From NCBI RefSeq assembly GCF_001426885.1, contig NZ_LMFP01000027.1:62001-126000 (forward strand): a DNA stretch of 64,000 nucleotides, written 5' to 3'. The notes under the pieces are model-generated. The model saw only the letters and a program-made list of their open reading frames with translations, ran no database searches and had not been told where the DNA came from. The stretch is from Pelomonas sp. Root1444. GTDB lineage: Bacteria > Pseudomonadota > Gammaproteobacteria > Burkholderiales > Burkholderiaceae_C. Shown here piece by piece: positions 1-64,000 of this stretch; position 1 is the stretch's first letter; each line of letters begins with the position of its first letter. Both the position numbers and the translations under genes were made by a program.

Positions 1-190
1 GGGCACGGGCAGCGCCACCCGCCCGGCCCGCCTGCTGCTGCTGGCCGAGCCGCCGTCCATCGACGGCTGCGAGATCACCGACAAGGGCTCGATCAACCAG
101 CGCGCCGTGCTGAGCCGCCGCGCCGCCCTCGTCGAGCTGCTGCACGAGGCCCCCGCGGGCCACCCTGACGTCATCACCCCGAACCGCTGA
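1..190 (+). CDS. Feruloyl-CoA synthase-like AMP-dependent acyl-CoA synthetase, C-terminal end only
   Basis: Only the last 62 codons are present; the frame enters from the left edge and stops at TGA 188-190. The tail contains a run reading LLLAEPPSIDGCEITDKGSI followed by NQRAVL, which is the usual C-terminal signature (with the catalytic Lys of the ANL fold in ITDKG) of feruloyl-CoA synthase-type acyl-CoA ligases. These enzymes activate hydroxycinnamic acids with ATP and CoA. The following genes (an SDR and vanillate demethylase VanAB) fit a ferulate-to-vanillate-to-protocatechuate route. The exact substrate cannot be fixed from the tail alone. Confidence 0.7.
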   Translation, partial: GTGSATRPARLLLLAEPPSIDGCEITDKGSINQRAVLSRRAALVELLHEAPAGHPDVITPNR

Positions 191-195
191 ACACC

Positions 196-969
196 ATGAA
201 CATCTCTGGACAAGCTGCCCTCGTCACCGGTGCCGGCTCCGGCCTCGGCGAAGCCGTGGCCCGCGCCCTCGCCGCCCAGAGCGCCCGCGTCGCCCTGCTC
301 GACATCAACGAAGCCGGCGCCCAGCGCGTGGCCGCCGACATAGGCGCCGACCGTGCGCTGGCGCTGCGCTGCGACATCACCGACGCGGCGTCAGTCACCG
401 CCGCGCTGGACGCCGCCGAGGCCGCCTTCGGCCCGGCCCGCATCCTGATGAACATTGCCGGCATCGGCACCGCCAAGCGCATCGTGCAGCGCGACGGCTT
501 GCCCGCACCGCTGGAGGACTTCGAGCGCGTCGTGCGCATCAACCTCATCGGCACGTACAACGTCACGCGCCTGGCGGCCGCCCGCATCGTGGCGTTGGAG
601 CCCCTGGCCGACGGCGAGCGCGGCGTCATCGTCAACACCGCCTCGGTCGCGGCCTTCGACGGCCAGGTCGGCCAGGAGGCCTACTCGGCGTCCAAGGGCG
701 GCATCGTCGGCATGACGCTGCCACTGGCCCGCGACCTCGCGCAGTTCGGCGTGCGCGTCTGCACCATTGCGCCGGGCCTGTTCGCCACGCCGCTGATGAA
801 GGAACTGCCGGAGGAGGTGCAGCAAAACCTCGCCGCGTCCATCCCCTTTCCCAAGCGCCTGGGCCAGCCCGAGGAGTTCGCCGCGCTGGCTCTGCACATC
901 GCCAGCAACGGCCACTTGAACGGCGAAGTCATCCGGCTCGACGGTGCGCTGCGCATGGCCCCGCGCTGA
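196..969 (+). CDS. SDR-family 3-hydroxyacyl-CoA dehydrogenase-like protein
   Basis: A 257-residue classical short-chain dehydrogenase. The NAD-binding motif TGAGSGLG lies near residues 11-18, NIAG follows the fourth strand, and the active site YSASKGG is near residue 160. The sequence resembles type-2 3-hydroxyacyl-CoA dehydrogenases (HSD17B10 group), which oxidise 3-hydroxyacyl-CoA with NAD+. It begins 5 bp after the synthetase stop and ends 10 bp before vanA, so it is probably in one operon. A likely job is oxidising the 3-hydroxyacyl-CoA formed from a CoA-activated side chain such as feruloyl-CoA; this pathway role is inferred from context. Confidence 0.8.
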   Translation: MNISGQAALVTGAGSGLGEAVARALAAQSARVALLDINEAGAQRVAADIGADRALALRCDITDAASVTAALDAAEAAFGPARILMNIAGIGTAKRIVQRDGLPAPLEDFERVVRINLIGTYNVTRLAAARIVALEPLADGERGVIVNTASVAAFDGQVGQEAYSASKGGIVGMTLPLARDLAQFGVRVCTIAPGLFATPLMKELPEEVQQNLAASIPFPKRLGQPEEFAALALHIASNGHLNGEVIRLDGALRMAPR

Positions 970-979
970 AGGAGACCTC

Positions 980-2008
980 ATGTTCATCACCAACACCTGG
1001 TACGTGGCCGCCCGAAGCGACGAGGTCGGCACCGGCAAGCCGCTGGGCCGCAACGTCTGCAACCATGCGATGGCCTTCTTCCGCAACAGCGCCGGACAGG
1101 TCAACGCCGTGGAGGACTTCTGCCCCCACCGCGGCGCGCCGCTTTCGCTGGGCAGCGTGCACGGCGACACCCTCGTCTGCGGCTACCACGGCTTGGCCAT
1201 GGGCGGCGACGGCAAGGTCGTTTCCATGCCCTGCCAGCGCGTGCGGGGCTTTCCGGCCATCCGCAGTTTTCCCGTGCATGAGGCGCATGGCTTCATCTGG
1301 GTCTGGCCGGGCGACGCCGCCCAGGCCGACGCGGCATTGCTGCCGGCCTTCGAGTGGCTAGGCAACCCGGCCTTCGGCTATGGCGGCGGGCTGTACCGCA
1401 TTGCCTGCGACTACCGGCTGATGATCGACAACCTGATGGACCTGACGCACGAGACCTATGTGCACGCCACCAGCATCGGCCAGAAGGAGATCGACGAGAT
1501 CCCCTGCACGACGCGCGTCGAGGGCGACCACGTTGTCACCGAGCGCCACATGCAGGGCATCGAGGCGCCGCCGTTCTGGAAGATGGCGCTGCGCATGAAT
1601 GGCCTGCCCGACGACCAGCCGGTGGACCGCTGGCAGATCTGCCACTTCACGCCGCCCAGCCACATCATGATCGAGGTGGGCGTGGCGCTGGCCGGCCAGG
1701 GCGGCTACAACGCCCCGGACGAAGTGAAGGCCGCGAGCTGGGTGGTGGACTTCATCACCCCCGAGACCGACACGTCCATCCACTACTTCTGGGGCATGGC
1801 GCGCAAGTTCAAGCCGCAGGACGAGACGCTCACCGCGCAGATCCGCGAGGGCCAGGGCAAGATCTTCGCGGAGGACCAGGAGATGCTGGAGCGCCAGCAG
1901 CTCAACCTGCTGGCCTGGCCGCAGCGCCAGCTGCTGATGCTCAACATCGACGGCGGCGGCGTGCAATCGCGCAAGGTCATCGAGCGGCTGCTGGCGGCAC
2001 AGTCATGA
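980..2008 (+). CDS. vanA: Vanillate O-demethylase oxygenase subunit VanA (Rieske)
   Basis: A 342-residue Rieske oxygenase. The start at 980 is chosen because GGAGA lies at 971-975 and the protein then begins MFITNTWYVAA as in the family. The Rieske [2Fe-2S] ligands are in CPHRG (near residue 45) and CGYHG (near 65). The mononuclear iron site is in LMDLTHETYVH, near residues 154-164. With VanB it demethylates vanillate to protocatechuate, releasing formaldehyde. Its stop overlaps the vanB start (ATGA), so translation is probably coupled. A related substrate such as syringate or another methoxybenzoate is possible. Confidence 0.88.
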   Translation: MFITNTWYVAARSDEVGTGKPLGRNVCNHAMAFFRNSAGQVNAVEDFCPHRGAPLSLGSVHGDTLVCGYHGLAMGGDGKVVSMPCQRVRGFPAIRSFPVHEAHGFIWVWPGDAAQADAALLPAFEWLGNPAFGYGGGLYRIACDYRLMIDNLMDLTHETYVHATSIGQKEIDEIPCTTRVEGDHVVTERHMQGIEAPPFWKMALRMNGLPDDQPVDRWQICHFTPPSHIMIEVGVALAGQGGYNAPDEVKAASWVVDFITPETDTSIHYFWGMARKFKPQDETLTAQIREGQGKIFAEDQEMLERQQLNLLAWPQRQLLMLNIDGGGVQSRKVIERLLAAQS

Positions 2009-2946
2009 TCACCGTCCGCATCGAGGCCAAGACTGCGGTCGCGCAGGACGTCTGCGCCCTCACTCTCGTGCCCGCCGACGGCGGCGCCCTGCCCGCCTTC
2101 ACGGCCGGTGCGCATGTCGATGTCCACCTGCCCGGCGGCATCGTCCGCCAGTACTCGATCAGCAACGACCCGGCGGAGACCCACCGCTACGTGCTGGGCG
2201 TGCTGCGCGAAGCCGGGTCACGCGGCGGATCAAAGGCGGTGCATGAGCAACTCGCAGCCGGCCAAACGCTGCAAGTGAGCGCACCCCGGAACCACTTCCC
2301 CTTGGCGCCGCGTGCCCGCCGCAGCCTGCTGATCGCCGGTGGCATCGGCATCACGCCCATCCTCGCGATGGCCCGCCAGCTCGCCAGAGATGACGCCGAC
2401 TTCGAACTCCACTACGCCGCGAGCAGCGCGGAGCGCATGGCCTTTCGCGCGGAGATCGAGGCCAGCCCTTGGGCGGCGGTCGCTCGTTTGCACGTCGGCC
2501 GGCCGCGGCTGGACGTCGAACGGCTGCTGGCCGCACAGGCCGCGGATGTGCATGTCTACGTCTGCGGTCCCAAGCGCCTGATCGACGCGGTGACCGCCGC
2601 GTCCCAGCGCCTGGGCTGGCCCGGCGAGCGGGTCCACCACGAGTTCTTCGCCGGCGCAGAACCGCCCGCACCGGGTGGGAACGACGCCTTCGACATCGAG
2701 CTGCGCTCGGGCCGCGTCATCCGCGTCGCCGCCGAACAGACCGCCGCCCAGGCCCTCATTGCCGCTGGCGTGCCACTGCTCACGTCCTGCGAGCAAGGCG
2801 TTTGCGGCACCTGCCTGACGCGCGTGCTGGCCGGCGAACCCGAGCATCGCGACCTCTACCTGACACCGCAAGAGCAGGCCGCGAACGACCAGTTCACACC
2901 TTGCTGCTCGCGCTCGCGAGGCCAGCGGCTGGTGCTGGATCTCTAG
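2005..2946 (+). CDS. vanB: Vanillate O-demethylase reductase subunit VanB
   Basis: A 313-residue phthalate-dioxygenase-reductase-type protein. The order is an FMN-binding barrel with RQYSISND (near residue 53), an NAD domain with GGIGITP (near 113), and a C-terminal plant-type ferredoxin domain with CEQGVCGTC (near 260) plus a downstream Cys near residue 298. It passes electrons from NAD(P)H to VanA. It overlaps vanA by 4 bp. Its TAG stop shares a CTAG with the stop of the convergent histidine kinase gene, so there is no room between the two for a separate terminator. Confidence 0.88.
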   Translation: MITVRIEAKTAVAQDVCALTLVPADGGALPAFTAGAHVDVHLPGGIVRQYSISNDPAETHRYVLGVLREAGSRGGSKAVHEQLAAGQTLQVSAPRNHFPLAPRARRSLLIAGGIGITPILAMARQLARDDADFELHYAASSAERMAFRAEIEASPWAAVARLHVGRPRLDVERLLAAQAADVHVYVCGPKRLIDAVTAASQRLGWPGERVHHEFFAGAEPPAPGGNDAFDIELRSGRVIRVAAEQTAAQALIAAGVPLLTSCEQGVCGTCLTRVLAGEPEHRDLYLTPQEQAANDQFTPCCSRSRGQRLVLDL

Positions 2947-4382
2947 ACCGTCGCCGACGCCGCCCGGGACAGCGGCAACCGCACCCGCGCATCCAGCCCG
3001 GCCACGCGGGCGCCGTCCATGCGGTTGCCCAGTTCGATCTGCCCGCCCAGCGACAGCACCAGCGCCTGGCAGATCGCCAGGCCCAGGCCGGAACCCTTGC
3101 TGGACTCGCCCACGGCGAAGGGCAGGAACAGCCGCGCCTGCTGCTGCGGCGTCAAGCCTGGGCCGCCGTCGGCAATCAGCAGGTGGGCCATGTCGCCGTC
3201 CACCGAGAGCTCGATGGCCAGACGTCCGCCCGCGGGCGTGTGCAGGATGGCGTTGTGCAGCAGGTTGCGCGTCAACTCGCGCAACGCCCATTCGTGGCTT
3301 TCAATGGCGGCGGGTTGGGTGTGGATGTCGAAGTCCAGCCCTTGCTTGGCGATCAGCGGCGCCAGGTCCAGCGCGACCGCGCGCGTGATGTCGGCCCAGT
3401 CCTGCACGGGCATCGCCTCGCCCTGCTGGCGCATCTGCTCGGCGCGGGCCAGCGCCAGCATCTGGTTGGCCAGCTGGGTGGCGCGCGCCACGGTGGTGTC
3501 GATCTCGGCGAGTGCCTGCATCGGCTCCACGTCGCCCTGGCGTGCCGACTGCACCTGCACCTTCAGCACCGCCAGCGGCGTGCGCAGCTGGTGGGAGGCG
3601 TCGCGCACGAAGCGCTTCTGGTGCTCCAGCAAACGGGCCTGGCGGGCCAGCGCGTCGTTGGTGGCGACGATCAACGGCGCCAGTTCGGCCGGCATCTCGG
3701 GCGCCTGCAAGGGACTGAGGTCGTCGGCATCGCGCGCCTGCAGCGCGGCGCTGAGCTCGCGCACCGGCCGGGTGGCGCGCTGCACCACGGCCCAGACGAC
3801 GATGGCGATGACCGCCAGCAGCGCGGCCTGACGCCACAGCGTGTGCAGCAAGACCTGGCGCGCCAGGCTGCGGCGCAGGTCCAGCGTCTCGGCCACCTGG
3901 ATGGTGGCCTGACCCATGCCGGTCTGGCCCGAGACCGGTTGCAGCAGCACGGCCATGCGCACCGGCTCGCCGCGAAACACGTCGTCGTAGAAGTCCACCA
4001 GCGCCGGGTAGGCGCCCTGGTCGGGCAGCTTGCCCTGCCAGTTGGGCAGGTCGTCGTAGCCCGAAACCATCTCGCCCTTGAAGCCCAGCACCTTGAAGTA
4101 GAGCCGGCTGCGGCTGTCGGTCTCGAAGGCCTCCAGCGCAGCGTAGGGCACCGCCGCCACCAGCCGGGCGCTCTCGCCGCTGCCGTCCACGCCGAGCAGC
4201 TCGCCGATGGCCTTGGCCGACGCCAGCAGCGTGCGGTCGTAGGCGGTGTCGACGGCGCGCAGCGTCTCGCGGTAGAGGCTGACGGTGTTGATGGCCACCA
4301 GCAGGCCCACCGGCAGCAGGATCCCCCACAAAAGGCGGGCCCGCATGGACAGCCCCGCCAGGCGCTTTGCAAGCTCAGTCAT
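2943..4382 (-). CDS. tctE: TctE-like sensor histidine kinase
   Basis: A 479-residue membrane histidine kinase. The first transmembrane helix is near residues 16-36, a periplasmic sensor region follows, the second helix is near 188-205, and then come a HAMP-like linker, the H-box RDASHQLRTPLAVL (near residue 262) and the ATPase boxes HNAILHTP, DGGPGL and GSGLGLAI. Its start overlaps the end of the regulator gene by 8 bp. The pair lies divergent from a porin and tctCBA, the standard arrangement in which TctD/TctE switch on tricarboxylate uptake. The ligand sensed is unknown. Confidence 0.85.
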   Translation of the reverse strand: MTELAKRLAGLSMRARLLWGILLPVGLLVAINTVSLYRETLRAVDTAYDRTLLASAKAIGELLGVDGSGESARLVAAVPYAALEAFETDSRSRLYFKVLGFKGEMVSGYDDLPNWQGKLPDQGAYPALVDFYDDVFRGEPVRMAVLLQPVSGQTGMGQATIQVAETLDLRRSLARQVLLHTLWRQAALLAVIAIVVWAVVQRATRPVRELSAALQARDADDLSPLQAPEMPAELAPLIVATNDALARQARLLEHQKRFVRDASHQLRTPLAVLKVQVQSARQGDVEPMQALAEIDTTVARATQLANQMLALARAEQMRQQGEAMPVQDWADITRAVALDLAPLIAKQGLDFDIHTQPAAIESHEWALRELTRNLLHNAILHTPAGGRLAIELSVDGDMAHLLIADGGPGLTPQQQARLFLPFAVGESSKGSGLGLAICQALVLSLGGQIELGNRMDGARVAGLDARVRLPLSRAASATV

Positions 4383-5061
4383 CAGCCTGCAACAGATAGC
4401 CCAGGCCGCGCAGCGTCACGAGCTTGGCGCCGGTTGATGCGAGCCGCTTGCGCAGGCGGTAGGCGACGACCTCGATGGCGTCCGGCTGGGCATCCGCCGC
4501 GTCGGCGAAGACGAGGCTGAACAACTTGTCCTTGGCCGCCGCCTGGCCGGGGCGCACGAGCAGCGCGCGCAGCAGCGCGGCCTCGCGCGGCGGCAGGTCC
4601 AGCGGCTGGCCATGGTGGTAGACGGCGCCGCTCTCGGCGTCGACACGCAGCCCGCAGAAGCTCGGCGCGTCGGCCGCGGCGCGCAGGCTGTCACTGGCCT
4701 GGCCCTGGCGGCGCACCAGCGCCCTGATGCGGGCCTCCAGCTCATCGAGGTCGAAGGGCTTGGGCAGGTAGTCGTCGGCGCCGGTGTTCAGGCCCAGGAT
4801 CTTGTCGCCCAGCGTGCCGCGCGCCGTGATGATGATGACCGGCGTGGCCAGGCCTTCCGCACGCGCGAGGCTCAGCACGTCCAGGCCGTCGAGACCCGGC
4901 ATGGAGAGGTCGAGCAGCACGACGTCCGGCACGCTGGCGCGCCAGCGGCTCAAGGCCTTGGCGCCGTCGTCGCAGATGCTGACCCGGAAGCCGCGCCGCT
5001 CGAACGAGCGCTGCAGCGTGGTCTGCATGGCGGCGTTGTCTTCGATGACGAGCAGCTTCAT
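4375..5061 (-). CDS. tctD: TctD-like OmpR-family response regulator
   Basis: A 228-residue response regulator. The N-terminal receiver has the acidic pair in VIEDN, the phospho-acceptor Asp in VVLLDLSMPG (near residue 51) and the Lys in LPKPFD. The C-terminal half is an OmpR/PhoB winged helix. The start at 5061 (MKLLVIEDN) is preferred over an in-frame ATG 18 bp upstream because the family begins directly at the first beta strand. It is divergent from the porin. A direct repeat of OmpR type at 5124-5141 in the shared intergenic region is a candidate binding site. Confidence 0.87.
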   Translation of the reverse strand: MKLLVIEDNAAMQTTLQRSFERRGFRVSICDDGAKALSRWRASVPDVVLLDLSMPGLDGLDVLSLARAEGLATPVIIITARGTLGDKILGLNTGADDYLPKPFDLDELEARIRALVRRQGQASDSLRAAADAPSFCGLRVDAESGAVYHHGQPLDLPPREAALLRALLVRPGQAAAKDKLFSLVFADAADAQPDAIEVVAYRLRKRLASTGAKLVTLRGLGYLLQADD

Positions 5062-5123
5062 GGGCCGGCAGGCTAGCACCGGCCCACCCGTGCGCAGGGG
5101 CTGAGGTTTACCCCGAGGCGATG

Positions 5124-5141
5124 GACAGCCGATTGACAGCC
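5124..5141 (+). promoter_or_regulatory. Candidate TctD operator: 7-bp direct repeat
   Basis: GACAGCC occurs at 5124-5130 and again at 5135-5141, a 7-bp repeat with a 4-bp spacer (11-bp period). This is the geometry typical of OmpR/PhoB-family operators. It sits in the divergent tctD/porin intergenic region. An AT-rich TATAAA follows at 5165-5170, 17-22 bp upstream of the porin start. Binding by TctD is inferred. Confidence 0.4.
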
Positions 5142-5186
5142 TCGCTGCTCAGCATGAAGGACCTTATAAAAGAACGGAGACAACGA

Positions 5187-6206
5187 ATGAACTTCCAAGT
5201 GAAGCTGCTTGCCATGGCCGCCTTGGCCGGCGCCTCGGCGCTGGCCTCGGCCCAGCAGTCCAGCGTGACCATCTTCGGCGTGCTCGACGTGGGCGTGCAG
5301 CGCCTGAAGAACGGCGACAAGACCCTGAACCTGGAAAGCATCGACGGCATGCAGACCAGCCGCATCGGCTTTCGCGGCCAGGAGAACCTGGGTGGCGGGC
5401 TGAGTGCCGGCTTCCACCTCGAAGGCGCCATCGGCCCCGACGTCGGCGCCGGTGGCGACTGGCGTCGCCGCGCGACGGTCAGCCTCTCTTCGAAGGACGC
5501 GGGGGAACTGCGCCTGGGCCGCGACTACACACCGACCTTCTGGAACATCAGCAAGTTCAACGCCTTCGGCACCAACGGCGTCGGCGCGGCCAGCAACCTG
5601 GTTTACGGCTTCGACGGCGTGTCGGGCACGGCCAAGACGGTGATCCGTTCGGACAACTCGGTCGGCTATTTCCTGCCCGACGGTCTGGGCGGCGTCTACG
5701 GCCAGGCCATGGTGGCAGCCGGCGAAGGCACGACGGGCCGCTACGTCGGCGCCCGCATCGGCTACGCCGGTAACGGGCTTGATGTCGCCTTCGCGATCTC
5801 GGACACGACCAACACCGCGGCCGGCGACAAGTTCAAGGTCACCAACCTGGGCGGCAGCTACACGCTCGGGCCCGTCAAGCTGCTGGGCCTGTACCACGTC
5901 AGCAAGCAGACGACGCGGGAACAGAAGAACTACGTCGTCGGCGCACACTATGCGATCGGCTCGGGCGTCATCCGCGCCAGCTACGTCAACGCCCATTCGC
6001 GCAACAGCGCCAACGGCCAGGACTACACCGGCAAATTGTTCGCCGTCGGCTACGTGCACAACCTGTCCAAGCGCACTTCGCTCTATACGACACTCTCGCA
6101 GGTCAACAATAGCAACACGGGCCGCTTCCTGATCCCTGGTGGATCGGCCATCACGCCCGGGCAGGATTCGAGCGGCTTCGAAGCCGGCATCTACCACTCG
6201 TTCTGA
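5187..6206 (+). CDS. Gram-negative general porin (OmpC-like, Burkholderiales type)
   Basis: A 339-residue outer-membrane porin. The start at 5187 is chosen because GGAGA lies at 5176-5180 and a clean Sec signal peptide follows (MNFQVKLLAMAALAGASALASA, cleavage before QQSSV). The mature protein begins SSVTIFGVLDVGV, typical of the Burkholderiales porin family, and ends in the C-terminal Phe (YHSF) recognised by the BAM machinery. It is first in the porin-tctCBA operon. A porin here matches the OpdH/BctC type, which admits tricarboxylates across the outer membrane; the true substrate could be another carboxylate. Confidence 0.85.
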   Translation: MNFQVKLLAMAALAGASALASAQQSSVTIFGVLDVGVQRLKNGDKTLNLESIDGMQTSRIGFRGQENLGGGLSAGFHLEGAIGPDVGAGGDWRRRATVSLSSKDAGELRLGRDYTPTFWNISKFNAFGTNGVGAASNLVYGFDGVSGTAKTVIRSDNSVGYFLPDGLGGVYGQAMVAAGEGTTGRYVGARIGYAGNGLDVAFAISDTTNTAAGDKFKVTNLGGSYTLGPVKLLGLYHVSKQTTREQKNYVVGAHYAIGSGVIRASYVNAHSRNSANGQDYTGKLFAVGYVHNLSKRTSLYTTLSQVNNSNTGRFLIPGGSAITPGQDSSGFEAGIYHSF

Positions 6207-6231
6207 TTCTCGAAACTCAACGGAGACAAGC

Positions 6232-7194
6232 ATGCGTCGCGACACGTTCCTGAAGTCCCTTGCGGCTCTGGCCGCCACCGGCGCATGGCCGCTGGCAGCG
6301 CAGGCGGCAGGTGCCAACATCAAGATGATGATTCCCGCCAACCCCGGGGGCGGCTGGGACACGACCGGCCGCGCCTTCGGCAAGGCGCTGCAGGACGCGG
6401 GCCTCGCGTCCTCGGTGCAATACGAGAACAAGGGCGGCGCGGCCGGCGCGCTGGGCCTGGCCCAGTTCGTCAACGCCAGCAAGGGCGACCCCAATGCGCT
6501 GCTGGTCATGGGCGCCGTCATGCTGGGCGGCATCATCAGCGGCAAGCCGCCCGTCTCGCTGTCCCAGGCCACGCCCATCGCGCGGCTGATCAGCGAGTAC
6601 AACGTCTTCGTCGTGCACGGCGCTTCGCCGCTGAAGACGATGACCGACGTCATCGAGCAGCTCAAGAAGGACCCCGGCAGCGTCAAGTGGGGCGGCGGCT
6701 CGCGCGGCGCCACCGAGCACATCGCCGCGGCCATGATCGCCCGCGACGTGGGCGTGGACGCAGCCAAGATCAACTACGTGCCCTTCCGCGGCGGCGGCGA
6801 GGCGACGGCGGCCATCCTGGGCGGCAACGTCACCATCGGCGGCAGCGGCTTCAGCGAGTTCCAGCCTTACCTGGAGAGCGGCAAGATGCGCGCCATAGCC
6901 GTCACGTCGCCGCAGCGCATCAAGGGCCTGAACGCGCCGACGCTGAAGGAACTGGGCATCAACGTCGAGATTGGCAACTGGCGTGGCCTTTACGCGCCGC
7001 CCGGCATCACCGCCGATCAGCGCAAGGCGCTGACCGCGATGGTGGTGCAGGCCACCAAGAGCAAGAGCTGGGCGGAGTCCATCGAGAAGAACGGCTGGAC
7101 GCCGGCGCTGCTGGCGGGCCCCGAGTTCGACGCCTTCGTCGACCGTGAGTTCGCGACGCTGCGGGCGATCATGGTCAAGTCCGGGATGATTTGA
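6232..7194 (+). CDS. tctC: TctC/Bug-family periplasmic solute-binding protein
   Basis: A 320-residue periplasmic binding protein of the Bug (TctC) family. The start at 6232 follows CGGAGA at 6221-6226. The leader begins MRRDTFLK, which resembles a twin-arginine motif, and ends near AQAAG. Family features include IPANPGGGWDTTGR near the N-terminus and the YENKGGAAGALG loop that contacts the carboxylate ligand. It delivers the substrate to TctAB. The neighbouring vanAB genes raise the possibility of an aromatic acid ligand, as Bug proteins are known to bind many carboxylates. Confidence 0.87.
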   Translation: MRRDTFLKSLAALAATGAWPLAAQAAGANIKMMIPANPGGGWDTTGRAFGKALQDAGLASSVQYENKGGAAGALGLAQFVNASKGDPNALLVMGAVMLGGIISGKPPVSLSQATPIARLISEYNVFVVHGASPLKTMTDVIEQLKKDPGSVKWGGGSRGATEHIAAAMIARDVGVDAAKINYVPFRGGGEATAAILGGNVTIGGSGFSEFQPYLESGKMRAIAVTSPQRIKGLNAPTLKELGINVEIGNWRGLYAPPGITADQRKALTAMVVQATKSKSWAESIEKNGWTPALLAGPEFDAFVDREFATLRAIMVKSGMI

Positions 7195-7242
7195 GGCCCC
7201 TCGCCCAGTCTTGCACCGGCTGAACGCCGGCAAGCCTGGTCG

Positions 7243-7293
7243 GTCCCCCGAGGGGACGGCGATGTCCGCGGCATTGAGCCGCGTACACATCGC
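7243..7293. repeat. Double hairpin between tctC and tctB
   Basis: Two adjacent inverted repeats lie in the 168-bp gap. GTCCCC (7243-7248) pairs with GGGGAC (7252-7257) around a 3-nt loop. GCGATGT plus inner CGCGGC (7259-7272) pairs with GCCGCG and ACATCGC (7278-7293) around ATTGA. No U-tract follows. It could trim or stabilise mRNA between the highly expressed binding protein and the membrane subunits, or be a dispersed genomic repeat. Confidence 0.55.
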
Positions 7294-7362
7294 TCGCGGG
7301 CCGGCTTGGGGCGATCCGGCGCTCGGCCCGCGCGGAGTCACAACTGAACTGAGGCAGCCTTC

Positions 7363-7872
7363 ATGAGCGAAAACTCCTCTTTGACCGGCCAGACGCTGGC
7401 GGGCATTGGCGCTGTGCTGGTCGGCGCGGTGATGGCGTACGGCGCGACCTTCATCCCGTCGGATGCCGGCTATGCCGGCGTCGGCCCGAATGCCCTGCCC
7501 TGGCTGGTCTCGGTGGTGCTGATGGTCTGCGGCGCCTGGCTGGTCTGGGAGGCGCGCACCGGCGGCTATCGCGAGCTGGATGCGCCCTCTGGCGCCGAAC
7601 GCGGCGACTGGCCGGCCGTCGCCTGGGTGATCGCAGGCATCGTCGCCAACGCCAGCCTGATCACCACCATCGGCTTCATCCTGTCCTGCGGCCTGTGCTT
7701 TGCGCTGGCGGTGCGCGGCCTTCGCATCGCCGAGGGCAAAGCCGCCGGCGGGGTGCGTCGCAGCGCGATCGACCTGGTCACCGGCGTCGCCATCTCGGCA
7801 CCGGTGTTCTGGATGTTCACCAAACTGCTCGCCATCAACCTGCCCGGCCTGACCGCCAGCGGCTGGCTGTAA
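7363..7872 (+). CDS. tctB: TctB small membrane subunit of the tripartite tricarboxylate transporter
   Basis: A 169-residue membrane protein with about four hydrophobic segments (near residues 9-30, 45-62, 85-118 and 135-155). This matches TctB in length and topology. The motif [11 protein letters not shown] near residue 42 is typical of the family. It is 13 bp upstream of tctA and lies downstream of the hairpin element after tctC. It is an accessory subunit of the sodium-coupled TTT transporter; sequence conservation in TctB is weak, so context adds much of the support. Confidence 0.82.
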
Positions 7873-7885
7873 AGGACTGTTCGCC

Positions 7886-9376
7886 ATGATGGATCTCTGG
7901 AACCAACTGATGGGTGGCTTCGCCACGGCGGGCACCCCCATCAACCTGCTCTGGGCCTTCCTCGGCTGCGTCATCGGCACCGGCATCGGCGTGCTGCCGG
8001 GCCTCGGCCCGGCCGTGACGGTGGCGATGCTGCTGCCCATCACGTCGCAGGTCGAACCGACGGCGTCGATGATCTTCTTCGCCGGCATCTACTACGGCGC
8101 GATGTACGGCGGCTCGACGACGTCCATCCTGCTCAACACCCCCGGCGAGACCGGCACGATGGTGACGGCGCTGGAGGGCTTCAAGATGGCCAAGAGCGGC
8201 CGCGCCGGCGCCGCGCTGGCCACGGCGGCCATCGGCTCCTTCGTGGCCGGCACCATCGCGACGGTGCTGGTCACGCTGTTCGCGCCGGTGGTGGCGGACT
8301 TCGCCGTGACGCTGGGCCCACCGGAATACTTCCTGCTGATGCTGCTGGCCTTCACGACCGTCAGCGCCGTGCTGGGCAAGAGCACGCTGCGCGGCATGAC
8401 GTCGCTGTTCATCGGCCTGGCGCTGGGCCTGATCGGGCTGGACCAGATCACCGGCCAGGTGCGCTACACGATGGGCGTGCCCGAGTTCATGGACGGCATC
8501 GAGACGGTACTGGTCGCGGTGGGCCTGTTCGCGGTGGGCGAGACCCTCTACACGGCGCTGTACGAAGGCCGCAGCACGCAGGAGATCAACAAGCTCAGCA
8601 GCGTCCACATGACGAAGAAGGAGTGGAAGCGCTCCATCCCCGCGTGGCTGCGCGGCACCTTCATCGGCTTCCCCTTCGGCACCATCCCGGCGGGCGGCTC
8701 GGAGATCCCGACCTTCCTCAGCTATGCCGTCGAGCGCAAGCTCAGCAAGCACAAGGAAGAGTTCGGCACCACCGGTGCCATCGAGGGCGTGGCCGGCCCG
8801 GAGGCCGCCAACAACGCCGCCGTGACGGCCACCCTCGTGCCCCTGCTGACGCTCGGCATCCCGACCTCCGTGACGGCCGCCATCCTGCTCAGCGCGCTGC
8901 AGAACTATGGCATCCAGGCCGGCCCGCAGCTGTTCACCACCTCGTCGACGCTGGTGTGGGCGCTGATCGCGTCGCTGTACATCGGCAACGTGATGCTGCT
9001 GGTGCTCAACCTGCCGCTGGTGGGCCTGTGGGTCAAGCTGCTGAAGATCCCCAAGCCGCAGCTGTATGCGGGCATCCTGATCTTCGCCACCGTCGGCGTC
9101 TACGGCATGCGCCAGAGCGCCTTCGACCTCTACGTCATGCTGGCGCTGGGTCTGATGGGCGTGGCCATGCGGCGCTTCGACTTCCCGACCGCGCCGGTCG
9201 TCGTCGGCATGATCCTGGGACCCTTGGCCGAGGCGCAGATGCGCAACGCGCTGTCCATCGGCAGCGGGCATTGGGGCGTGTTCGTCGAGCGACCGCTGTC
9301 GATGGGCTTGCTGGTGCTGCTGGCCGCCGTGCTGCTGCTGCCGCGGGTGTGGCGCGTGATGGCCAGGCGCAGGTAA
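7886..9376 (+). CDS. tctA: TctA large membrane subunit of the tripartite tricarboxylate transporter
   Basis: A 496-residue polytopic membrane protein with roughly 11-12 hydrophobic segments. It carries the family signatures [17 protein letters not shown] near residue 33 and [13 protein letters not shown] near residue 302. The protein starts with two Met codons (7886 and 7889), so the exact start is uncertain by one residue; AAAGGA of the Shine-Dalgarno overlaps the tctB stop. It forms the translocation pore with TctB and takes substrate from TctC. It is the last gene of the operon before xthA. Confidence 0.9.
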
Positions 9377-9412
9377 GAGCCTGCGCGGCAGACACCTGGG
9401 TAGGATGGCGCG

Positions 9413-10183
9413 ATGAAGAAATTCGCCACCTGGAACGTCAACTCCCTCGCCGTCCGCCTGCCGCAGGTGCTGGACTGGCTGGCCGCCCACCCCGTCGATG
9501 CGTTGGTGCTGCAGGAGACCAAGCTCACCGACGACAAGTTCCCCACCGCCGAATTCGGCGCCGCCGGCTGGCAGGTGCAGTGGTTCGGCCAGAAGACCTA
9601 CAACGGCGTCGCGCTCGTCAGCCGCGAGCGGGCCACGGACGTCGTGCGCAACATCACCGGCTTCGCCGACGAGCAGGCCCGCGTCATCGCCGGCACGGTG
9701 GACGGCATCCGCGTCGTCGGCGGCTACTTCCCGAACGGCCAGTCGCCCGAGAGCGAGAAGTTCACCTACAAGATGAACTGGCTGACCGGCCTGCGCGGCT
9801 GGCTGGTCGAGGAGCTCAAGCAGCACGAGAACCTCGTGCTGATGGGCGACTTCAACATCGCCCCGGAGGACCGCGACGTCTACGACCCGGTCGCCTGGGC
9901 CGGGCAGATCCACTGCACGCCCGAGGAGCGCGAGCATTTCCGCCAGCTCATCGCACTCGGGCTGACCGACGCCTTCCGCCTCTTCGAGCAGCCGCCCAAG
10001 AGCTGGAGCTGGTGGGACTACCGCAACCTGGCCTTCCGCAAGAACCAGGGCCTGCGCATCGACCACATCCTGGTCAGCGAGGCGCTGAAGCCTCGTGTGA
10101 CCGCTTGCGAGATCGACAAGCTGCCGCGCAAGAACGAGCGCCCCAGCGATCACGCGCCGGTCATCGTCACGATCGACGGCTAG
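9413..10183 (+). CDS. xthA: Exodeoxyribonuclease III
   Basis: A 256-residue EEP-fold nuclease with WNVNSL at the N-terminus, the catalytic Glu in LQETKL (near residue 36), GDFNIAPEDRDVYDP (near 146) and the C-terminal catalytic SDHAPV. Length and motifs match exonuclease III, which cleaves abasic sites and removes 3' blocking groups in base-excision repair. It follows tctA by 36 bp but is functionally unrelated. Its stop shares a CTAG with the stop of the convergent DUF4287 gene. Confidence 0.9.
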   Translation: MKKFATWNVNSLAVRLPQVLDWLAAHPVDALVLQETKLTDDKFPTAEFGAAGWQVQWFGQKTYNGVALVSRERATDVVRNITGFADEQARVIAGTVDGIRVVGGYFPNGQSPESEKFTYKMNWLTGLRGWLVEELKQHENLVLMGDFNIAPEDRDVYDPVAWAGQIHCTPEEREHFRQLIALGLTDAFRLFEQPPKSWSWWDYRNLAFRKNQGLRIDHILVSEALKPRVTACEIDKLPRKNERPSDHAPVIVTIDG

Positions 10184-10392
10184 GGCTTTTTCGCCAGGTA
10201 CCAGGCCACCAGCGCATTGGCGTGGCCATGGCCCATCTCATGCGCCGTCTTGAGATGGTTGACCAGCTCCATGTGCTTGAGCGGGCCGGCCAGCGCCAGC
10301 ACCTGCTCCCAGTGCGCGATCGGCTGGCCGTACTTCTTCTCGATGGAAGGGAAGTAGGAGGCGGGGCCCTTGACCTTGTCTTGCGTTGCCAT
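10180..10392 (-). CDS. DUF4287-family small protein
   Basis: A 70-residue cytoplasmic protein, MATQDKVKG at its N-terminus, with YFPSIEKKYG, HWEQVL, LVNHLKTAHEMGHGHANALV and a C-terminal WYLAKKP. These are hallmarks of the DUF4287 family, in which the conserved LK..HG.GHGHANALV stretch is nearly invariant. No biochemical role is established for the family that I can name with confidence. It overlaps the xthA stop by 4 bp, and a palindromic element begins 11 bp upstream of its start. Confidence 0.8.
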   Translation of the reverse strand: MATQDKVKGPASYFPSIEKKYGQPIAHWEQVLALAGPLKHMELVNHLKTAHEMGHGHANALVAWYLAKKP

Positions 10393-10403
10393 CTGACGTC
10401 CTG

Positions 10404-10447
10404 CGTAGGTTGAGGGGATGCCGACCGAAGGCCGGCATGTCCCTACG
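10404..10447. repeat. Long imperfect palindrome between the fucosidase and DUF4287 genes
   Basis: CGTAGG at 10404-10409 pairs with CCTACG at 10442-10447, and inner ATGCCG at 10418-10423 pairs with CGGCAT at 10434-10439 around a short loop. There is no T-run in either direction. It may act as a transcript barrier after the fucosidase gene or be a REP-like dispersed palindrome. Confidence 0.5.
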
Positions 10448-10514
10448 ACGATCGCACGCCGCCTGATTCGACAAACCCCGCGGGGAAAGTCAGTGCCCGA
10501 GGGCCACGGCGCCG

Positions 10515-12074
10515 TCAGCCGCGGGTGATGCGCAGCGCGCCGACGTGGCGGCTGGGCAGACGTTCGGGCACGTCGACCTCCAGCGCCTGGGCGGTCTGCC
10601 GGAACGGCAGCGGCCCTGCCCCCACCAGCTCGACCTTGCGCACCGCACGCGGCTCGTGGGCGTTGCCGCGGCGCAGCGCGGCGATCTTCACAGTGCCCTT
10701 GGGCTCGCCCAGGGTCAGCGCATACAGCGCGTCCCCGCGGGTCGTGAAGCGGATGTCCTGCGGCGTGTAGGCCGTGTCTTCCTTGAACGCCCCGCTGGCG
10801 GCCTCGGTCGGGCCTTCGCCGTAGATCTTCCACGGCCGCGTGCCGTGGATCGACTCGCCGTTGACCTTCATCCACGCGGCCATCTCGGTCAGCAGCCGGT
10901 CCGATTCGGGCGCGAGCGAGCCGTCGGCGCGCTGCACGACGTTGAGCAGCATGTTGCCGTTCTTGCTGACGATGTCGCACAGCATGGTCAGCACCTGGAC
11001 CGGCGTCTTGTAGCGGTCGCGCTCGGAGAAGAACCAGTCGCCGTTGGAAGTGTCGGTCTGCCACGGCAGCGGGTTGATGCCGTCGAGCACGCCGCGTTCG
11101 ACGTCCTGCACACCGACCTCGCGGATGAACTCGCCCGACCCCAGCGCCTTGTGGTTGTACACCGCCTGCATGTCGCCGTTGCGGCGGACCGAGGTGTTGA
11201 ACAGATGCGCGATGGCGGCGCGGCCCACCTCGCCGAACGGAATGCCGCCGTCCGAGTACAGCAGGTCCGGCTGGTGGCTGTCGATCAGGTCGACGACGCG
11301 GCGGTACCAGATCTCGTGGAACTTCGGGTTGTTGGTGTACCAGTCGCCGCCGCGGTTCAGGTAAGGCGTGTCGTGCGGCTCGTGGTAGAGGTCGAAGTTC
11401 TCAGGCTTGGCGCCGTCGTAGGCCACGCCCAGCTTGGGCCAGAACTGGTCGCACTGGTGGCTGGTCCACCACCAGTTGTGGCTGGCGCCCAGGTGCTCCG
11501 ACACGCCGAAGCGCAGCCCGCGCTTGCGCGCCGCGCGCGCCCAGTCGCCGACGATGTCGCGCATGGGGCCGAGCTTGGTGGCGTTCCAACGGTGATGCTT
11601 GGAGTTCCAGAGGTCGAAGTTGTCGTGGTGTACGCCCATCGACACGAAGTACTTGGCACCCGCGGCCACGTAGCGGTCCATCAGCGCCTCGGGTTCGAAG
11701 CGCTCGGCCTTCCACTGCTTGATGATGTCCTTGTAGCCCACTTCCGATGGGTGGCCGTAGGTCTTCACATGATGGTCGTAGTGCGGGTGGCCGGGCACGT
11801 ACATGAAGCGGGCGTACCAGTCGCCCTGGCCGGGCACGGCCTGGGGTCCCCAGTGCGACCAGATGCCAAGCTTGGCATCGCGGAACCACGCAGGGACAGC
11901 CGCCGCCCGCAGCGAATCGGCGGCGGCGTTGAACGGGCCGCTGGACGTCGGCGGCTTGTACGCCGCTGGCGCCGTGCGGTCGCAGCCCTGCGCTTGCGCG
12001 GCACGGGCAGCCCCCAGGCCCACGGCGGCCAGCAGCGGAGTCGTCAGGAAGGTGCGTTTACTCAGATGGGGCAT
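10515..12074 (-). CDS. Alpha-L-fucosidase (glycoside hydrolase family 29)
   Basis: A 519-residue exported glycosidase. The start at 12074 gives MPHLSKRTFLTT followed by a hydrophobic stretch and an AQA cleavage site. The GH29 catalytic domain shows GIWSHWGPQAVP (near residue 59), the HHDNFDLWNSKHHRWNA region (near 146), and the probable nucleophile Asp in DLLYSDGG (near 272). The C-terminal 150 residues are beta-rich. It would release L-fucose from glycans in the periplasm or outside. It is divergent from an SDR, with a GntR/FadR-like operator between them. Fucose specificity is a family-level inference. Confidence 0.82.
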   Translation of the reverse strand: MPHLSKRTFLTTPLLAAVGLGAARAAQAQGCDRTAPAAYKPPTSSGPFNAAADSLRAAAVPAWFRDAKLGIWSHWGPQAVPGQGDWYARFMYVPGHPHYDHHVKTYGHPSEVGYKDIIKQWKAERFEPEALMDRYVAAGAKYFVSMGVHHDNFDLWNSKHHRWNATKLGPMRDIVGDWARAARKRGLRFGVSEHLGASHNWWWTSHQCDQFWPKLGVAYDGAKPENFDLYHEPHDTPYLNRGGDWYTNNPKFHEIWYRRVVDLIDSHQPDLLYSDGGIPFGEVGRAAIAHLFNTSVRRNGDMQAVYNHKALGSGEFIREVGVQDVERGVLDGINPLPWQTDTSNGDWFFSERDRYKTPVQVLTMLCDIVSKNGNMLLNVVQRADGSLAPESDRLLTEMAAWMKVNGESIHGTRPWKIYGEGPTEAASGAFKEDTAYTPQDIRFTTRGDALYALTLGEPKGTVKIAALRRGNAHEPRAVRKVELVGAGPLPFRQTAQALEVDVPERLPSRHVGALRITRG

Positions 12075-12156
12075 GCGGTTCGAATGCTGTTGTCGGACAA
12101 AGGCACGCACATTGGCACGGCCAACATGGCCTGACCAATTTGAACAAATATCGCAG

Positions 12157-12169
12157 CTGGTCTTACCAG
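12157..12169. promoter_or_regulatory. Perfect 13-bp dyad resembling a FadR-type GntR operator
   Basis: CTGGTCTTACCAG is a perfect inverted repeat (CTGGT, 3-bp spacer, ACCAG). It matches the TGGT-N3-ACCA pattern of FadR-subfamily GntR regulators. It lies between the divergent fucosidase (start 12074) and SDR (start 12257) genes. No GntR gene is present nearby, so the cognate regulator is not identified. Confidence 0.4.
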
Positions 12170-12256
12170 AAGAAACCCTCAACCTTGCCTGTACTGGGGA
12201 GAAGGCAGCGCGTCTTCCCCAGGGATGCCAGCATTGAACCGAAGGAGCACGACACC

Positions 12257-13162
12257 ATGAACGAAACGTTGAGAGGCAAGGTCGCGCTGGTTGCCGGCGC
12301 GACGCGCGGCGCGGGGCGCGGCATCGCAGTCGCCCTGGGTGAAGCCGGCGCGACGGTCTATTGCACCGGGCGCAGCACGCAGGCGGGGCGCTCGGAGATG
12401 GATCGGCCCGAGACCCTCGAGGAGACCGCAGCCCTCGTCGACGCCGCTGGCGGCAAGGGCATCGCCGTGCGCGTCGATCACCTCGTGCGCGACGAGGTGC
12501 GCGAGCTGGTCGCGCGCATCGAGCGCGAGCAAGGCGCGCTGCACCTCCTCGTCAACGACATCTTCGGCGCGACGAAGATCGAATGGAACAAGACGGTCTG
12601 GGAGTCGGACCTCGACTTCGGCCTGCGCAGCCTGCGCCTGGCCATCGACACGCATGCCATCACCAGCCATTTCGCCATCCCGTTGCTGCTGAAGGCGCCG
12701 GGCGGGCTGGTCATCGAGATCAACGACGGCACCGAGGCCTACAACGGCACGCGCTACCGCAACTCCTTCTTCTACGATCTGGCCAAGGCGGCCGTGTTGC
12801 GCATGGGCTTCGCACTGGGCCACGAGCTGAAGTCGCATGGCGCGACCGGCCTGTCGCTGTCACCGGGCTGGATGCGCTCGGAGGCCATGCTGGAGGCGTT
12901 CGACGTGCGCGAGGACAACTGGCGCGACGCCATCGCCCATGTGCCCGGCTTCGCGATCGCCGAAAGCCCCACCTTCGTCGGCCGCGCCGTCGTCGCGCTC
13001 GCCGCGGACCCGGACGTGGCGCGCTGGAACGGCCAGTCGCTGTCCAGCGGCCAACTGGCCCGCGTGTACGGCTTCACCGACGTCGACGGCAGCCAGCCCG
13101 ATGCCTGGCGCTACATGCTGGACGCCGAGGCCGGCGACGTGGACGCGAACGCCTACCGCTGA
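12257..13162 (+). CDS. SDR-family oxidoreductase
   Basis: A 301-residue short-chain dehydrogenase. The start at 12257 is supported by GAAGGAG at 12241-12247. The cofactor motif is GATRGAGRG (near residue 14), and YCTGRST after the second strand suggests NADP(H) preference through the Arg. The catalytic Tyr-Lys pair is in FYDLAKAA (near residue 174). It resembles DHRS1-like SDRs of unknown substrate. Its position opposite a fucosidase suggests a sugar or sugar-derived alcohol, but that is only an inference. Its end overlaps the convergent GFA gene by 10 bp. Confidence 0.8.
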
Positions 13163-13569
13163 CCGCCCTTCATCACGGCGCCTTCAGCGCGGCTGGTGGC
13201 GTCGCGGTCATGCGCGTAGTGCCGCGTCAGCGGGAACGGCGGCAACCACGACTCGCGGCGCACGATCCAGCTTTCATAGGTCGGCACGAACTGGTCGGGC
13301 GCATCCAGCGCGCCGAGGTTCACCTCGATCTCATCCGCGCTGCGCCCGAACACCGGCGAGCCGCAGCGGGGGCAGAAGAACCGCCCGGCGTAGCTGCGCG
13401 TCTCGCCGTCGATCTGCACAGCCTCCTGCGGGAAGATCGCCGACGCGTGGAACAGCGCGCCGTGGTGCTTGCGGCAGTCCAGGCAGTGGCACAGGCCCAC
13501 GCGGTACGGCAGCCCCGAGGCCACGAGCTTCACGTTGCCGCACAGGCAGCCGCCGGTGAATCGGTCCAT
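13153..13569 (-). CDS. GFA/CENP-V family zinc protein
   Basis: A 138-residue protein of the GFA (glutathione-dependent formaldehyde-activating enzyme-like) fold. The zinc ligands are visible as GGCLCGNVK (near residue 7), [10 protein letters not shown] (near 28) and [11 protein letters not shown] (near 65). Most members of this family have unknown substrates; glutathione-formaldehyde adduct formation has been questioned for the prototype. It is followed 15 bp upstream by a CAT-like gene on the same strand, so the two may be cotranscribed. Confidence 0.85.
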
Positions 13570-13584
13570 GGGTCTGCCCTCCAG

Positions 13585-14232
13585 TCAGATCGCGTCGAGG
13601 TTCGCCTGCAGCCGCTCGAAGAAGCGGCCCACGTGCACGCCATCGCACAGCGCGTGGTGCACGTCGACGGCCACGGGCATCAGCAGCCGGCCGCCCTCTT
13701 CCTTGAAGCGGCCGAAGGCGATCTTGGGCCGGTCGTCGCCCTGCCCGCGCGCGTGGGTGAAGGCGGTGAAGGCCAGCCACGGCAGCGCCGTCATGTGCAC
13801 CAACGTTTCTTCGCGCACGTCGCCCGGCTCGTCGGCGGCGAACAGGTCGCCGCTGGCGCGGCGCACGCGCTCCACGTGCGGCTTGGCCCGCGCGGCGAAG
13901 GCAGCCAGCGAGGGCTCGCGCGGCAGCGTCACGAAACCGAAGCTGCCATCGTCGCGCAGCACCGTGGTGCTGGCGTGGACGGCCGCGAACTCGCGCACGC
14001 CGCTGCCGTCGGCCTTCAGCGTCTGGCGCATCGCATCGATCCCGTTGGCCGCTTCCAGCGCCGCATGGTGGTAGGCCAGCCAGGGCGTTGCACCCAGGCG
14101 CGTGGCGCGTTCCCGCAGGCCGGTCACGTCCACCGGCGCGGTGACGCTGAAGGCCGGCTGGGCCATGCGGCTGAAGTGCGCCAGCGCGGCACGGCGCGGC
14201 CAGAGGTCGAGGGGGATGTCACGGTCGGTCAT
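13585..14232 (-). CDS. Chloramphenicol acetyltransferase-like (CATA) protein
   Basis: A 215-residue protein of the trimeric type-A CAT fold. The catalytic His motif is [14 protein letters not shown] near residue 191, and an N-terminal [13 protein letters not shown] matches the family opening. CAT-fold chromosomal proteins frequently acetylate unknown substrates, so chloramphenicol resistance cannot be assumed. It lies just upstream of the GFA gene and divergent from the chemoreceptor gene, with about 90 bp between the start codons. Confidence 0.78.
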
Positions 14233-14322
14233 GTCGGGTTCGGCGCGGGGGGCGGCGGCTTGCGCCAGATCAAGGGTGAGGTCCAGCAGGACTCACATGC
14301 TCGCACGCCAGAGGAACTGAAC

Positions 14323-15924
14323 ATGCGACTGCAAGCCGTCACCCAACGCGAGCACCCCTTCCCGGACGGCCGGCGACTGGTCTCGACGACCGACCTGAAG
14401 GGCCGCATCCTGCATGCCAACGCCGTCTTCGTCGAGATGAGCGGCTACGCGCTGAACGAGCTGCTGGGCCAGCCGCACAACATCCTGCGCCATCCGGACG
14501 TGCCGGAAGAGGCCTTCCGCGACATGTGGGCCACCATCCAGGCCGGACGGCCCTGGTCGGGTGTCGTCAAGAACCGCCGCAAGAACGGCGATCACTACTG
14601 GGTCGTGGCGCATGTGACCCCGCTGCTGGAGGGCGGTCGCCCGGCGGGCTATCTGTCGGTGCGTTCGCAGCCGACGCGCGCGCAGATCGACGCGGCCGAA
14701 GGCCTCTTCGCGTTGATGCGCCAGGAGAAGGCCAGCGGCCGGCTGCGCCATCGGCTGGACGGCGGTGAGTTGATACGCCCCGGCGTGGCCGCGGGGCTGC
14801 TGCGCCTGTGCCGCCACCAACCCTGGCTCAAGGGCATGGCGGCGCCGTTGTCGTCCGCCGCGCTGGCTGCGGCAGCCGTCACGCTGGCCGGCCCGTGGGC
14901 AGCGGCGGGCGTGGCCCTCGTCGTTGCGGCGGGCCTGGCCAAGCTGCAACATGCCCGCCTGCGTGCGACCTTGGGCGCCGTCGAGGGCTTTGCCAATGCG
15001 CTGGCTGCCGGTGACCTGTCGGTCCGGCTGCAGCCCGGCGGCAGCGCATTGACGCGCGACCTGGCGTCGGCGCTGTCGCAGGTGGCCATCAACCTCGGCG
15101 CCATGGTGGTCGACACGCGCCACGAACTGGAACGCATCCGCGGCGTCAGCCACGACATCGCGGCGGGCAACCGCGACCTGGCCCAGCGCACCGAAACGCA
15201 GGCCACCCAGCTGCAGCAGACGGCGGGCAGCATGGCCCAGATCGCCGCAACCGTGCACGGCACCAGCGCCGATGCGCAGGCGGCCAGCAGCGTGGCCGGT
15301 GAGCTGTACGGGGTGTCGCGTCGCAGCGCAGATGTCGTGCATTCGGTGACCGACACCATGGCCGGCATTGCCCGGTCGTCCGGTCGCATCGGCGAGATCG
15401 TGCAGCTCATCGACAGCATCGCCTTCCAGACCAACTTGCTGGCCTTGAACGCGGCGGTGGAAGCCGCCCGCGCGGGCGAGCACGGCAAGGGTTTTGCGGT
15501 CGTGGCCGGCGAGGTGCGGGCGCTGGCACGGCGCAGCTCGGTGGCGGCGCGTGAGATCAAGTCGCTGATCGACGACTCGACGCAGCGCGTGCAGGCTGGC
15601 GAGGCGCAAACGCGGGCTGCGCGCGAGAGCATCGACGCGACGCTCGCGCAGGTCGACGCTTTCACCACGCTGATCGCCGGCATCGACCAGGGCGCGCATG
15701 CACAGTTGCACGGCGTGGCCGGCGTGCATGGCGCAATCCGTCAACTCGACGGCATCACGCAGCAGAACGCCAGCATGGTGGAACAGCTGGCTCGCGCGGC
15801 CGCCCAGATGCTGGACGACACCGAGCAGGTGACCGCGGCGCTGCGGATCTTCCGCCTCACGGCGAACGGGTTGCGGTCACTGCCCGACGCAGTCGAACTG
15901 CGCCGCGCGGCAAAGCGGGTTTAA
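14323..15924 (+). CDS. PAS-domain methyl-accepting chemotaxis protein (Aer-like)
   Basis: A 533-residue receptor. The start at 14323 follows GAGGA at 14311-14315. An N-terminal PAS domain (about residues 10-120) contains [13 protein letters not shown] and [12 protein letters not shown], as in the FAD-binding Aer group. Two hydrophobic segments near 170-210 form a membrane anchor without a large periplasmic domain. The C-terminal signalling hairpin contains [20 protein letters not shown] (near residue 370), which binds CheA/CheW. It lacks a C-terminal CheR-docking pentapeptide. A role in redox or energy taxis is inferred. Its TAA overlaps the stop of the convergent alpha-CTD-like gene. Confidence 0.88.
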
Positions 15925-16172
15925 AGCGGCTCCGGCGCGCCGGGTTGGCGCATGCCGAAATCGTGCAGCGCGCGCTGGAGTTCTTCCGCGCGCTCGGCAC
16001 CGAGGTCGACCAACAGCCGGTGGGCCGGCGTGTTGCGGATCTGCCCGATCTGGTTGTAGCCCAGCGTCCTGGCACTCTCGAGCGTTCGGGCGCTCAGCGG
16101 CAGGCAGTCGAGCGGCGCCTGGTCGGCCAGGCTCAGCAGCAGCGCATAGGTTTCGGCGGAGATGGACACCAT
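15921..16172 (-). CDS. Stand-alone RNA polymerase alpha C-terminal-domain-like protein
   Basis: An 83-residue open frame starting [13 protein letters not shown]. Residues 20-74 align by eye with the bacterial RNA polymerase alpha C-terminal domain: [10 protein letters not shown] matches [24 protein letters not shown] matches YIGDLVQRTEVELL, and [13 protein letters not shown] matches LGKKSLTEIKDVL. The Arg equivalent to alpha Arg265 is kept (Arg29) and so is the Gly of the second hairpin (Gly58). Asn268, Cys269, Lys298 and Ser299 equivalents are changed (E, S, E, R). The start is uncertain: GGAG lies 3 bp upstream of the 16172 ATG, and an in-frame ATG at 16289 would add 39 residues. It lies downstream of the 18-residue frame and the LuxR gene on the same strand. 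Confidence 0.6.
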
Positions 16173-16318
16173 GGCTCCGCTCAGGGAACAAAGGGGCTGC
16201 GCCGGCGGCTCGCGCAGCAGCGCCCAGACGGGGACGCCGCGGGCCGCGCTCGGGCGGCGGTCGGCATCTCTGTCCTTGGCTGTGCGCATGTCGGGTCCGA
16301 TGCGTCCCAGATCAACGT

Positions 16319-16375
16319 TCAGCCGCCGAGCTTGGGCAGGCCGAGGAGTTCGCAGACGAAGTCGATGAGTTTCAT
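16319..16375 (-). CDS. Candidate 18-residue micropeptide downstream of a lux-box-like site
   Basis: A 57-bp frame encoding MKLIDFVCELLGLPKLGG. AGGAG lies 6 bp upstream of the ATG, the best ribosome site in this stretch. The peptide would be amphipathic, with hydrophobic residues (L3, I4, F6, V7, L10, L11, L13) on one face and K2, D5, E9 on the other, a single Cys8, and a GG terminus. A lux-box-like dyad is centred 78 bp upstream. No family is recognised. It could be a translated leader, a signal or membrane-active peptide, or a chance frame. Confidence 0.4.
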   Translation of the reverse strand: MKLIDFVCELLGLPKLGG

Positions 16376-16443
16376 GGTGGGCTCCTGGGGGCTGGGGAAG
16401 AAATTCGCTAGCCCGAACTGTCCCTTTTTTCATCCCCCTAGAA

Positions 16444-16463
16444 ACCTAGCAAGTCTTCTAGGT
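16444..16463. promoter_or_regulatory. lux-box-like operator 1 (ahead of the micropeptide)
   Basis: The 20-mer ACCTAGCAAGTCTTCTAGGT is a dyad with perfect ACCTAG/CTAGGT arms; with one more base on each side the arms are 7 bp. It fits the CT-N12-AG pattern of LuxR-family boxes. It lies 19 bp past the end of the LuxR gene and is centred 78 bp upstream of the micropeptide start. It matches operator 2 at 15 of 20 positions. Confidence 0.65.
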
Positions 16464-16482
16464 TGTGCGTCACACCAACGCC

Positions 16483-17211
16483 TCACAGCAGGCCGGCAGC
16501 CACGCACTTCAGCACCGCCTGGTGCTTGGAACTCACGCCCAGCTTGCGCATCGCATTGCCGAGATGGAAGTTCACCGTCTTCTCGCTCATGCCCAGGATG
16601 ACGCTGACCTCCCAGGCCGTCTTGCCCTGGGACGTCCAGCTCAGCACGTCCAGCTCGCGCCGGGTGAGCTTGGGCAGGTCCTTCTTATCGATCTTCGGGC
16701 TCAGCAGGTTGTCGGCGGCCGTCAGCGCGTGCGCCGCGAGCAGTTGCAGACCGCCGATCATCTGCATCAGCCCCGCGCCCGACTCGGGCAAGGCCTCCTC
16801 GCGGTCCACGCCGAGCAGGAAATGCTTGTTGCCCGGCAGGTGCAGCTTGACCGCGATGCCTGTCTTGTAGCCATACGGCGCCTGCGCTTCCCACACCTCA
16901 CCCGCTCCCGCGGCGGCGTAAGTCCGCTGGTCGTAGACCACCGGCACTGGCTGCGTCATCAGCTTGGCCATGACGGGGTCGCGGCGGGCCTCGCCGAGGT
17001 CCTTTGCCACCGCCAAGTAACCCTCTGGCGTGTTGCCCAGCGACGTGATCTTGACGTCCGGGTCCTGCAGCAGCCCCCGCATCAGCACGCCAGAAATGAT
17101 GGGAAAGCCCAGCGCATCGGCCGTGGCGACCAGGCGGCGCTCGAAACTGGCGAAGTCCTCGCTCAAGCCGACGTCGATCAGCTGTTGATAGTTCATTTCG
17201 GGCTTGCCCAT
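16483..17211 (-). CDS. LuxR-family regulator with autoinducer-binding domain (solo)
   Basis: A 242-residue LuxR protein. The N-terminal autoinducer-binding domain spans about residues 15-165. The acyl-homoserine-lactone pocket pattern is partly altered: the conserved Asp is kept in ARRDPVM, but the position of the classical second Trp is Tyr (VVYDQ) and the WxxxY motif is replaced by the GYLAV region. The C-terminal GerE helix-turn-helix has LTRRELDVLSWTSQGKTAWE and VNFHLGNAMRKLG. No luxI-type synthase is in the window, so it is a solo here. The start at 17211 is chosen; MNYQQ at 17196 is an alternative. A lux-box-like site lies directly before the start, suggesting autoregulation. Confidence 0.85.
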   Translation of the reverse strand: MGKPEMNYQQLIDVGLSEDFASFERRLVATADALGFPIISGVLMRGLLQDPDVKITSLGNTPEGYLAVAKDLGEARRDPVMAKLMTQPVPVVYDQRTYAAAGAGEVWEAQAPYGYKTGIAVKLHLPGNKHFLLGVDREEALPESGAGLMQMIGGLQLLAAHALTAADNLLSPKIDKKDLPKLTRRELDVLSWTSQGKTAWEVSVILGMSEKTVNFHLGNAMRKLGVSSKHQAVLKCVAAGLL

Positions 17212-17231
17212 ACCTGTCAAGTCTGCCAGCT
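17212..17231. promoter_or_regulatory. lux-box-like operator 2 (between luxR and a divergent gene)
   Basis: The 20-mer ACCTGTCAAGTCTGCCAGCT fits CT-N12-AG and agrees with operator 1 at 15 of 20 positions, including the asymmetric core CAAGTCT in the same orientation. It abuts the LuxR ATG on one side and is centred 76 bp upstream of the divergent start at 17298. That distance is almost the same as for operator 1 and the micropeptide start (78 bp). Confidence 0.65.
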
Positions 17232-17297
17232 TGTCCGGGGCCTGCCAGGGTCGGAGACTGCCTTCCCGTTGGAATCACACGACCGTGAGGTTTGTCC

Positions 17298-17714
17298 ATG
17301 TCGACCTTGATCCGGCTGCCCGAAGGCAGCGTCTGCTGGCCCGTGGCCGCACTGTCCAGCGCAGCCCAGGATGTCCGCCACGCCCAGACCAGCGTGAATC
17401 GCGCCCGCACCGGCGGCCAGACCGTCCGCGGCCTGACCCGCTGGGAGCGGCGCTATGCCGATGTCAGCGCCTGGGTGGAATGGGACTGGGTCGAGGTGGC
17501 TGAGGGCACCGTGGCGCAGGCCGACCCGCTCAACGTGCGCTCCAACGTGCTGCTGCTGGACGACCATGGTCGCCCCCTGCTGTCGTCGCGACGCCGAGCG
17601 ACGCTGGCCACGTTGGTGTACCTGCTGCCGTGGCAGGGGCCGGTGCTGGACAAGCTGCGGCTGACGGCGCCGCGGCGGCACGCCCTCCAGCCCCAGGAAC
17701 GCCTGGCCGCCTGA
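17298..17714 (+). CDS. Conserved-looking hypothetical protein divergent from luxR
   Basis: A 138-residue protein that I do not recognise. It begins MSTLIRLPEGSVCWPVAAL, has no signal peptide or membrane helix, and contains a Trp-rich strand pattern (SAWVEWDWVEV, near residue 58) and a basic stretch (SSRRRATLATLVYLLP, near 99). The ATG at 17298 is preferred to a TTG 6 bp upstream; GTGAGG lies 8-13 bp before it. It starts 86 bp from the LuxR gene in the opposite direction and shares the operator 2 region. LuxR control is therefore likely but unproven. Confidence 0.6.
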   Translation: MSTLIRLPEGSVCWPVAALSSAAQDVRHAQTSVNRARTGGQTVRGLTRWERRYADVSAWVEWDWVEVAEGTVAQADPLNVRSNVLLLDDHGRPLLSSRRRATLATLVYLLPWQGPVLDKLRLTAPRRHALQPQERLAA

Positions 17715-17780
17715 ACCCGTGCGACAGCGCCGGCCGGCGCGCTTGCGCAGAATGCGCGGCTCTACACCGGAGCCGCCGAC

Positions 17781-18317
17781 ATGACTTCCTCCCCCGACGC
17801 CCTTCTCGCCCAATGGCAAGCCGACGAGGCGGCCGTGCGGGCGCGCCAGCAGCAGGACACCGGCCTGGCGTCCCGCGCCATGCTGGCCGGCAAGACCGGG
17901 CTGCAGCAGATGCAGGCCATGCTGGACGGCCTGGCGCCGCGCCCGCCGATCAGCGAGACGCTGGACTTCGTGCTGATCTCGGTCGCGGATGGCGAGGCGG
18001 TCTTCCAGGGCCGGCCGCAGTTCAAGCACTACAACCCGCTGGGCAGCGTGCACGGCGGCTGGTTCGCGACGCTGCTGGACTCGGCGCTGGGTTGCTCGGT
18101 GCACACCACGCTGCCGGTCGGCCGTGGCTACACGACGCTGGAGTTCAAGGTCAACCTCGTGCGCTCGCTCAGCGAGCAGGTGCCCCTGGTGCGCGCCATC
18201 GGCCGCGTGGTTCACCGCGGCCGGCAGGTGATGACGTCGGAGGCGGAACTCGTCGGCCATGACGGCAAGCTGTACGCGCATGCCAGCACGACCTGCCTGC
18301 TGTTCGACCTGCCCTAG
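17781..18317 (+). CDS. PaaI-family hot-dog thioesterase
   Basis: A 178-residue hot-dog-fold protein. The family motif NPLGSVHGGWFATLLDSALG (near residue 85-104) contains the catalytic-helix HGG and the acidic Asp. An N-terminal extension of about 60 residues precedes the fold. Members hydrolyse acyl-CoA or aryl-CoA esters, and phenylacetyl-CoA derivatives are typical. The substrate here is unknown. Its stop shares a CTAG with the stop of the convergent MOSC gene. Confidence 0.82.
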   Translation: MTSSPDALLAQWQADEAAVRARQQQDTGLASRAMLAGKTGLQQMQAMLDGLAPRPPISETLDFVLISVADGEAVFQGRPQFKHYNPLGSVHGGWFATLLDSALGCSVHTTLPVGRGYTTLEFKVNLVRSLSEQVPLVRAIGRVVHRGRQVMTSEAELVGHDGKLYAHASTTCLLFDLP

Positions 18318-18859
18318 ACGCGCTCCAGCCTGACGTGCGGCACCGGCGGCAGCCGCACGTCGATCGCGTCGCCTGGCTTGACGACGCCACCGGCCAGCAC
18401 GACGCTCATCACGCCGGCCTTTCGCACGACCTCGCCGTTCACGTCCTTGTCGACGACCGCCTTCAACAGCCCTGTCTCGAAGTTCTCGATCTGAGGGCAG
18501 GGGTTGCGCAGGCCGGTCACGCGCAGCACGACCGCGGCGCCGATGCGCAGTTCGGTGTCGCGCGGCAGCGCCAGCAGGTCGATGCCACGGGTGGTGATGT
18601 TCTCGCCGAGCTGGCCGGGCTGCACGCCGAAGCCTTGTGCGGCCAGCTCGTCGAAAAGCTCGCCCTGGATCAGGTGCACCTGACGCAGGTTGGGCTGCGT
18701 CGGATCGCGCGCGACGCGCGAACGGTGCTTGACCGTCACGCCGCAATGGGCATCGCCCGCGACGCCCTGCCCTTCAACGAGCTGCAGTTCGCCATGCGCG
18801 AACTTGGAGAAGCTGTGTGTCGCGCTCGACCAGACCGCAGCGACGACAGCCGCGGTCAT
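18314..18859 (-). CDS. MOSC-domain protein
   Basis: A 181-residue protein. It contains GEDAH-like VAGDAHCG with VKHRS (near residue 34), RQVHLI, PGQLGENITTRGIDLLALP (near 80) and TGLRNPCPQIENF (near 113), the conserved-Cys signature of MOSC domains related to molybdenum cofactor sulfurase and YiiM. These proteins bind molybdopterin and act on N-hydroxylated compounds or sulfur transfer. The start at 18859 is used. It overlaps eda upstream by 4 bp (ATGA), so it is probably translated with eda, an unexpected partner. Confidence 0.82.
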   Translation of the reverse strand: MTAAVVAAVWSSATHSFSKFAHGELQLVEGQGVAGDAHCGVTVKHRSRVARDPTQPNLRQVHLIQGELFDELAAQGFGVQPGQLGENITTRGIDLLALPRDTELRIGAAVVLRVTGLRNPCPQIENFETGLLKAVVDKDVNGEVVRKAGVMSVVLAGGVVKPGDAIDVRLPPVPHVRLERV

Positions 18860-19479
18860 GCGCGCAGCGCGGCGGCCTCTGCGGCCAGTTGGGTGATGCG
18901 CTTCCAGTCCTTGGCGTCGATGGCGTCCTGGGGCGTCAGCCAGGAGCCGCCGCACACCTTGACGTTGGGCAGCTTCAGGAACTGCGGTGCGGTCTCCAGC
19001 GAGATGCCGCCGGTCGGGCAGAAAGCCACGTCCGGGAAGGGGCCGGACAGCGCCTTCAGCAGGTTGACACCGCCGACCGCGACGGCCGGGAACAGCTTCA
19101 GGAACCCGAAGCCCGCGGCGTTGGCCTGCATGACTTCGGACGCCGTGGACACGCCGGGCAGCAGCGGCAGGCCCTCGGACTTGCAGGCCGAGGCGAGCGC
19201 ATCCGTGTAGCCGGGGCTGACGCCGAACTGGCAGCCGGCGTTCCTGGCGGCGGTCACGTCCGCGGGGCTGCGCAGCGTGCCGGCGCCGACGATGGCGCCC
19301 GGCACCTTGGCCATCGCTTCCATGGCCTGCAGCGCGACGGGGGTACGCAGCGTCACCTCCAGCACGCGCACGCCACCGGCGACCAGCGCCTCGGCCAGCG
19401 GCACGGCGTCTTCCAGGCGCTGGATGACGATGACGGGAATGACGGGGCCGTGGCTGGCCAAGCTCAGGGTTTCAAGCAT
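18856..19479 (-). CDS. eda: KDPG/KHG aldolase
   Basis: A 207-residue class I aldolase. The base-catalytic Glu is in VLEVTLRTP (near residue 40), the phosphate-binding GAGTL follows, and the Schiff-base Lys is in GFLKLFPA (near residue 128). It splits 2-keto-3-deoxy-6-phosphogluconate into pyruvate and glyceraldehyde-3-phosphate, the last step of the Entner-Doudoroff pathway. It lies 37 bp downstream of edd and overlaps the MOSC gene by 4 bp. Confidence 0.92.
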
Positions 19480-19516
19480 CTCTTTTCCTCGACGGGCGCT
19501 CTCGCACCCCGTTTTT

Positions 19517-21346
19517 TCAAAGCCAGGTGACGGCGCCTTCCTCGGCGCTCAGGACGTTGCGGCGCATGCCGGCGAAAAGCTCGCGGCCAAGACCATGTGC
19601 GTTGACGTCTGCCTCGGCCGGGTCGAGCTTGGCGACCTCGCGCGCGGCCCACTCGGCGTCATCGACCAGCGCCGACAACGCGCCGGTCAGTGCGCACACG
19701 CGCACCACGTCGCCGTCGCGCAGGCGGGCCAGCGGGCCGCCGGCCAGCGCCTCGGGGCTGACGTGGATGGCGGCGGGCACCTTGCCGGAGGCGCCGCTCA
19801 TGCGGCCGTCGGTGACGAGGGCGACCTTGAAGCCCTTGCCCTGCACCACGGCCAGCGGCGGCGTCAGCTTGTGCAGTTCGGGCATGCCGTTGGCGTGCGG
19901 GCCCTGGAAGCGCACGACGACGACGACGTCGCGCTCCAGCTCGCCGTTCTTGAACGCCGCCAGCATGGCTTCCTGCGTCGTGAAGACGCGGCAGGGTGCC
20001 TCGATGGTGTGGCGATCCTCCGGCACGGCCGAGACCTTGATGACGGCGCGGCCGAGGTTGCCCGCCAGCAGCTTCAGGCCACCCGTCGCGCTGAAGGGCG
20101 CTGCGGCCGTGCGCACGACGCCGTCGTCGCCGCTCTCGGCTGCCAAGGGCTCGCGCCGCACCTCGCCGCCCTGCCCCACCGCGCGCGGGACAAAGGCGTA
20201 GGGGCGCAGGCTGTCGCCGGCCACACTGACGACGTCCTCGTGCATGAGGCCGGCGTCCAGCAGCTCGCGGATGACGAAGCCCGGGCCGCCGGCGGCCTGG
20301 AACTGGTTCACGTCGGCGCTGCCGTTCGGGTAGACGCGGGCCAGCAGCGGCACGACGGCCGAGAGGTCGGAGAAGTCCGTCCAGTTGATCAGGATGCCGG
20401 CCGAGCGCGCGACCGCAACCCAGTGAATCAGGTGGTTGGTCGAGCCGCCGGTGGCCAGCAACGCCGCCATTGCGTTGACGATGCAGCGCTCGTCGACCAA
20501 TTGGCCGATGGGCTTGGCGGCATGGCCAGGCACGCGGCCGCTGATGTTCAGCGCCGTGGCGACGGCCTCGCGGGTCAGCGCGCCGCGCAGGTCGTCGTGC
20601 GGGTGCACGAAGGCGCTGCCGGGCACGTGCAGGCCCATGGCTTCCAGCAGCATCTGGTTGCTGTTGGCCGTGCCATAGAAGGTGCAAGTGCCGGCACCGT
20701 GGTACGCGGCGGATTCGCTGGCCAGCAGCTCGTCGCGGCCCACCTTGCCCTGGGCGTAGAGCTCGCGCACCTTGGCCTTCTCGCTGTTGGAGATGCCCGA
20801 ACTCATCGGGCCGGCCGGCACGAAGACGCAGGGCAGATGGCCAAAATGCAGCGCCCCGATCAGCAGGCCCGGCACGATCTTGTCGCAGATGCCCAGCAGC
20901 AGCGCGGCATCGAAGACGTCGTGGGTCAATGCGATTGCGGTGCTCATCGCGATGGTGTCGCGCGAGAACAGGCTCAGCTCCATACCGGGCAGCCCTTGCG
21001 TGACGCCGTCGCACATCGCCGGCACGCCACCGGCCACCTGCACGGTTGCGCCCAGGCGGTGCGCCTCGGCGCGGATCTGGGCTGGGTAGCCCTCGTAGGG
21101 CTGGTGGGCCGACAGCATGTCGTTGTAGGCCGTGACGATGCCCAGATGGGGGCCCTTCTCGGCCACGATGCGCAGCTTGTCGTTGGACGGCAGGGCCGCG
21201 ACAGCGTGGGCGACGTTGGCGCAGCCCATGCGCTCGAAGCCGCGCTGGCGGTTGTTGAGCTGCGCGATGCGCGCCAGGTAATCACCGCGCAACTTGGCGC
21301 TGCGCTCGCGGATGCGCTCGGTGACTTCGATCAGTGTGGAATTCAT
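19517..21346 (-). CDS. edd: 6-phosphogluconate dehydratase
   Basis: A 609-residue IlvD/Edd-family [4Fe-4S] dehydratase. Cluster-ligand regions are [10 protein letters not shown] (near residue 148) and [12 protein letters not shown] (near 185); [11 protein letters not shown] is near 312. The length fits Edd rather than the shorter IlvD. The start at 21346 follows GGAGA. It converts 6-phosphogluconate to KDPG and is cotranscribed with eda. It is divergent from a ChaC gene, and the region between them holds repeated GTAACC elements. Confidence 0.92.
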
Positions 21347-21366
21347 ATCAGTCTCCTGGAGCCTCA

Positions 21367-21428
21367 TGTAACCAGGCCTTGGGAATTTAGGTAACCATAT
21401 TACTTGCCCATAAGGCCCAGCGGGTTAC
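21367..21428. promoter_or_regulatory. Repeated GTAACC(A) elements in the edd/chaC divergent region
   Basis: GTAACCA occurs at 21368-21374 and 21391-21397, 23 bp apart (about two helical turns), and the reverse complement GGTTAC occurs at 21423-21428. The middle copy is also part of the dyad GTAACCATATTAC (21391-21403). The layout suggests operator half-sites for a regulator of edd-eda, possibly of the RpiR/HexR or LacI type. No regulator gene is adjacent. Confidence 0.35.
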
Positions 21429-21451
21429 GGGCTGGGTACCGACATGACAAG

Positions 21452-22084
21452 ATGGCGGCGATGGCGTCACAGGCAATCAACATTCCCCACGGCCCCGCGC
21501 GCAGCGAACACCTGCTGCTGCGCACCACGGCCGAATGGCGGGCCAGCGGCGATGACCTGCTGCTGTTCGCCTACGGTTCGCTGATCTGGCGGCCGGAGTT
21601 CGAGTATGCCGAGGCCCTGCCCGCGCGGGTGCTGGGCTTTCACCGCGTGCTGCGCATGCGCTCGCGCGTGAACCGCGGCTCGCCGCAGCAGCCGGGGCTG
21701 GTGCTGGCGTTGATCTCCGGCGGCAGCTGCCGCGGCCTGGTCTATCGCATCCCGCGCGACATCGGCGACGGGGTGCTGCCGCGGCTGTGGGCGCGTGAGA
21801 TGCCCAATGGCGTCTACGAACCGCGCTGGCTGAACTGCGACACGGCCTCCGGTCGCTTGAAGGCACTGGCCTTCACGCTGTCACGCCAGAGCCCGAACTG
21901 GACCGGCGCGCTTCACGAGCCGGAGCTGCTGCACATCTTCCAGCACGCCAGCGGCCGCTACGGCACCACGCTGGACTACCTGCTGCGCACCGTTCAGGGT
22001 TTGCGCGAGCATGGGATCCGCGACATGGAGCTGGAGCGCCAGGTGCACCTGGCCGCACAGCACGGGCTGTGCGCGCCGCTCTGA
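21452..22084 (+). CDS. ChaC-type gamma-glutamylcyclotransferase
   Basis: A 210-residue protein with the ChaC signature FAYGSLIWRPEF (near residue 48), followed by VLGFHRVLRMRS and the acidic RAREMPNGVYEPRWL region around the catalytic Glu. The family cleaves glutathione to 5-oxoproline and Cys-Gly. Two Met codons (21452 and 21461) compete as start and neither has a clear Shine-Dalgarno. It is divergent from edd-eda, and no other glutathione gene is adjacent. Confidence 0.82.
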   Translation: MAAMASQAINIPHGPARSEHLLLRTTAEWRASGDDLLLFAYGSLIWRPEFEYAEALPARVLGFHRVLRMRSRVNRGSPQQPGLVLALISGGSCRGLVYRIPRDIGDGVLPRLWAREMPNGVYEPRWLNCDTASGRLKALAFTLSRQSPNWTGALHEPELLHIFQHASGRYGTTLDYLLRTVQGLREHGIRDMELERQVHLAAQHGLCAPL

Positions 22085-22100
22085 CGCCGGCGCGAGAAAC

Positions 22101-22709
22101 CTAACCACGCAGTCGTGCGAGGTCTTCGGCGGTGTCGACGTCGATGTGCACGCCGGGGTCGTCGACCGTGATCGGTTGGGCCGCGTAGCGGGCGACGATG
22201 CGCCGCGCACCTTCGTCGCCCTGCAGGGCCATCAGCTCCGAGTAGAGCTCGGTGCCGAAGCCCACCGGATGACCCTGGATGCCTCGGTACTGGGCGTAGC
22301 AGACGGGATAGCGCTCCAGCCCCTGGGCGACGGCCATGATGGTGGCCGGCTGCACCAGCGGCATGTCGGCCGGCAGGATGAGCCAGCCGTCGGCATCGCC
22401 CGTGGCGCTGACGCCGGCGACGATGGAGTGCCCCATGCCGATGGGCTGCGGGCGCCCCTCGGCATCGCACTCGGGCAGGGTCACGACATCGCGCGCGGCC
22501 ACCAGCTTGTGCACGGCCGGCGCCAGCGCCGGTGTCGTCACGACGACCACCGGCAATTGCGTGGCGATGGCATGGCGCAGCGTGCGGGCCAGCAGCGTGT
22601 CTGCACCGGCAGCGCCGTCGAGCTGCTGCTCCAGCTTGTGGCCCGGGCCGCGGAAACGCGTGCCGCGTCCTGCGGCGAGGACGACGACGGCGGGGCGTCG
22701 TTTGATCAT
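22101..22709 (-). CDS. MocA-like nucleotidyltransferase
   Basis: A 202-residue NTP transferase. The start at 22709 gives MIKRRPAVVVLAAGRGTRFRG, the nucleotide-binding loop of MobA/MocA/XdhC-associated proteins. LPADMPLV (near residue 110) carries the metal-binding Asp pair, and GHPVGFG follows. MocA adds CMP to the molybdenum cofactor of xanthine-oxidase-family enzymes; other members have unknown substrates. No molybdoenzyme gene is in the window, so the cofactor role is uncertain. Confidence 0.75.
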   Translation of the reverse strand: MIKRRPAVVVLAAGRGTRFRGPGHKLEQQLDGAAGADTLLARTLRHAIATQLPVVVVTTPALAPAVHKLVAARDVVTLPECDAEGRPQPIGMGHSIVAGVSATGDADGWLILPADMPLVQPATIMAVAQGLERYPVCYAQYRGIQGHPVGFGTELYSELMALQGDEGARRIVARYAAQPITVDDPGVHIDVDTAEDLARLRG

Positions 22710-22814
22710 CACGGGGGCCTGTTCAACATCTGCTGCACTGCCGCAAGCATGCCGAGTGACCTCGCGCTTGAAACTGGGGCGTTCACTTAAGGGAAGGTCT
22801 GCATACTTCGGGGG

Positions 22815-23450
22815 ATGAGCAAACTGAGCGACTTCCGAAAGAGCTATGAACTGGGGGAGCTGGACGAGGCCGAGGCCGCCGACGGCCCCCTCGTGCTGTT
22901 CAACCGCTGGATGGACGAGGCCATTGGCCACGACGTCTCCGAGCCGACGGCCATGACAGTGGCCACGGTCGGCGCCAACGGCCGGCCCTCCACGCGCGTG
23001 GTGCTTCTCAAGGGCTGCGACGCCCGCGGCATGGTCTGGTTCACGAACTACGAAAGCCGCAAAGGTGAGGAGTTAGCAACCAACCCCTTCGCCGCGCTGC
23101 AGTTCCACTGGGTGGAGATGGAACGCGTCGTGCGCATCGAGGGCCGCGTCGAGAAGACGTCGGCAGCGGAGTCGGACGAGTACTTCAAGAGCCGCCCGCT
23201 GGACTCGAGGTTAGGGGCCTGGGCCTCGCCGCAGAGCCAGGTGATCAGCTCGCGTGCCGTGCTGGTCGCCAACGCGGCCAAGGCAGCCATGCAGCATGGG
23301 CTCAACCCGGCCCGGCCGCCGCACTGGGGCGGCTACCGGCTGGTGCCCGACCGCTACGAGTTCTGGCAGGGCCGCCGCTCGCGCCTGCATGACCGGCTGG
23401 TGTTCCGGCTGGAAGCCGGCGGCTGGGTGCGCGAACGCTTGGCGCCCTAG
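22815..23450 (+). CDS. pdxH: Pyridoxamine 5'-phosphate oxidase
   Basis: A 211-residue FMN enzyme. It contains [25 protein letters not shown] (near residues 42-66, quoted in part), the FTNYESRKG motif (near 76), and the C-terminal [17 protein letters not shown]...RLHDR signature. It oxidises PNP or PMP to pyridoxal 5'-phosphate. The length and end match the family. Its stop shares a CTAG with the stop of the convergent DUF3299 gene. Confidence 0.92.
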
Positions 23451-23932
23451 TTGACGGCGTTGCCGTCCTCGACGCGGTAGTAGAGGCCGTACGGGTCGTC
23501 GCTGAGCACGGCCAGCACGCCTTCGACGACGACCGGCTCCAGCGTGTAGCGCACCGGCTTCTTCGTGCGCACCTCGACCAGGCCTTCCGGGCCGGCGGGC
23601 ACGCAGAACGAGCAGCTCGTCGGCACCGAGGACAGCAGGAAGTGCTGCTGCTTGTCACCGGCCTCCAGCGGCATCATGAAGCCCTGCACCTTGACCGTCT
23701 TGCGGTCCAGCGCCTGCACGGCGGCCGGGAAGGTCGGCACCAGCTTCTTCTTCTCCGCCTTGGCGGTCACCTGCGACAGCAGCTTCCACGACAGGATGTC
23801 GGCGCGCTCTTCCAGCGGCTTGAAGGGGCTGCGCGGGTCGTGGTAGCCGGGGCCCTGGCCCAGGCTGGGCGGCGTCTGGGCGAAGGCGGCCGCGGCGGCC
23901 AGGCAGAGGGCTAAAACGGGCTTGAACTTCAT
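23447..23932 (-). CDS. DUF3299-family periplasmic protein
   Basis: A 161-residue secreted protein. The start at 23932 yields a signal peptide ([20 protein letters not shown]). The core shows [13 protein letters not shown] and [17 protein letters not shown], with a conserved Cys pair (SCSFC), as in DUF3299 proteins. It lies 20 bp downstream of the ABC permease. The arrangement ATPase-permease-DUF3299 resembles the zinc-regulated PA4064-PA4066 genes of Pseudomonas aeruginosa, which suggests metal handling, but the DUF2796 partner normally found with them is absent. Confidence 0.75.
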
Positions 23933-23952
23933 GGTGGCGGGATTGTCGGCGC

Positions 23953-25158
23953 TCAGCGCGGCGCCTGCAGCAGTGTGGTGACATCCAGCCGATAGGCCCG
24001 CCAGGCGGGCCAGGCGGCGGCCAGCAGCGCCAGCCCGCCGGCCAGCAGCGGCACCAGCCATTCGGCTTCGCTCCAGCCCAGCAGCCCCAGCCGCAGGGAC
24101 TGCCGTTCGGCCAGCAGCCGCTCCAGCACCGCCACCAGGCCATGGCCCGCCGCCAGGCCCAGCACGGTGGCCAGGCCGGCCAGCAACAGCGCCTCCAGCG
24201 CGATCAGCAGGGCGATGCGGCGGGCCGGCGCGCCCAACATGCGCAGCATCGCGAGGTCGCCCTGGCGTGCGCGCACCGCGTGCAGCAGCGCGACCCAGAC
24301 GGACAAACCCGCCGCAGCCAGCAGCACGACGCCGAAGCCGCGCAGCACCTCGGTGCCGGCGCCCACCAGGCGCATCAGCCGGGCGGTTTCCAGCGCCGGC
24401 GCGGCCGCTTGCAGGCCGTCCTGGGCGTTGACCCAGCGCGGCAGCATGGCGGCCGCGAGCGGGCTGCGGTAGCGCACCAGGGCCAGCGTGATCTCGCGCT
24501 GCTCGCCGTGCTCGTCATGGGCGTCTGCTTCGGTGTTTGCGGCTTGGTGCGCCTCGTGGACCTCCCACACTGAAGCCAGGTCGGTCAGCACCAGCCGGTC
24601 CAGCACGCTGCCCGAGTCGGCCAGCACGCCGACGACCTCGAAAGGGTGGTCGCCATGCGCGCCGCCGCCCTCGGCCAGGCCATGGCTGCCGGTGAAACGG
24701 TCGCCGGGCTTGAGCCCCGTCGTGCGCGCGACCTCCGCGCCGAGCACGGCCTGCATGGGCCGGGTCCACAAGGCGCCCTGCCCCAGCTTGGCACCGTAGA
24801 GGTCGATGTAGTCCGGCGTCGTGCCGACGATGCGGTAGCCGCGGAAGGCGTCGCCCAGCGACAACGGCACGGCCTGCGCGACCAGCGGCTGCTGCTTCAG
24901 CCGCTCCAGCGTCGCCAGCGGGATGTTGCCGGTCGGCGCATCGAGGTGGAAGACGCCGGCCAGCATGATCTGCATCGGGCTGCCCTTGGCGCCGACGACG
25001 AGGTCGATGCCGGCGAGGTCGCGCTTCAGCCCGGCCTCGACCTGGGCGCTGGCGCGCAGCACGAAGGTCACCGCGGCGAGGCCCAGCGTCAGCAGCAGCA
25101 GGTTGAGCGCCGTCGTCAGCGGGCTGGACCAGAGGTAGCGCCAGGCCAGACGGATCAC
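23953..25158 (-). CDS. ABC transporter permease (FtsX/MacB type)
   Basis: A 401-residue permease. One hydrophobic helix lies near residues 15-35, a long periplasmic domain follows (about 40-270), and three helices lie near 272-295, 315-345 and 365-390. This is the type VII (MacB/LolCE/FtsX) topology. The N-terminus MIRLAWRYLWSSPLTTALN is typical of the group. A His-rich periplasmic stretch (HEAHQAANTEADAHDEHGE, near residue 200) could bind metal. It overlaps the ATPase gene by 4 bp. Confidence 0.85.
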   Translation of the reverse strand: MIRLAWRYLWSSPLTTALNLLLLTLGLAAVTFVLRASAQVEAGLKRDLAGIDLVVGAKGSPMQIMLAGVFHLDAPTGNIPLATLERLKQQPLVAQAVPLSLGDAFRGYRIVGTTPDYIDLYGAKLGQGALWTRPMQAVLGAEVARTTGLKPGDRFTGSHGLAEGGGAHGDHPFEVVGVLADSGSVLDRLVLTDLASVWEVHEAHQAANTEADAHDEHGEQREITLALVRYRSPLAAAMLPRWVNAQDGLQAAAPALETARLMRLVGAGTEVLRGFGVVLLAAAGLSVWVALLHAVRARQGDLAMLRMLGAPARRIALLIALEALLLAGLATVLGLAAGHGLVAVLERLLAERQSLRLGLLGWSEAEWLVPLLAGGLALLAAAWPAWRAYRLDVTTLLQAPR

Positions 25159-25796
25159 AACACCACCTCCGACACGTCCTCACGACCACTCAGCGCCTCG
25201 ACGACGCGCGCATCGTGGCTGGCGATCACCAGCGTGCAGCCCTCGCGCTCGGCCGCGTCGAGCAGCAGGGCCAGCATGGTCAGCGTGTGGTCGTCGTCGA
25301 GATTGGCGCTGGGCTCGTCCGCCAGCAGCAGCCGGGGGCGTCGCATCAGCGCGCGGGCCAGGGCGACACGCTGGGCCTGCCCGACGCTGAGCTGGTGCGG
25401 CTTGCGGCCGGCCAGCTCGGCGATGTCCAGCGCCGCCAGCAGCTCGGCGGTCCGCGCCGGCTCGGCGCCCTGCCCTGCGGCCAGCGCGGGCAGCGCGAGG
25501 TTCTCGGCCACCGTCAGTGCTTCGCTGAGATGAAGGCGCTGCGGCACGACGCCCAACGTCGCGCCGCGCCAGGCGTCCAGCGCGCGCGGGCTCAGGGTTT
25601 GAAGCGCCGCGCCGGCCGCGTGCAGCTCGCCCTGCTGCACGCGCAGCAGCCCGGCGAGCAGGGCCAGCAGCGTCGACTTGCCCGAGCCCGAGGCGCCACG
25701 CAGCAGCAGATGCTGCCCCGCCGGCAGCGCGAAGTCGGCATAGGCGATGGTGGCACCGGCGGCATAGCGGTGGCGCAGCCCGCTCCAGGCCAGCAT
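25155..25796 (-). CDS. ABC transporter ATP-binding protein
   Basis: A 213-residue ATPase with Walker A GASGSGKSTLL (near residue 35), the signature LSVGQAQRVALARAL (near 130) and Walker B LLLADEPSANLD (near 153). The LSVGQ form instead of LSGGQ is common in LolD/MacB-type ATPases. The start at 25796 shares its A with the msrA stop (TGATG), so translation is likely coupled to msrA. It powers the following permease; the transported substrate is unknown. Confidence 0.88.
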   Translation of the reverse strand: MLAWSGLRHRYAAGATIAYADFALPAGQHLLLRGASGSGKSTLLALLAGLLRVQQGELHAAGAALQTLSPRALDAWRGATLGVVPQRLHLSEALTVAENLALPALAAGQGAEPARTAELLAALDIAELAGRKPHQLSVGQAQRVALARALMRRPRLLLADEPSANLDDDHTLTMLALLLDAAEREGCTLVIASHDARVVEALSGREDVSEVVL

Positions 25797-26332
25797 CACT
25801 TCACGAGGCGTTTGAAGCTCGCCAGGAACTTGTCCACCTTGCCCGCGACGACGAAAGCGCAATAGCCCTGGTCGGGGTTGCGGGCGTAGTAATGCTGGTG
25901 GTAGGCCTCGGCCGGGTGGTAGTTGGTCTCGGGCTCCAGCTCGGTGACGACGCGGCCGCCATGCGCCGCGTCGGCCTCGGCGATGACTTCGGCGGCCAGG
26001 CGGCGCTGGTCCTCGGTGTGCCAATAGATGGCCGAGCGGTACTGGGTGCCGACGTCAGCCCCCTGGCGGTTCAGCGTCGTCGGGTTGTGGATGGTGAAGA
26101 ACACCTCCAGCAGCTCGCGCAGCGACACCTGGGCGGGGTCGAAATCCAGCCGCACGACCTCGGCGTGGCCGGTGCTGCCGCTGCAGACCTGCTCATAGTT
26201 CGGCTGGGCCGCATGGCCATTGCTGTAGCCACTCTCGACGCGGTGCACGCCGCGCACGCGCTCGTAGACGGCCTCCAGGCACCAGAAGCAGCCGCCGGCG
26301 AGGGTGATGCGTTCGAGAGTCGGTGTGGACAT
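25796..26332 (-). CDS. msrA: Peptide methionine sulfoxide reductase MsrA
   Basis: A 178-residue MsrA with the catalytic GGCFWC (near residue 13), VRGVHRVESGYSNGH, and YRSAIYWH. It reduces the S-form of methionine sulfoxide in proteins. It is the first gene of a tightly coupled unit with the ABC ATPase, permease and DUF3299 genes. MsrA genes sit next to metal-stress genes in some bacteria, so oxidative or metal stress is a plausible common theme. It is 9 bp downstream of the DUF748 gene on the same strand. Confidence 0.92.
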   Translation of the reverse strand: MSTPTLERITLAGGCFWCLEAVYERVRGVHRVESGYSNGHAAQPNYEQVCSGSTGHAEVVRLDFDPAQVSLRELLEVFFTIHNPTTLNRQGADVGTQYRSAIYWHTEDQRRLAAEVIAEADAAHGGRVVTELEPETNYHPAEAYHQHYYARNPDQGYCAFVVAGKVDKFLASFKRLVK

Positions 26333-26341
26333 GGCGTGCTT

Positions 26342-29300
26342 TCAGTGGACCGAGAGGGACAGTTCGACATGGGGGCGCCAGCCGCCGGTGCAAGCGTCGT
26401 CGCACAGCTTGGGCGCCGCGACGAAGAGGCGCGCGTTCGGGGCGCCGCGCGCCAGCAGCGCGTCGCGCACGGCCACGGCGCGGGCGATGGCGAGCTGGGT
26501 CAGCACCTCGTCCTCGACCGCATAGCTGGCCAGCAGCAGGCCGCGCATCTGCTCGGGCGGCAAGTCCTTGGCCAGGCCGAGGACGTTCTTGGGTTTGTTG
26601 GGCAGCTTGCTGGCGTCATACAGGCGCTTGAGCGCGGCGGCCGGCGTCGGGGCATTCTCGGCGCTCAGCGCCTGCGCCAGGCGCTGCTCGCGGATGGCCT
26701 GGCGCTCGGCCACCGGGTCGGCCCAGCCGGTCAGCGTGAGCTGCACGCCGGGCTTGTCCACCAGCAGGCGGGCGATGCGGTCGAGCTGCTCGCCGCCGGC
26801 CAGTTCGGCACTGCCGGGCGCAAAGGCGATCTCGGCCTGCCCGGGCGCATCGCTGCCGCTGAACAGCGAGAACGGCGAGGTGATGGCCTTGCCGATGAGG
26901 TTCAGCAGCAGCTTCCAGACCAGCCCGCCGACGCTGAACTCCGGGTCGTTCAGCGAGCCGCTGACCGGCAGATTCACGTTGATGACGCCGTCGCTGTCCT
27001 TGAGCAGCGCGACGGCGAACCGCACTGGCAGCGTCGTCGCGGCCGCACTCTCGACGCGCTCGCCGAACGTCAGCTGGTTCAGGATGATCTGGTTGCTGGC
27101 GACGAGCTGGCCGCCCGGCTCGACCTTGTAGCGCGTCTTCGTGGAGAGCTTGCCGCGCTCTATCGCATAGCCGACGTACTTGCCGGCATAGGGCGACAGC
27201 GGCACGAGTTCGATGTCGGTCGCGTTGGCGGCGATGTCCAGCGCCAGCGGTGCGCCCGGCTTGAGCTGGCCGTCGATCTCCAGCAGGCCGGTGCCGGCGA
27301 CCTTGCCGCGCAACGTCAGTGGCGCCATCTGCGGGCTGGTCGACGCGAAGGCGCCGAGGGAACCTTGCAGCTCGGACAGCCGCGCGCTGTAGTGGGGCCG
27401 CACGAAGCGGTCGTTGAAGTCCACCATGCCGCGGTTGACGCGGATGCGCTCGACGGCGAACTCCGGTTGCGGCGCCGATGCGGCCGAGGCCGCGGATGCC
27501 GCCGAAGCTGCCGACGCCGCTGAGGCGGCCGCGGCAGCCGCTTCGGCCGGACCGATGTCGCGCAGGTTGAGGCGGCCCTGCTCGTTGACGATGAGGCGGG
27601 CGTAGGCATCGTCCAGCAACGCCTCCCGCACGGCCACGCGCGGCGGCGCGCCCGGCGCGAGCGCGAGCTTGAGGCCGTCGAGCTGCAGCACCTGCCAGCT
27701 CAGCAAGTCCTCGCCGACGACGCGCTCGCCGTCGACGATGCGGGTCTGCAGCAATGCCAGCGGACCGATGCGCGCTTCGCCACCGGCGGTGGCGGCCCAG
27801 GCGCCACCCGCCTGCTGATCCACGGTCACGTCGGCCTTGAGGCCCAATTCGGCGCGCTGCAGGTGCAGGCCCCAGGCGGGGCTGAGATAAGCATCGAGCA
27901 GTTGCAGCGGCAGCGCCTGGGTTTGCAGGCTGCCGCTGGCGGACAGCGGCGCCAGGCCGATGCGGCCACTCCATTGCAGGCCGCCGCCGGCGGCAGCGGG
28001 TTGGTCGTTGGGGCCGAGTGCCGCCAACTGCGCGCTGAGCTGGGCCTGAACCGGCGCGACGGCCGGCCAGGCGAGCGCACCGAGCTGCAGTCGCAGCGGC
28101 TCCACCGCCAGAGCGACGGGCGGAACGCCGGCGGGCACTGCGGCGTCGCGCCAGCGCAGCGCGCCGCGCTCGACGGCCAAGGCGGCGAGCTGCAGCTTCC
28201 AGCTGGGACCGGCGGCGGAAGCGGTCTCGGCCGGCGGCAGCAGCGGTGCGATGCTGAGGCGGCCCTCGCGCTCGCGCGCGAGCTGCACGCGCGGCGCGTC
28301 GAGCTTCAGCGTGCCCAGGCGCACGGCGCGCCCCGCAGGGTCGATGTCGGCCTGGTCGAGCTGGGCGGCGGCCAGCGTCAGCAGTGGCTTGCCGGCCAGC
28401 GTCAGGCGGGCATCGCTGACGTTCAGCTCTCGCAGCGTGAGCTGGGCGCGGTCGACAGCGCCGTCGGCCAGCGGGTCCTTGACGCTCAGCCGCGCCCGGG
28501 TCGACAGGCCCGCCGCCAGCCGGGCACCGCCAGGCAGCGGCAGCCACGCGGCCAAGCGCTCGACGGACAGGCCGTTCAGCGCGGCGTCGGCCACAAGCAT
28601 CTCGGGCGCCAGCCTGGCCTGCGCTGTCAGCGTCGCCCGGTCCAGCCGCAGGCTCGCGTCCAGCTGGGCCGGCGCCTTCAGCGGCCAGGCGGCGGCGTCG
28701 AGCTTGAGCTGGATGGCGTCAAGCACAAGGTCGCGGGTGGTGAAGCGCCCATCCTGGACCGCCAGTCCGGCGACGCTGAACTGCCAGGGCGGCGTGGCCG
28801 GCGCAGTGGCGGCGACGGCGGCCGGCTTGGCGGCCGGCAGCGGCCGCAGCCAGGCGTTTGGAGACTCGAGCACGATGTGCCCGAAGCCGAGTTGACGGCG
28901 CAGCGGCTGCACATCGGCCAGCGGCAGCTGCAGGCGCTTGAAATCCAGCAGCGGCTTGCCGTCTGGCTGCGTCAGGGACAGGTCAAGCAGCTGCACCATG
29001 CCACTGAGCTTGACGCCGGGCGAGCCTTTGGAGCGCTCGGCAAAGTCCACCGCCAGATCGGCATCCAGCCGCCCCGTCGCCAGCCGCAGCGGCAGGCTGG
29101 CGGGTAGATAAGCCGCCAGCGGCGCGAGGTCGAGGCCGGCCAGCTTGAAGGACAGCCGGGCGCTGACGTCGTCGGCAAAGGGCAGCGCCTCGGCCAGGCT
29201 GTCGAACGCCACGCCGTCGAGCTTGCCGCTCAGGTGCGGCACCACCTTGACCTTGACGTCGGATTCCAGCGTCGACACGAACGGCAGCGCCAGGCGCAGG

Positions 29301-29827
29301 GCCGAGAGTTCGTGCTTGCGCTGCACCGGGCGGTCGTCGAAGAACACGCGGCCGTCGGTCAGTTCGATGTTGTAGACGGCGAACTCGGTGCCCTCCTCAT
29401 CAGGGGCACCAGGCTTGTCGGCAAAGCGCTGGATGAGATCGTCGATGTCGTAGCGGCCCTCGGCGACGCGGGCGACACGCAGCACGGGCTGGGTCAGCGC
29501 CAGCGATTCGATGACGGCGCTGCCGCGCAGCAGCGAGCGCAGCGACAGGGCGGCGTCGAGCCGGGCCAGCGTGAACAGCGGCGGCTGGCCGGCGGAGGGG
29601 CCGTCGATGCGCAGGCCATCGATGACGACTGCCAGCCGCCAGGGCTGGAAATGCGCCTGCTCGATGGTCACGGGCCGGCCCAGTGCCTCCGTCGCCAAGG
29701 CCACGCCGCGCCCCGCGACCCAGCCGGGCAGCGCCAGCGTCACGATGAGCAGCAGCAGGGAAACCAGGGCCGAGAGGGCGACGAGGGCCCAGAGGGCGAG
29801 GCGGAGGGGGGAACGGGAGGCGGTCAT
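26342..29827 (-). CDS. Giant DUF748 (AsmA/TamB-like) protein
   Basis: An 1161-residue protein with one N-terminal transmembrane helix (near residues 12-35) and a long beta-rich periplasmic body of the AsmA-like class. The central region carries a low-complexity linker of repeated Ala-Ala-Ser (around 27475-27540), and the last 130 residues contain FAPGSAELAGGEQLDRIARL, which resembles the start of an OmpA-type peptidoglycan-binding module. Related proteins help move phospholipids or assemble the outer membrane. Translation from a GTG one codon upstream is possible. The divergent DUF218 gene starts only 19 bp away. Confidence 0.8.
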   Translation of the reverse strand: MTASRSPLRLALWALVALSALVSLLLLIVTLALPGWVAGRGVALATEALGRPVTIEQAHFQPWRLAVVIDGLRIDGPSAGQPPLFTLARLDAALSLRSLLRGSAVIESLALTQPVLRVARVAEGRYDIDDLIQRFADKPGAPDEEGTEFAVYNIELTDGRVFFDDRPVQRKHELSALRLALPFVSTLESDVKVKVVPHLSGKLDGVAFDSLAEALPFADDVSARLSFKLAGLDLAPLAAYLPASLPLRLATGRLDADLAVDFAERSKGSPGVKLSGMVQLLDLSLTQPDGKPLLDFKRLQLPLADVQPLRRQLGFGHIVLESPNAWLRPLPAAKPAAVAATAPATPPWQFSVAGLAVQDGRFTTRDLVLDAIQLKLDAAAWPLKAPAQLDASLRLDRATLTAQARLAPEMLVADAALNGLSVERLAAWLPLPGGARLAAGLSTRARLSVKDPLADGAVDRAQLTLRELNVSDARLTLAGKPLLTLAAAQLDQADIDPAGRAVRLGTLKLDAPRVQLAREREGRLSIAPLLPPAETASAAGPSWKLQLAALAVERGALRWRDAAVPAGVPPVALAVEPLRLQLGALAWPAVAPVQAQLSAQLAALGPNDQPAAAGGGLQWSGRIGLAPLSASGSLQTQALPLQLLDAYLSPAWGLHLQRAELGLKADVTVDQQAGGAWAATAGGEARIGPLALLQTRIVDGERVVGEDLLSWQVLQLDGLKLALAPGAPPRVAVREALLDDAYARLIVNEQGRLNLRDIGPAEAAAAAASAASAASAASAASAASAPQPEFAVERIRVNRGMVDFNDRFVRPHYSARLSELQGSLGAFASTSPQMAPLTLRGKVAGTGLLEIDGQLKPGAPLALDIAANATDIELVPLSPYAGKYVGYAIERGKLSTKTRYKVEPGGQLVASNQIILNQLTFGERVESAAATTLPVRFAVALLKDSDGVINVNLPVSGSLNDPEFSVGGLVWKLLLNLIGKAITSPFSLFSGSDAPGQAEIAFAPGSAELAGGEQLDRIARLLVDKPGVQLTLTGWADPVAERQAIREQRLAQALSAENAPTPAAALKRLYDASKLPNKPKNVLGLAKDLPPEQMRGLLLASYAVEDEVLTQLAIARAVAVRDALLARGAPNARLFVAAPKLCDDACTGGWRPHVELSLSVH

Positions 29828-29846
29828 CACAGCGGACGCATTATTG

Positions 29847-30659
29847 ATGTCGGCGATGATGCCGACCGTGAGCCTCGCCCTCGACTATTCCGGCTTCAAG
29901 ATCGTGCTGCTCGCAGCCGCCCTGCCCCCCGCACCGATGCTGCTGCTGGCGGGCTGGGGTGGCTGGCGGCTCAAGCGCGGCCGGCGCGGCGGCGGCTGGC
30001 TGCTGGCGGTGGCGCTGCTGGCGCTGTGGTTCTCGTCCACCGAGGCGGTGGCCGAGCTGCTGAGCCGGGTGATCGGCCAACCTGCAGCGTTGACCCCGGC
30101 ACAAGTCGGCGCGCTGCGCGGGCAGCACGATGGCGCCGTGCTGGTGCTCGGCGGCGGCGTGCGCCGGCACGTGCCGGAGTTCGGTGCCGGCGTGCCGAAC
30201 GACATCACGGCCGAGCGCCTGGCCTACGGCGTGTGGGTGGCGCGGCGCACTGGCTGGCCGCTGGGCTTCACGGGCGGCGTCGGGTGGGCCGCCACGGAGC
30301 TGCGCGAGCCCGAGGCGCGCATCGTCGCCCGCGTTGCCGCGCAGGAGTACGGCCTGCCGCTGCGCTGGGCCGAAGCCAATTCACGGGACACGCGCCAGAA
30401 CGCGGCGTACACGCTGCCCGCGCTGGCGGCGGCCGGTGTCAAGCAGGTGGTGCTGGTCACGCACGAGGCCCACATGCGCCGCGCGCTGCGCGCCTTCGAG
30501 CCGGAAGCGGCGCGCCGGGGCATCCGCATCCTGCCGGCGCCGGTCGGCCTGCGTACCGATGCCTTGACGAGCTTTGCCGACTGGTGCCCGTCGACCGAAG
30601 GTTTCGAACACATGCGGTATCTCACCTACGAGACGCTAGCCTGGTGGGCCGGCCGCTAG
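29847..30659 (+). CDS. YdcF/ElyC-like DUF218 membrane protein
   Basis: A 270-residue inner-membrane protein. Two hydrophobic helices lie near residues 18-40 and 50-66, followed by the DUF218 domain with AVLVLGGGVRR (near residue 95), GFTGGVG (near 135), NSRDTRQNA and VVLVTHEAHMRRAL. ElyC affects envelope peptidoglycan and polysaccharide precursor metabolism in E. coli. Three in-frame ATGs (29847, 29856, 29859) compete as start, and none has a strong Shine-Dalgarno. Confidence 0.8.
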   Translation: MSAMMPTVSLALDYSGFKIVLLAAALPPAPMLLLAGWGGWRLKRGRRGGGWLLAVALLALWFSSTEAVAELLSRVIGQPAALTPAQVGALRGQHDGAVLVLGGGVRRHVPEFGAGVPNDITAERLAYGVWVARRTGWPLGFTGGVGWAATELREPEARIVARVAAQEYGLPLRWAEANSRDTRQNAAYTLPALAAAGVKQVVLVTHEAHMRRALRAFEPEAARRGIRILPAPVGLRTDALTSFADWCPSTEGFEHMRYLTYETLAWWAGR

Positions 30660-30685
30660 CGGCGACGCAACAGCACAAATAGAAA

Positions 30686-30713
30686 CCCCGCCGGGCTTGA
30701 AGGCCGGGCGGGG
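30686..30713 (-). terminator. Rho-independent terminator for ubiD
   Basis: CCCCGCC (30686-30692) pairs with GGCGGGG (30707-30713), with further partial pairing inside. Read on the minus strand, the hairpin is followed by TTTCTATTTG. It lies 117 bp beyond the ubiD stop and 26 bp beyond the stop of the convergent DUF218 gene, so it may serve both. Confidence 0.65.
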
Positions 30714-30764
30714 TGGGGTGGCGAGGCCACCTTGGGGCTCCACGGCGATTTGCCGAAGGGCTCC

Positions 30765-30786
30765 TGGCGCGCAAGGGATTGCGCCA
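30765..30786. repeat. Small hairpin between convergent genes
   Basis: TGGCGC (30765-30770) pairs with GCGCCA (30781-30786) around a 10-nt loop. It lies 44 bp downstream of the ubiD stop and has no U-tract. It may assist the terminator at 30686-30713. Confidence 0.35.
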
Positions 30787-30829
30787 GAGGTTGTGCCTGA
30801 AAAGGCCTAACAACAGTAGGCGAGTCGTC

Positions 30830-32368
30830 TCAAGCCTTCAAGAAGAGTTGCCCGAATAGCGCCTCGGCCCGCGCCGTGACCTCGGGCGGCAGGCTGATGC
30901 CGCGGCCCCACTCGCGGCTGGTCTCGCCGGGCCATTTGTTGGTCGCGTCCAGCCCCATCTTGCCGCCCAGGCCGCTGACGGGCGAAGCGAAGTCGAGGTA
31001 GTCGATGGGCGTGTTGTCGACCAGCGTCGTGTCGCGCACCGGGTCCATGCGCGTGGTGATCGCCCAGATCACCTCCTGCCAGTTGCGCGTGTCGATGTCG
31101 TCATCCACGACCACGATGAACTTCGTGTACATGAACTGGCGCAGGAAGCTCCAGATGCCAAACATCAGCCGCTTGGCGTGGCCGGGGTAGGACTTCTTGA
31201 TGGAGACCACGGCCATGCGGTAGCTGCAGCCCTCGGGCGGCAGGTAGAAGTCGACGATCTCCGGGAACTGCTTTTGCAGGATGGGCACGAAGACCTCGTT
31301 GAGCGCGACGCCGAGGATGGCCGGCTCGTCCGGCGGCTTGCCGGTGTAGGTGGAGTGGTAGATCGGGTTCTTGCGCTGGGTCTGACGGGTGATCTCGAAG
31401 ACGGGGAACCAGTCCTGCTCGTTGTAGTAGCCGGTGTGGTCGCCGAAAGGGCCTTCCAGCGCGTGCAGGTAGCCACCCTTCTCTTTCAGCGGCACGCCGC
31501 GTTCGCTGACGCCGGTGTAGCCAGGCGCGGCCGGCGGGATGTGACCTTCCAGCACGATCTCCGCCGATGCCGGCGCCTGCAGTGGCTGACCGGTGCCGAC
31601 GCCGGTGTTGACCAGTTCGGTGCGCGAGCCGCGCAGCAGGCCGGCGAACTGGTACTCGGACAGGCTGTCCGGCACCGGCGTGACGGCGCCGAGGATGGTG
31701 GCCGGGTCGGCGCCCAGCGCGACGGCGATGGGAAACGGCTCGCCGGGGTGGGCCAGCGCGTGGTCACGGAAGTCCAGCGCGCCGCCGCGGTGAGCCAGCC
31801 AGCGCATGATGACCTGCCGCGGCCCGATCAGTTGCTGGCGGTAGATGCCCAGGTTCTGCCGGGTGCGCGCCGGGCCCCGCGTGATGACGAGGCCCCACGT
31901 GATCAGGGGGGCGGCATCGTCCGGCCAGCAATGCTGGATCGGCAGCCGGCCGAGGTCGATGTCGCCGGCCTCGAAGACCTCCTCCTGGCAGACCGCGCGG
32001 CGCTGCACGCTGGGCTTCATGTCCCACAGCGCCTTGGCCATTTGCAGCAGCTTGCCGGCGTCCTTCAAGCCTTTGGGCGGGTCGGGCTCCTTGAGGCTGG
32101 CAAGCACCCGGCCGACATCCCGCAAATCGGCCAGGGAGTCAGCCCCCATGCCGAGTGCGACCCGACGCGTTGTCCCGAAAAGATTGGTCAAGGCGGGGGT
32201 GGAAAACCCGGTCGGCGCCTCGAACAGCAGCGCCGGCCCACCGGCCCTGAGCACACGGTCGCTGAGGGCGGTCATCTCCAGCACCGGCGAGACTTTTTCG
32301 CGCACCCGCTTCAGTTCGCCAAGCCCTTCCAGCCCGGCCATGAAGTCCCGCAAGTCGCTGTATTTCAT
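30830..32368 (-). CDS. ubiD: UbiD-family 4-hydroxy-3-polyprenylbenzoate decarboxylase
   Basis: A 512-residue UbiD protein. The start at 32368 ([10 protein letters not shown]) is preferred over an in-frame upstream ATG because the family begins there. Prenylated-FMN-binding features include IYRQQLIG (near residue 180) and the catalytic E(R/x)nE region in [11 protein letters not shown] (near 300). It acts in ubiquinone synthesis with UbiX-made prFMN. No ubiX lies in the window. It is divergent from a lytic transglycosylase gene. Confidence 0.9.
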
Positions 32369-32401
32369 AACTGAAAGTAATTTTGATTGGCCCAAACAGC
32401 C

Positions 32402-32429
32402 TTGACGGGTTATCTTCAACCCATAGAAT
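32402..32429 (+). promoter_or_regulatory. Sigma-70-type promoter for the lytic transglycosylase gene
   Basis: TTGACG (32402-32407) and TAGAAT (32424-32429) are separated by 16 bp, close to the housekeeping consensus. It points at the gene starting at 32574, with a leader of roughly 135 nt. The region between is otherwise without a gene. Confidence 0.55.
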
Positions 32430-32573
32430 CCGGCGCTTCGGGTTTTCACTGAAGCCCCACCGGCCGCCAAACGCCTCAAGGACTTGAGGAGCAGCACCGG
32501 GAAATTATCACCGTCGCCCGTCCAGACCGCCGCTTGTCGGCAGCTTGAGGCGGGCTGCGGCACAAGGAGTCGC

Positions 32574-33425
32574 ATGACGACACGTCAAGACCTCATCAGC
32601 CTGGCTGCCCTCGTGCGGAACTCGGCGTCGCTGTTCGTGAAGGACATCGGCAACGGGCTGCTCGTGGTCAGCCACAACACGCTGGCCCTGGTTGGGCTGG
32701 CCGTGGTGGCCGTGATGCTGGTGTTCACGAGCCAGGCAGGCCTGCGGCAGAACCTCGAGTCGGCCACGCTGGGCTGGCTGAACGCCCGCCACGAGGCGCG
32801 CGCCGAGGCCGAAGGCAACACGCTGTTGGCCGCCGCGGAGCCGGACGCCATCAGCCGCGCGACCGCCACCGACCCGCGCGAGTTGAGCCGCCAGCAGGCC
32901 GCCGTCGCCCACTGGCTGGCGCGCCGCTACAGCGTGGCGCCCGAGCCCATCAGCCGCCTGGTGCAGGAGGCCTGGGCCGTCGGCAACCGCGCCAAGGTCG
33001 AGCCGACGCTGATCCTGGCGATCATGGCCATCGAGTCGCGCTTCAACCCGTTCGCGCAGAGCGCCGTGGGTGCGCAAGGCCTGATGCAGGTGATGACCCG
33101 CGTCCACGACGACAAATACGAAGCCTTCGGCGGCACGCTCGCGGCCTTCGACCCGGTGACAAACCTGCGGGTGGGCGTGCAGGTGCTGAAGGAATGCATT
33201 CAGCGCGCCGGCAGCCTGGAAGACGGCCTGCGCTTTTACGTGGGCGGCGCCAACCTGGCCGAGGACACCGGCTACACCGCCCGCGTGCTGGCCGAGCACG
33301 ACCTGCTCCGCGCCGTCGCCGGCGGCCGCAGCGTGCCGGCGAACACCGCCGCGCCGCGCCCGCTGCGCGAAGCGGCATCCGCCCCGACCGGCGGCGATTC
33401 TGCCCAGGTCGCGCTGCTGCGCTGA
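32574..33425 (+). CDS. Lytic transglycosylase (SLT domain)
   Basis: A 283-residue membrane-anchored protein. The start at 32574 follows AAGGAG at 32564-32569. A hydrophobic helix is near residues 36-54. The SLT domain spans about 130-235: the catalytic Glu is in [14 protein letters not shown], followed by [11 protein letters not shown] and RFYVGGAN. It cleaves peptidoglycan glycan strands to anhydromuropeptides. The last 40 residues are Ala/Pro-rich and probably disordered. It is located before the glyA riboswitch. Confidence 0.88.
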
Positions 33426-33437
33426 CTTACACTCGCC

Positions 33438-33540
33438 GCTCACGCGACTGGCGATCAGGGGCACAAGCTGCCCCGAGGTGGGCCACCACCGGGGAGCGTG
33501 AGGCGGTTGCCAAACCGCCATCAGCCGTTCGCCTGGGCAG
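33438..33540 (+). ncRNA. ZTP (pfl) riboswitch upstream of glyA
   Basis: The leader matches the ZTP/pfl riboswitch. CTCACGC (33439-33445) pairs with GCGTGAG (33496-33502) as P1, and the conserved GACTGGCGA follows P1. GGGGCA/TGCCCC (33458-33463, 33469-33474) and GGTGG/CCACC (33477-33490) form internal stems, and the conserved ACCGGGGAGCG block closes the first domain. GGCGGTT/AACCGCC (33502-33519) forms the linker stem. The second domain has GCCGTTCGCCTGGGCA (33524-33539), the hallmark pseudoknot region. The family binds ZMP/ZTP, signals of folate (10-formyl-THF) shortage, and here would control glyA-nrdR. Confidence 0.85.
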
Positions 33541-33601
33541 CCCTGACCTCACGCCAGCTCGTCGAGCGCAGGGATTCACCGCCTGACCTTCGGAATCAAC
33601 C

Positions 33602-34855
33602 ATGTTTGACCGCAACACCTCCACCCTCGCCCTGGTCGATCCTGAACTCTGGACGACGATCCAGAACGAGAACCGCCGCCAGGAAGACCACATCGAACTG
33701 ATCGCCAGCGAGAACTACACCTCGCCGGCCGTCATGCAGGCCCAGGGCAGCCAGCTCACGAACAAGTACGCCGAGGGCTACCCGGGCAAGCGCTACTACG
33801 GCGGCTGCGAGTACGTCGACGTTGCCGAGCAACTGGCCATCGACCGCGTGAAACAGTTGTTCGGTGCCGAGTTCGCCAACGTGCAGCCCAACTCCGGCTC
33901 CCAGGCCAACCAGGGCGTGTTCTTCGCGCTGCTGCAACCGGGCGACACCATCATGGGCATGAGCCTGGCCGAAGGCGGCCACCTGACCCACGGCATGGCA
34001 CTGAACATGAGCGGCAAGTGGTTCAACGTCATCAGCTACGGCCTGGACGCGAACGAAGCCATCGACTACGACGCGATGGAAGCCCTGGCCCGCGAGAAGA
34101 AGCCCAAGCTCATCATTGCCGGCGCCTCGGCTTACTCGCTGCGCATCGACTTCGAGCGCTTCGGCAAGATCGCCAAGGAGATCGGCGCCTACTTCATGGT
34201 CGACATGGCCCACTACGCCGGCCTGATCGCCGCGGGCGTCTATCCGAACCCCCTGCCCCACGCCGATGTCGTCACGTCGACCACGCACAAGAGCCTGCGC
34301 GGCCCGCGCGGCGGCATCATCCTGACGAACAAGGAAGACATCGCCAAGAAGATCAACTCGGCGATCTTCCCTGGCATCCAGGGCGGCCCGCTGATGCACG
34401 TCATCGCCGGCAAGGCCGTGGCCTTCAGGGAAGCGCTGACGCCCGAGTTCAAGGCTTATCAGGAACAGGTCGTCAAGAACGCCAAGGTCCTGGCCGAGAC
34501 GCTGATCGAGCGCGGCTTGCGCATCGTTTCCGGCGGCACGGAGAGCCACGTCATGCTGGTGGACCTGCGGCCGAAGAACCTGACCGGCAAGGAAGCCGAG
34601 GCCATCCTGGGCGCCGCACACATGACCTGCAACAAGAACGGCATCCCCAACGATCCGCAGAAGCCCATGGTCACCAGCGGCATCCGCCTGGGCACGCCGG
34701 CCATGACCACGCGCGGCTTCAAGGAGGAGCAGGTGCGTGCCACCGCCCACCTGATCGCCGACGTGCTGGACAAGCCGCACGACGAGGCCAACCTGGCGGC
34801 CGTGCGCGAGAAGGTCGCCGCGCTGACGGCCGCCTTCCCCGTCTACCGCGGCTAA
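33602..34855 (+). CDS. glyA: Serine hydroxymethyltransferase
   Basis: A 417-residue PLP enzyme. It contains ENYTSPAVM near residue 35, [23 protein letters not shown] (near 96), and the PLP-Lys in [16 protein letters not shown] (near residue 228). It interconverts serine and glycine with tetrahydrofolate. Expression is probably governed by the ZTP riboswitch in its leader. It is 8 bp upstream of nrdR. Confidence 0.95.
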
Positions 34856-34863
34856 GACGACAA

Positions 34864-35307
34864 GTGCGTTGCCCGTTCTGCTCTCACACCGAAACCCAGG
34901 TTGCCGAAACCCGGGAATCGGACGAGGGCGACGTCGTTCGGCGCCGGCGCCGCTGCCTGTCCTGCGACAAGCGCTTCACGACCTATGAGCGGGCCGACAT
35001 CGCCTTGCCCTCGGTCGTCAAGAAGGATGGGCGGCGCGCCGACTTCGACGCCGCCAAGCTGCGCGCTTCCATGCAGCTGGCGCTGCGCAAGCGGCCGGTC
35101 AGCGTCGAGCAGATCGACGCGGCCATCAACCGCATCGAGGAAAAGCTGCTCGCGAGCGGCGCGCGTGAGATCGCGTCGACCCGGCTGGGCGAACTGGTCA
35201 TGCGCGAGCTGAAGCGCATCGACAAGGTCGCCTACGTGCGCTTCGCGTCGGTCTATCGCAGCTTCGAAGACGTCGACGAGTTCCGCCAGCTGATCCGCGA
35301 GATCTGA
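34864..35307 (+). CDS. nrdR: Transcriptional repressor NrdR
   Basis: A 147-residue regulator starting at a GTG (VRCPFC read as Met). The N-terminal zinc ribbon has CPFC and [21 protein letters not shown] is the family signature, and the ATP-cone domain follows (VVKKDGRR...). NrdR represses ribonucleotide reductase genes in response to dATP/ATP. It is cotranscribed with glyA, a common arrangement that also places it under the riboswitch here. Confidence 0.93.
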
Positions 35308-35330
35308 CGCGGGGTTTCCCTATCCCTCTT

Positions 35331-35372
35331 AAGGGGGAGCCAGGGGGGGATGCGTCCCCATCCCTCCCCCTT
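35331..35372 (+). terminator. Probable terminator after nrdR
   Basis: AAGGGGGAG (35331-35339) pairs perfectly with CTCCCCCTT (35364-35372); an inner GGGGGA/TCCCC continues the stem around TGCG. Only a short T stretch follows, so termination strength is uncertain, but the hairpin separates glyA-nrdR from the pilin operon. Confidence 0.5.
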
Positions 35373-35418
35373 CATTCCGCCTTTGGAGGGAAAGACGCGG
35401 TGAAGCCCGCTTCCTAAA

Positions 35419-35440
35419 GTTCGTTCCATCAACAACGAAC
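35419..35440. promoter_or_regulatory. Inverted repeat upstream of the minor-pilin operon
   Basis: GTTCGTT (35419-35425) and AACGAAC (35434-35440) form a perfect 7-bp dyad with an 8-bp spacer, 13 bp before the first pilin ATG (35454). It could be an operator or an mRNA hairpin next to the ribosome site. Confidence 0.35.
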
Positions 35441-35453
35441 CGAGGGAAGCACC

Positions 35454-36002
35454 ATGAACCGCACCGCCCGCACCCGCCGCAACAGCCGTGGTTTCACCCT
35501 CGTGGAGCTGTGCGCCGGTATCGGCATCTGCGCCACACTGCTCAGCCAGGCGGTGCCGGCGATGAGCAAGCTGCAGCAGCAGCAAAAGCTCCGCGCTCAA
35601 TCCGAAGCGCTGGCAGGCGACCTGCGCTTTGCGCGCAGCGAGGCGGTCCGGACAGGCGAGTCGGTCTACTTCCGTGTCAGCGGCAAGGGCGCAAACGCCT
35701 GCTACGTGCTGCACACGGGCGCGAAAGACGACTGTGACTGCGCCGGCGGCCAAGCCGTCTGCAAGACGGCCAGCAGCGCGGTCATCAAGGCTGAATGGCT
35801 GCCGAGCAACCAGCCGATCACGCTGCGCAGCAATGCGGAGACGCTGGCGTTCCAGCACGGCCAGGGGCTGGTGACACAAACCGGCAGCATCGAGCTGAGC
35901 CTCAGCAGCGGCACCAGCATCCGCCAGGTGATCGCGATCACCGGTCGCATCCGCAGCTGCGCCTCCGGCACCAAGCTGGCCGGCATGCCGAATTGCGCTT
36001 GA
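35454..36002 (+). CDS. FimT/GspH-type minor prepilin
   Basis: A 182-residue prepilin-like protein. The leader MNRTARTRRNSRG ends in the prepilin peptidase site G/FTLVEL, with Glu5 present, followed by a hydrophobic helix (CAGIGICATLLSQAVPAM). The body has the GspH/FimT pattern FARSEAVRTG (near residue 60) and several Cys. FimT-type minor pilins prime type IV pilus assembly and can bind DNA in some species. It is first in a six-gene pilin operon. Confidence 0.82.
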   Translation: MNRTARTRRNSRGFTLVELCAGIGICATLLSQAVPAMSKLQQQQKLRAQSEALAGDLRFARSEAVRTGESVYFRVSGKGANACYVLHTGAKDDCDCAGGQAVCKTASSAVIKAEWLPSNQPITLRSNAETLAFQHGQGLVTQTGSIELSLSSGTSIRQVIAITGRIRSCASGTKLAGMPNCA

Positions 36003-36107
36003 GCGCTCATCCCTCATTCGTGGTGGACGCCGACCAGCGGCAGGTGCTGCGGGATGAACGGCAGGAGCGCAAATCAGCCCGGAGGAGGCGCTGCCGAGAA
36101 TCAGCCC

Positions 36108-36566
36108 ATGCAGACGTCTGTCCACTCGCAACGCCACGGCTTCACGTTGATCGAGTTGATGGTCACCGTCGTCATCGCCGGCATCCTGGCCGCGGTGGCC
36201 TATCCCAACTACACCTCCTATGTGCAGCGCAGCCGCCGCGCGGATGCGGCGGCGGTGCTGACGTCCGTCGTGCAGGCCCAGGAGCGGTATCGCGGCAACC
36301 GCAGCACGTTCTCGTCCTCTCTGGAGGAGTTGAAAGTCGACCCCGCCGCGATCACCAAGCACTACGACGTCAACATCGTCAATCTTTCTGGCGCGGAGAC
36401 GCTTGTCAGTGGCTACGTGGTCACAGCGACGCCGAAGGATGGAAGCCCACAGCGCAACGACAAGGACTGCGTCAAGATGAGCATCCAGGTGGATGGGGCG
36501 TCGGTGAAGTATCTGGCCACCGGTCAGGGCGACAGGGTGACGTCCAACACCTGCTGGCCTCGTTGA
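36108..36566 (+). CDS. PilE-type prepilin
   Basis: A 152-residue prepilin. The start at 36108 gives a short leader (MQTSVHSQRHG) before FTLIELMVTVVIAGILAAVAYP; an in-frame ATG at 36054 would give a longer leader. YTSYVQRSRRADAAAVL is typical of PilE minor pilins, as is a C-terminal Cys pair. It is inserted between two FimT/FimU-like genes. It may be a minor pilin of the tip complex rather than the major subunit. Confidence 0.82.
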   Translation: MQTSVHSQRHGFTLIELMVTVVIAGILAAVAYPNYTSYVQRSRRADAAAVLTSVVQAQERYRGNRSTFSSSLEELKVDPAAITKHYDVNIVNLSGAETLVSGYVVTATPKDGSPQRNDKDCVKMSIQVDGASVKYLATGQGDRVTSNTCWPR

Positions 36567-36567
36567 A

Positions 36568-37170
36568 ATGAAGACAGCCAGCAACCCCAGATGGACGCGA
36601 CTTCTGCCGCGAGGGTTGAGTTTGGTCGAACTCATGGTCGCGCTGGCGGTCCTGGGCGTGTTGGTGGCCGCCGCGGTTCCGTCGCTGTCAGATCTGATGG
36701 AGCGTCGTCGCGTGGTGGCGGTTGCTCAGGAGCTTGCGGGGATATTGAACTACGCCCGCTCCGAAACGAATGTGAATGGCGATATGGTCAACGTTCACCT
36801 CGAGAAGGATCCCGACGGAAAGCTCAGTTGTGCCATGGTGAACGTTCACAATGGTACGCAACACCTCTGCAAGTGCTATCGCGCACAGGAGAACATGTGT
36901 GGCGGCTGGCCGGTGCAAATATTGCGGGTATTCCAGATCGAGAATTCCAACGGCGTCAGCTTCGAAGCTGCGGCGGACGATTGGGGACCTCTTAGGAGGC
37001 CGATATTGAACTTCGAACGCGGAAAATATTTTCCCGAAGTATCCGGCGTCAAGATTACCGTCAGCGGCAAACGCACTGGTGCGCAATTGCGTGTGGAGAT
37101 CAACGAGGTCAACCGGGTACGCGTCTGCACACCCGACAGCAGCATCAGCGGGTACGCAGCATGCGGTTGA
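36568..37170 (+). CDS. FimT/FimU-type minor prepilin
   Basis: A 200-residue prepilin-like protein. The processing site is RG/LSLVELMVALAVLG (non-Phe at +1) with Glu5. The N-terminal helix is followed by LNYARSETNVNG, the FimT/GspH motif. The gene is noticeably less GC-rich than its neighbours. It starts 1 bp after the PilE-like stop and overlaps pilW by 10 bp. Confidence 0.78.
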   Translation: MKTASNPRWTRLLPRGLSLVELMVALAVLGVLVAAAVPSLSDLMERRRVVAVAQELAGILNYARSETNVNGDMVNVHLEKDPDGKLSCAMVNVHNGTQHLCKCYRAQENMCGGWPVQILRVFQIENSNGVSFEAAADDWGPLRRPILNFERGKYFPEVSGVKITVSGKRTGAQLRVEINEVNRVRVCTPDSSISGYAACG

Positions 37171-37904
37171 CGTCCCGACATCGCGATTTTGTTCAGCGGG
37201 GCCTCGGCCTTGTGGAGTTGATGGTGGGCATCACCATCGGCTTGATCGTGGCCGCGGGCGCATCCCTCATCGCCGTCAACCAGATCACGGAGCATCGCCG
37301 GTTGATGCTGGAGACCCAGGTTCAGCAGGACTTGCGGGCGGCCGCCGACTTGTTGCAACAGGATATGCGGCGAGCTGGTTTTCGAGGAGAGGCCCGGCTC
37401 GCCGTGTGGGTACCGGCGAGCGGCGTGGGCACACCGCTGGAAGAGCCAGCGCAGGCTGCGACCCCAAACTTGTATGCGCCGCTCAAGAGAACGGATGACG
37501 ATCGCATCCGAGCCTTGGAATACACGTACGCCCGGAGCACCCTCGGTGAGTCCATTGGCAGCGCGGAGTTGTCGAGCAACGAGTATTTCGGCATCAAATG
37601 GGACAAAACGAAGAAGACGCTTTATTTGCAACTCGGAAAAAAGGACGACCAACCCAACTGGCAGCCCATCACCGACCCCGATACAGTCGAGATCGTCGAC
37701 TTCGACATTCAAGTCTTCAACCAGCAAATACCGCTGGGTGAATTTTGCGATAGCCCTTGCACAGCAGCGGGATGCCCCCAGCAAGAGGTGCGCCGGGTGG
37801 AGTTCAAGATTCGCGGACGTGCCAAGCACGATGGCGCGGTGACGCGCACGCTTACTGGCGCCGAGCGCATTCGCGCCGACGCCATGACCGGAGCTTGCCC
37901 ATGA
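37161..37904 (+). CDS. pilW: PilW-like minor pilin
   Basis: A 247-residue protein. RG/LGLVELMVGITIGLIVAAGAS is the prepilin N-terminus typical of PilW, and the following helix contains QQDLRAAADLLQQDMRRAGFRG. The C-terminal half includes VEIVDFDIQVF and a Cys pair. PilW is part of the type IV pilus tip-priming complex (PilV, PilW, PilX, FimU, PilY1). It overlaps the next gene by ATGA. Confidence 0.8.
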   Translation: MRLTSRHRDFVQRGLGLVELMVGITIGLIVAAGASLIAVNQITEHRRLMLETQVQQDLRAAADLLQQDMRRAGFRGEARLAVWVPASGVGTPLEEPAQAATPNLYAPLKRTDDDRIRALEYTYARSTLGESIGSAELSSNEYFGIKWDKTKKTLYLQLGKKDDQPNWQPITDPDTVEIVDFDIQVFNQQIPLGEFCDSPCTAAGCPQQEVRRVEFKIRGRAKHDGAVTRTLTGAERIRADAMTGACP

Positions 37905-39190
37905 AAACGGCCTCCCGGCATCTCTGTGCAAAAGAGCATGGCGCGGCGACGCTGGTGGTCGTCATGATGCTGTTTCTGATCATGGCCTTGCTTGCGGCCT
38001 ACGCCAATCGCAGTCTGCTGTTCGAGCAGCGCGTGTCCAATGGCTATTACCGCGCTGGCATGTCCCAGGACATGGCCGAAGCGGCCATCGAATGGACCGT
38101 CGCGATGCTGAACAGCACGGCGACCGACAATCAATGCAAGCCAGTGGCCACTGACGGAGTCCGCTTCGCGGACCGATACCTGCGCATCACGCCCGAGGAC
38201 CGTGGCATCAAGCAAAACGTCGCAGATGAAAAGAGCGATTCTGCCGCCATCGTCGCCGACTGCACGCGCGCGCCCGAAGGCTGGGTCTGTCGCTGTCCGA
38301 CATTCGGCAAACGCGTAGCCCCTGTGGAGCTCAGCAGCAGCGATTTGGTGCCCAGTTTTGGTATCACCATCCAACCGGTCCCGGACCGTGCTGGCACTGT
38401 ACAGATCAATGCCTATGGCTGCACCAACAGCGTGGTCGACACCTGTGGGGGCGCTGCGGAGAACAGCAAGAACTATCAAGGCCTGAGCCTGCAACACGCC
38501 TTGCTCGCGTTGGTCAGTGCGGTGCGCTCGCCGCCAGCAGCACCCTTGGTGGTCAAAGGCGACGTCATCTCCACGGGCGTCGGGCTGGGCTTGCACAACA
38601 CCGACCCCAGGTCGGCGGGTTTGCTCGTGACGGCCGGTGGCAAGTTGAACGGCCTGGTCGAAAGCCGACTCGAAAGCGTGCCCGGCACGCTGCCCAGCCT
38701 CGCGCAAATTGCCGAAGATCGCACGCTCAGCGATCCCAACGCCGATATCTTCAGGATGTTCCTCGGGGCTGCCCAAGAACGCTACAAGCAACATCCCTCG
38801 CTCCGTGAAGTCACATGCCGCGCGGATTGCGGACCCGCGCTGGATCAGGCTTACAAAGCCGGCAAACGCATTCTGTGGATCCACGGGCCGCTGGACGTCA
38901 GCAGCAATGTGAGCCTCGGGACTGCCACTGATCCCGTCGTCATCATCGCGACCGGCGATGTGACGCTTACCGGCCCGCTCCAGCTGACCGGCCTCCTGGC
39001 CACGCAGCGCAATCTGATCTGGGGACCCACGGGTGGACCGTCGCTGATCACCGGCGCCGTGGTGGTGCAAGGTGACGTTCATACGGATGGGGCCGTGGAC
39101 ATCTTCTATCAGCCCTCGGTCATCGACCAATTGCGCAACCGCGTCGGCAGTTATGTCCGAGTACCCGGCAGCTGGACGGACGCCAGATGA
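37901..39190 (+). CDS. PilX-like pilus protein with a beta-solenoid-like C-terminal region
   Basis: A 429-residue protein; the start at 37901 overlaps the pilW stop. The N-terminus HGAATLVVVMMLFLIMALLA is the PilX_N transmembrane segment, followed by QRVSNGYYRAGMSQDMAEAA. The protein is about twice the usual PilX length. The extra C-terminal half has repeated short strands such as VIIATGDVTLTGPLQLTGLL and GAVVVQGDVHTDGAV, which look like a beta-solenoid (bactofilin-like) surface. It probably sits at the pilus tip with PilV and PilW. Confidence 0.7.
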   Translation: MKTASRHLCAKEHGAATLVVVMMLFLIMALLAAYANRSLLFEQRVSNGYYRAGMSQDMAEAAIEWTVAMLNSTATDNQCKPVATDGVRFADRYLRITPEDRGIKQNVADEKSDSAAIVADCTRAPEGWVCRCPTFGKRVAPVELSSSDLVPSFGITIQPVPDRAGTVQINAYGCTNSVVDTCGGAAENSKNYQGLSLQHALLALVSAVRSPPAAPLVVKGDVISTGVGLGLHNTDPRSAGLLVTAGGKLNGLVESRLESVPGTLPSLAQIAEDRTLSDPNADIFRMFLGAAQERYKQHPSLREVTCRADCGPALDQAYKAGKRILWIHGPLDVSSNVSLGTATDPVVIIATGDVTLTGPLQLTGLLATQRNLIWGPTGGPSLITGAVVVQGDVHTDGAVDIFYQPSVIDQLRNRVGSYVRVPGSWTDAR

Positions 39191-40512
39191 GAACCCTCGC
39201 CAGACGTCCTCACAAACCGCGCCGCCAGCGTGGCGTGACCCTGATCGAGGCGCTTGTCGCCCTGATGGTGATGAGCTTCGGCATGGTGGCGCTCGTCGGC
39301 CTGATGAGCAACCTGCGCCGCAGCGGCGACCTGGGCAAGCAGCGCAGTGAAGGCATGCGCATGGCGCAGGCGGAACTCGCCAGGTTGCGTTCCTTCTCGG
39401 TACTCAAAGAGCCCGAAGACGCAGATCCGACCGTCCTGGACTACGAAACCGACATCATCACCCTCCAGGGAAGGCGCGAGACGCCAGACGACTCCAATAC
39501 CACTTACCAGATCAGGCGTTGGGCGGGATCTTTCATCGACGAGTCTTCGGAACCGCAAGCCAAGGCCGTGCGCGTCGTCGTCGACTGGAAGGATCGCGCC
39601 ACTCAGAGCGCGCAGCAGGAAGCGCAAGAGGTCGTGCTGAACACCGTCATCGCGCGCGTCGACCCGGCCTTCGCCGGTTCGGTGTCCTTCACGCCACCAC
39701 CCGGCGGCATCCGCCAACCCGCCGACCGGCATCCGGCCATCCCGCCGGCCGCCAAGGACCTGCGCGACAAGACCAGCGTCTACCGGCCCAGCAGCTTGAG
39801 CAGCACGGTCTGGGTGTTCAACAACGTGACCGGCGTCATCACCGGTGTCTGCTCGATCCCGGCGGCGACGCCGGTGTCCGCGTTGACGGCCAGCGACGTC
39901 GAGGCTTGCCACAACAACACCGTGGGCTATCTGTTGAGTGGCACGATCCGGTTCTCGAACGCCGACCCGGCCAACCCGACCACGCCCGAGGCCGCCGCGA
40001 TCCCGCTGGATGTCGCCATCGTCGCCAGCAGCTATCTCACGCAGCGGCTCGACGCCGACGGCCGACCGGTCAAGGACAGCGCCGGCAACGTCATCATGGA
40101 CACGGTGATGGCCACCCCGCCCACCTACCAGTGCTTCAACAACTCGCTCAGCGGGTCGCCCGGCACCCAGTCCTTCGTCAACTACGACTGCCTCGTCTAC
40201 CCCGACAGCGGCACACGCCGCAGTTGGTCCGGCAAGGTCATCCTGACCGGCTTCGACACGGGAACCACCGCAGCCGACCACCGCGTCTGCCGCTACAGCG
40301 CCGACTACAACGGCAACGGCAGCGCCTACGTCACGAACACCACCTTCCTGGACAACTACGAGCATCCGGCGGTCTATGTGAAGGTGACCGGTTCGCTGGC
40401 ACGCCAAAACTTCCTCGTCGTCCGCGGTGACCGTGCCTGCCCCACCGCGCCGGCGGTCAATCCGACGAGCGGCATCTTCGTCGACTACTCCACGGCACAG
40501 ATCCAGCCCTGA
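39187..40512 (+). CDS. PilV-like minor pilin, unusually long
   Basis: A 441-residue protein starting in the ATGA overlap with the PilX-like gene. The prepilin site RG/VTLIEALVALMVMSFGMVAL with Glu5 is that of PilV. Usual PilV proteins are below about 200 residues, so more than 200 extra residues are present, including Cys pairs (GVCSIP, EACHNN, YQCFNN, RVCRYS). They may form a specialised adhesive tip domain. No pilY1 gene follows. Confidence 0.72.
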   Translation: MRTLARRPHKPRRQRGVTLIEALVALMVMSFGMVALVGLMSNLRRSGDLGKQRSEGMRMAQAELARLRSFSVLKEPEDADPTVLDYETDIITLQGRRETPDDSNTTYQIRRWAGSFIDESSEPQAKAVRVVVDWKDRATQSAQQEAQEVVLNTVIARVDPAFAGSVSFTPPPGGIRQPADRHPAIPPAAKDLRDKTSVYRPSSLSSTVWVFNNVTGVITGVCSIPAATPVSALTASDVEACHNNTVGYLLSGTIRFSNADPANPTTPEAAAIPLDVAIVASSYLTQRLDADGRPVKDSAGNVIMDTVMATPPTYQCFNNSLSGSPGTQSFVNYDCLVYPDSGTRRSWSGKVILTGFDTGTTAADHRVCRYSADYNGNGSAYVTNTTFLDNYEHPAVYVKVTGSLARQNFLVVRGDRACPTAPAVNPTSGIFVDYSTAQIQP

Positions 40513-40533
40513 GCGCTTGGCTAGACTGGCTGG

Positions 40534-41565
40534 ATGCTTCCTGAACGAATCCGCGAGTCGCTCGGCCTTGCGCTGAGCCTCGCCGAACAGGCCATCGGCC
40601 TGAGCGACCCCAACCCCCGCGTCGGCTGTGTGCTGTTGTCGGCCGACGGCCGGCAGTTGGGCGCCGGGCACACCCAGGCGGCCGGTCAGCCGCATGCCGA
40701 AGTCATGGCGCTTCGCGACGCCGCGGCCCGTGGTGCCGATGTACGCGGCGGCATCGCGGTCGTCACGCTGGAGCCCTGTTCGCATCACGGCCGCACACCG
40801 CCTTGCTGCGATGCCCTGATCGCCGCGGGCATCGCTCGCGTCGTGGTCGCCGTCGAGGATCCCAATCCGCTCGTCGCCGGTCAAGGCCTCGCGCGCCTGG
40901 CAGCCGCCGGCCTCGTCGTCGAGCTTGCCGACGTGGCGACAGCCGATGCGGCCCGCGAGTTGAACATCGGTTTCTTCTCCCGCATGCAACGCGGCCGGCC
41001 GTTCGTGCGGCTGAAGTCCGCCATCTCGCTGGACGGCCGCACCGCCCTGCCCGATGGCCGCAGCCAGTGGATCACCGGCGAAGCCGCGCGCGCGGACGGG
41101 CATGCCTGGCGCCGTCGTGCCGGCGCCGTGCTGACAGGCATCGGCACCGTGCTGGCCGACGACCCGCGGCTCGACGTGCGGCTGGTGCCGACGGCCCGCC
41201 AGCCGCTGCGCATCGTGCTGGACCCGCAGGGCCGCATGCCCGCCGCCGCACGCATCCTGCAGCCGCCCGGCGAAGCCCGCATCATCGGCCCAGGCCGGGC
41301 GGACCTGCCTGCGCTGCTCGCCGACCTCGGCTCGCAAGGCGTCAACGAGCTCCATGTGGAAGCCGGCCCGGTGCTGTCCGGCGCCTTCCTCGATGCCGGC
41401 CTCGTCGACGAGCTGCTGATCTACCAGGCGCCAGTGCTGATGGGCGAGGGGCGTCCTCTGGCCTCCCTGCCCCAACTGGCCGACCTCGGCGCCGCCCGCC
41501 GCTGGACGCTGATCGAAGCCTCCCCTGTCGGCGCGGACCTGCGCCTTCGCCTGCGGCCCGTGTAG
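40534..41565 (+). CDS. ribD: Riboflavin biosynthesis protein RibD
   Basis: A 343-residue bifunctional deaminase/reductase. The N-terminal zinc deaminase has HAEVMAL (near residue 53) and EPCSHHGRTPPCCD (near 83). The C-terminal reductase has RPFVRLKSAISLDGRTAL (near 155) and GVNELHVEAGPVL. It carries out the second and third steps of riboflavin synthesis. It heads a ribD-ribB-ribH group, and no FMN riboswitch is seen upstream. Confidence 0.92.
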   Translation: MLPERIRESLGLALSLAEQAIGLSDPNPRVGCVLLSADGRQLGAGHTQAAGQPHAEVMALRDAAARGADVRGGIAVVTLEPCSHHGRTPPCCDALIAAGIARVVVAVEDPNPLVAGQGLARLAAAGLVVELADVATADAARELNIGFFSRMQRGRPFVRLKSAISLDGRTALPDGRSQWITGEAARADGHAWRRRAGAVLTGIGTVLADDPRLDVRLVPTARQPLRIVLDPQGRMPAAARILQPPGEARIIGPGRADLPALLADLGSQGVNELHVEAGPVLSGAFLDAGLVDELLIYQAPVLMGEGRPLASLPQLADLGAARRWTLIEASPVGADLRLRLRPV

Positions 41566-41614
41566 AAGCCGACGCGGCGCCAGCCACTAGGGTCGCCACC
41601 TACAATCGCCGGCT

Positions 41615-42712
41615 ATGCCCATCTCCCCCATTCCCGAGCTGGTGGCCGAGCTGGCCGCGGGCCGCATGGTCATCCTCGTCGACGAGGAGGACCGCGAAAA
41701 CGAGGGCGATCTCGTCCTGGCGGCCGACCTCGTCACGCCCGAGGCCATCAACTTCATGGCCAAGCACGGCCGCGGGCTGATCTGCCTGACGCTGCCGCGC
41801 GAGCATTGCGAGCGCCTGCAACTGCCGCCGATGACGCGCCGCAACGGCACGCAGCACGGCACGGCCTTCACCGTCTCCATCGAGGCCGCCACTGGCGTCA
41901 CCACCGGCATCTCGGCCGCCGACCGCGCCCGCACCGTGCAGGCAGCCGTCGCGCCCGATGCCAAGGCCAGCGATCTCGTCCAGCCCGGTCACGTGTTCCC
42001 GCTGCAGGCCCAGGACGGCGGCGTGCTGATGCGCGCCGGCCATACCGAAGCGGGCTGCGACCTGGCCCGCATGGCCGGCCTGTCGGCCACGTCGGTGATC
42101 TGCGAAATCATGAAGGACGACGGCAGCATGGCCCGGTTGCCCGACCTGGAGATCTTCGCCGCCGAGCATGGCCTGAAGATCGGCACCATCGCCGACCTCA
42201 TCGAGTACCGCAGCCGCCACGAAAGCCTGATCCAACGCGTCGCCGAGCGCCGCCTGAACACGGCTCAAGGCGAGTTCGACTGCCAGGTCTTCACCGACCG
42301 CACCGGCGGCACCCACCTGGCGCTCAGCCACGGCCAGTGGACACCGGACGACGAGGTGCTGGTGCGCGTGCATGAGCCGCTCTCGGTCATGGACCTGCTG
42401 GAAGCGGGCCCCTGCGGCCACTCCTGGGGCCTGCCCGCCGCGCTGTCTGCGGTCCGGGCCAGCACTGCAGGCGTCGCCGTCCTGTTGAACTGCGGGGAGG
42501 ACGCCGCTGGGGTGCTGGCCCGCGTGCAAGCCTGCGAGCCGACGGCGGCCACCAAGGGCGCGATGGACCTGCGCACCTATGGCGTCGGGGCCCAGATCCT
42601 GAAGGCGCTGGGCGTGCACCGCATGCGGCTGCTCGGCAGCCCGCGCCGCATGCCCAGCATGACCGGCTACGGCCTCGAAGTGACCGGTTTCACCGCTCCT
42701 CCCCACTGCTGA
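41615..42712 (+). CDS. ribB: 3,4-dihydroxy-2-butanone 4-phosphate synthase with degenerate RibA-like domain (RibBX type)
   Basis: A 365-residue protein. The N-terminal half is an intact DHBP synthase ([16 protein letters not shown] near residue 23, [16 protein letters not shown] near 142). The C-terminal half aligns with GTP cyclohydrolase II but lacks the zinc Cys cluster: where RibA has HSECLTGD...CDC, this protein reads [20 protein letters not shown]. Such RibBX hybrids are known in proteobacteria; the cyclohydrolase activity must come from elsewhere. It is followed by ribH 16 bp downstream. Confidence 0.88.
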
Positions 42713-42728
42713 TTCAGAAAGGCCCGCG

Positions 42729-43202
42729 ATGCAAGATTCCGAACCCGGACTGCCCAGCTTCGAGGGCGCCCTCGACGGCAGCGAGTTGACCGTCGCCATC
42801 GTCCAGGCGCGCTTCAACGACTCCATCACGTCGGCGCTCGCCAGCGCCTGCCTGGCCGAGCTGTCCATCCTGGGCGTGCCGGCCGAGGCCATCCGCCATG
42901 TCACCGTGCCGGGCGCGCTGGAGGTGCCACTGGCCCTGCAAGCGCTGGCCGAAAGCAACGACTACGACGCCCTCATCGCACTGGGCTGCATCATCCGCGG
43001 CGAAACCTACCACTTCGAGCTCGTCGCCAACGAGAGCGGCGCGGCGGTGACCCGCGTCGGCCTGGATCACGGCATTCCGATTGCCAACGCCATCCTGACC
43101 GTCGAGAACGAAGCCCAGGCCTGGGCCCGCGCCGAACCCAAGGGCCGCGATGCCGCCCGCGTCGCCGTCGAGATGGCCAACCTGCTGAAAGAGATCGAGT
43201 GA
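42729..43202 (+). CDS. ribH: 6,7-dimethyl-8-ribityllumazine synthase
   Basis: A 157-residue lumazine synthase. It contains [10 protein letters not shown] near residue 21, [15 protein letters not shown] (near 60) and [13 protein letters not shown] (near 88) with the catalytic His. It condenses DHBP with the pyrimidine intermediate. Its TGA overlaps the nusB GTG start, coupling the genes, the usual bacterial ribH-nusB order. Confidence 0.93.
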
Positions 43203-43690
43203 ACGCACCCCAGAAGACCGCACCCAAGGCGGCCACCAAACCTGCCGGCAGGAAGCCCGCCGCCAAGTCGGCCCGCCGCCGCTCGCGCGAGGCCGCGTTG
43301 CAAGGCCTCTACCAGTGGCTGCTGACCGGCGAGGACATCGGCGCCATCGTCGCGCTGGGCCGCGAGCAGGAGGGCTATGCCAAGCTGGACCTCAAGCACT
43401 ACGACGCGCTGCTGACCGGTTGCGTCAACGAGGCCGCCGACCTCGACGCCATCCTGTCCCGCCACGTCGACCGCAAGACCACCGAGCTGTCGCCCATCGA
43501 GCACGCCATCCTGATGATCGGCGCCTACGAGCTCAAGCACTGCATCGACATCCCCTACCGCGTCGCCATCAATGAGGCCGTGGAGCTGGCCAAGTCCTTC
43601 GGCGGCACCGACGGCCACAAGTACGTCAACGGCGTGCTGGACCGCGCGGCCGGGGACCTGCGCCCCACCGAGGTGGCGGCCAAGCGCTGA
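43199..43690 (+). CDS. nusB: Transcription antitermination factor NusB
   Basis: A 163-residue protein starting at GTG 43199 within the ribH stop. It has an Ala/Lys-rich N-terminal extension of about 25 residues, then the NusB helical core ([17 protein letters not shown], near 26; [15 protein letters not shown], near 100; [13 protein letters not shown]). It binds NusE/boxA during rRNA antitermination. Confidence 0.92.
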
Positions 43691-43700
43691 TGACGAGCTG

Positions 43701-44879
43701 ATGAAGCTGGCCGCCCGGCTCGACCGCATCGAGCCTTTCTACGTGATGGAGCTGGCCAAGGCGGCAGCGCGGGTCGCCGCAGGGCCGCTGTGCGACGCGG
43801 CGCAGGGCGGGCGCCGCATGATCCGCCTCAACGTCGGCGAGCCCGACTTCGGCGCCGCACCCGCTGTGCGCGAGGCGGTGGCGCGCGTGGCGCAAGGCCC
43901 CACGCCGTACACCGACGCCCTCGGCCTGCCCGCCTTGCGTGAAGCGATCTCGCGCTGGTATGCACAGCGCTTCGGGTTGGCCGTCTCGCCCGATCGCATC
44001 GCCATGACGGCCGGCGCCTCGGCCGGCCTGCAGCTCGCCTGCCTCGCCCTCTTCGAGCGCGGCGACGAGGTGCTGATGCCAGACCCCTGCTACCCCTGCA
44101 ACCGCCATTTCGTGACGGCCGCCGACGCCATGCCGCGCTTGCTGCCCACCGGCGCTGCCGAGCGCTTTCAGCTGGGTGCGCAACAGGTTCGCGACGCATG
44201 GACCCCGGCCACGCGCGGCGTGCTGCTGGCCTCGCCCAGCAACCCGACCGGCACGTCCATCGCGCCCCAGGTGCTGGCCGACATCGCCCGCTTCGTGCGC
44301 GGGCGCGGCGGCGTCACGGTCATCGACGAGATCTACCTGCCGCTGAGCTACGACGAGCACTTCGGCCACAGCGCCTTGGCCCTGGGCGACGACATCGTCT
44401 CGGTCAACAGCTTCTCCAAGTACTTCGGCATGACCGGTTGGCGGCTGGGCTGGCTGGTGCTGCCGCCGGCTCTCGTGCCGGCCATCGAACGGCTGGCGCA
44501 GAACCTCTACATCTGCCCGTCCACGCTGGCACAGATGGCGGCGCTGGCCGGCTTCGAGCCGGCGTCCATCGCCGAGTTCGAACGCCGCCGCAACACGCTG
44601 CGTGAGCGCCGCGACTACGTCGTGCCGGCCCTCAACGACCTCGGCCTGACCGTGCCCGTCGCGCCCGATGGCGCCTTCTACGCGTGGATGGACGTCAGCC
44701 GCCATCACGCCGACAGCTGGGCCTTCGCGCACGAGCTGCTGCAGAGCGCCCAGGTCGCGCTGACGCCGGGCCGCGACTTCGGCCTGGCCGACCCGCAGCG
44801 CTGGATGCGCCTGTCTTTCGCGTCGTCGATGGAAGACCTGGAAGAAGCCATGCGCCGCCTGCGCGAGGTGATCGCATGA
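43701..44879 (+). CDS. Class I/II PLP-dependent aminotransferase
   Basis: A 392-residue fold-type I aminotransferase. NVGEPDFG is near residue 42, SNPTGT near 178, IDEIY near 207, and the PLP-Lys in SFSKYFGMTGWRLGW near 238. It is related to the aspartate/alanine aminotransferase group, so the amino-acid substrate cannot be assigned. The start at 43701 follows nusB by 10 bp and it overlaps ybgC by ATGA. Confidence 0.85.
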   Translation: MKLAARLDRIEPFYVMELAKAAARVAAGPLCDAAQGGRRMIRLNVGEPDFGAAPAVREAVARVAQGPTPYTDALGLPALREAISRWYAQRFGLAVSPDRIAMTAGASAGLQLACLALFERGDEVLMPDPCYPCNRHFVTAADAMPRLLPTGAAERFQLGAQQVRDAWTPATRGVLLASPSNPTGTSIAPQVLADIARFVRGRGGVTVIDEIYLPLSYDEHFGHSALALGDDIVSVNSFSKYFGMTGWRLGWLVLPPALVPAIERLAQNLYICPSTLAQMAALAGFEPASIAEFERRRNTLRERRDYVVPALNDLGLTVPVAPDGAFYAWMDVSRHHADSWAFAHELLQSAQVALTPGRDFGLADPQRWMRLSFASSMEDLEEAMRRLREVIA

Positions 44880-45271
44880 ACTTCCAGTTCCAGGTTCGCG
44901 TGTACTGGGAAGACACCGATGCCGGCGGCATCGTCTTCTATGCCAACTACCTGAAGTTCTTCGAGCGTGCCCGCACCGAATGGCTGCGCGCCGCGGGTGT
45001 CGAGCAGCACCAGCTGCGCGAGGACACCGGCATCATCTTCGTCGTCGCGGCCACCAGCCTGCGCTACGCCGCCCCGGCGCGGCTGGACGACCTGCTGACC
45101 ATCACCGTCGAACCCCAGCCTGCCGGCCGTGCCAGCCTCGTCGTGCGTCAACGCGCACTGCGGGGCGACACGTTGTTGGCCGAAGGCGAGATCCGCATCG
45201 GCTGCGTGCGCGCCGACGACCTGAAACCGCAACGCCTGCCCGACCGCGTCGTCGCGGCGATCACCGCATGA
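44876..45271 (+). CDS. ybgC: YbgC-type acyl-CoA thioesterase of the Tol-Pal locus
   Basis: A 131-residue hot-dog protein beginning MNFQFQVRVYWEDTDAGGIV; the Asp of DTDAGGIVFYANYLKFFERARTEWLR is catalytic in the 4-hydroxybenzoyl-CoA thioesterase group. YbgC is classically cotranscribed with tolQRA. It overlaps the aminotransferase and tolQ genes by 4 bp each. Confidence 0.9.
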   Translation: MNFQFQVRVYWEDTDAGGIVFYANYLKFFERARTEWLRAAGVEQHQLREDTGIIFVVAATSLRYAAPARLDDLLTITVEPQPAGRASLVVRQRALRGDTLLAEGEIRIGCVRADDLKPQRLPDRVVAAITA

Positions 45272-45942
45272 ACCAAGACCTCTCCATCGTCTCCCTGATC
45301 CTGCACGCCAGCTTCGCGGTGCAGCTCGTCATCGCGGGCCTGCTGCTGGTGTCACTGGCCAGCTGGAGCGTCATCTTCGGCAAGCTCATCGGCCTGGGCC
45401 AGATCAAGCGCCGCAACGACGCCTTCGAGGCCGAGTTCTGGAGCGGCAAGAACCTGAACGACCTGTATCAGGCCGTCGGCAACCGCACTGACGGCGCGCC
45501 GCTGGAGCGCATCTTCGCGTCCGGCATGCGGGAGTTCATGAAGCTGCGCGAGAAGCGCGTCACCGACGCCGGCGCCCTGCTTGACGCGGCCCGCCGCGCC
45601 ATGCGCGCCAGCTTTCACCGCGAACTCGATGCGATGGAGAGCAACCTCTCCTTCCTGGCCTCGGTGGGCTCCGTGTCACCCTACGTGGGCCTGTTCGGCA
45701 CCATTTGGGGGATCATGCACGCCTTCGTCGGCCTGTCCAACCTGACGCAGGTCACGCTGGCCACCGTCGCGCCGGGCATCGCCGAGGCGCTCGTCGCCAC
45801 GGCCATCGGCCTGTTTGCGGCCATTCCGGCCGTGCTGGCCTACAACCGCTTCGCCCGCCAGATCGACCGCAGCGCGATCACGCTGGAGACCTTCATCGAA
45901 GAGTTCTCCAACATCCTGCAACGCAACTCGACGCAGCACTGA
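45268..45942 (+). CDS. tolQ: TolQ
   Basis: A 224-residue membrane protein with three hydrophobic helices (near residues 8-35, 127-150 and 170-195). It contains SPYVGLFGTIWGIMHAF (near 142) and ATAIGLFAAIPAVLAYNRF, the MotA/TolQ/ExbB signature. With TolR it forms the proton-driven motor of the Tol-Pal system for outer-membrane invagination. Confidence 0.92.
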   Translation: MNQDLSIVSLILHASFAVQLVIAGLLLVSLASWSVIFGKLIGLGQIKRRNDAFEAEFWSGKNLNDLYQAVGNRTDGAPLERIFASGMREFMKLREKRVTDAGALLDAARRAMRASFHRELDAMESNLSFLASVGSVSPYVGLFGTIWGIMHAFVGLSNLTQVTLATVAPGIAEALVATAIGLFAAIPAVLAYNRFARQIDRSAITLETFIEEFSNILQRNSTQH

Positions 45943-46376
45943 TGGCCTCCGTCTCCGCCCGCGGCGGCCGCCGGCGCCGCACGATGAACGAGATCAACAT
46001 GGTCCCGTTCATCGACGTGATGCTGGTGCTGCTCATCATCTTCATGGTCAGCGCACCGCTGATCACGACCGGCCTTGTCGACCTGCCCAGCGTGGGCAAG
46101 AGCCGCCAGCAGCCCGAGCACGTCATCCAGGTCATCGTCGGTACCGACGAGAAGCTCAAAATCAAGGTCGACCAGTTGGAGCCTGAATCCATCCCGGCCA
46201 ACCGCCTGGCCGAGCGCGTCAAGAAGGCCCAGGGCAAGGACGCGACCAACCCGGTCGTCATCTCCGCCGACAAGAACGTCAAGTACGAGGCCGTGGTGCA
46301 GGTCATGGACACGCTGCAGCGCGCCGGCATCCAGCGCGTGGGCCTGGCCGTGAAGAGCGGTGCATCGTCCAACTGA
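45942..46376 (+). CDS. tolR: TolR
   Basis: A 144-residue protein whose ATG lies in the tolQ TGATG overlap. The basic N-terminus is followed by MNEINMVPFIDVMLVLLIIF, with the proton-conducting Asp in the single helix, and a periplasmic domain follows. It pairs with TolQ, and its stop overlaps the tolA start. Confidence 0.92.
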   Translation: MASVSARGGRRRRTMNEINMVPFIDVMLVLLIIFMVSAPLITTGLVDLPSVGKSRQQPEHVIQVIVGTDEKLKIKVDQLEPESIPANRLAERVKKAQGKDATNPVVISADKNVKYEAVVQVMDTLQRAGIQRVGLAVKSGASSN

Positions 46377-47242
46377 TGTCGACCACGGCCCTGCGTCCTC
46401 CTGAAGCCGCCGGCATCGGCCGCGGCCTGGCGCTTGCGCTGCTGGCGCACGCACTGCTGATCATCGCGCTGACCTATGGCCTGAACTGGCACAGCGACTC
46501 GTCGCCCGCCTTCGAGGCCGAGCTGTGGTCCTCTGTGCCGCAGGTCGCTGCGCCGCGCGAGGAAGCGCCGCCCGAGCCCGAACCCGAGGCCCCCAAGCCA
46601 CCGCCTGAACCCGACCGCCGCGCCCAGCAGCGCGCCGCCGACGAAGCCGCCGCCGAGCAGCGCGAAGCCGAGATCGCGATCGCCAAGGCCAAGAAGGCCA
46701 AGGAAGAAAAGGCCCGCGAGGAAGCTGCCAAGCTCGAACGCGACAAGGCCGCCAAGGACAAGGCAGCCAAGGACAAGGCCGCGAAAGAGAAGGCGGACCA
46801 GGAAGAGCAGGATCGCAAGAAGGCGAAGGAAGCCAAGGCGGCCAAGGAAGCGAAGGAGGCCAAGGACGCCGACGCCCGCCGCGAGGCGCAGCGCCAGGAA
46901 AACCTGCGCCGCATCCAGGGCATGGCCGGTGGCACGCCGGGCTCCACCGGCGCGGCCGCTCAGAACGCAGCGCCGTCGGCGGGCTGGAAGGGTCGCGTTG
47001 TTGGACGCATCAAGCCGTTGATCATCTACTCCGGCAATCGCGACGCCAACCCGACGGTGTTGGTGCGACTGACTCTGGGGCCGGATGGACGCATCCTTGG
47101 CACCCGGGTGCTCACCGCCAGTAGTGACGCCGAATGGGATCGCGCGGTCCTGCGCGCCATCGAGAAGGCCGAAATGCTGCCGCGCGATACAGATGGCCGT
47201 GTGCCGCCAGTCGTCGACCTCAACCTCTTCCCGCTCGAATAG
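46376..47242 (+). CDS. tolA: TolA-like protein
   Basis: A 288-residue protein. An N-terminal transmembrane helix lies near residues 16-38, then a Pro/Glu stretch, then a long Ala/Lys/Glu coiled-coil (about 75-185), and a C-terminal TonB/TolA-type domain (LIIYSGNRDANPTVLVRLTL onward). It couples the TolQR motor to the outer membrane. TolB and Pal are not next to it: a convergent gene overlaps its end by 23 bp. Confidence 0.9.
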   Translation: MSTTALRPPEAAGIGRGLALALLAHALLIIALTYGLNWHSDSSPAFEAELWSSVPQVAAPREEAPPEPEPEAPKPPPEPDRRAQQRAADEAAAEQREAEIAIAKAKKAKEEKAREEAAKLERDKAAKDKAAKDKAAKEKADQEEQDRKKAKEAKAAKEAKEAKDADARREAQRQENLRRIQGMAGGTPGSTGAAAQNAAPSAGWKGRVVGRIKPLIIYSGNRDANPTVLVRLTLGPDGRILGTRVLTASSDAEWDRAVLRAIEKAEMLPRDTDGRVPPVVDLNLFPLE

Positions 47243-47726
47243 ACAGCACGCGGTCGACGGACCAGCGCCCAGCGCCCCACAGTGCGATCGCGAGCGCCAG
47301 CACCCCCCACAGCGTGTGCTGCGCCTGGGCGGCCGGTGTCAGGTCATCGGCCATCAGCGACAGCACCGCCATCAGGTTGACGACGAAGAGGCCCGCGCCG
47401 GCAAAGCGCGTCGCCAGGCCCAGCACCAGCAGCACGGGCAGCACCAGCTCGCCGGTGGTGCCCAGGTAGGCCGCCAGCGCCGGCGGCAGCAGCGGTACTT
47501 GGTAGATGTCGTTGAAGAGGGCCAGCGTCGACGACCAGTCGCGCAACTTGGTCAGGCCCGACATGAAAAAGACCTGCGCCACGTAGAGCCGCGCCGCCAG
47601 CAGCGCGAGCGACTGGAGATGGCTGACGACACCGTCGAGCGGTACCGGCAGACGCGTCGGCCGGGGCGGCGAGATCTCGCCGGGGTCGGTGAAGGCGCGC
47701 AGCGCGGCGGAGGCAAAAGCGTTCAT
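47220..47726 (-). CDS. DoxX-family membrane protein of the bufferin operon
   Basis: A 168-residue membrane protein with about four hydrophobic helices and the DoxX motif VAQVFFMSGLTKLRDW (near residue 50). It is the last gene of the DUF2282-DUF692-DUF2063 operon and overlaps the DUF2063 gene by 4 bp. DoxX-like proteins are frequent partners of bufferin clusters. Its role there is not established. It overlaps tolA convergently by 23 bp. Confidence 0.78.
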   Translation of the reverse strand: MNAFASAALRAFTDPGEISPPRPTRLPVPLDGVVSHLQSLALLAARLYVAQVFFMSGLTKLRDWSSTLALFNDIYQVPLLPPALAAYLGTTGELVLPVLLVLGLATRFAGAGLFVVNLMAVLSLMADDLTPAAQAQHTLWGVLALAIALWGAGRWSVDRVLSIRAGRG

Positions 47727-48424
47727 GGCGTGGAAGTCCGGTGGGTGGATGGCGTCGACCTGACTCCCAGCAGCCAGGCGTTCTGCAGCGCGGCTTGCAG
47801 CCAGGCGCTGAAGTCGAAGTCGGCCCCGGCGCCAGAACCTTTCACTTCGGCCTGCGCCAGCGCATCCGCGAGGCTCGCGTCGGTCAGCAGCGCGCGCAAG
47901 AAACACGCCTCGGCGGCCGATAGCGCCCGCGATTCGCCCCGCCAACGCTGGCGCCACACCAGCACCGGGCCCGTGCGCTGATCCAGCAGGGCAACGCCCG
48001 GCCGCAGTTGCAGCCACAGCTGCTCGGGTGGCAGGTGGCCGAGCAGCGCCAGCGATTCGGCGTCCAGCCCGGCATCCGCCACGCGTTCGGCCTCGTGCAG
48101 CGCCCAGTCCAGCCGGGCCAGATCGGGCAGGCCGGAGTTCTCCCCGGCACGCGCGACGAGGAATGCGGGCAGCGCGCCACCCCACTGCGCCAGGTCGCCG
48201 CGCTCGGGCGGGTGGGTGCGCCAGAACGTCCAGGCCAAGGCGGCGAAATCGTCCTCGCCCAGCGCCTCGCGCAAACGGATGAACGGCACCGCCAGCGCCT
48301 GGGCCGACAGCGCGCGCAGGTTGTTGCGATAAGCGGCCAGGCCGCGCTCGCTGCGGGTCAGGGTGGCCGGCGCATCGCCGCGCCCGAGCAGCGCATGGAC
48401 CAGGGCCTCCTGCTCGGCCTTCAT
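47723..48424 (-). CDS. bufC: DUF2063 (HvfC/BufC-like) protein
   Basis: A 233-residue protein of the DUF2063 family. The N-terminus ([11 protein letters not shown]) is followed by [12 protein letters not shown] and then [24 protein letters not shown]. In bufferin clusters BufC is the partner of the DUF692 enzyme and is thought to present the precursor peptide. The start at 48424 lies inside the end of the DUF692 gene (4-bp overlap). Confidence 0.8.
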
Positions 48425-49275
48425 GTCTGCAAAGCCCTCGCGCGCTCGCACTCGCCCAGCAGCACGTCCAGTTCGGGCACGGCGGCGTCCCATTCGATCA
48501 GCGTGGGCACAGGGCCCAGGCGCTCGATGGCGTGCGCATAGACGCGCCAGACTTCATCCCGCACCCGGCTGCCGTGATCGTCGATGACCAGGCCGTCCGC
48601 CAGCTCGCAGTGCCCGGCCAGGTGGATCTCGCCGACGCTGCCCGGCCGGATCGCATCGACCCAGCGCATCGCCTCACGGGCCGCCTCGTCCGGCGCCAGG
48701 CCGGCATTGCGCGCATTGACGAACAGGTTGTTGACGTCCAGCAGCAGCCCGCAGCCGCTGCGCTGCGTCAACAGATTGAAGAACTCGGGTTCGGCCAGGG
48801 TGTCGCCGTCCCAGCCGACATAGGCGCTGATGTTCTCGACCAGCATGCGCCGGCCCAGCCGCTGCTGGACCGTGCCGACATGCTTGGCCATCAAGGCCAG
48901 CGATTCGTCGTTGAAGGGAATGGGCAGCAGGTCCGCCGCATGCAGGCCCGAGCCCACGCGGGCGAAACAGGCATGGTCGGACACCCACTGCGGCTGCACG
49001 CGCTCGACGAGGCGGGCGAGCCGGTCCAGATGCCAGGGGTCAAGGCCGGTCGCCGAGCCCAGCCCGAGGCCGACGCCATGCAGGCTGACGGCATAGGCCT
49101 CGCGGCCGGCCTCCAGCACGGCCAGCGTCGCGCCGCCGTCGGCGAAGAAATTTTCCGAATGGACCTCGATGAAGCCGAGGGCCGGGCGGCGCGCCAGCAG
49201 CGCTTCGTAATGCGGCTGGCGCCAGCCGATCCCAACGGGAGCGGCCGGCGCCAGCAGGGCCGATGCAGCCGGCAA
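48421..49275 (-). CDS. bufB: DUF692 multinuclear iron oxygenase (BufB-like)
   Basis: A 284-residue TIM-barrel protein of the DUF692 (MNIO) family. Candidate metal ligands are in [10 protein letters not shown] (near residue 37), SLHGVGLG (near 66), WVSDHACFA (near 98), [11 protein letters not shown] (near 145), [12 protein letters not shown] (near 178), and EIHLAGH (near 218). These enzymes modify Cys residues of precursor peptides, to thiooxazoles in bufferins. The target is very probably the adjacent DUF2282 protein, whose stop is 3 bp upstream. Confidence 0.87.
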
Positions 49276-49278
49276 GGC

Positions 49279-49557
49279 TTACTTCTTCTGCTTGGCCTTA
49301 GCCTCGTCGGCCGTCATGCCGCCGGCGCTCTTGCAGCTGCCCTTGGCGACGTATTTCCATTCCTCGGCGGCGTTGTCCGTCTTGGCCTGGCCGGCGCAGG
49401 AATGGCTGCCGCTCATGTTGGCGCAGTCGTTCTGGCCCGCCTTGGCGATGCCGTAGCACTTCTCCTTGGCGGCCTTGTCCTCGGCCTGGGCGTGGGCGAC
49501 GAGACCGAGGGACAGGGCGGCAGCCAGGGCCGAGGACACGAGGGCTTGGTTCTTCAT
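49279..49557 (-). CDS. bufA1: DUF2282 bufferin precursor (BufA1-like)
   Basis: A 92-residue secreted small protein. The signal peptide ends near HAQA/ED (residue 25). Four Cys remain in the mature part (residues 34, 45, 54, 75), in the family pattern KCYG...NDCA...HSCAG...GSC. DUF2282 proteins are bufferin precursors: metallophore peptides exported to the periplasm, modified by DUF692/DUF2063 partners, and protective against copper. The start at 49557 lies in a 99-bp divergent gap with the sigma factor gene. Confidence 0.87.
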
Positions 49558-49656
49558 GGGATCTCCGAAATGTTGGGGGTAGCGGAAAGGCGGCCGATGA
49601 TGCGGCGGCAGGAACGAAGTCGCAAGACGCCCCGCACTCCTTACACTCCGCGCCGC

Positions 49657-50232
49657 ATGACCGCTTCACCCGACCCTTTCAGCCAGATCGAAGCCCTGCG
49701 CCCGGTGCTGCTGAAGTACGCGCGGCTGCAGCTGCGCAACGCGGCCTGGGCCGAGGACGCCGTCTCGGAGACGCTGCTCGCCGCGCTCGAGAAGCCCCAG
49801 TCCTTCGCGGGCCAGAGCCAGCTCAAAACCTGGCTGATCGGCATCCTCAAGCACAAGCTGGTCGACCAGATCCGCAAGAACAGCCGCGAGCTGTCGACGA
49901 CCTGCACGGCCGACGACGGCGAGGATCTCGACGACCTGCTGTTCGCCAGTGACGGCCACTGGCGCGAGACCCAGCACGATTGGGGCAACCCCGAGGACAT
50001 GCTGCGCCAGCTGGATTTCATGAAAGTGCTGGAAGCCTGCGTCGAGAAGCTGCCGGGCCAGCAGGGCCGGCTGTTCATGATGCGCGAATGGCTGGAGCTG
50101 GAATCCGACGAGATCTGTAAGGAGCTCGCCATCACGCCGACCAACCTGTGGGTCATGCTGCACCGGGCCCGGCTCAGGCTCAGGGATTGCCTGCAGGCCG
50201 GTTGGTTCGGTGCCGCCGGAGGAGCGACTTGA
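49657..50232 (+). CDS. ECF-type RNA polymerase sigma factor
   Basis: A 191-residue sigma factor. Region 2 includes [24 protein letters not shown] and [19 protein letters not shown]; region 4 includes [26 protein letters not shown] (quoted in part) and [12 protein letters not shown]. Related sigma factors (for example Neisseria sigma-E) are linked to DUF2282/DUF692 operons and Msr genes. It is divergent from the bufferin operon and coupled to a zinc-finger anti-sigma gene. A metal or redox-stress signal is inferred. Confidence 0.87.
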
Positions 50233-50423
50233 TCAAGCCGAAGATCACCTGCCGCGAGGCGACGGAAATCCTGCTCCGGGGCGAGGACCGCAGCCTGCCG
50301 CTGGCCGAGCGGCTGTCGCTGCGCCTGCATCAGCGCAGCTGTGGCAACTGCCGCCGCTTTGCGCGCCAGGTGGCGCTGATGCGCCAGGCGAGCGCGCGCT
50401 GGCGCAAGTTCAGCGAAGACTAG
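50229..50423 (+). CDS. Small zinc-finger (zf-HC2-like) anti-sigma factor
   Basis: A 64-residue cytoplasmic protein starting at TTG 50229, inside the sigma factor stop, with GGAG at 50221-50224. It has an N-terminal Cys (ITCREA) and the core LRLHQRSCGNCRRF, an H-x3-C-x2-C zinc-binding signature of redox-sensitive anti-sigma factors. No membrane helix is present, so it is a soluble type as in ChrR/MseR-like regulators. It probably holds the upstream sigma factor until zinc release or oxidation. Confidence 0.8.
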   Translation: MIKPKITCREATEILLRGEDRSLPLAERLSLRLHQRSCGNCRRFARQVALMRQASARWRKFSED

Positions 50424-50432
50424 GAACAGGCC

Positions 50433-51086
50433 CTAACTCGTCGGCCCGCCTTCGTCCGGGTCGCCCGCGGCCGGTTGCGCATCGCCCGACAGCGAGATCG
50501 CGATCGCCAGCTTGATCGCATCGATCTGCGCGGCCAGGCCCATGCTGGGCACGCTGGGCTGGGTGCGCGCGGCCTGTTCGGGCAACGCCGGCAGGTGGAT
50601 GAAGCCGCTCATCAGGCCGCGGCCGGCGAGGCGGTGCTGAAGCTCGAAGAACAGCTGGTTGCAGACGAAGGCGCCGGCCGACAGCGACAGCCCCGCCGGG
50701 TGCCCGGCGGCGCGCAGGCCGTCGCGGACGGCCTTGACCGGCAGCGTCGAGAAGTAGGCCGCGGGCGCATCGGTGCGCACCGGCGTGTCCAGCGGCCGTT
50801 CGCCGGCGTTGTCGGCGATGCGCGCGTCGATGAGGTTGACGGCCACGCGCTCGATGGAGACCTCGCTGCGGCCGCTGGCCTGGCCCAGCGCGATGACCAG
50901 CTCGGGCTTGAGCACCGCCAGCGCGTCGGCCAGCGCCTGCGGCGCGCCAACGAACGTGGTCGGCAGGCAGCGCGCATGCACCGTCGAGCCGGCAATGACC
51001 TGGCCGTGCAACGACCGCGCCACTTCCCAGGACGGGTTGATGACCTCGCCGCCGAAAGGCTCGAAGCCGGTGAGCAGGATGTTCAT
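50433..51086 (-). CDS. pcp: Pyroglutamyl peptidase I-like protein
   Basis: A 217-residue peptidase C15 protein starting MNILLTGFEPFGGE. The catalytic Glu is in SEVSIERVAVN (near residue 78), the Cys in SAGAFVCNQLFF (near 141), and the His in GFIHLPALPEQ (near 165). It removes N-terminal pyroglutamate from peptides. It is convergent with the anti-sigma gene and divergent from the first pilus ATPase gene. The C-terminal 20 residues are acidic and probably disordered. Confidence 0.85.
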   Translation of the reverse strand: MNILLTGFEPFGGEVINPSWEVARSLHGQVIAGSTVHARCLPTTFVGAPQALADALAVLKPELVIALGQASGRSEVSIERVAVNLIDARIADNAGERPLDTPVRTDAPAAYFSTLPVKAVRDGLRAAGHPAGLSLSAGAFVCNQLFFELQHRLAGRGLMSGFIHLPALPEQAARTQPSVPSMGLAAQIDAIKLAIAISLSGDAQPAAGDPDEGGPTS

Positions 51087-51205
51087 GAGCCCCATTCTCC
51101 CAGCCGGCGCTGCGCAGGGGCAGCAAGTTGAAACCGGTGTTTTTCGGGGCAAACCGCGCGCGGGCCGGCCTCCATAATCAGCCGGCAACCTGCCAACGCC
51201 CACGC

Positions 51206-53743
<2,538 letters not shown>

Positions 53744-53769
53744 AGCCTCTTCGCCTCTTCTGAGCTGCC

Positions 53770-55497
53770 ATGGCCGAAACCGCAGATACCGCTGCTGCCC
53801 CCCGCCCCAAGCTGCGCCTCGGCGACGTCCTCGTCGAGCAGCAGCTGATCTCGGCCGAACAGCTCGGCCAGGCGCTGGAGCTGCAGCGCGCCACCGGCAA
53901 GAAGCTGGGCCGCATCCTCATCGAGGCCAACCTCATCACCGAGGAGGCCCTGGCCCATGTGCTGGCGCGCCAGCTGCGCGCGCCCTTCGTCAACCTCAAG
54001 ACCTTCCCGCTCAAGACCGATCTCGTGCGCCTGCTGCCCGAGACCCCGGCGCGGCGCTTCCGTGCGCTGGTGCTGGAGGAGCGCGGCGACACGCTGCTGG
54101 TGGCCATGGCCGACCCGCTGGACCTGTTCGGCTTCGACGAGCTGGCCAAGATCCTGAAGCGCCGCCTGGCCATGGCCGTCGTCGCCGACAGCCAGCTGCC
54201 CGCGGTCTTCGACAAGCACTACCGCCGCAGCGACGAGATCTCGGGCCTGGCCAAGGCGCTGGAGAAGGACATCGGCGACGCGGTGGACTTCGGCGCGCTG
54301 CAGGCCAGCGTGGGCCAGGAAGGCGCGCCGGTCGTGCGGCTGCTGCAGAGTGTGTTCGAGGACGCCACGCGGGCCGGCGCGTCCGACGTGCACATCGAGC
54401 CGCAGGAAGGCGAGCTGCTGATCCGCAACCGCGTCGACGGCATCCTGCAGACGCTCACGCAGGCCGACAAGCGCATCGCACCCGCGCTGGCGCAACGCCT
54501 GAAGCTGATGGCGGGCCTGGACATCTCCGAGAAGCGCCTGCCACAGGACGGCCGCTTCACGCTGCGGCTGTCCGACCGCACGCTGGACGTGCGCCTGTCC
54601 ACCATGCCCAGCCAGTATGGCGAATCGGTCGTGATGCGGCTGCTCGGTCAGGGGTCGGCGCTGCGCCGGCTGGACCAGATCGGCATGCCGGACGACATGC
54701 TCAGGCGCTTCCGCGAGCTGCTCGGGCGCGACGCCGGCATGATCCTCGTCACCGGCCCGACGGGTTCCGGCAAGACCTCCACGTTGTACGCGGCGCTGGC
54801 CGAGCTCGACGCCGAACAACAGAAGATCATCACCGCGGAAGACCCCATCGAGTACCGCCTGCCGGGCCTCACGCAGGTGCAGGTCAACGACAAGATCGAG
54901 TTCACCTTCGCCAAGGTGCTGCGCGCCGCGCTGCGGCAAGATCCCGACGTCATCCTCGTTGGCGAGATGCGCGACGCCGAGACCGCCGAGATCGGACTGC
55001 GTGCCGCCATCACCGGCCACCTGTTGCTCAGCACCTTGCACACCAAGGACACCGTCTCCACGCCGTTCCGGCTGCTGGACATGGGGGCCCCGCCCTTCAT
55101 GGTCGCCACCTCGCTGCAGGCCGTGCTGGCACAGCGGCTACTGCGCGGCGTCTGCAAGCACTGCGCCGAGCCGCACCTGCCCACGCCGCAGGAGCAGGCC
55201 TGGGTGGAGCAGGTGCTGGCCCTGAATGGCGAGACCGAACCGGTGAAGAGCGTCAAGGGCCGCGGCTGCGCCGAATGCAACGGCACGGGCACGCAGGGCC
55301 GGCGCGGCATCTACGAGATGCTGGAGCTGGACCCCGACATGGCGCTGGCCATCCAGAAAAGCGATGCCGGCGCCTTCCTGGCCGCGGCCCGACGCGCATT
55401 GAAGGGCAAGACCCTGGCCGACCGCAGCCTGGCGCTGGTGCGCGAAGGAAAAACGTCGCTTGCCGAGGCTGTGCGTATCAGCGTGGACGCTGAATGA
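53770..55497 (+). CDS. mshE: MshE-type pilus ATPase
   Basis: A 575-residue ATPase. An MshEN N-terminus (LGDVLVEQQLISAEQLGQAL onward) with two helical repeats is followed by ASDVHIEP, Walker A TGPTGSGKTSTL (near residue 330), Walker B VILVGEMRDAETAE and the zinc Cys pairs CKHC and CAEC. Known MshE proteins bind cyclic di-GMP through the N-terminal domain; that function is inferred here. It is followed by the platform gene, with a palindromic element between them. Confidence 0.88.
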   Translation: MAETADTAAAPRPKLRLGDVLVEQQLISAEQLGQALELQRATGKKLGRILIEANLITEEALAHVLARQLRAPFVNLKTFPLKTDLVRLLPETPARRFRALVLEERGDTLLVAMADPLDLFGFDELAKILKRRLAMAVVADSQLPAVFDKHYRRSDEISGLAKALEKDIGDAVDFGALQASVGQEGAPVVRLLQSVFEDATRAGASDVHIEPQEGELLIRNRVDGILQTLTQADKRIAPALAQRLKLMAGLDISEKRLPQDGRFTLRLSDRTLDVRLSTMPSQYGESVVMRLLGQGSALRRLDQIGMPDDMLRRFRELLGRDAGMILVTGPTGSGKTSTLYAALAELDAEQQKIITAEDPIEYRLPGLTQVQVNDKIEFTFAKVLRAALRQDPDVILVGEMRDAETAEIGLRAAITGHLLLSTLHTKDTVSTPFRLLDMGAPPFMVATSLQAVLAQRLLRGVCKHCAEPHLPTPQEQAWVEQVLALNGETEPVKSVKGRGCAECNGTGTQGRRGIYEMLELDPDMALAIQKSDAGAFLAAARRALKGKTLADRSLALVREGKTSLAEAVRISVDAE

Positions 55498-55507
55498 GCG
55501 CCGCTCG

Positions 55508-55583
55508 CGTAGGTTGGGGTGAGCGCGGCGAACCCCAACGTGTCGCCCGCCGCCCAATGTCGGGGTTTGCACCCCAACCCACG
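55508..55583. repeat. Palindromic MITE/REP-like element between the ATPase and platform genes
   Basis: A 76-bp element with imperfect terminal inverted repeats: the left end starts CGTAGGTTGGGGTGAGC and the right end reads GTGGGTTGGGGTGCAAACC on the opposite strand. Each half also folds on itself (GGTTGGGGT...ACCCCAAC). This looks like a dispersed palindrome common in intergenic regions. It sits in an 88-bp gap inside the operon and ends 3 bp before the mshG ATG, so it covers its ribosome site. Confidence 0.6.
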
Positions 55584-55585
55584 AC

Positions 55586-56815
55586 ATGAACTTCGCCTTC
55601 AAGGGCCGCAACGGTCGCGGCGAGCTGGTGGAGGGCATCGTCGACGCCGCCAGCAGCGACGCCGTCGCCGCGCAGCTGATGTCCGGCGGCGTCGTGCCGG
55701 TCAGCATCGAGCCGACCAGCGAGGCCGTCAGCGCCGCAGGTGGCGGCAACTGGCTGCAAGCGCTGCTGGCCAAGCCCGTCACGCAGGAAGACGCGCTGGT
55801 GCTGACGCGCCAGTTCTATACGCTGCAGAAGGCCGGCGTGCCCATCCTGCGCTCGCTCGCCGGGCTGGAGGCGTCCACCAGCCACCCGTGCATCGTGAGC
55901 CTGCTGCAGGACGTGCGGGCCAGCCTCGACCAAGGTCGCGAGCTGGCCACGGCGTTCGCGCGCCACCCGACCGTCTTCAGCGCCTTCTACATCGCCATGA
56001 CGCGGGTGGGCGAGCTGACCGGCCGGCTGACCGAGGTCTTCCAGCGCCTGTCCGAGCACCTGGAGTTCGAGCTCGACATCCGCGCCCGCATCAAGCAGGC
56101 GCTGCGCTACCCCACCATGGTCATCATCGCGATGGCCATTGCGCTGGTGGTCATCAACATCTTCGTGCTGCCCAAGTTCGCCGACGTCTTCGCGCACTTC
56201 AAGACCGAGCTGCCGCTGATGACACGCATCCTGCTCGGCTTCTCGGCCTGGACGCTGAAGTGGTGGCCCATGGTGGTCGCCGGTGGCATCGGCGCCACCC
56301 TGGCCTGGCGCAACTGGATCGCCACGCCCGGCGGCCGCTACACCTGGGACCGCTTCAAGCTGCGCCTGCCCATCGCCGGCGACATCGTTCTGAAGGCCAC
56401 GCTGGCCCGCTTCGCGCGCAGCTTTGCGCTGGCCAGCAGCTCGGGCGTGCCCATCAGCCAGGCCATGACCGTGGTCGCGCAGACGGTCGACAACGCCTAC
56501 ATCGGCGCCCGCATCGAGCAGATGCGCGACGGCGTGGAGCGCGGCGAGAGCATCTCGCGCTGCGCGACGGCCACGGGCGTGTTCACGCCCATCGTGCTGC
56601 AGATGATCGCCGTGGGGGAGGAGACCGGCGAGCTGGACACGCTGATGACCGAGATCGCGCAGATGTACGAGCGCGAAACCGACTACGCCATCAAGGGCCT
56701 CTCCTCGGCCATCGAGCCCATCCTGCTGGCTGTCATCGGCGCGCTGGTGCTGGTGCTGGCGCTGGGCGTGTTCCTGCCGCTGTGGAACCTGGGCCAGGCG
56801 GCGACCGGCCGTTGA
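55586..56815 (+). CDS. mshG: MshG/GspF-type inner-membrane platform protein
   Basis: A 409-residue protein starting MNFAFKGRNGRGELVEG. The two T2SSF domains are seen with RQFYTLQKAGVPILRSLAGLE near residue 78 and FARSFALASSSGVPISQAM near 275. Three hydrophobic helices lie near 173-195, 225-245 and 375-400. It forms the pilus assembly platform with the ATPases. It has no visible Shine-Dalgarno apart from the adjacent palindromic element. Confidence 0.87.
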   Translation: MNFAFKGRNGRGELVEGIVDAASSDAVAAQLMSGGVVPVSIEPTSEAVSAAGGGNWLQALLAKPVTQEDALVLTRQFYTLQKAGVPILRSLAGLEASTSHPCIVSLLQDVRASLDQGRELATAFARHPTVFSAFYIAMTRVGELTGRLTEVFQRLSEHLEFELDIRARIKQALRYPTMVIIAMAIALVVINIFVLPKFADVFAHFKTELPLMTRILLGFSAWTLKWWPMVVAGGIGATLAWRNWIATPGGRYTWDRFKLRLPIAGDIVLKATLARFARSFALASSSGVPISQAMTVVAQTVDNAYIGARIEQMRDGVERGESISRCATATGVFTPIVLQMIAVGEETGELDTLMTEIAQMYERETDYAIKGLSSAIEPILLAVIGALVLVLALGVFLPLWNLGQAATGR

Positions 56816-56905
56816 CTGCTCCGAAGCGGCGCCTTGCGTGTGACGCTTGCAACGGTTTTCAGGTGGGGCTCGACGGGCTGGGGTCAAGGCGTGCGCTTTT
56901 CACTT

Positions 56906-56919
56906 CCGCCTACGGGCGG
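56906..56919. repeat. Small hairpin with TACG loop in the mshA leader
   Basis: CCGCC (56906-56910) pairs with GGCGG (56915-56919) around a TACG tetraloop, a very stable type. It lies 60 bp upstream of the mshA start in a 163-bp gap. No U-run follows, so it may stabilise the pilin mRNA rather than terminate. I see no confident promoter in this gap. Confidence 0.35.
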
Positions 56920-56978
56920 CAGGTCCGATAGTCCCGCCACCCCCGGACCACAGCGCTTGCAGCGCAGGAAGGCACCCC

Positions 56979-57359
56979 ATGAACAAGTCTCAACAAGCTG
57001 GTTTCACCCTGATCGAGCTGGTGATGGTCATCGTCATCCTCGGCGTGCTGGCTGCCGTCGCCCTGCCGAAGTTCGTGTCCGTCGACACGGAAGCCAAGGC
57101 TGCTGCCCTGGCCGGCATCGCCGGCTCGCTGAGCTCGGCATCCGCTATCAACTACGCCGGTCGCAAGGTCAGCACGACAAAGGGCGTCGCCATTGCAAAC
57201 TGCACCGACGTCGCGAACGCCCTGCAAGGCGGCCTGCCGACGGGTTACAGCATCACGGCGGCGAACATCACCGTCGACACCACGGTGAGCTGCACCCTGA
57301 CGCAGACCATCAATGGCGTCACGGCGACGACCACCTTCTCCGCCACCGGCGTCTCCTGA
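56979..57359 (+). CDS. mshA: MshA-like major pilin
   Basis: A 126-residue prepilin. The start at 56979 follows AGGAAGG at 56965-56971. The short leader MNKSQQAG is cleaved before FTLIELVMVIVILGVLAAVALP with Glu5, as in MSHA pilins. The body has EAKAAALAGIAGSLSSASA and a Cys pair (ANCTD, VSCTL). It is short for an MshA (about 170-180 residues in Vibrio) but its place at the head of the pilin series fits. Confidence 0.83.
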   Translation: MNKSQQAGFTLIELVMVIVILGVLAAVALPKFVSVDTEAKAAALAGIAGSLSSASAINYAGRKVSTTKGVAIANCTDVANALQGGLPTGYSITAANITVDTTVSCTLTQTINGVTATTTFSATGVS

Positions 57360-57811
57360 TGCCCCCGCCACGCAGTACGCGTGGCTTCACGCTGATCGAG
57401 CTCATCCTCGTCATCGTGATCACAGCCGCCCTGGCGGTGTTCGCCCTTCCCAAGGTGCTGGACACGACGCTGTGGCGGCTGCGTGCATTTGGGGACGACT
57501 TCCAGTCCCGCCACCAGGCCATGCTGCGCCTGGCGCTGCAGCAGCGCCGGCCCATCGTCGAGACCATCACCGGCACCGGTGTCAGCTGGGCCTATGCCAG
57601 CGGCGCCAGCCTCGGCGCCCTGCCCTGCCCGGCGACCGAATCCCCCTGCATCGCCGAAGGCGGCAGCCGCACGGTCACCTTCAACAGCGGCAACGGCGGC
57701 GCCGTCACGACCAGCACCGCGGCGGACCTGACCATCACGGTGGCTGCCGGCAGCTTCAGCCAGGCGTACCGCATCGCGACCGATACGGGGCTGATCTATC
57801 CCCTTCCTTGA
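57359..57811 (+). CDS. mshC: MshC-like minor prepilin
   Basis: A 150-residue prepilin whose ATG lies in the mshA TGATG overlap. The leader MPPPRSTRG precedes FTLIELILVIVITAALAVFALPK, with Glu5. A Cys pair (PCPATESPC) is in the body. Its location directly after the major pilin is that of mshC. Confidence 0.75.
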   Translation: MPPPRSTRGFTLIELILVIVITAALAVFALPKVLDTTLWRLRAFGDDFQSRHQAMLRLALQQRRPIVETITGTGVSWAYASGASLGALPCPATESPCIAEGGSRTVTFNSGNGGAVTTSTAADLTITVAAGSFSQAYRIATDTGLIYPLP

Positions 57812-57840
57812 CGCCTGGCCCTCGGCAGCCCTGGGCTAGC

Positions 57841-58410
57841 ATGAAGCGCATGCGCCTTCCCCGCCAGGCCCAAGGCCTCACGCTGATCGAGCTGCTGCTC
57901 TTCATCGTCGTCGTCGGCATCGCGCTGGCGGCCATGCTGCGCGTCTTCACGACGGCCACGCTCGCCAGTGCCGACCCCATGATCCGCCGCCAGCAGCTGG
58001 CCATCGCGGAGTCGCTGCTGCGTGAAGTGCAATTGATGCCCATCACCTGGTGCGATCCGGCGACCGCCGCCAATGTCGAGACGGCCACGTCCACCGCCGA
58101 CTGCGGCGGCGCCGTCGAGAACATGGGCCCGGAAAGCGGCCAGACGCGCTACGGGCCGACCAACTACTTCGACAACGTCAACGACTACGCCGGCTTCTCC
58201 ATGAGCGGCATCCGCGACCTCAGCAACACCGTGGTCAGCGGCCTTTCCGGCTATTCGGCCAGCGTGGCCGTCGCCGCCGCGGCGCTGGACTCGCTGACCG
58301 CCGGCAGCGGCGACGCGCTGAAGATCACCGTCACCGTCACCGGCCCCGATGCCAGCAGCCTGGTGCTGCAGGGCTGGCGAACCCGCTATGCGCCGCAATC
58401 GCCGTTCTGA
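57841..58410 (+). CDS. mshD: MshD-like minor prepilin
   Basis: A 189-residue prepilin. The leader MKRMRLPRQAQG precedes LTLIELLLFIVVVGIALAAML with Glu5 (Leu at +1). Further down lie RRQQLAIAESLLREVQLM, typical of MshD/PilV-like proteins, and a Cys pair (WCDPA, ADCGG). It overlaps the next gene by 23 bp. Confidence 0.75.
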   Translation: MKRMRLPRQAQGLTLIELLLFIVVVGIALAAMLRVFTTATLASADPMIRRQQLAIAESLLREVQLMPITWCDPATAANVETATSTADCGGAVENMGPESGQTRYGPTNYFDNVNDYAGFSMSGIRDLSNTVVSGLSGYSASVAVAAAALDSLTAGSGDALKITVTVTGPDASSLVLQGWRTRYAPQSPF

Positions 58411-59185
58411 CGCCGGCTTTACGCTGATCGAGGCGGTGATGGTGATCACCATCACCGGCGTCGTCATCGCCATGGTGTCCATCTTCATCGCGCCGGCCAC
58501 GACGGCCTATTTCGCCAGCAGCGCCCGCGCCCAGCTGGCCGACGAGGCGGACACGGCGCTGCGCCGCATCGCCCGCGACGTCGGCGCGGCGCTGCCCAAC
58601 AGCGCCCGCATCAGCGGCCAGAGCCTGGAGCTGATCCCCGTCAGCGGCACGGCGCGCTACGCGGTCGAGTCGGGCAATCCGCTGCAGTTCGGCGTCACCG
58701 ACACCGGCTTCGACATCGTGGGCCCGGCGCTGCGCCTGGCGAGCGCCAGCCAGCGCCTGGCCTGGTACAACCTCGGCACCGGCGTGCCCGATGCCGATGC
58801 CTACACGCAGGCCAACGTGCGCGTCTCGTCCTCCGCCGCCGGCAACGCAGCCAGCGTGACGCTGACCGGCGCGGCGCTGCCCAACGCGCTGCAGGCGCCG
58901 CCCTACCGCGTCTATGCGATCGAACAGCCCGTCACCTACCGCTGCGACACCGCCGCCGAGACGCTCACCCGCCATACCGGCTACGGCTTCCTCGCCACGC
59001 AGGCCGACCCGCCGCCCGGCGGCAGCGTCGCCGTGCTGGCCCGGCATGTGAAGGCCTGCAGCTTCAGCTTCGACACGCCGGCCTTCGCGTCGCGCTACGC
59101 CCTCGTGACGCTGCGCCTGCAGCTGGGTGTCAACGGCGAGACCGTGTCGCTCTATCAAACCGCCCACCTGGACAACTTGCCGTGA
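58388..59185 (+). CDS. mshO: MshO-like minor prepilin
   Basis: A 265-residue prepilin. The leader MRRNRRSDAG precedes FTLIEAVMVITITGVVIAMV with Glu5, then ADEADTALRRIARDVGAALPNS, a PilW/MshO-type pattern. The start at 58388 overlaps mshD, and the stop overlaps the mshP GTG start. The C-terminal half is beta-rich and includes YRCDTA and KACSFSF. Confidence 0.75.
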   Translation: MRRNRRSDAGFTLIEAVMVITITGVVIAMVSIFIAPATTAYFASSARAQLADEADTALRRIARDVGAALPNSARISGQSLELIPVSGTARYAVESGNPLQFGVTDTGFDIVGPALRLASASQRLAWYNLGTGVPDADAYTQANVRVSSSAAGNAASVTLTGAALPNALQAPPYRVYAIEQPVTYRCDTAAETLTRHTGYGFLATQADPPPGGSVAVLARHVKACSFSFDTPAFASRYALVTLRLQLGVNGETVSLYQTAHLDNLP

Positions 59186-59625
59186 ACGCGCGCGGATTCA
59201 CGATGGTGTCCATGCTCTTCATCCTTGTGGTGCTGGCCGCGCTGGGTGCGGCGCTGGCCTCGTTGAGCCAGCGCCAGCACATGGGTTCGGCGGGCGAACT
59301 GGCGGCGGCCAAGTCCTACCAGGCGGCCTTCGCCGGCCTGGAGTGGGGCAGCCACCAGATCCTGCGCGCCGGTGGCACGCCGGCCTGCTTTGCCGCACGC
59401 CACATCGCGCTGCCCGACCAGCTCGCCGGCTACACCGTCACCGTCACCTGCACGCGCACGCCGTCCAGCGGCACCGTTGCCGATGGCGACCAGGCGCTGG
59501 CCTTCTACACGCTGGTGGCCACGGGCTGCAACATTCCCAGCGCCGGCGCCTGCCCCAACGGCGGCACGACGGAGCCCACCTACGCCGAGCGGCAACTGGT
59601 CCGCAACCTGAGCGCAAGCCCATGA
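59182..59625 (+). CDS. mshP: MshP-like membrane protein
   Basis: A 147-residue protein starting at GTG 59182 within the mshO stop. It has a prepilin-like N-terminus RG/FTMVSMLFILVVLAALGAAL but lacks the Glu5 of true pilins (Ser at that position), as seen in PilX/MshP proteins. It includes a Cys pair (CTRTP, GCNIP). It lies between MshO-like and MshQ-like genes in the usual order. Confidence 0.75.
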   Translation: MNARGFTMVSMLFILVVLAALGAALASLSQRQHMGSAGELAAAKSYQAAFAGLEWGSHQILRAGGTPACFAARHIALPDQLAGYTVTVTCTRTPSSGTVADGDQALAFYTLVATGCNIPSAGACPNGGTTEPTYAERQLVRNLSASP

Positions 59626-62600
59626 CACGCTGGTTGACCCGCGCCCTCGCCACAACGGCCCTGGCCTTGCCGACGCTGGCCAGCGCCGTCGCCTACGACC
59701 TGCCGGGCAACCCGCCGCCCGGCTGCAGCCGCAGCGGCAGCAACTACACCTGCCCTGGCATCAGCCTGGGCTACAACGACACGCTCACCGTCAGCAGCCC
59801 CACCAAGCCAGCGACGGTCACCGTCAACGGCAACTTCGACACCAACACCTCGCAGATCAACGTGGGGGGCGTGGCCAGCGACCTGACGCTGACCATCAGC
59901 GGCACGCTGACGCTGGGCTACCAGGCCAAGGTCACGGCCAACATCACGGCCACGGCCGTCAACGACACGGGGGGCGGTGGCGTCGTCATCACCGGCAACC
60001 TGGCCGCCACCGGAGGCAACATCTCGCTGGGCCACCAGGCCAGCGTCAGCGGCAACCTGTCCACCAGCGGTGCCGGCATCCTCACCACCGGCGCATTCGG
60101 CAGCGTTGGCGGCAACGTCTCGGGCGGCAGCGGCAGCATCACGATCAGCGAAGGCAGCTCCGTGGGCGGCGACGTCACCGGCACCGGCACCATCACGCTG
60201 GTGCAGAACACGACGGTATCGGGCAACGTCAGCGCCGGCTCGGGCTCGGTGAGCTTGGGCTTCAAGTCCCGGGTGACCGGCAACCTGACGACCACCGGCG
60301 CCGTCACGCTGGGGCAGGAGGCGGTGGTCGGCGGCAATGTCACCGGCGGCACGGGCCACGTGTCGGTCGGCTACGGCGCGACGGTGACTGGGACGCTCAC
60401 CACCAGCAGCGGCACCATCGACTTCGCGCAGGCCGCCAAGGCCCTGGCCTGCGTCAAGTCCACCAGCAGCGCCAGCATCACGCTGGGCTACCAGAGCAGC
60501 GCCCACAGCGTCTGCTGCGGTGGCAGCTGCACCAACAGCTGCGTCGTCAACAACAGCACCGCACCGATGCCGGCCGCCTGCGCCGCCACGACGCCGACGC
60601 TGGTCTCCGGCACGCGCTACAGCTTCGAGTCGTACGACGTGCCGGGTTCCTACATCCGCCACAGCAACTACATCGGCTACATCAACCCGGTCTCGGCGAG
60701 CAGCGACTCGCTGACGCGGAACGACAGCACCTTCATCGCCCGCCCGGGGATCACGAACCCGGCGTGCTGGTCGTTCGAGTCGGTGAACATCCCCGGCTAC
60801 TACCTGCGCCACCAGAATTTCATCCTCAAGCTCAACACCTACAGCGCGACGGCGCCCTACCCGGCGGACGCCACGTTCTGCCTGCGCAGCGGCCTGGCCA
60901 ATCCGTCGGCGATCAGCTTCGAGGCGACCAACTACCCGGCCTACTACCTGCAGCACAAGGTCGACACCAGCATGATCCTGGCCACCGTCGACGGCACCGC
61001 CGCCGTGAACGGTCGGGCCACGTTCTACCCGCGCGCCGGCCTGGCGCCGGTGGTCGAGCACTACGAACTGTCGGTGCCCAGCGCCAGCCTCGCCTGCCAG
61101 GCTTCCACCTTGAAAGTGACCGCCTGCGCGGACAGCTCCAGCCCGTGCACCAACCCCGTCACGAACGCCAGCGGCCAGACCGCCACGCTCGCCACGACGG
61201 CCGGCACGCTGGGCTCGGGCACCGTTACCTTCGACGCCAGCGGCAGCGCGACGACCACGCTTGCGCACGGCGCCGCCGCCAACGGCAGCACGGCGACCGT
61301 GACGCTGTCGGGCGAAAGCTCGCTGGCCACCTCGGCACGCCGCTGCTGCCCCGACGGCGCCAGCTGCAGCGCCGCCAACAGCTGCAGCACCACGTTCAGC
61401 ACGGCCGGCTTCCTCATCGCCGCCAGCGCCAACGGCGGCGCCACCACCGTGCCGGCGCAAACCGCAGGCACGGCGTCGAGCAGCTTCGTGCTGCGGGCGG
61501 TGAAGACCAACACGACGACCAAGGCCTGCGAAGCGGCGTTGACCGGCACGACGACGGTTAACTGGGGCGTGCAGTGCAACGACCCGGCCACATGTTCCAG
61601 CGGCAACCGCATGACGCTGACCGGCAGCAACGTGGTGGCGGTGCCCGGCAACGCTGCCGGCAGCAGCAGCAACAGCGCCGCGGTGTCCATGACGTTCGAC
61701 GCCGACGGCACCGCGCCCTTCAGCTTCAGCTACGCGGATGTCGGCCGCGTGACGCTGTTCGCCAGCAAGCCTGCGGGCGGCCCGCTGAAGGCGGCGCTGA
61801 GCGGCAGCAGCAATGCCTTCGTCGTCAAGCCGGCGGGGTTCGTGCTGTCGGCCATCCGCTGCGCCAGCTACGTGGCCGGCTCCTGCGCGATCTCGGCCAT
61901 CGCCAGCCCGGGCAACAACCCTGGCGCGAGCGCGGCCAACGGCAGCGCCTTCATGCCGGCCGGCCGGCCGTTCACGGCCACCGTGACGGCCGTGGACGCG
62001 GGCGGCAACGCAACGCCCAACTACGGCCGCGAGACCGTGCCCGAAGGCGTGACGCTCACCGCCACGCTGGTGGAGCCGGTGGGCGGCAATGCGCCGGCGC
62101 TGACCAACCCCAGCGCCTTCGGCAGCTTCAGCAACGGCGCCGCGACCGGCGCCACCTTCGCATGGCCCGAGGTCGGCATCATCAAGCTGACACCGGCGGT
62201 CGCGGACGGCAACTACCTCGGTGCCAACAACGTCACTGGCACGGCGAGCGGCAACGTCGGCCGCTTCGTGCCGGTGTCCTTCGCGCTCACCGCGGCGACG
62301 GTCACGCATCGCAGCGGCGCGGCGTGCTCGCCGGCATCGACCTTCAGCTACCTCGGCGAGGCGTTCAGCCTCGGCTTCACGCTGACGGCACAGAACGCAG
62401 CCGGCGCCGCCACGGAGAACTACGAGGGGGCCTTCGCCCGCCTGCCCCTCACCACGGCGACCCGTTTCAACCTCACCGGCGTCCACGGGGCCACTCAGTT
62501 CAAGACCGGCAACGCCTCCCTGGTGCTCGGGACCAGCAGCAGCGCCGCCGGTTGGGTCAATGGCGTTGCCTCCGTGACGCTGCCTGCCACCGCGGCGCGC

Positions 62601-63239
62601 GCCACCACGCCCGTCGGGCCCTTCGACAGCGCCGAGTTCGGGGTCGCACCGGTCGACGACGACGGCGTGGCGGTGGCATCGCTGAATCTCAACACGGACG
62701 CCGTCGCGGGCAACGACAGCTTCAAGGTGGGCACAATCCCTCTGCGCTTCGGGCGGCTGCGCCTCCAGAATGGCATGGGCCCCTCAAACCGCCCGCTCAG
62801 CCTGCCACTCGAAGCCCAGTACTGGTCCGGTACGGCGTACATCACCAACACCTTGGATTCCTGCACCCGCATCAGCGCCACCAATCTCAGCTTCGGCAAT
62901 CTGCGCAACGTGCCGGCGGCCAACGCGGCCATGGTGGGCAGCGGCAGCACCATCACGGCCGGCAAGGGAAGCCTCACGCTGGCAGCACCCGGCAACAGCG
63001 GTCGTGCCCTCTACGACATCGCCCTGGCGCTGGACGGCACCACGCCGCCCGCCGATGCGTCCTGCCTCAACACCGCTGCCGGCTGGACACGCGCCAAGGC
63101 CGCGACCACCGGCGCCAACGTGGCCGCGCTGCGCGGCGCCTGGTGCGGCAACGCCGCCACCAGCGACCCCAGCGCCCGTGCGACCTGGGGCCTGTACCGC
63201 GGCGCCGACGGCGTGGTTTACCAAAGGGAGAACTACTGA
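59622..63239 (+). CDS. mshQ: MshQ-like giant pilus tip protein with AbfB sugar-binding domain
   Basis: A 1205-residue secreted protein; the start overlaps mshP by ATGA. A signal peptide (MTRWLTRALATTALALPTLA) is followed by a beta-solenoid-like region rich in G-N-V-S/T-G repeats (about residues 40-280), then Cys-rich motifs (SVCCGGSCTNSCVV). Three SFES/SFEA...P...Y(I/L)(R/Q)H repeats (about residues 330-475) match the AbfB beta-trefoil arabinose-binding (CBM42) domain. The remaining half is a chain of beta-rich modules ending in a DUF6701-type C-terminus. It probably acts as pilus tip adhesin. Confidence 0.78.
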   Translation: MTRWLTRALATTALALPTLASAVAYDLPGNPPPGCSRSGSNYTCPGISLGYNDTLTVSSPTKPATVTVNGNFDTNTSQINVGGVASDLTLTISGTLTLGYQAKVTANITATAVNDTGGGGVVITGNLAATGGNISLGHQASVSGNLSTSGAGILTTGAFGSVGGNVSGGSGSITISEGSSVGGDVTGTGTITLVQNTTVSGNVSAGSGSVSLGFKSRVTGNLTTTGAVTLGQEAVVGGNVTGGTGHVSVGYGATVTGTLTTSSGTIDFAQAAKALACVKSTSSASITLGYQSSAHSVCCGGSCTNSCVVNNSTAPMPAACAATTPTLVSGTRYSFESYDVPGSYIRHSNYIGYINPVSASSDSLTRNDSTFIARPGITNPACWSFESVNIPGYYLRHQNFILKLNTYSATAPYPADATFCLRSGLANPSAISFEATNYPAYYLQHKVDTSMILATVDGTAAVNGRATFYPRAGLAPVVEHYELSVPSASLACQASTLKVTACADSSSPCTNPVTNASGQTATLATTAGTLGSGTVTFDASGSATTTLAHGAAANGSTATVTLSGESSLATSARRCCPDGASCSAANSCSTTFSTAGFLIAASANGGATTVPAQTAGTASSSFVLRAVKTNTTTKACEAALTGTTTVNWGVQCNDPATCSSGNRMTLTGSNVVAVPGNAAGSSSNSAAVSMTFDADGTAPFSFSYADVGRVTLFASKPAGGPLKAALSGSSNAFVVKPAGFVLSAIRCASYVAGSCAISAIASPGNNPGASAANGSAFMPAGRPFTATVTAVDAGGNATPNYGRETVPEGVTLTATLVEPVGGNAPALTNPSAFGSFSNGAATGATFAWPEVGIIKLTPAVADGNYLGANNVTGTASGNVGRFVPVSFALTAATVTHRSGAACSPASTFSYLGEAFSLGFTLTAQNAAGAATENYEGAFARLPLTTATRFNLTGVHGATQFKTGNASLVLGTSSSAAGWVNGVASVTLPATAARATTPVGPFDSAEFGVAPVDDDGVAVASLNLNTDAVAGNDSFKVGTIPLRFGRLRLQNGMGPSNRPLSLPLEAQYWSGTAYITNTLDSCTRISATNLSFGNLRNVPAANAAMVGSGSTITAGKGSLTLAAPGNSGRALYDIALALDGTTPPADASCLNTAAGWTRAKAATTGANVAALRGAWCGNAATSDPSARATWGLYRGADGVVYQRENY

Positions 63240-64000
63240 TGCGTTGGCCCTGGCGCCCCCGCGGCAGCTCGCAGCGCCTGACCCTGCGCCGCGCCGGCAG
63301 CCAGCACGCCTTCGTGCTGACCGATGGCGCCCCGGGTGACGAGCCCGCACGCCTGCTGCGCTGGGGCCTGCTGCCCGATGCGCGCCCCGTCCCCGCCGGC
63401 GAGGCCATCGCGCTGCTCGACCCGGCCGATTACCAGATCCTCAAGGTCGACACGCCCAACGTGCCGCAGGAGGAACTCAAGCCCGCCGCGCGCTGGCAGA
63501 TCAAGGAGATGGTGGACGTCGACGTCGCCGAGCTGACGCTGGACGTCATGCACGTGGGTGGCGATGTCGACCGGCCGCTCCGACAGCTCTTCGTCGTCGC
63601 GGCGCGCAACAGCGCGATCAAGGCGCTGACGCAAGGTGCTGCCGGCCTCGCCGAGCAGGTCGGTGTCGTGGACATCTGGGAGACGGCGCTGCGCAACCTG
63701 CTCGCCGCCCAGGCGCGCGCCGACGATCTCGCCGCCCGCGCCTGCGCCGCCGTGCTGATCGACGAGGGCCATTGCATCCTGGTCGTCTGCGCTGGCGACG
63801 AGCTCTTCTACACGCGCCGGCTGGAGGGCGACCCCAAGCTGCTGGCGCGCGCCCGCGGCGACGACAGCGGCGCGGCGGTGGCGGAGCTGCCGCTGGGCTT
63901 CGAATACCAGCCCGGCGGCGCCTTCGACAGCCCCGGCGTACAGGAGTCGCCGTTGGTCGTCGAATTGCAGCGCTCCATCGACGTCTGGGAGCGCAGCTGG
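63239..64000 (+). CDS. MshI/PilM-like pilus assembly protein, partial
   Basis: The first 254 codons; the frame runs off the right edge. The ATG at 63239 overlaps the mshQ stop (TGATG). The N-terminus MRWPWRPRGSSQRLT has no signal peptide. Features such as QILKVDTPNVPQEELKPAARWQIKEMV and VLIDEGHCILVVCAGDELFY resemble the MshI/PilM/GspL actin-like ATPase fold. It would anchor the inner-membrane alignment complex of the MSHA pilus. Confidence 0.72.
   Translation, partial: MRWPWRPRGSSQRLTLRRAGSQHAFVLTDGAPGDEPARLLRWGLLPDARPVPAGEAIALLDPADYQILKVDTPNVPQEELKPAARWQIKEMVDVDVAELTLDVMHVGGDVDRPLRQLFVVAARNSAIKALTQGAAGLAEQVGVVDIWETALRNLLAAQARADDLAARACAAVLIDEGHCILVVCAGDELFYTRRLEGDPKLLARARGDDSGAAVAELPLGFEYQPGGAFDSPGVQESPLVVELQRSIDVWERSW

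Follow-up and report, generated by a model that had tools for sequence, protein, structure and literature searches.

A LuxR solo locus of Pelomonas with a conserved candidate peptide-signal gene in the luxI position

The locus described here probably encodes a LuxR-based cell–cell signalling circuit in which, judging from sequence comparisons, a gene-encoded peptide rather than an acyl-homoserine lactone (AHL) would serve as the signal and an RsaM relative as the brake. It lies in the window, a 64,000-nucleotide stretch of contig NZ_LMFP01000027.1 of Pelomonas sp. Root1444 (Table 1). LuxR receptors are textbook AHL sensors, and the ligands of LuxR solos are a long-standing question. The 18-residue open reading frame (ORF) next to luxR, a minor detail in the initial annotation of this DNA, emerges from the comparisons as a partner that accompanies receptors of this type across many genera.

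Table 1. Features of the locus (positions within the window)
Feature	Position	Strand	Basis or location
alpha-CTD-like protein, 82–83 aa	15921..16172	−	conservation, predicted fold
18-codon ORF MKLIDFVCELLGLPKLGG, candidate signal peptide gene	16319..16375	−	translation, conservation
GACAGT block, candidate −10 of the peptide promoter	16417..16422	−	alignment; putative promoter role
Operator A, lux-box-like dyad	16443..16464	−	between luxR and the peptide ORF
luxR-type regulator, 237 aa	16483..17196	−	autoinducer-binding and GerE HTH domains
Operator B, second lux-box-like site	17212..17231	+	between luxR and rsaM
GAGACT block, candidate −10 of rsaM	17254..17259	+	alignment; putative promoter role
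RsaM-like gene (DUF4902), 138 aa	17298..17714	+	PF16245, PDB 4o2h

The receptor and its RsaM-like neighbour

The regulator, for which an alternative earlier start at 17220 is possible, matches PF03472 (E 1.1e-10) and PF00196 (E 1.5e-19), both over the Pfam cut-off, and its best solved relative is LasR (E 1.1e-20). No match to the AHL synthase family PF00765 was found in the genome of the window. The initial assignment as a LuxR solo is supported. Weak PF00765 matches occur in 8 of the 20 genomes of the genus; the three that were scanned are all exosortase acyltransferases (TIGR03694), and a hidden AHL synthase was accordingly rejected. At the positions of LasR W60, D73, W88 and S129, which are AHL-pocket residues with D73 as a key AHL contact, the protein carries Y, D, Y and G, respectively, keeping one of the four. 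The LuxR alignment A2 comprises 16 rows picked for diversity. Among the 132 receptors compared, the W60 position is Y, F or H in 124 and the S129 position is G in 130; D73 is retained in 130, which counts against a peptide ligand. Residue 88 covaries with the peptides described below (W88 with W-core peptides in 79 rows, Y88 with peptides without a W core in 39, 12 exceptions out of 130). The tree places 2 changes at residue 88 and 5 in the peptide trait; with so few, the covariation does not count as evidence independent of descent, and no argument is built on it.

The 138-residue protein, initially taken as unknown, matches PF16245 (E 4.9e-5; its 23.7 bits fall slightly short of the cut-off, 25) and protein BCAM1869 in PDB 4o2h (E 8.6e-5), a structure that we take to be BcRsaM. 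These matches identify it as a relative of RsaM (DUF4902), a known quorum-sensing modulator. Gene order is conserved in the genus, as had been suggested for checking: rsaM is divergent from luxR in 17 of the 18 loci, and in the remaining one the contig ends within luxR. Divergent rsaM-luxR solo pairs, including those of Pelomonas and Kinneretia, have already been catalogued as the type 6 topology in a review of RsaM (PMC10710839); the organisation section of that account mentions neither a peptide gene nor its control by a lux box nor an alpha-CTD-like gene.

Lux-box-like operators and candidate promoters

Operator A spans 22 bp with perfect 7-bp arms (AACCTAG-8-CTAGGTT); the perfect dyad reported past the end of luxR is therefore present, its measured distance from the stop codon being 18 bp rather than 19 bp. 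Alignment shows it to be kept after luxR in 18/18 genus loci, and operator B, an imperfect dyad immediately before luxR, in all 17 loci whose sequence covers that stretch. A scan of the 5.89-Mb genome for the full 20-mer with up to two mismatches hits operators A and B and nothing else, and with up to one mismatch the 20-mer of operator A is unique to the locus; both lux-box-like sites are thus substantiated. Genomes G006 and G009 contain a third site elsewhere (up to two mismatches), and the circuit may therefore have further targets. In the window, the loose core CTRN10YAG turns up 32 times against an expectation of 41, which is no enrichment, so boxes were accepted only via the full 20-mer, conservation or fixed distance, which guards against chance lux boxes. 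Conserved blocks lie 31.5–36.5 nt beyond the centre of operator A (GACAGT) and 32.5–37.5 nt beyond that of operator B (GAGACT, conserved as GCAGTCTC on the opposite strand).

The 18-codon ORF and related peptide genes

The 18-codon ORF, preceded at 6 nt by GGAG, is situated next to luxR and behind operator A in all 18 genus loci and encodes exactly 18 residues in each. Its ratio of nonsynonymous to synonymous changes across these loci is 0.34 of the neutral expectation, indicative of purifying selection, and the frame is supported as a real ORF. The genus peptides mostly end in LP[KR]xGG, and that of the window has neither a double-glycine leader nor a C39 exporter.

Related luxR genes were found in 39 of the 141 genera of the family surveyed; at the strict threshold of E 1e-45, the receptor profile matched one of 369 genomes sampled in the class, the window's own, and more distant relatives may occur elsewhere. 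The survey comprised 150 LuxR copies, from which 10 with another luxR as the next gene and 2 truncated ones were removed. The resulting 138 loci include a truncated module copy (L073) and at least 12 paralogs from the window's genus and exclude the 18 module loci. By a looser choice, a peptide gene occupies the corresponding place in 117 of the 138; no recognised peptide was found in 17, which counts against a peptide-signal circuit, and four rows were set aside (three spurious picks and L155, later read as MICLPRVGW). The peptides end in P-x-x-(G)-W or P-x-x-G-G. This motif, derived from the first loci examined and afterwards applied, which is likewise a point against the model, is present in its strict form in 73/138 survey loci, compared with 13/3338 random windows and 16/1417 stretches after other long frames, and in its wider form in 103/138, compared with 25/3338 and 22/1417. 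A scripted call recovered such a peptide in 29 of the 39 newly added untruncated loci of a named set, 40 of whose 80 members repeat loci already in the sample. A CTRN10YAG site is centred 60–100 nt upstream of the start of 107/117 peptides (versus 55/2340 random positions), and rsaM adjoins 106 of 119 peptide loci. Seventeen hand-picked peptides gave single weak matches only against NCBIfam and Pfam (best E 0.01 and 0.045), and membership in known families was rejected; alignment A3 consists of 17 peptides picked for diversity.

The peptides are of two kinds. Long precursors carry a GG-type motif in all 77 cases and contain one to five copies of the core (2–5 copies in 24/77). A C39 motif is encoded downstream of 60/77 long peptides versus 0/40 short ones, the exporter having been confirmed with Pfam in one locus. 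Short peptides are leaderless and range down to 9 codons, with MTSYPRVGW and MICLPRVGW being hardly more than the core. Double-glycine leaders and C39-peptidase ABC transporters are, however, typical both of bacteriocins and of signals, and the lux-box gene in such loci may be an output rather than the signal, which counts against the signalling model. The peptides would then be bacteriocin-like or other secreted products, and the LuxR solo would switch them on in response to AHLs from neighbours or to a different ligand. The retention of D73 fits such a scenario, as do luxI-less LuxR-linked clusters, some of them for bacteriocins, which are known (PMC5872303). Nonetheless, we consider it unlikely, given that the core is just 6–7 residues long and follows one pattern across many genera, that 9-codon genes exist, that no C39 exporter accompanies any of the 40 short peptides in the survey, that three of the examined pocket positions differ from LasR in nearly all receptors, and that the larger downstream clusters, few of which were identified, contain no evident modification enzyme.

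No C39 peptidase match was found in the genome of the window, which counts against the signalling model with regard to how the window peptide would be transported. Together with the missing leader, the length fixed at 18 residues in the genus and the same lack of a C39 peptidase beside the 40 short survey peptides, this would suit intracellular micro-regulators, that is, short leaderless peptides that act as LuxR anti-activators or co-factors and are never exported. Such a role appears a little less likely even than that of secreted products: the C-terminal core is common to double-glycine precursors whose architecture suggests export, so that a purely internal function would be a later change.

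The alpha-CTD-like protein

For the alpha-CTD-like ORF, the genus alignment favours a start one codon later, usually GTG. Alignment A1 of this protein contains 16 of the 18 sequences; L002, in which the stretch ran into the stop codon, and L011, which looked nearly identical to L009, were left out. The gene is present in 18/20 genomes of the genus, beside luxR in 18/18 loci, and in none of 80 genomes of other genera; the co-occurrence looked for in related genomes is, for this gene, confined within the sample to the genus of the window. The AlphaFold2 model (pLDDT 86.5) supports an alpha-CTD-like fold, in agreement with the structure prediction proposed as a check: the best Foldseek rows include RNA polymerase alpha-CTDs (3gfk_B, rmsd 1.1; 9dvt_A and 1z3e_B, rmsd 1.3) over about 60 columns, with no match at E <= 0.001 and with RAD51-type domains matching too. 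With E values of up to 10 allowed, PF03118 is listed for 7/18 genus copies, all of them below its cut-off; a PDB profile comparison returned alpha in 10 of 11 rows, the best at E 0.077, with another protein as the top row (0.0027). The arginine aligned with alpha R265 is invariant in the family. At the positions of alpha N268, C269, K298 and S299, which are DNA-contact positions of the alpha-CTD, the window protein carries E, S, E and R, respectively.

Should this protein be the centre of the system, it would compete for, or replace, the polymerase contact of LuxR, and the 18-codon ORF would be incidental or a leader peptide that controls it. The fold, the invariant arginine and the constant position beside luxR all speak for such an arrangement, which we nevertheless deem highly improbable. 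Other genera have the same type of peptide and box beside luxR without an alpha-CTD-like gene, and the four substituted positions also argue against it. Furthermore, the genus alignment shows neither a constant spacing nor a constant sequence between the ORF and the gene, both differing widely among loci, for which reason leader-peptide control was rejected.

A proposed circuit

Several lines of evidence were counted in favour of a peptide signal: the fixed length and purifying selection of the ORF, the recurrence of the motif, the lux boxes, the core repeats, the C39 link, the 9-codon genes, the lack of an AHL synthase match, the altered pocket and the adjacency of rsaM. We infer a circuit in which the peptide gene, located behind a lux box, where luxI often sits, would be translated into a product whose active part is the C-terminal 6–7 residues, here about LPKLGG. 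This ligand would bind the ligand-binding domain of LuxR, either directly or via export, trimming and re-uptake, and the peptide-bound LuxR would activate two promoters. From operator A, it would drive the peptide and the alpha-CTD-like gene, providing positive feedback and an output; from operator B, it would drive rsaM, providing a putative negative feedback. Since the search of the genome yielded no third strong box, the alpha-CTD-like protein is a candidate output towards RNA polymerase. Double-glycine precursors of the relatives are probably cleaved and exported by the C39-peptidase ABC transporter encoded next to them, together with an HlyD adaptor, whereas in the genus of the window the peptide is short and leaderless and no exporter is encoded nearby.

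Comparison with known systems

The locus shares with LuxI/LuxR AHL systems that have RsaM in between the LuxR protein, the lux boxes, the RsaM neighbour and a gene behind a lux box at the luxI position, but has a peptide ORF instead of luxI, no AHL synthase match and changed W60 and S129 positions. Gram-positive Rgg/SHP, ComR/ComS and RRNPP systems use peptide pheromones that are sensed by a receptor inside the cell. They resemble the locus in the short peptide gene by the regulator, the C-terminal active part and autoinduction, which here is putative; by contrast, the receptor here is a LuxR protein rather than a member of RRNPP, and re-import and ligand binding are only proposed. With double-glycine peptides and their C39-peptidase exporters (PCATs), the long relatives share the GG motif and mostly the C39 ABC transporter and HlyD protein, whereas the window peptide has no leader or exporter. 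The alpha-CTD-like protein shares the fold and the R265 arginine with the RNA polymerase alpha-CTD but is free-standing, 82–83 residues long and changed at several DNA-contact positions. PipR provides a precedent for a peptide-activated LuxR homolog: as described in PMC4981722, this LuxR solo is activated by a peptide (Ser-His-Ser) and needs an ABC peptide transporter. Unlike the window LuxR, PipR is described there as responding to an outside signal (plant or hydrolysate), with peptidase genes as neighbours and without a peptide gene of its own. A later review gives its ligand as an ethanolamine derivative (PMC10134790).

Concluding remarks

None of the titles and abstract openings returned by searches of the open-licence PMC literature describes a gene for a peptide next to an rsaM-luxR solo. 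With chances that we put at about even, the loci represent a new class of Gram-negative quorum sensing, in which LuxR receptors would respond to a ribosomal autoinducer of about 6–7 residues encoded in the luxI position, with RsaM as a brake. The Rubrivivax-Roseateles-Ideonella group would then harbour such circuits in many of its genera, and that of Pelomonas would have a free-standing alpha-CTD-like protein as its output. More than 100 LuxR solos have a candidate ligand encoded alongside, which makes the ligand question directly testable with cheap synthetic peptides, and the smallest of the genes, at 9 codons, indicate where the active part would lie. If correct, the model would join a Gram-negative receptor family to a Gram-positive-style peptide signal, place RsaM in an AHL-free setting and offer many related receptor–peptide pairs; as the output of a quorum-sensing circuit, an alpha-CTD-like gene would be out of the ordinary.

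The luxR module and its conservation

In the locus (see table), the gene for the alpha-CTD-like protein is convergent with a long plus-strand frame, which resembles a methyl-accepting chemoreceptor on reading; the two ends overlap by four bases (15921-15924).

Features of the luxR module in Pelomonas sp. Root1444 (genome size 5.89 Mb)
Feature	Position	Strand	Remark
alpha-CTD-like gene	15921-16172	-
18-codon ORF	16319-16375	-
operator A	16443-16464	-
luxR	16483-17196	-
operator B	17212-17231		between luxR and RsaM-like gene
RsaM-like gene	17298-17714	+	divergent from luxR

The initial annotation proposed that luxR, the alpha-CTD-like gene and the 138-residue gene belong together, which holds within the genus. 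One query (E up to 0.001) detected the alpha-CTD-like gene in 18 of the 20 genomes of this genus, but in none of 80 genomes from other genera. All 18 loci have luxR upstream (only its end in L010), with an intervening ORF that is always 18 codons long; rsaM is divergent in 17. In one genome (G006), the contig ends inside luxR, and the remaining half is found with rsaM on a different contig. The 18 ORFs are all distinct in DNA sequence, with 14, 8 and 16 of 17 columns variable at codon positions 1, 2 and 3, respectively, and a nonsynonymous/synonymous ratio of 0.34 of the neutral expectation.

The divergent gene, previously regarded as unknown, is instead RsaM-like by sequence comparison: its product matches DUF4902 slightly below the cut-off (23.7 bits) and PDB 4o2h at E 8.6e-5. 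The pairing of rsaM with a luxR solo is already known; a review on RsaM reports divergent pairs for Pelomonas and others, and describes the effect of RsaM on AHL systems as mainly strongly negative, some exceptions apart (PMC10710839).

The alpha-CTD likeness of the 83-residue protein, also proposed initially, is supported by structure prediction. The AlphaFold2 model (pLDDT 86.5, pTM 0.69; alignment of 16 sequences) likely has the alpha-CTD fold, with alpha-CTDs among the best PDB matches (3gfk_B, rmsd 1.1; 9dvt_A, rmsd 1.3, TM-score by target 0.84; 1z3e_B, rmsd 1.3); all E-values exceed 0.001, and helix-hairpin-helix domains of the RAD51 type match as well. The sequences agree weakly with this fold: PF03118 lists 7 of the 18 genus copies, all below cut-off; 10 of 11 rows of a PDB profile search are alpha (best E 0.077), the top row (E 0.0027) being an unrelated protein; and alignment to the RpoA of the same genome scores 43, against a shuffle mean of 27.7, with 5 of 500 shuffles as high.

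The genus alignment shows one block past each operator centre: GACAGT at 31.5-36.5 nt for operator A, and GAGACT at 32.5-37.5 nt for operator B, on the rsaM side. This common geometry suggests that LuxR may act on both the peptide operon and rsaM. With up to two mismatches, the box 20-mer occurs at two places in the Root1444 genome, both at the module, and nowhere in the two genus genomes without it; G006 and G009 each carry one extra place away from the module. At three mismatches, the search yields noise (a backward control gives 2). A near-match with three mismatches, ATCTGGTAGACCTGCCAGGG, recurs in Pelomonas genomes (e.g., G012:C16:271731, G002:C1:880250 and G017:C7:97680), including G017, which lacks the module.

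Peptide genes next to related luxR genes

Relatives of this LuxR (E up to 1e-30) are present in 102 of 399 family genomes and 39 of 141 genera. Most of the LuxR loci from these genomes, together with genus paralogs, were surveyed, and the peptide family was recognised because the regions downstream of the related luxR genes were read. Among 138 LuxR copies standing last in a row, 73 are followed within 350 nt by a led ORF ending in P-x(1-4)-W and 103 by a wider motif. As controls, 3338 random windows give 13 and 25 hits for the two motifs, and 1417 regions downstream of other long frames give 16 and 22. With less strict selection, the 138 comprise 77 loci with a long peptide (at least 44 residues), 40 with a short one, 17 with none and 4 rows that were set aside. 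Of the 117 peptides, 107 have a CTRN10YAG site whose centre lies 60-100 nt ahead of the start, versus 55 of 2340 random positions, and rsaM adjoins 106 of 119 peptide loci.

Since the motif was derived from the first loci, its evidential weight rests on the controls and on later loci. Among 80 loci pulled from named records, a script found the peptide in 66 of 78 untruncated ones; 40 of the 80 were new, with a peptide in 29 of 39 untruncated. Nine of the 12 script misses were read: two have 9-codon genes, four double-glycine/repeat precursors, two (Rubrivivax) an opposite-strand gene, and one is doubtful. The 9-codon genes (L262, MTSYPRVGW; L269, MICLPRVGW) have a box centre ~83 nt before the start. 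In R. benzoatilyticus JA2 (L260) and R. gelatinosus DSM 1709 (L261), the peptide MWDIIAEILGFPRTGGL is encoded on the opposite strand downstream of luxR, preceded by its own box-like site. Five loci (L169, L183, L196, L200 and L228) are tandem rows of 3-5 luxR-type genes, with peptide and box after one copy. Elsewhere in the Root1444 genome, another such receptor (L057, G000:C28:417931-418644; 46% identity) is accompanied by a separate box, CTACCAGGGTTTGTAG, and peptide, MENFSFWQVVAELLGFPVTGS; at E 1e-4, this locus gave no match to an alpha-CTD-like gene.

Receptors, precursors and exporters

In LasR, W60, D73, W88 and S129 take part in AHL binding. Among 132 receptors, the W60 position is Y/F/H in 124, W in 6 and M/A in 2; S129 is G in 130, and D73 is kept in 130. 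The W88 position is W in 75/75 long-class, Y in 17/17 module and Y in 30/40 short-class rows, an association with peptide class that is confounded by descent.

All 77 long precursors contain a double-glycine-type motif (loose pattern), 24 carry 2-5 core copies and 69 end in W. From their shortest post-glycine stretches (LPRVGGW, LPKATW and APRPMW), we guess an active core of ~6-7 residues. Of the 77 long peptides, 60 are followed by a C39 motif, and similarity places the same clusters of exporter genes beside 6 of the remaining 17; at L163, the one locus tested, Pfam identifies a C39-ABC transporter and HlyD.

Of the 40 short peptides (16-33 residues), 12 have a C-terminal W and 16 a C-terminal G, and intermediate forms such as MFWDFVCELLGLPRTGGW connect MKLIDFVCELLGLPKLGG with the W set. 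None of the 40 has a C39 motif downstream, at least 2.5 kb having been searched for 38; at L148, a transporter-cluster protein without the motif lies farther away.

A putative peptide-responsive circuit

Composition, gene order, conservation, boxes and exporter association are demonstrated here at the sequence level. Beyond these, we lean towards a LuxR circuit that is autoinduced by the peptide and in which RsaM acts as a brake. The two main rival readings, a bacteriocin-like product switched on by a solo LuxR and, slightly less likely again, an intracellular micro-regulator, are both considered unlikely. The peptide would be translated, matured and exported, re-enter the cell and bind LuxR, leading to activation; RsaM would restrain the circuit, and the alpha-CTD-like protein would be its output, possibly with a role at RNA polymerase. 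Transport is the weakest point for the Root1444 circuit because no C39 peptidase was matched in this genome. PipR sets a precedent, being a LuxR that responds to a peptide from outside (PMC4981722); we found no description of lux-box peptide genes beside luxR in the open-access literature searched. If the peptide is the LuxR ligand, as predicted, the circuit would represent a new class of quorum sensing.
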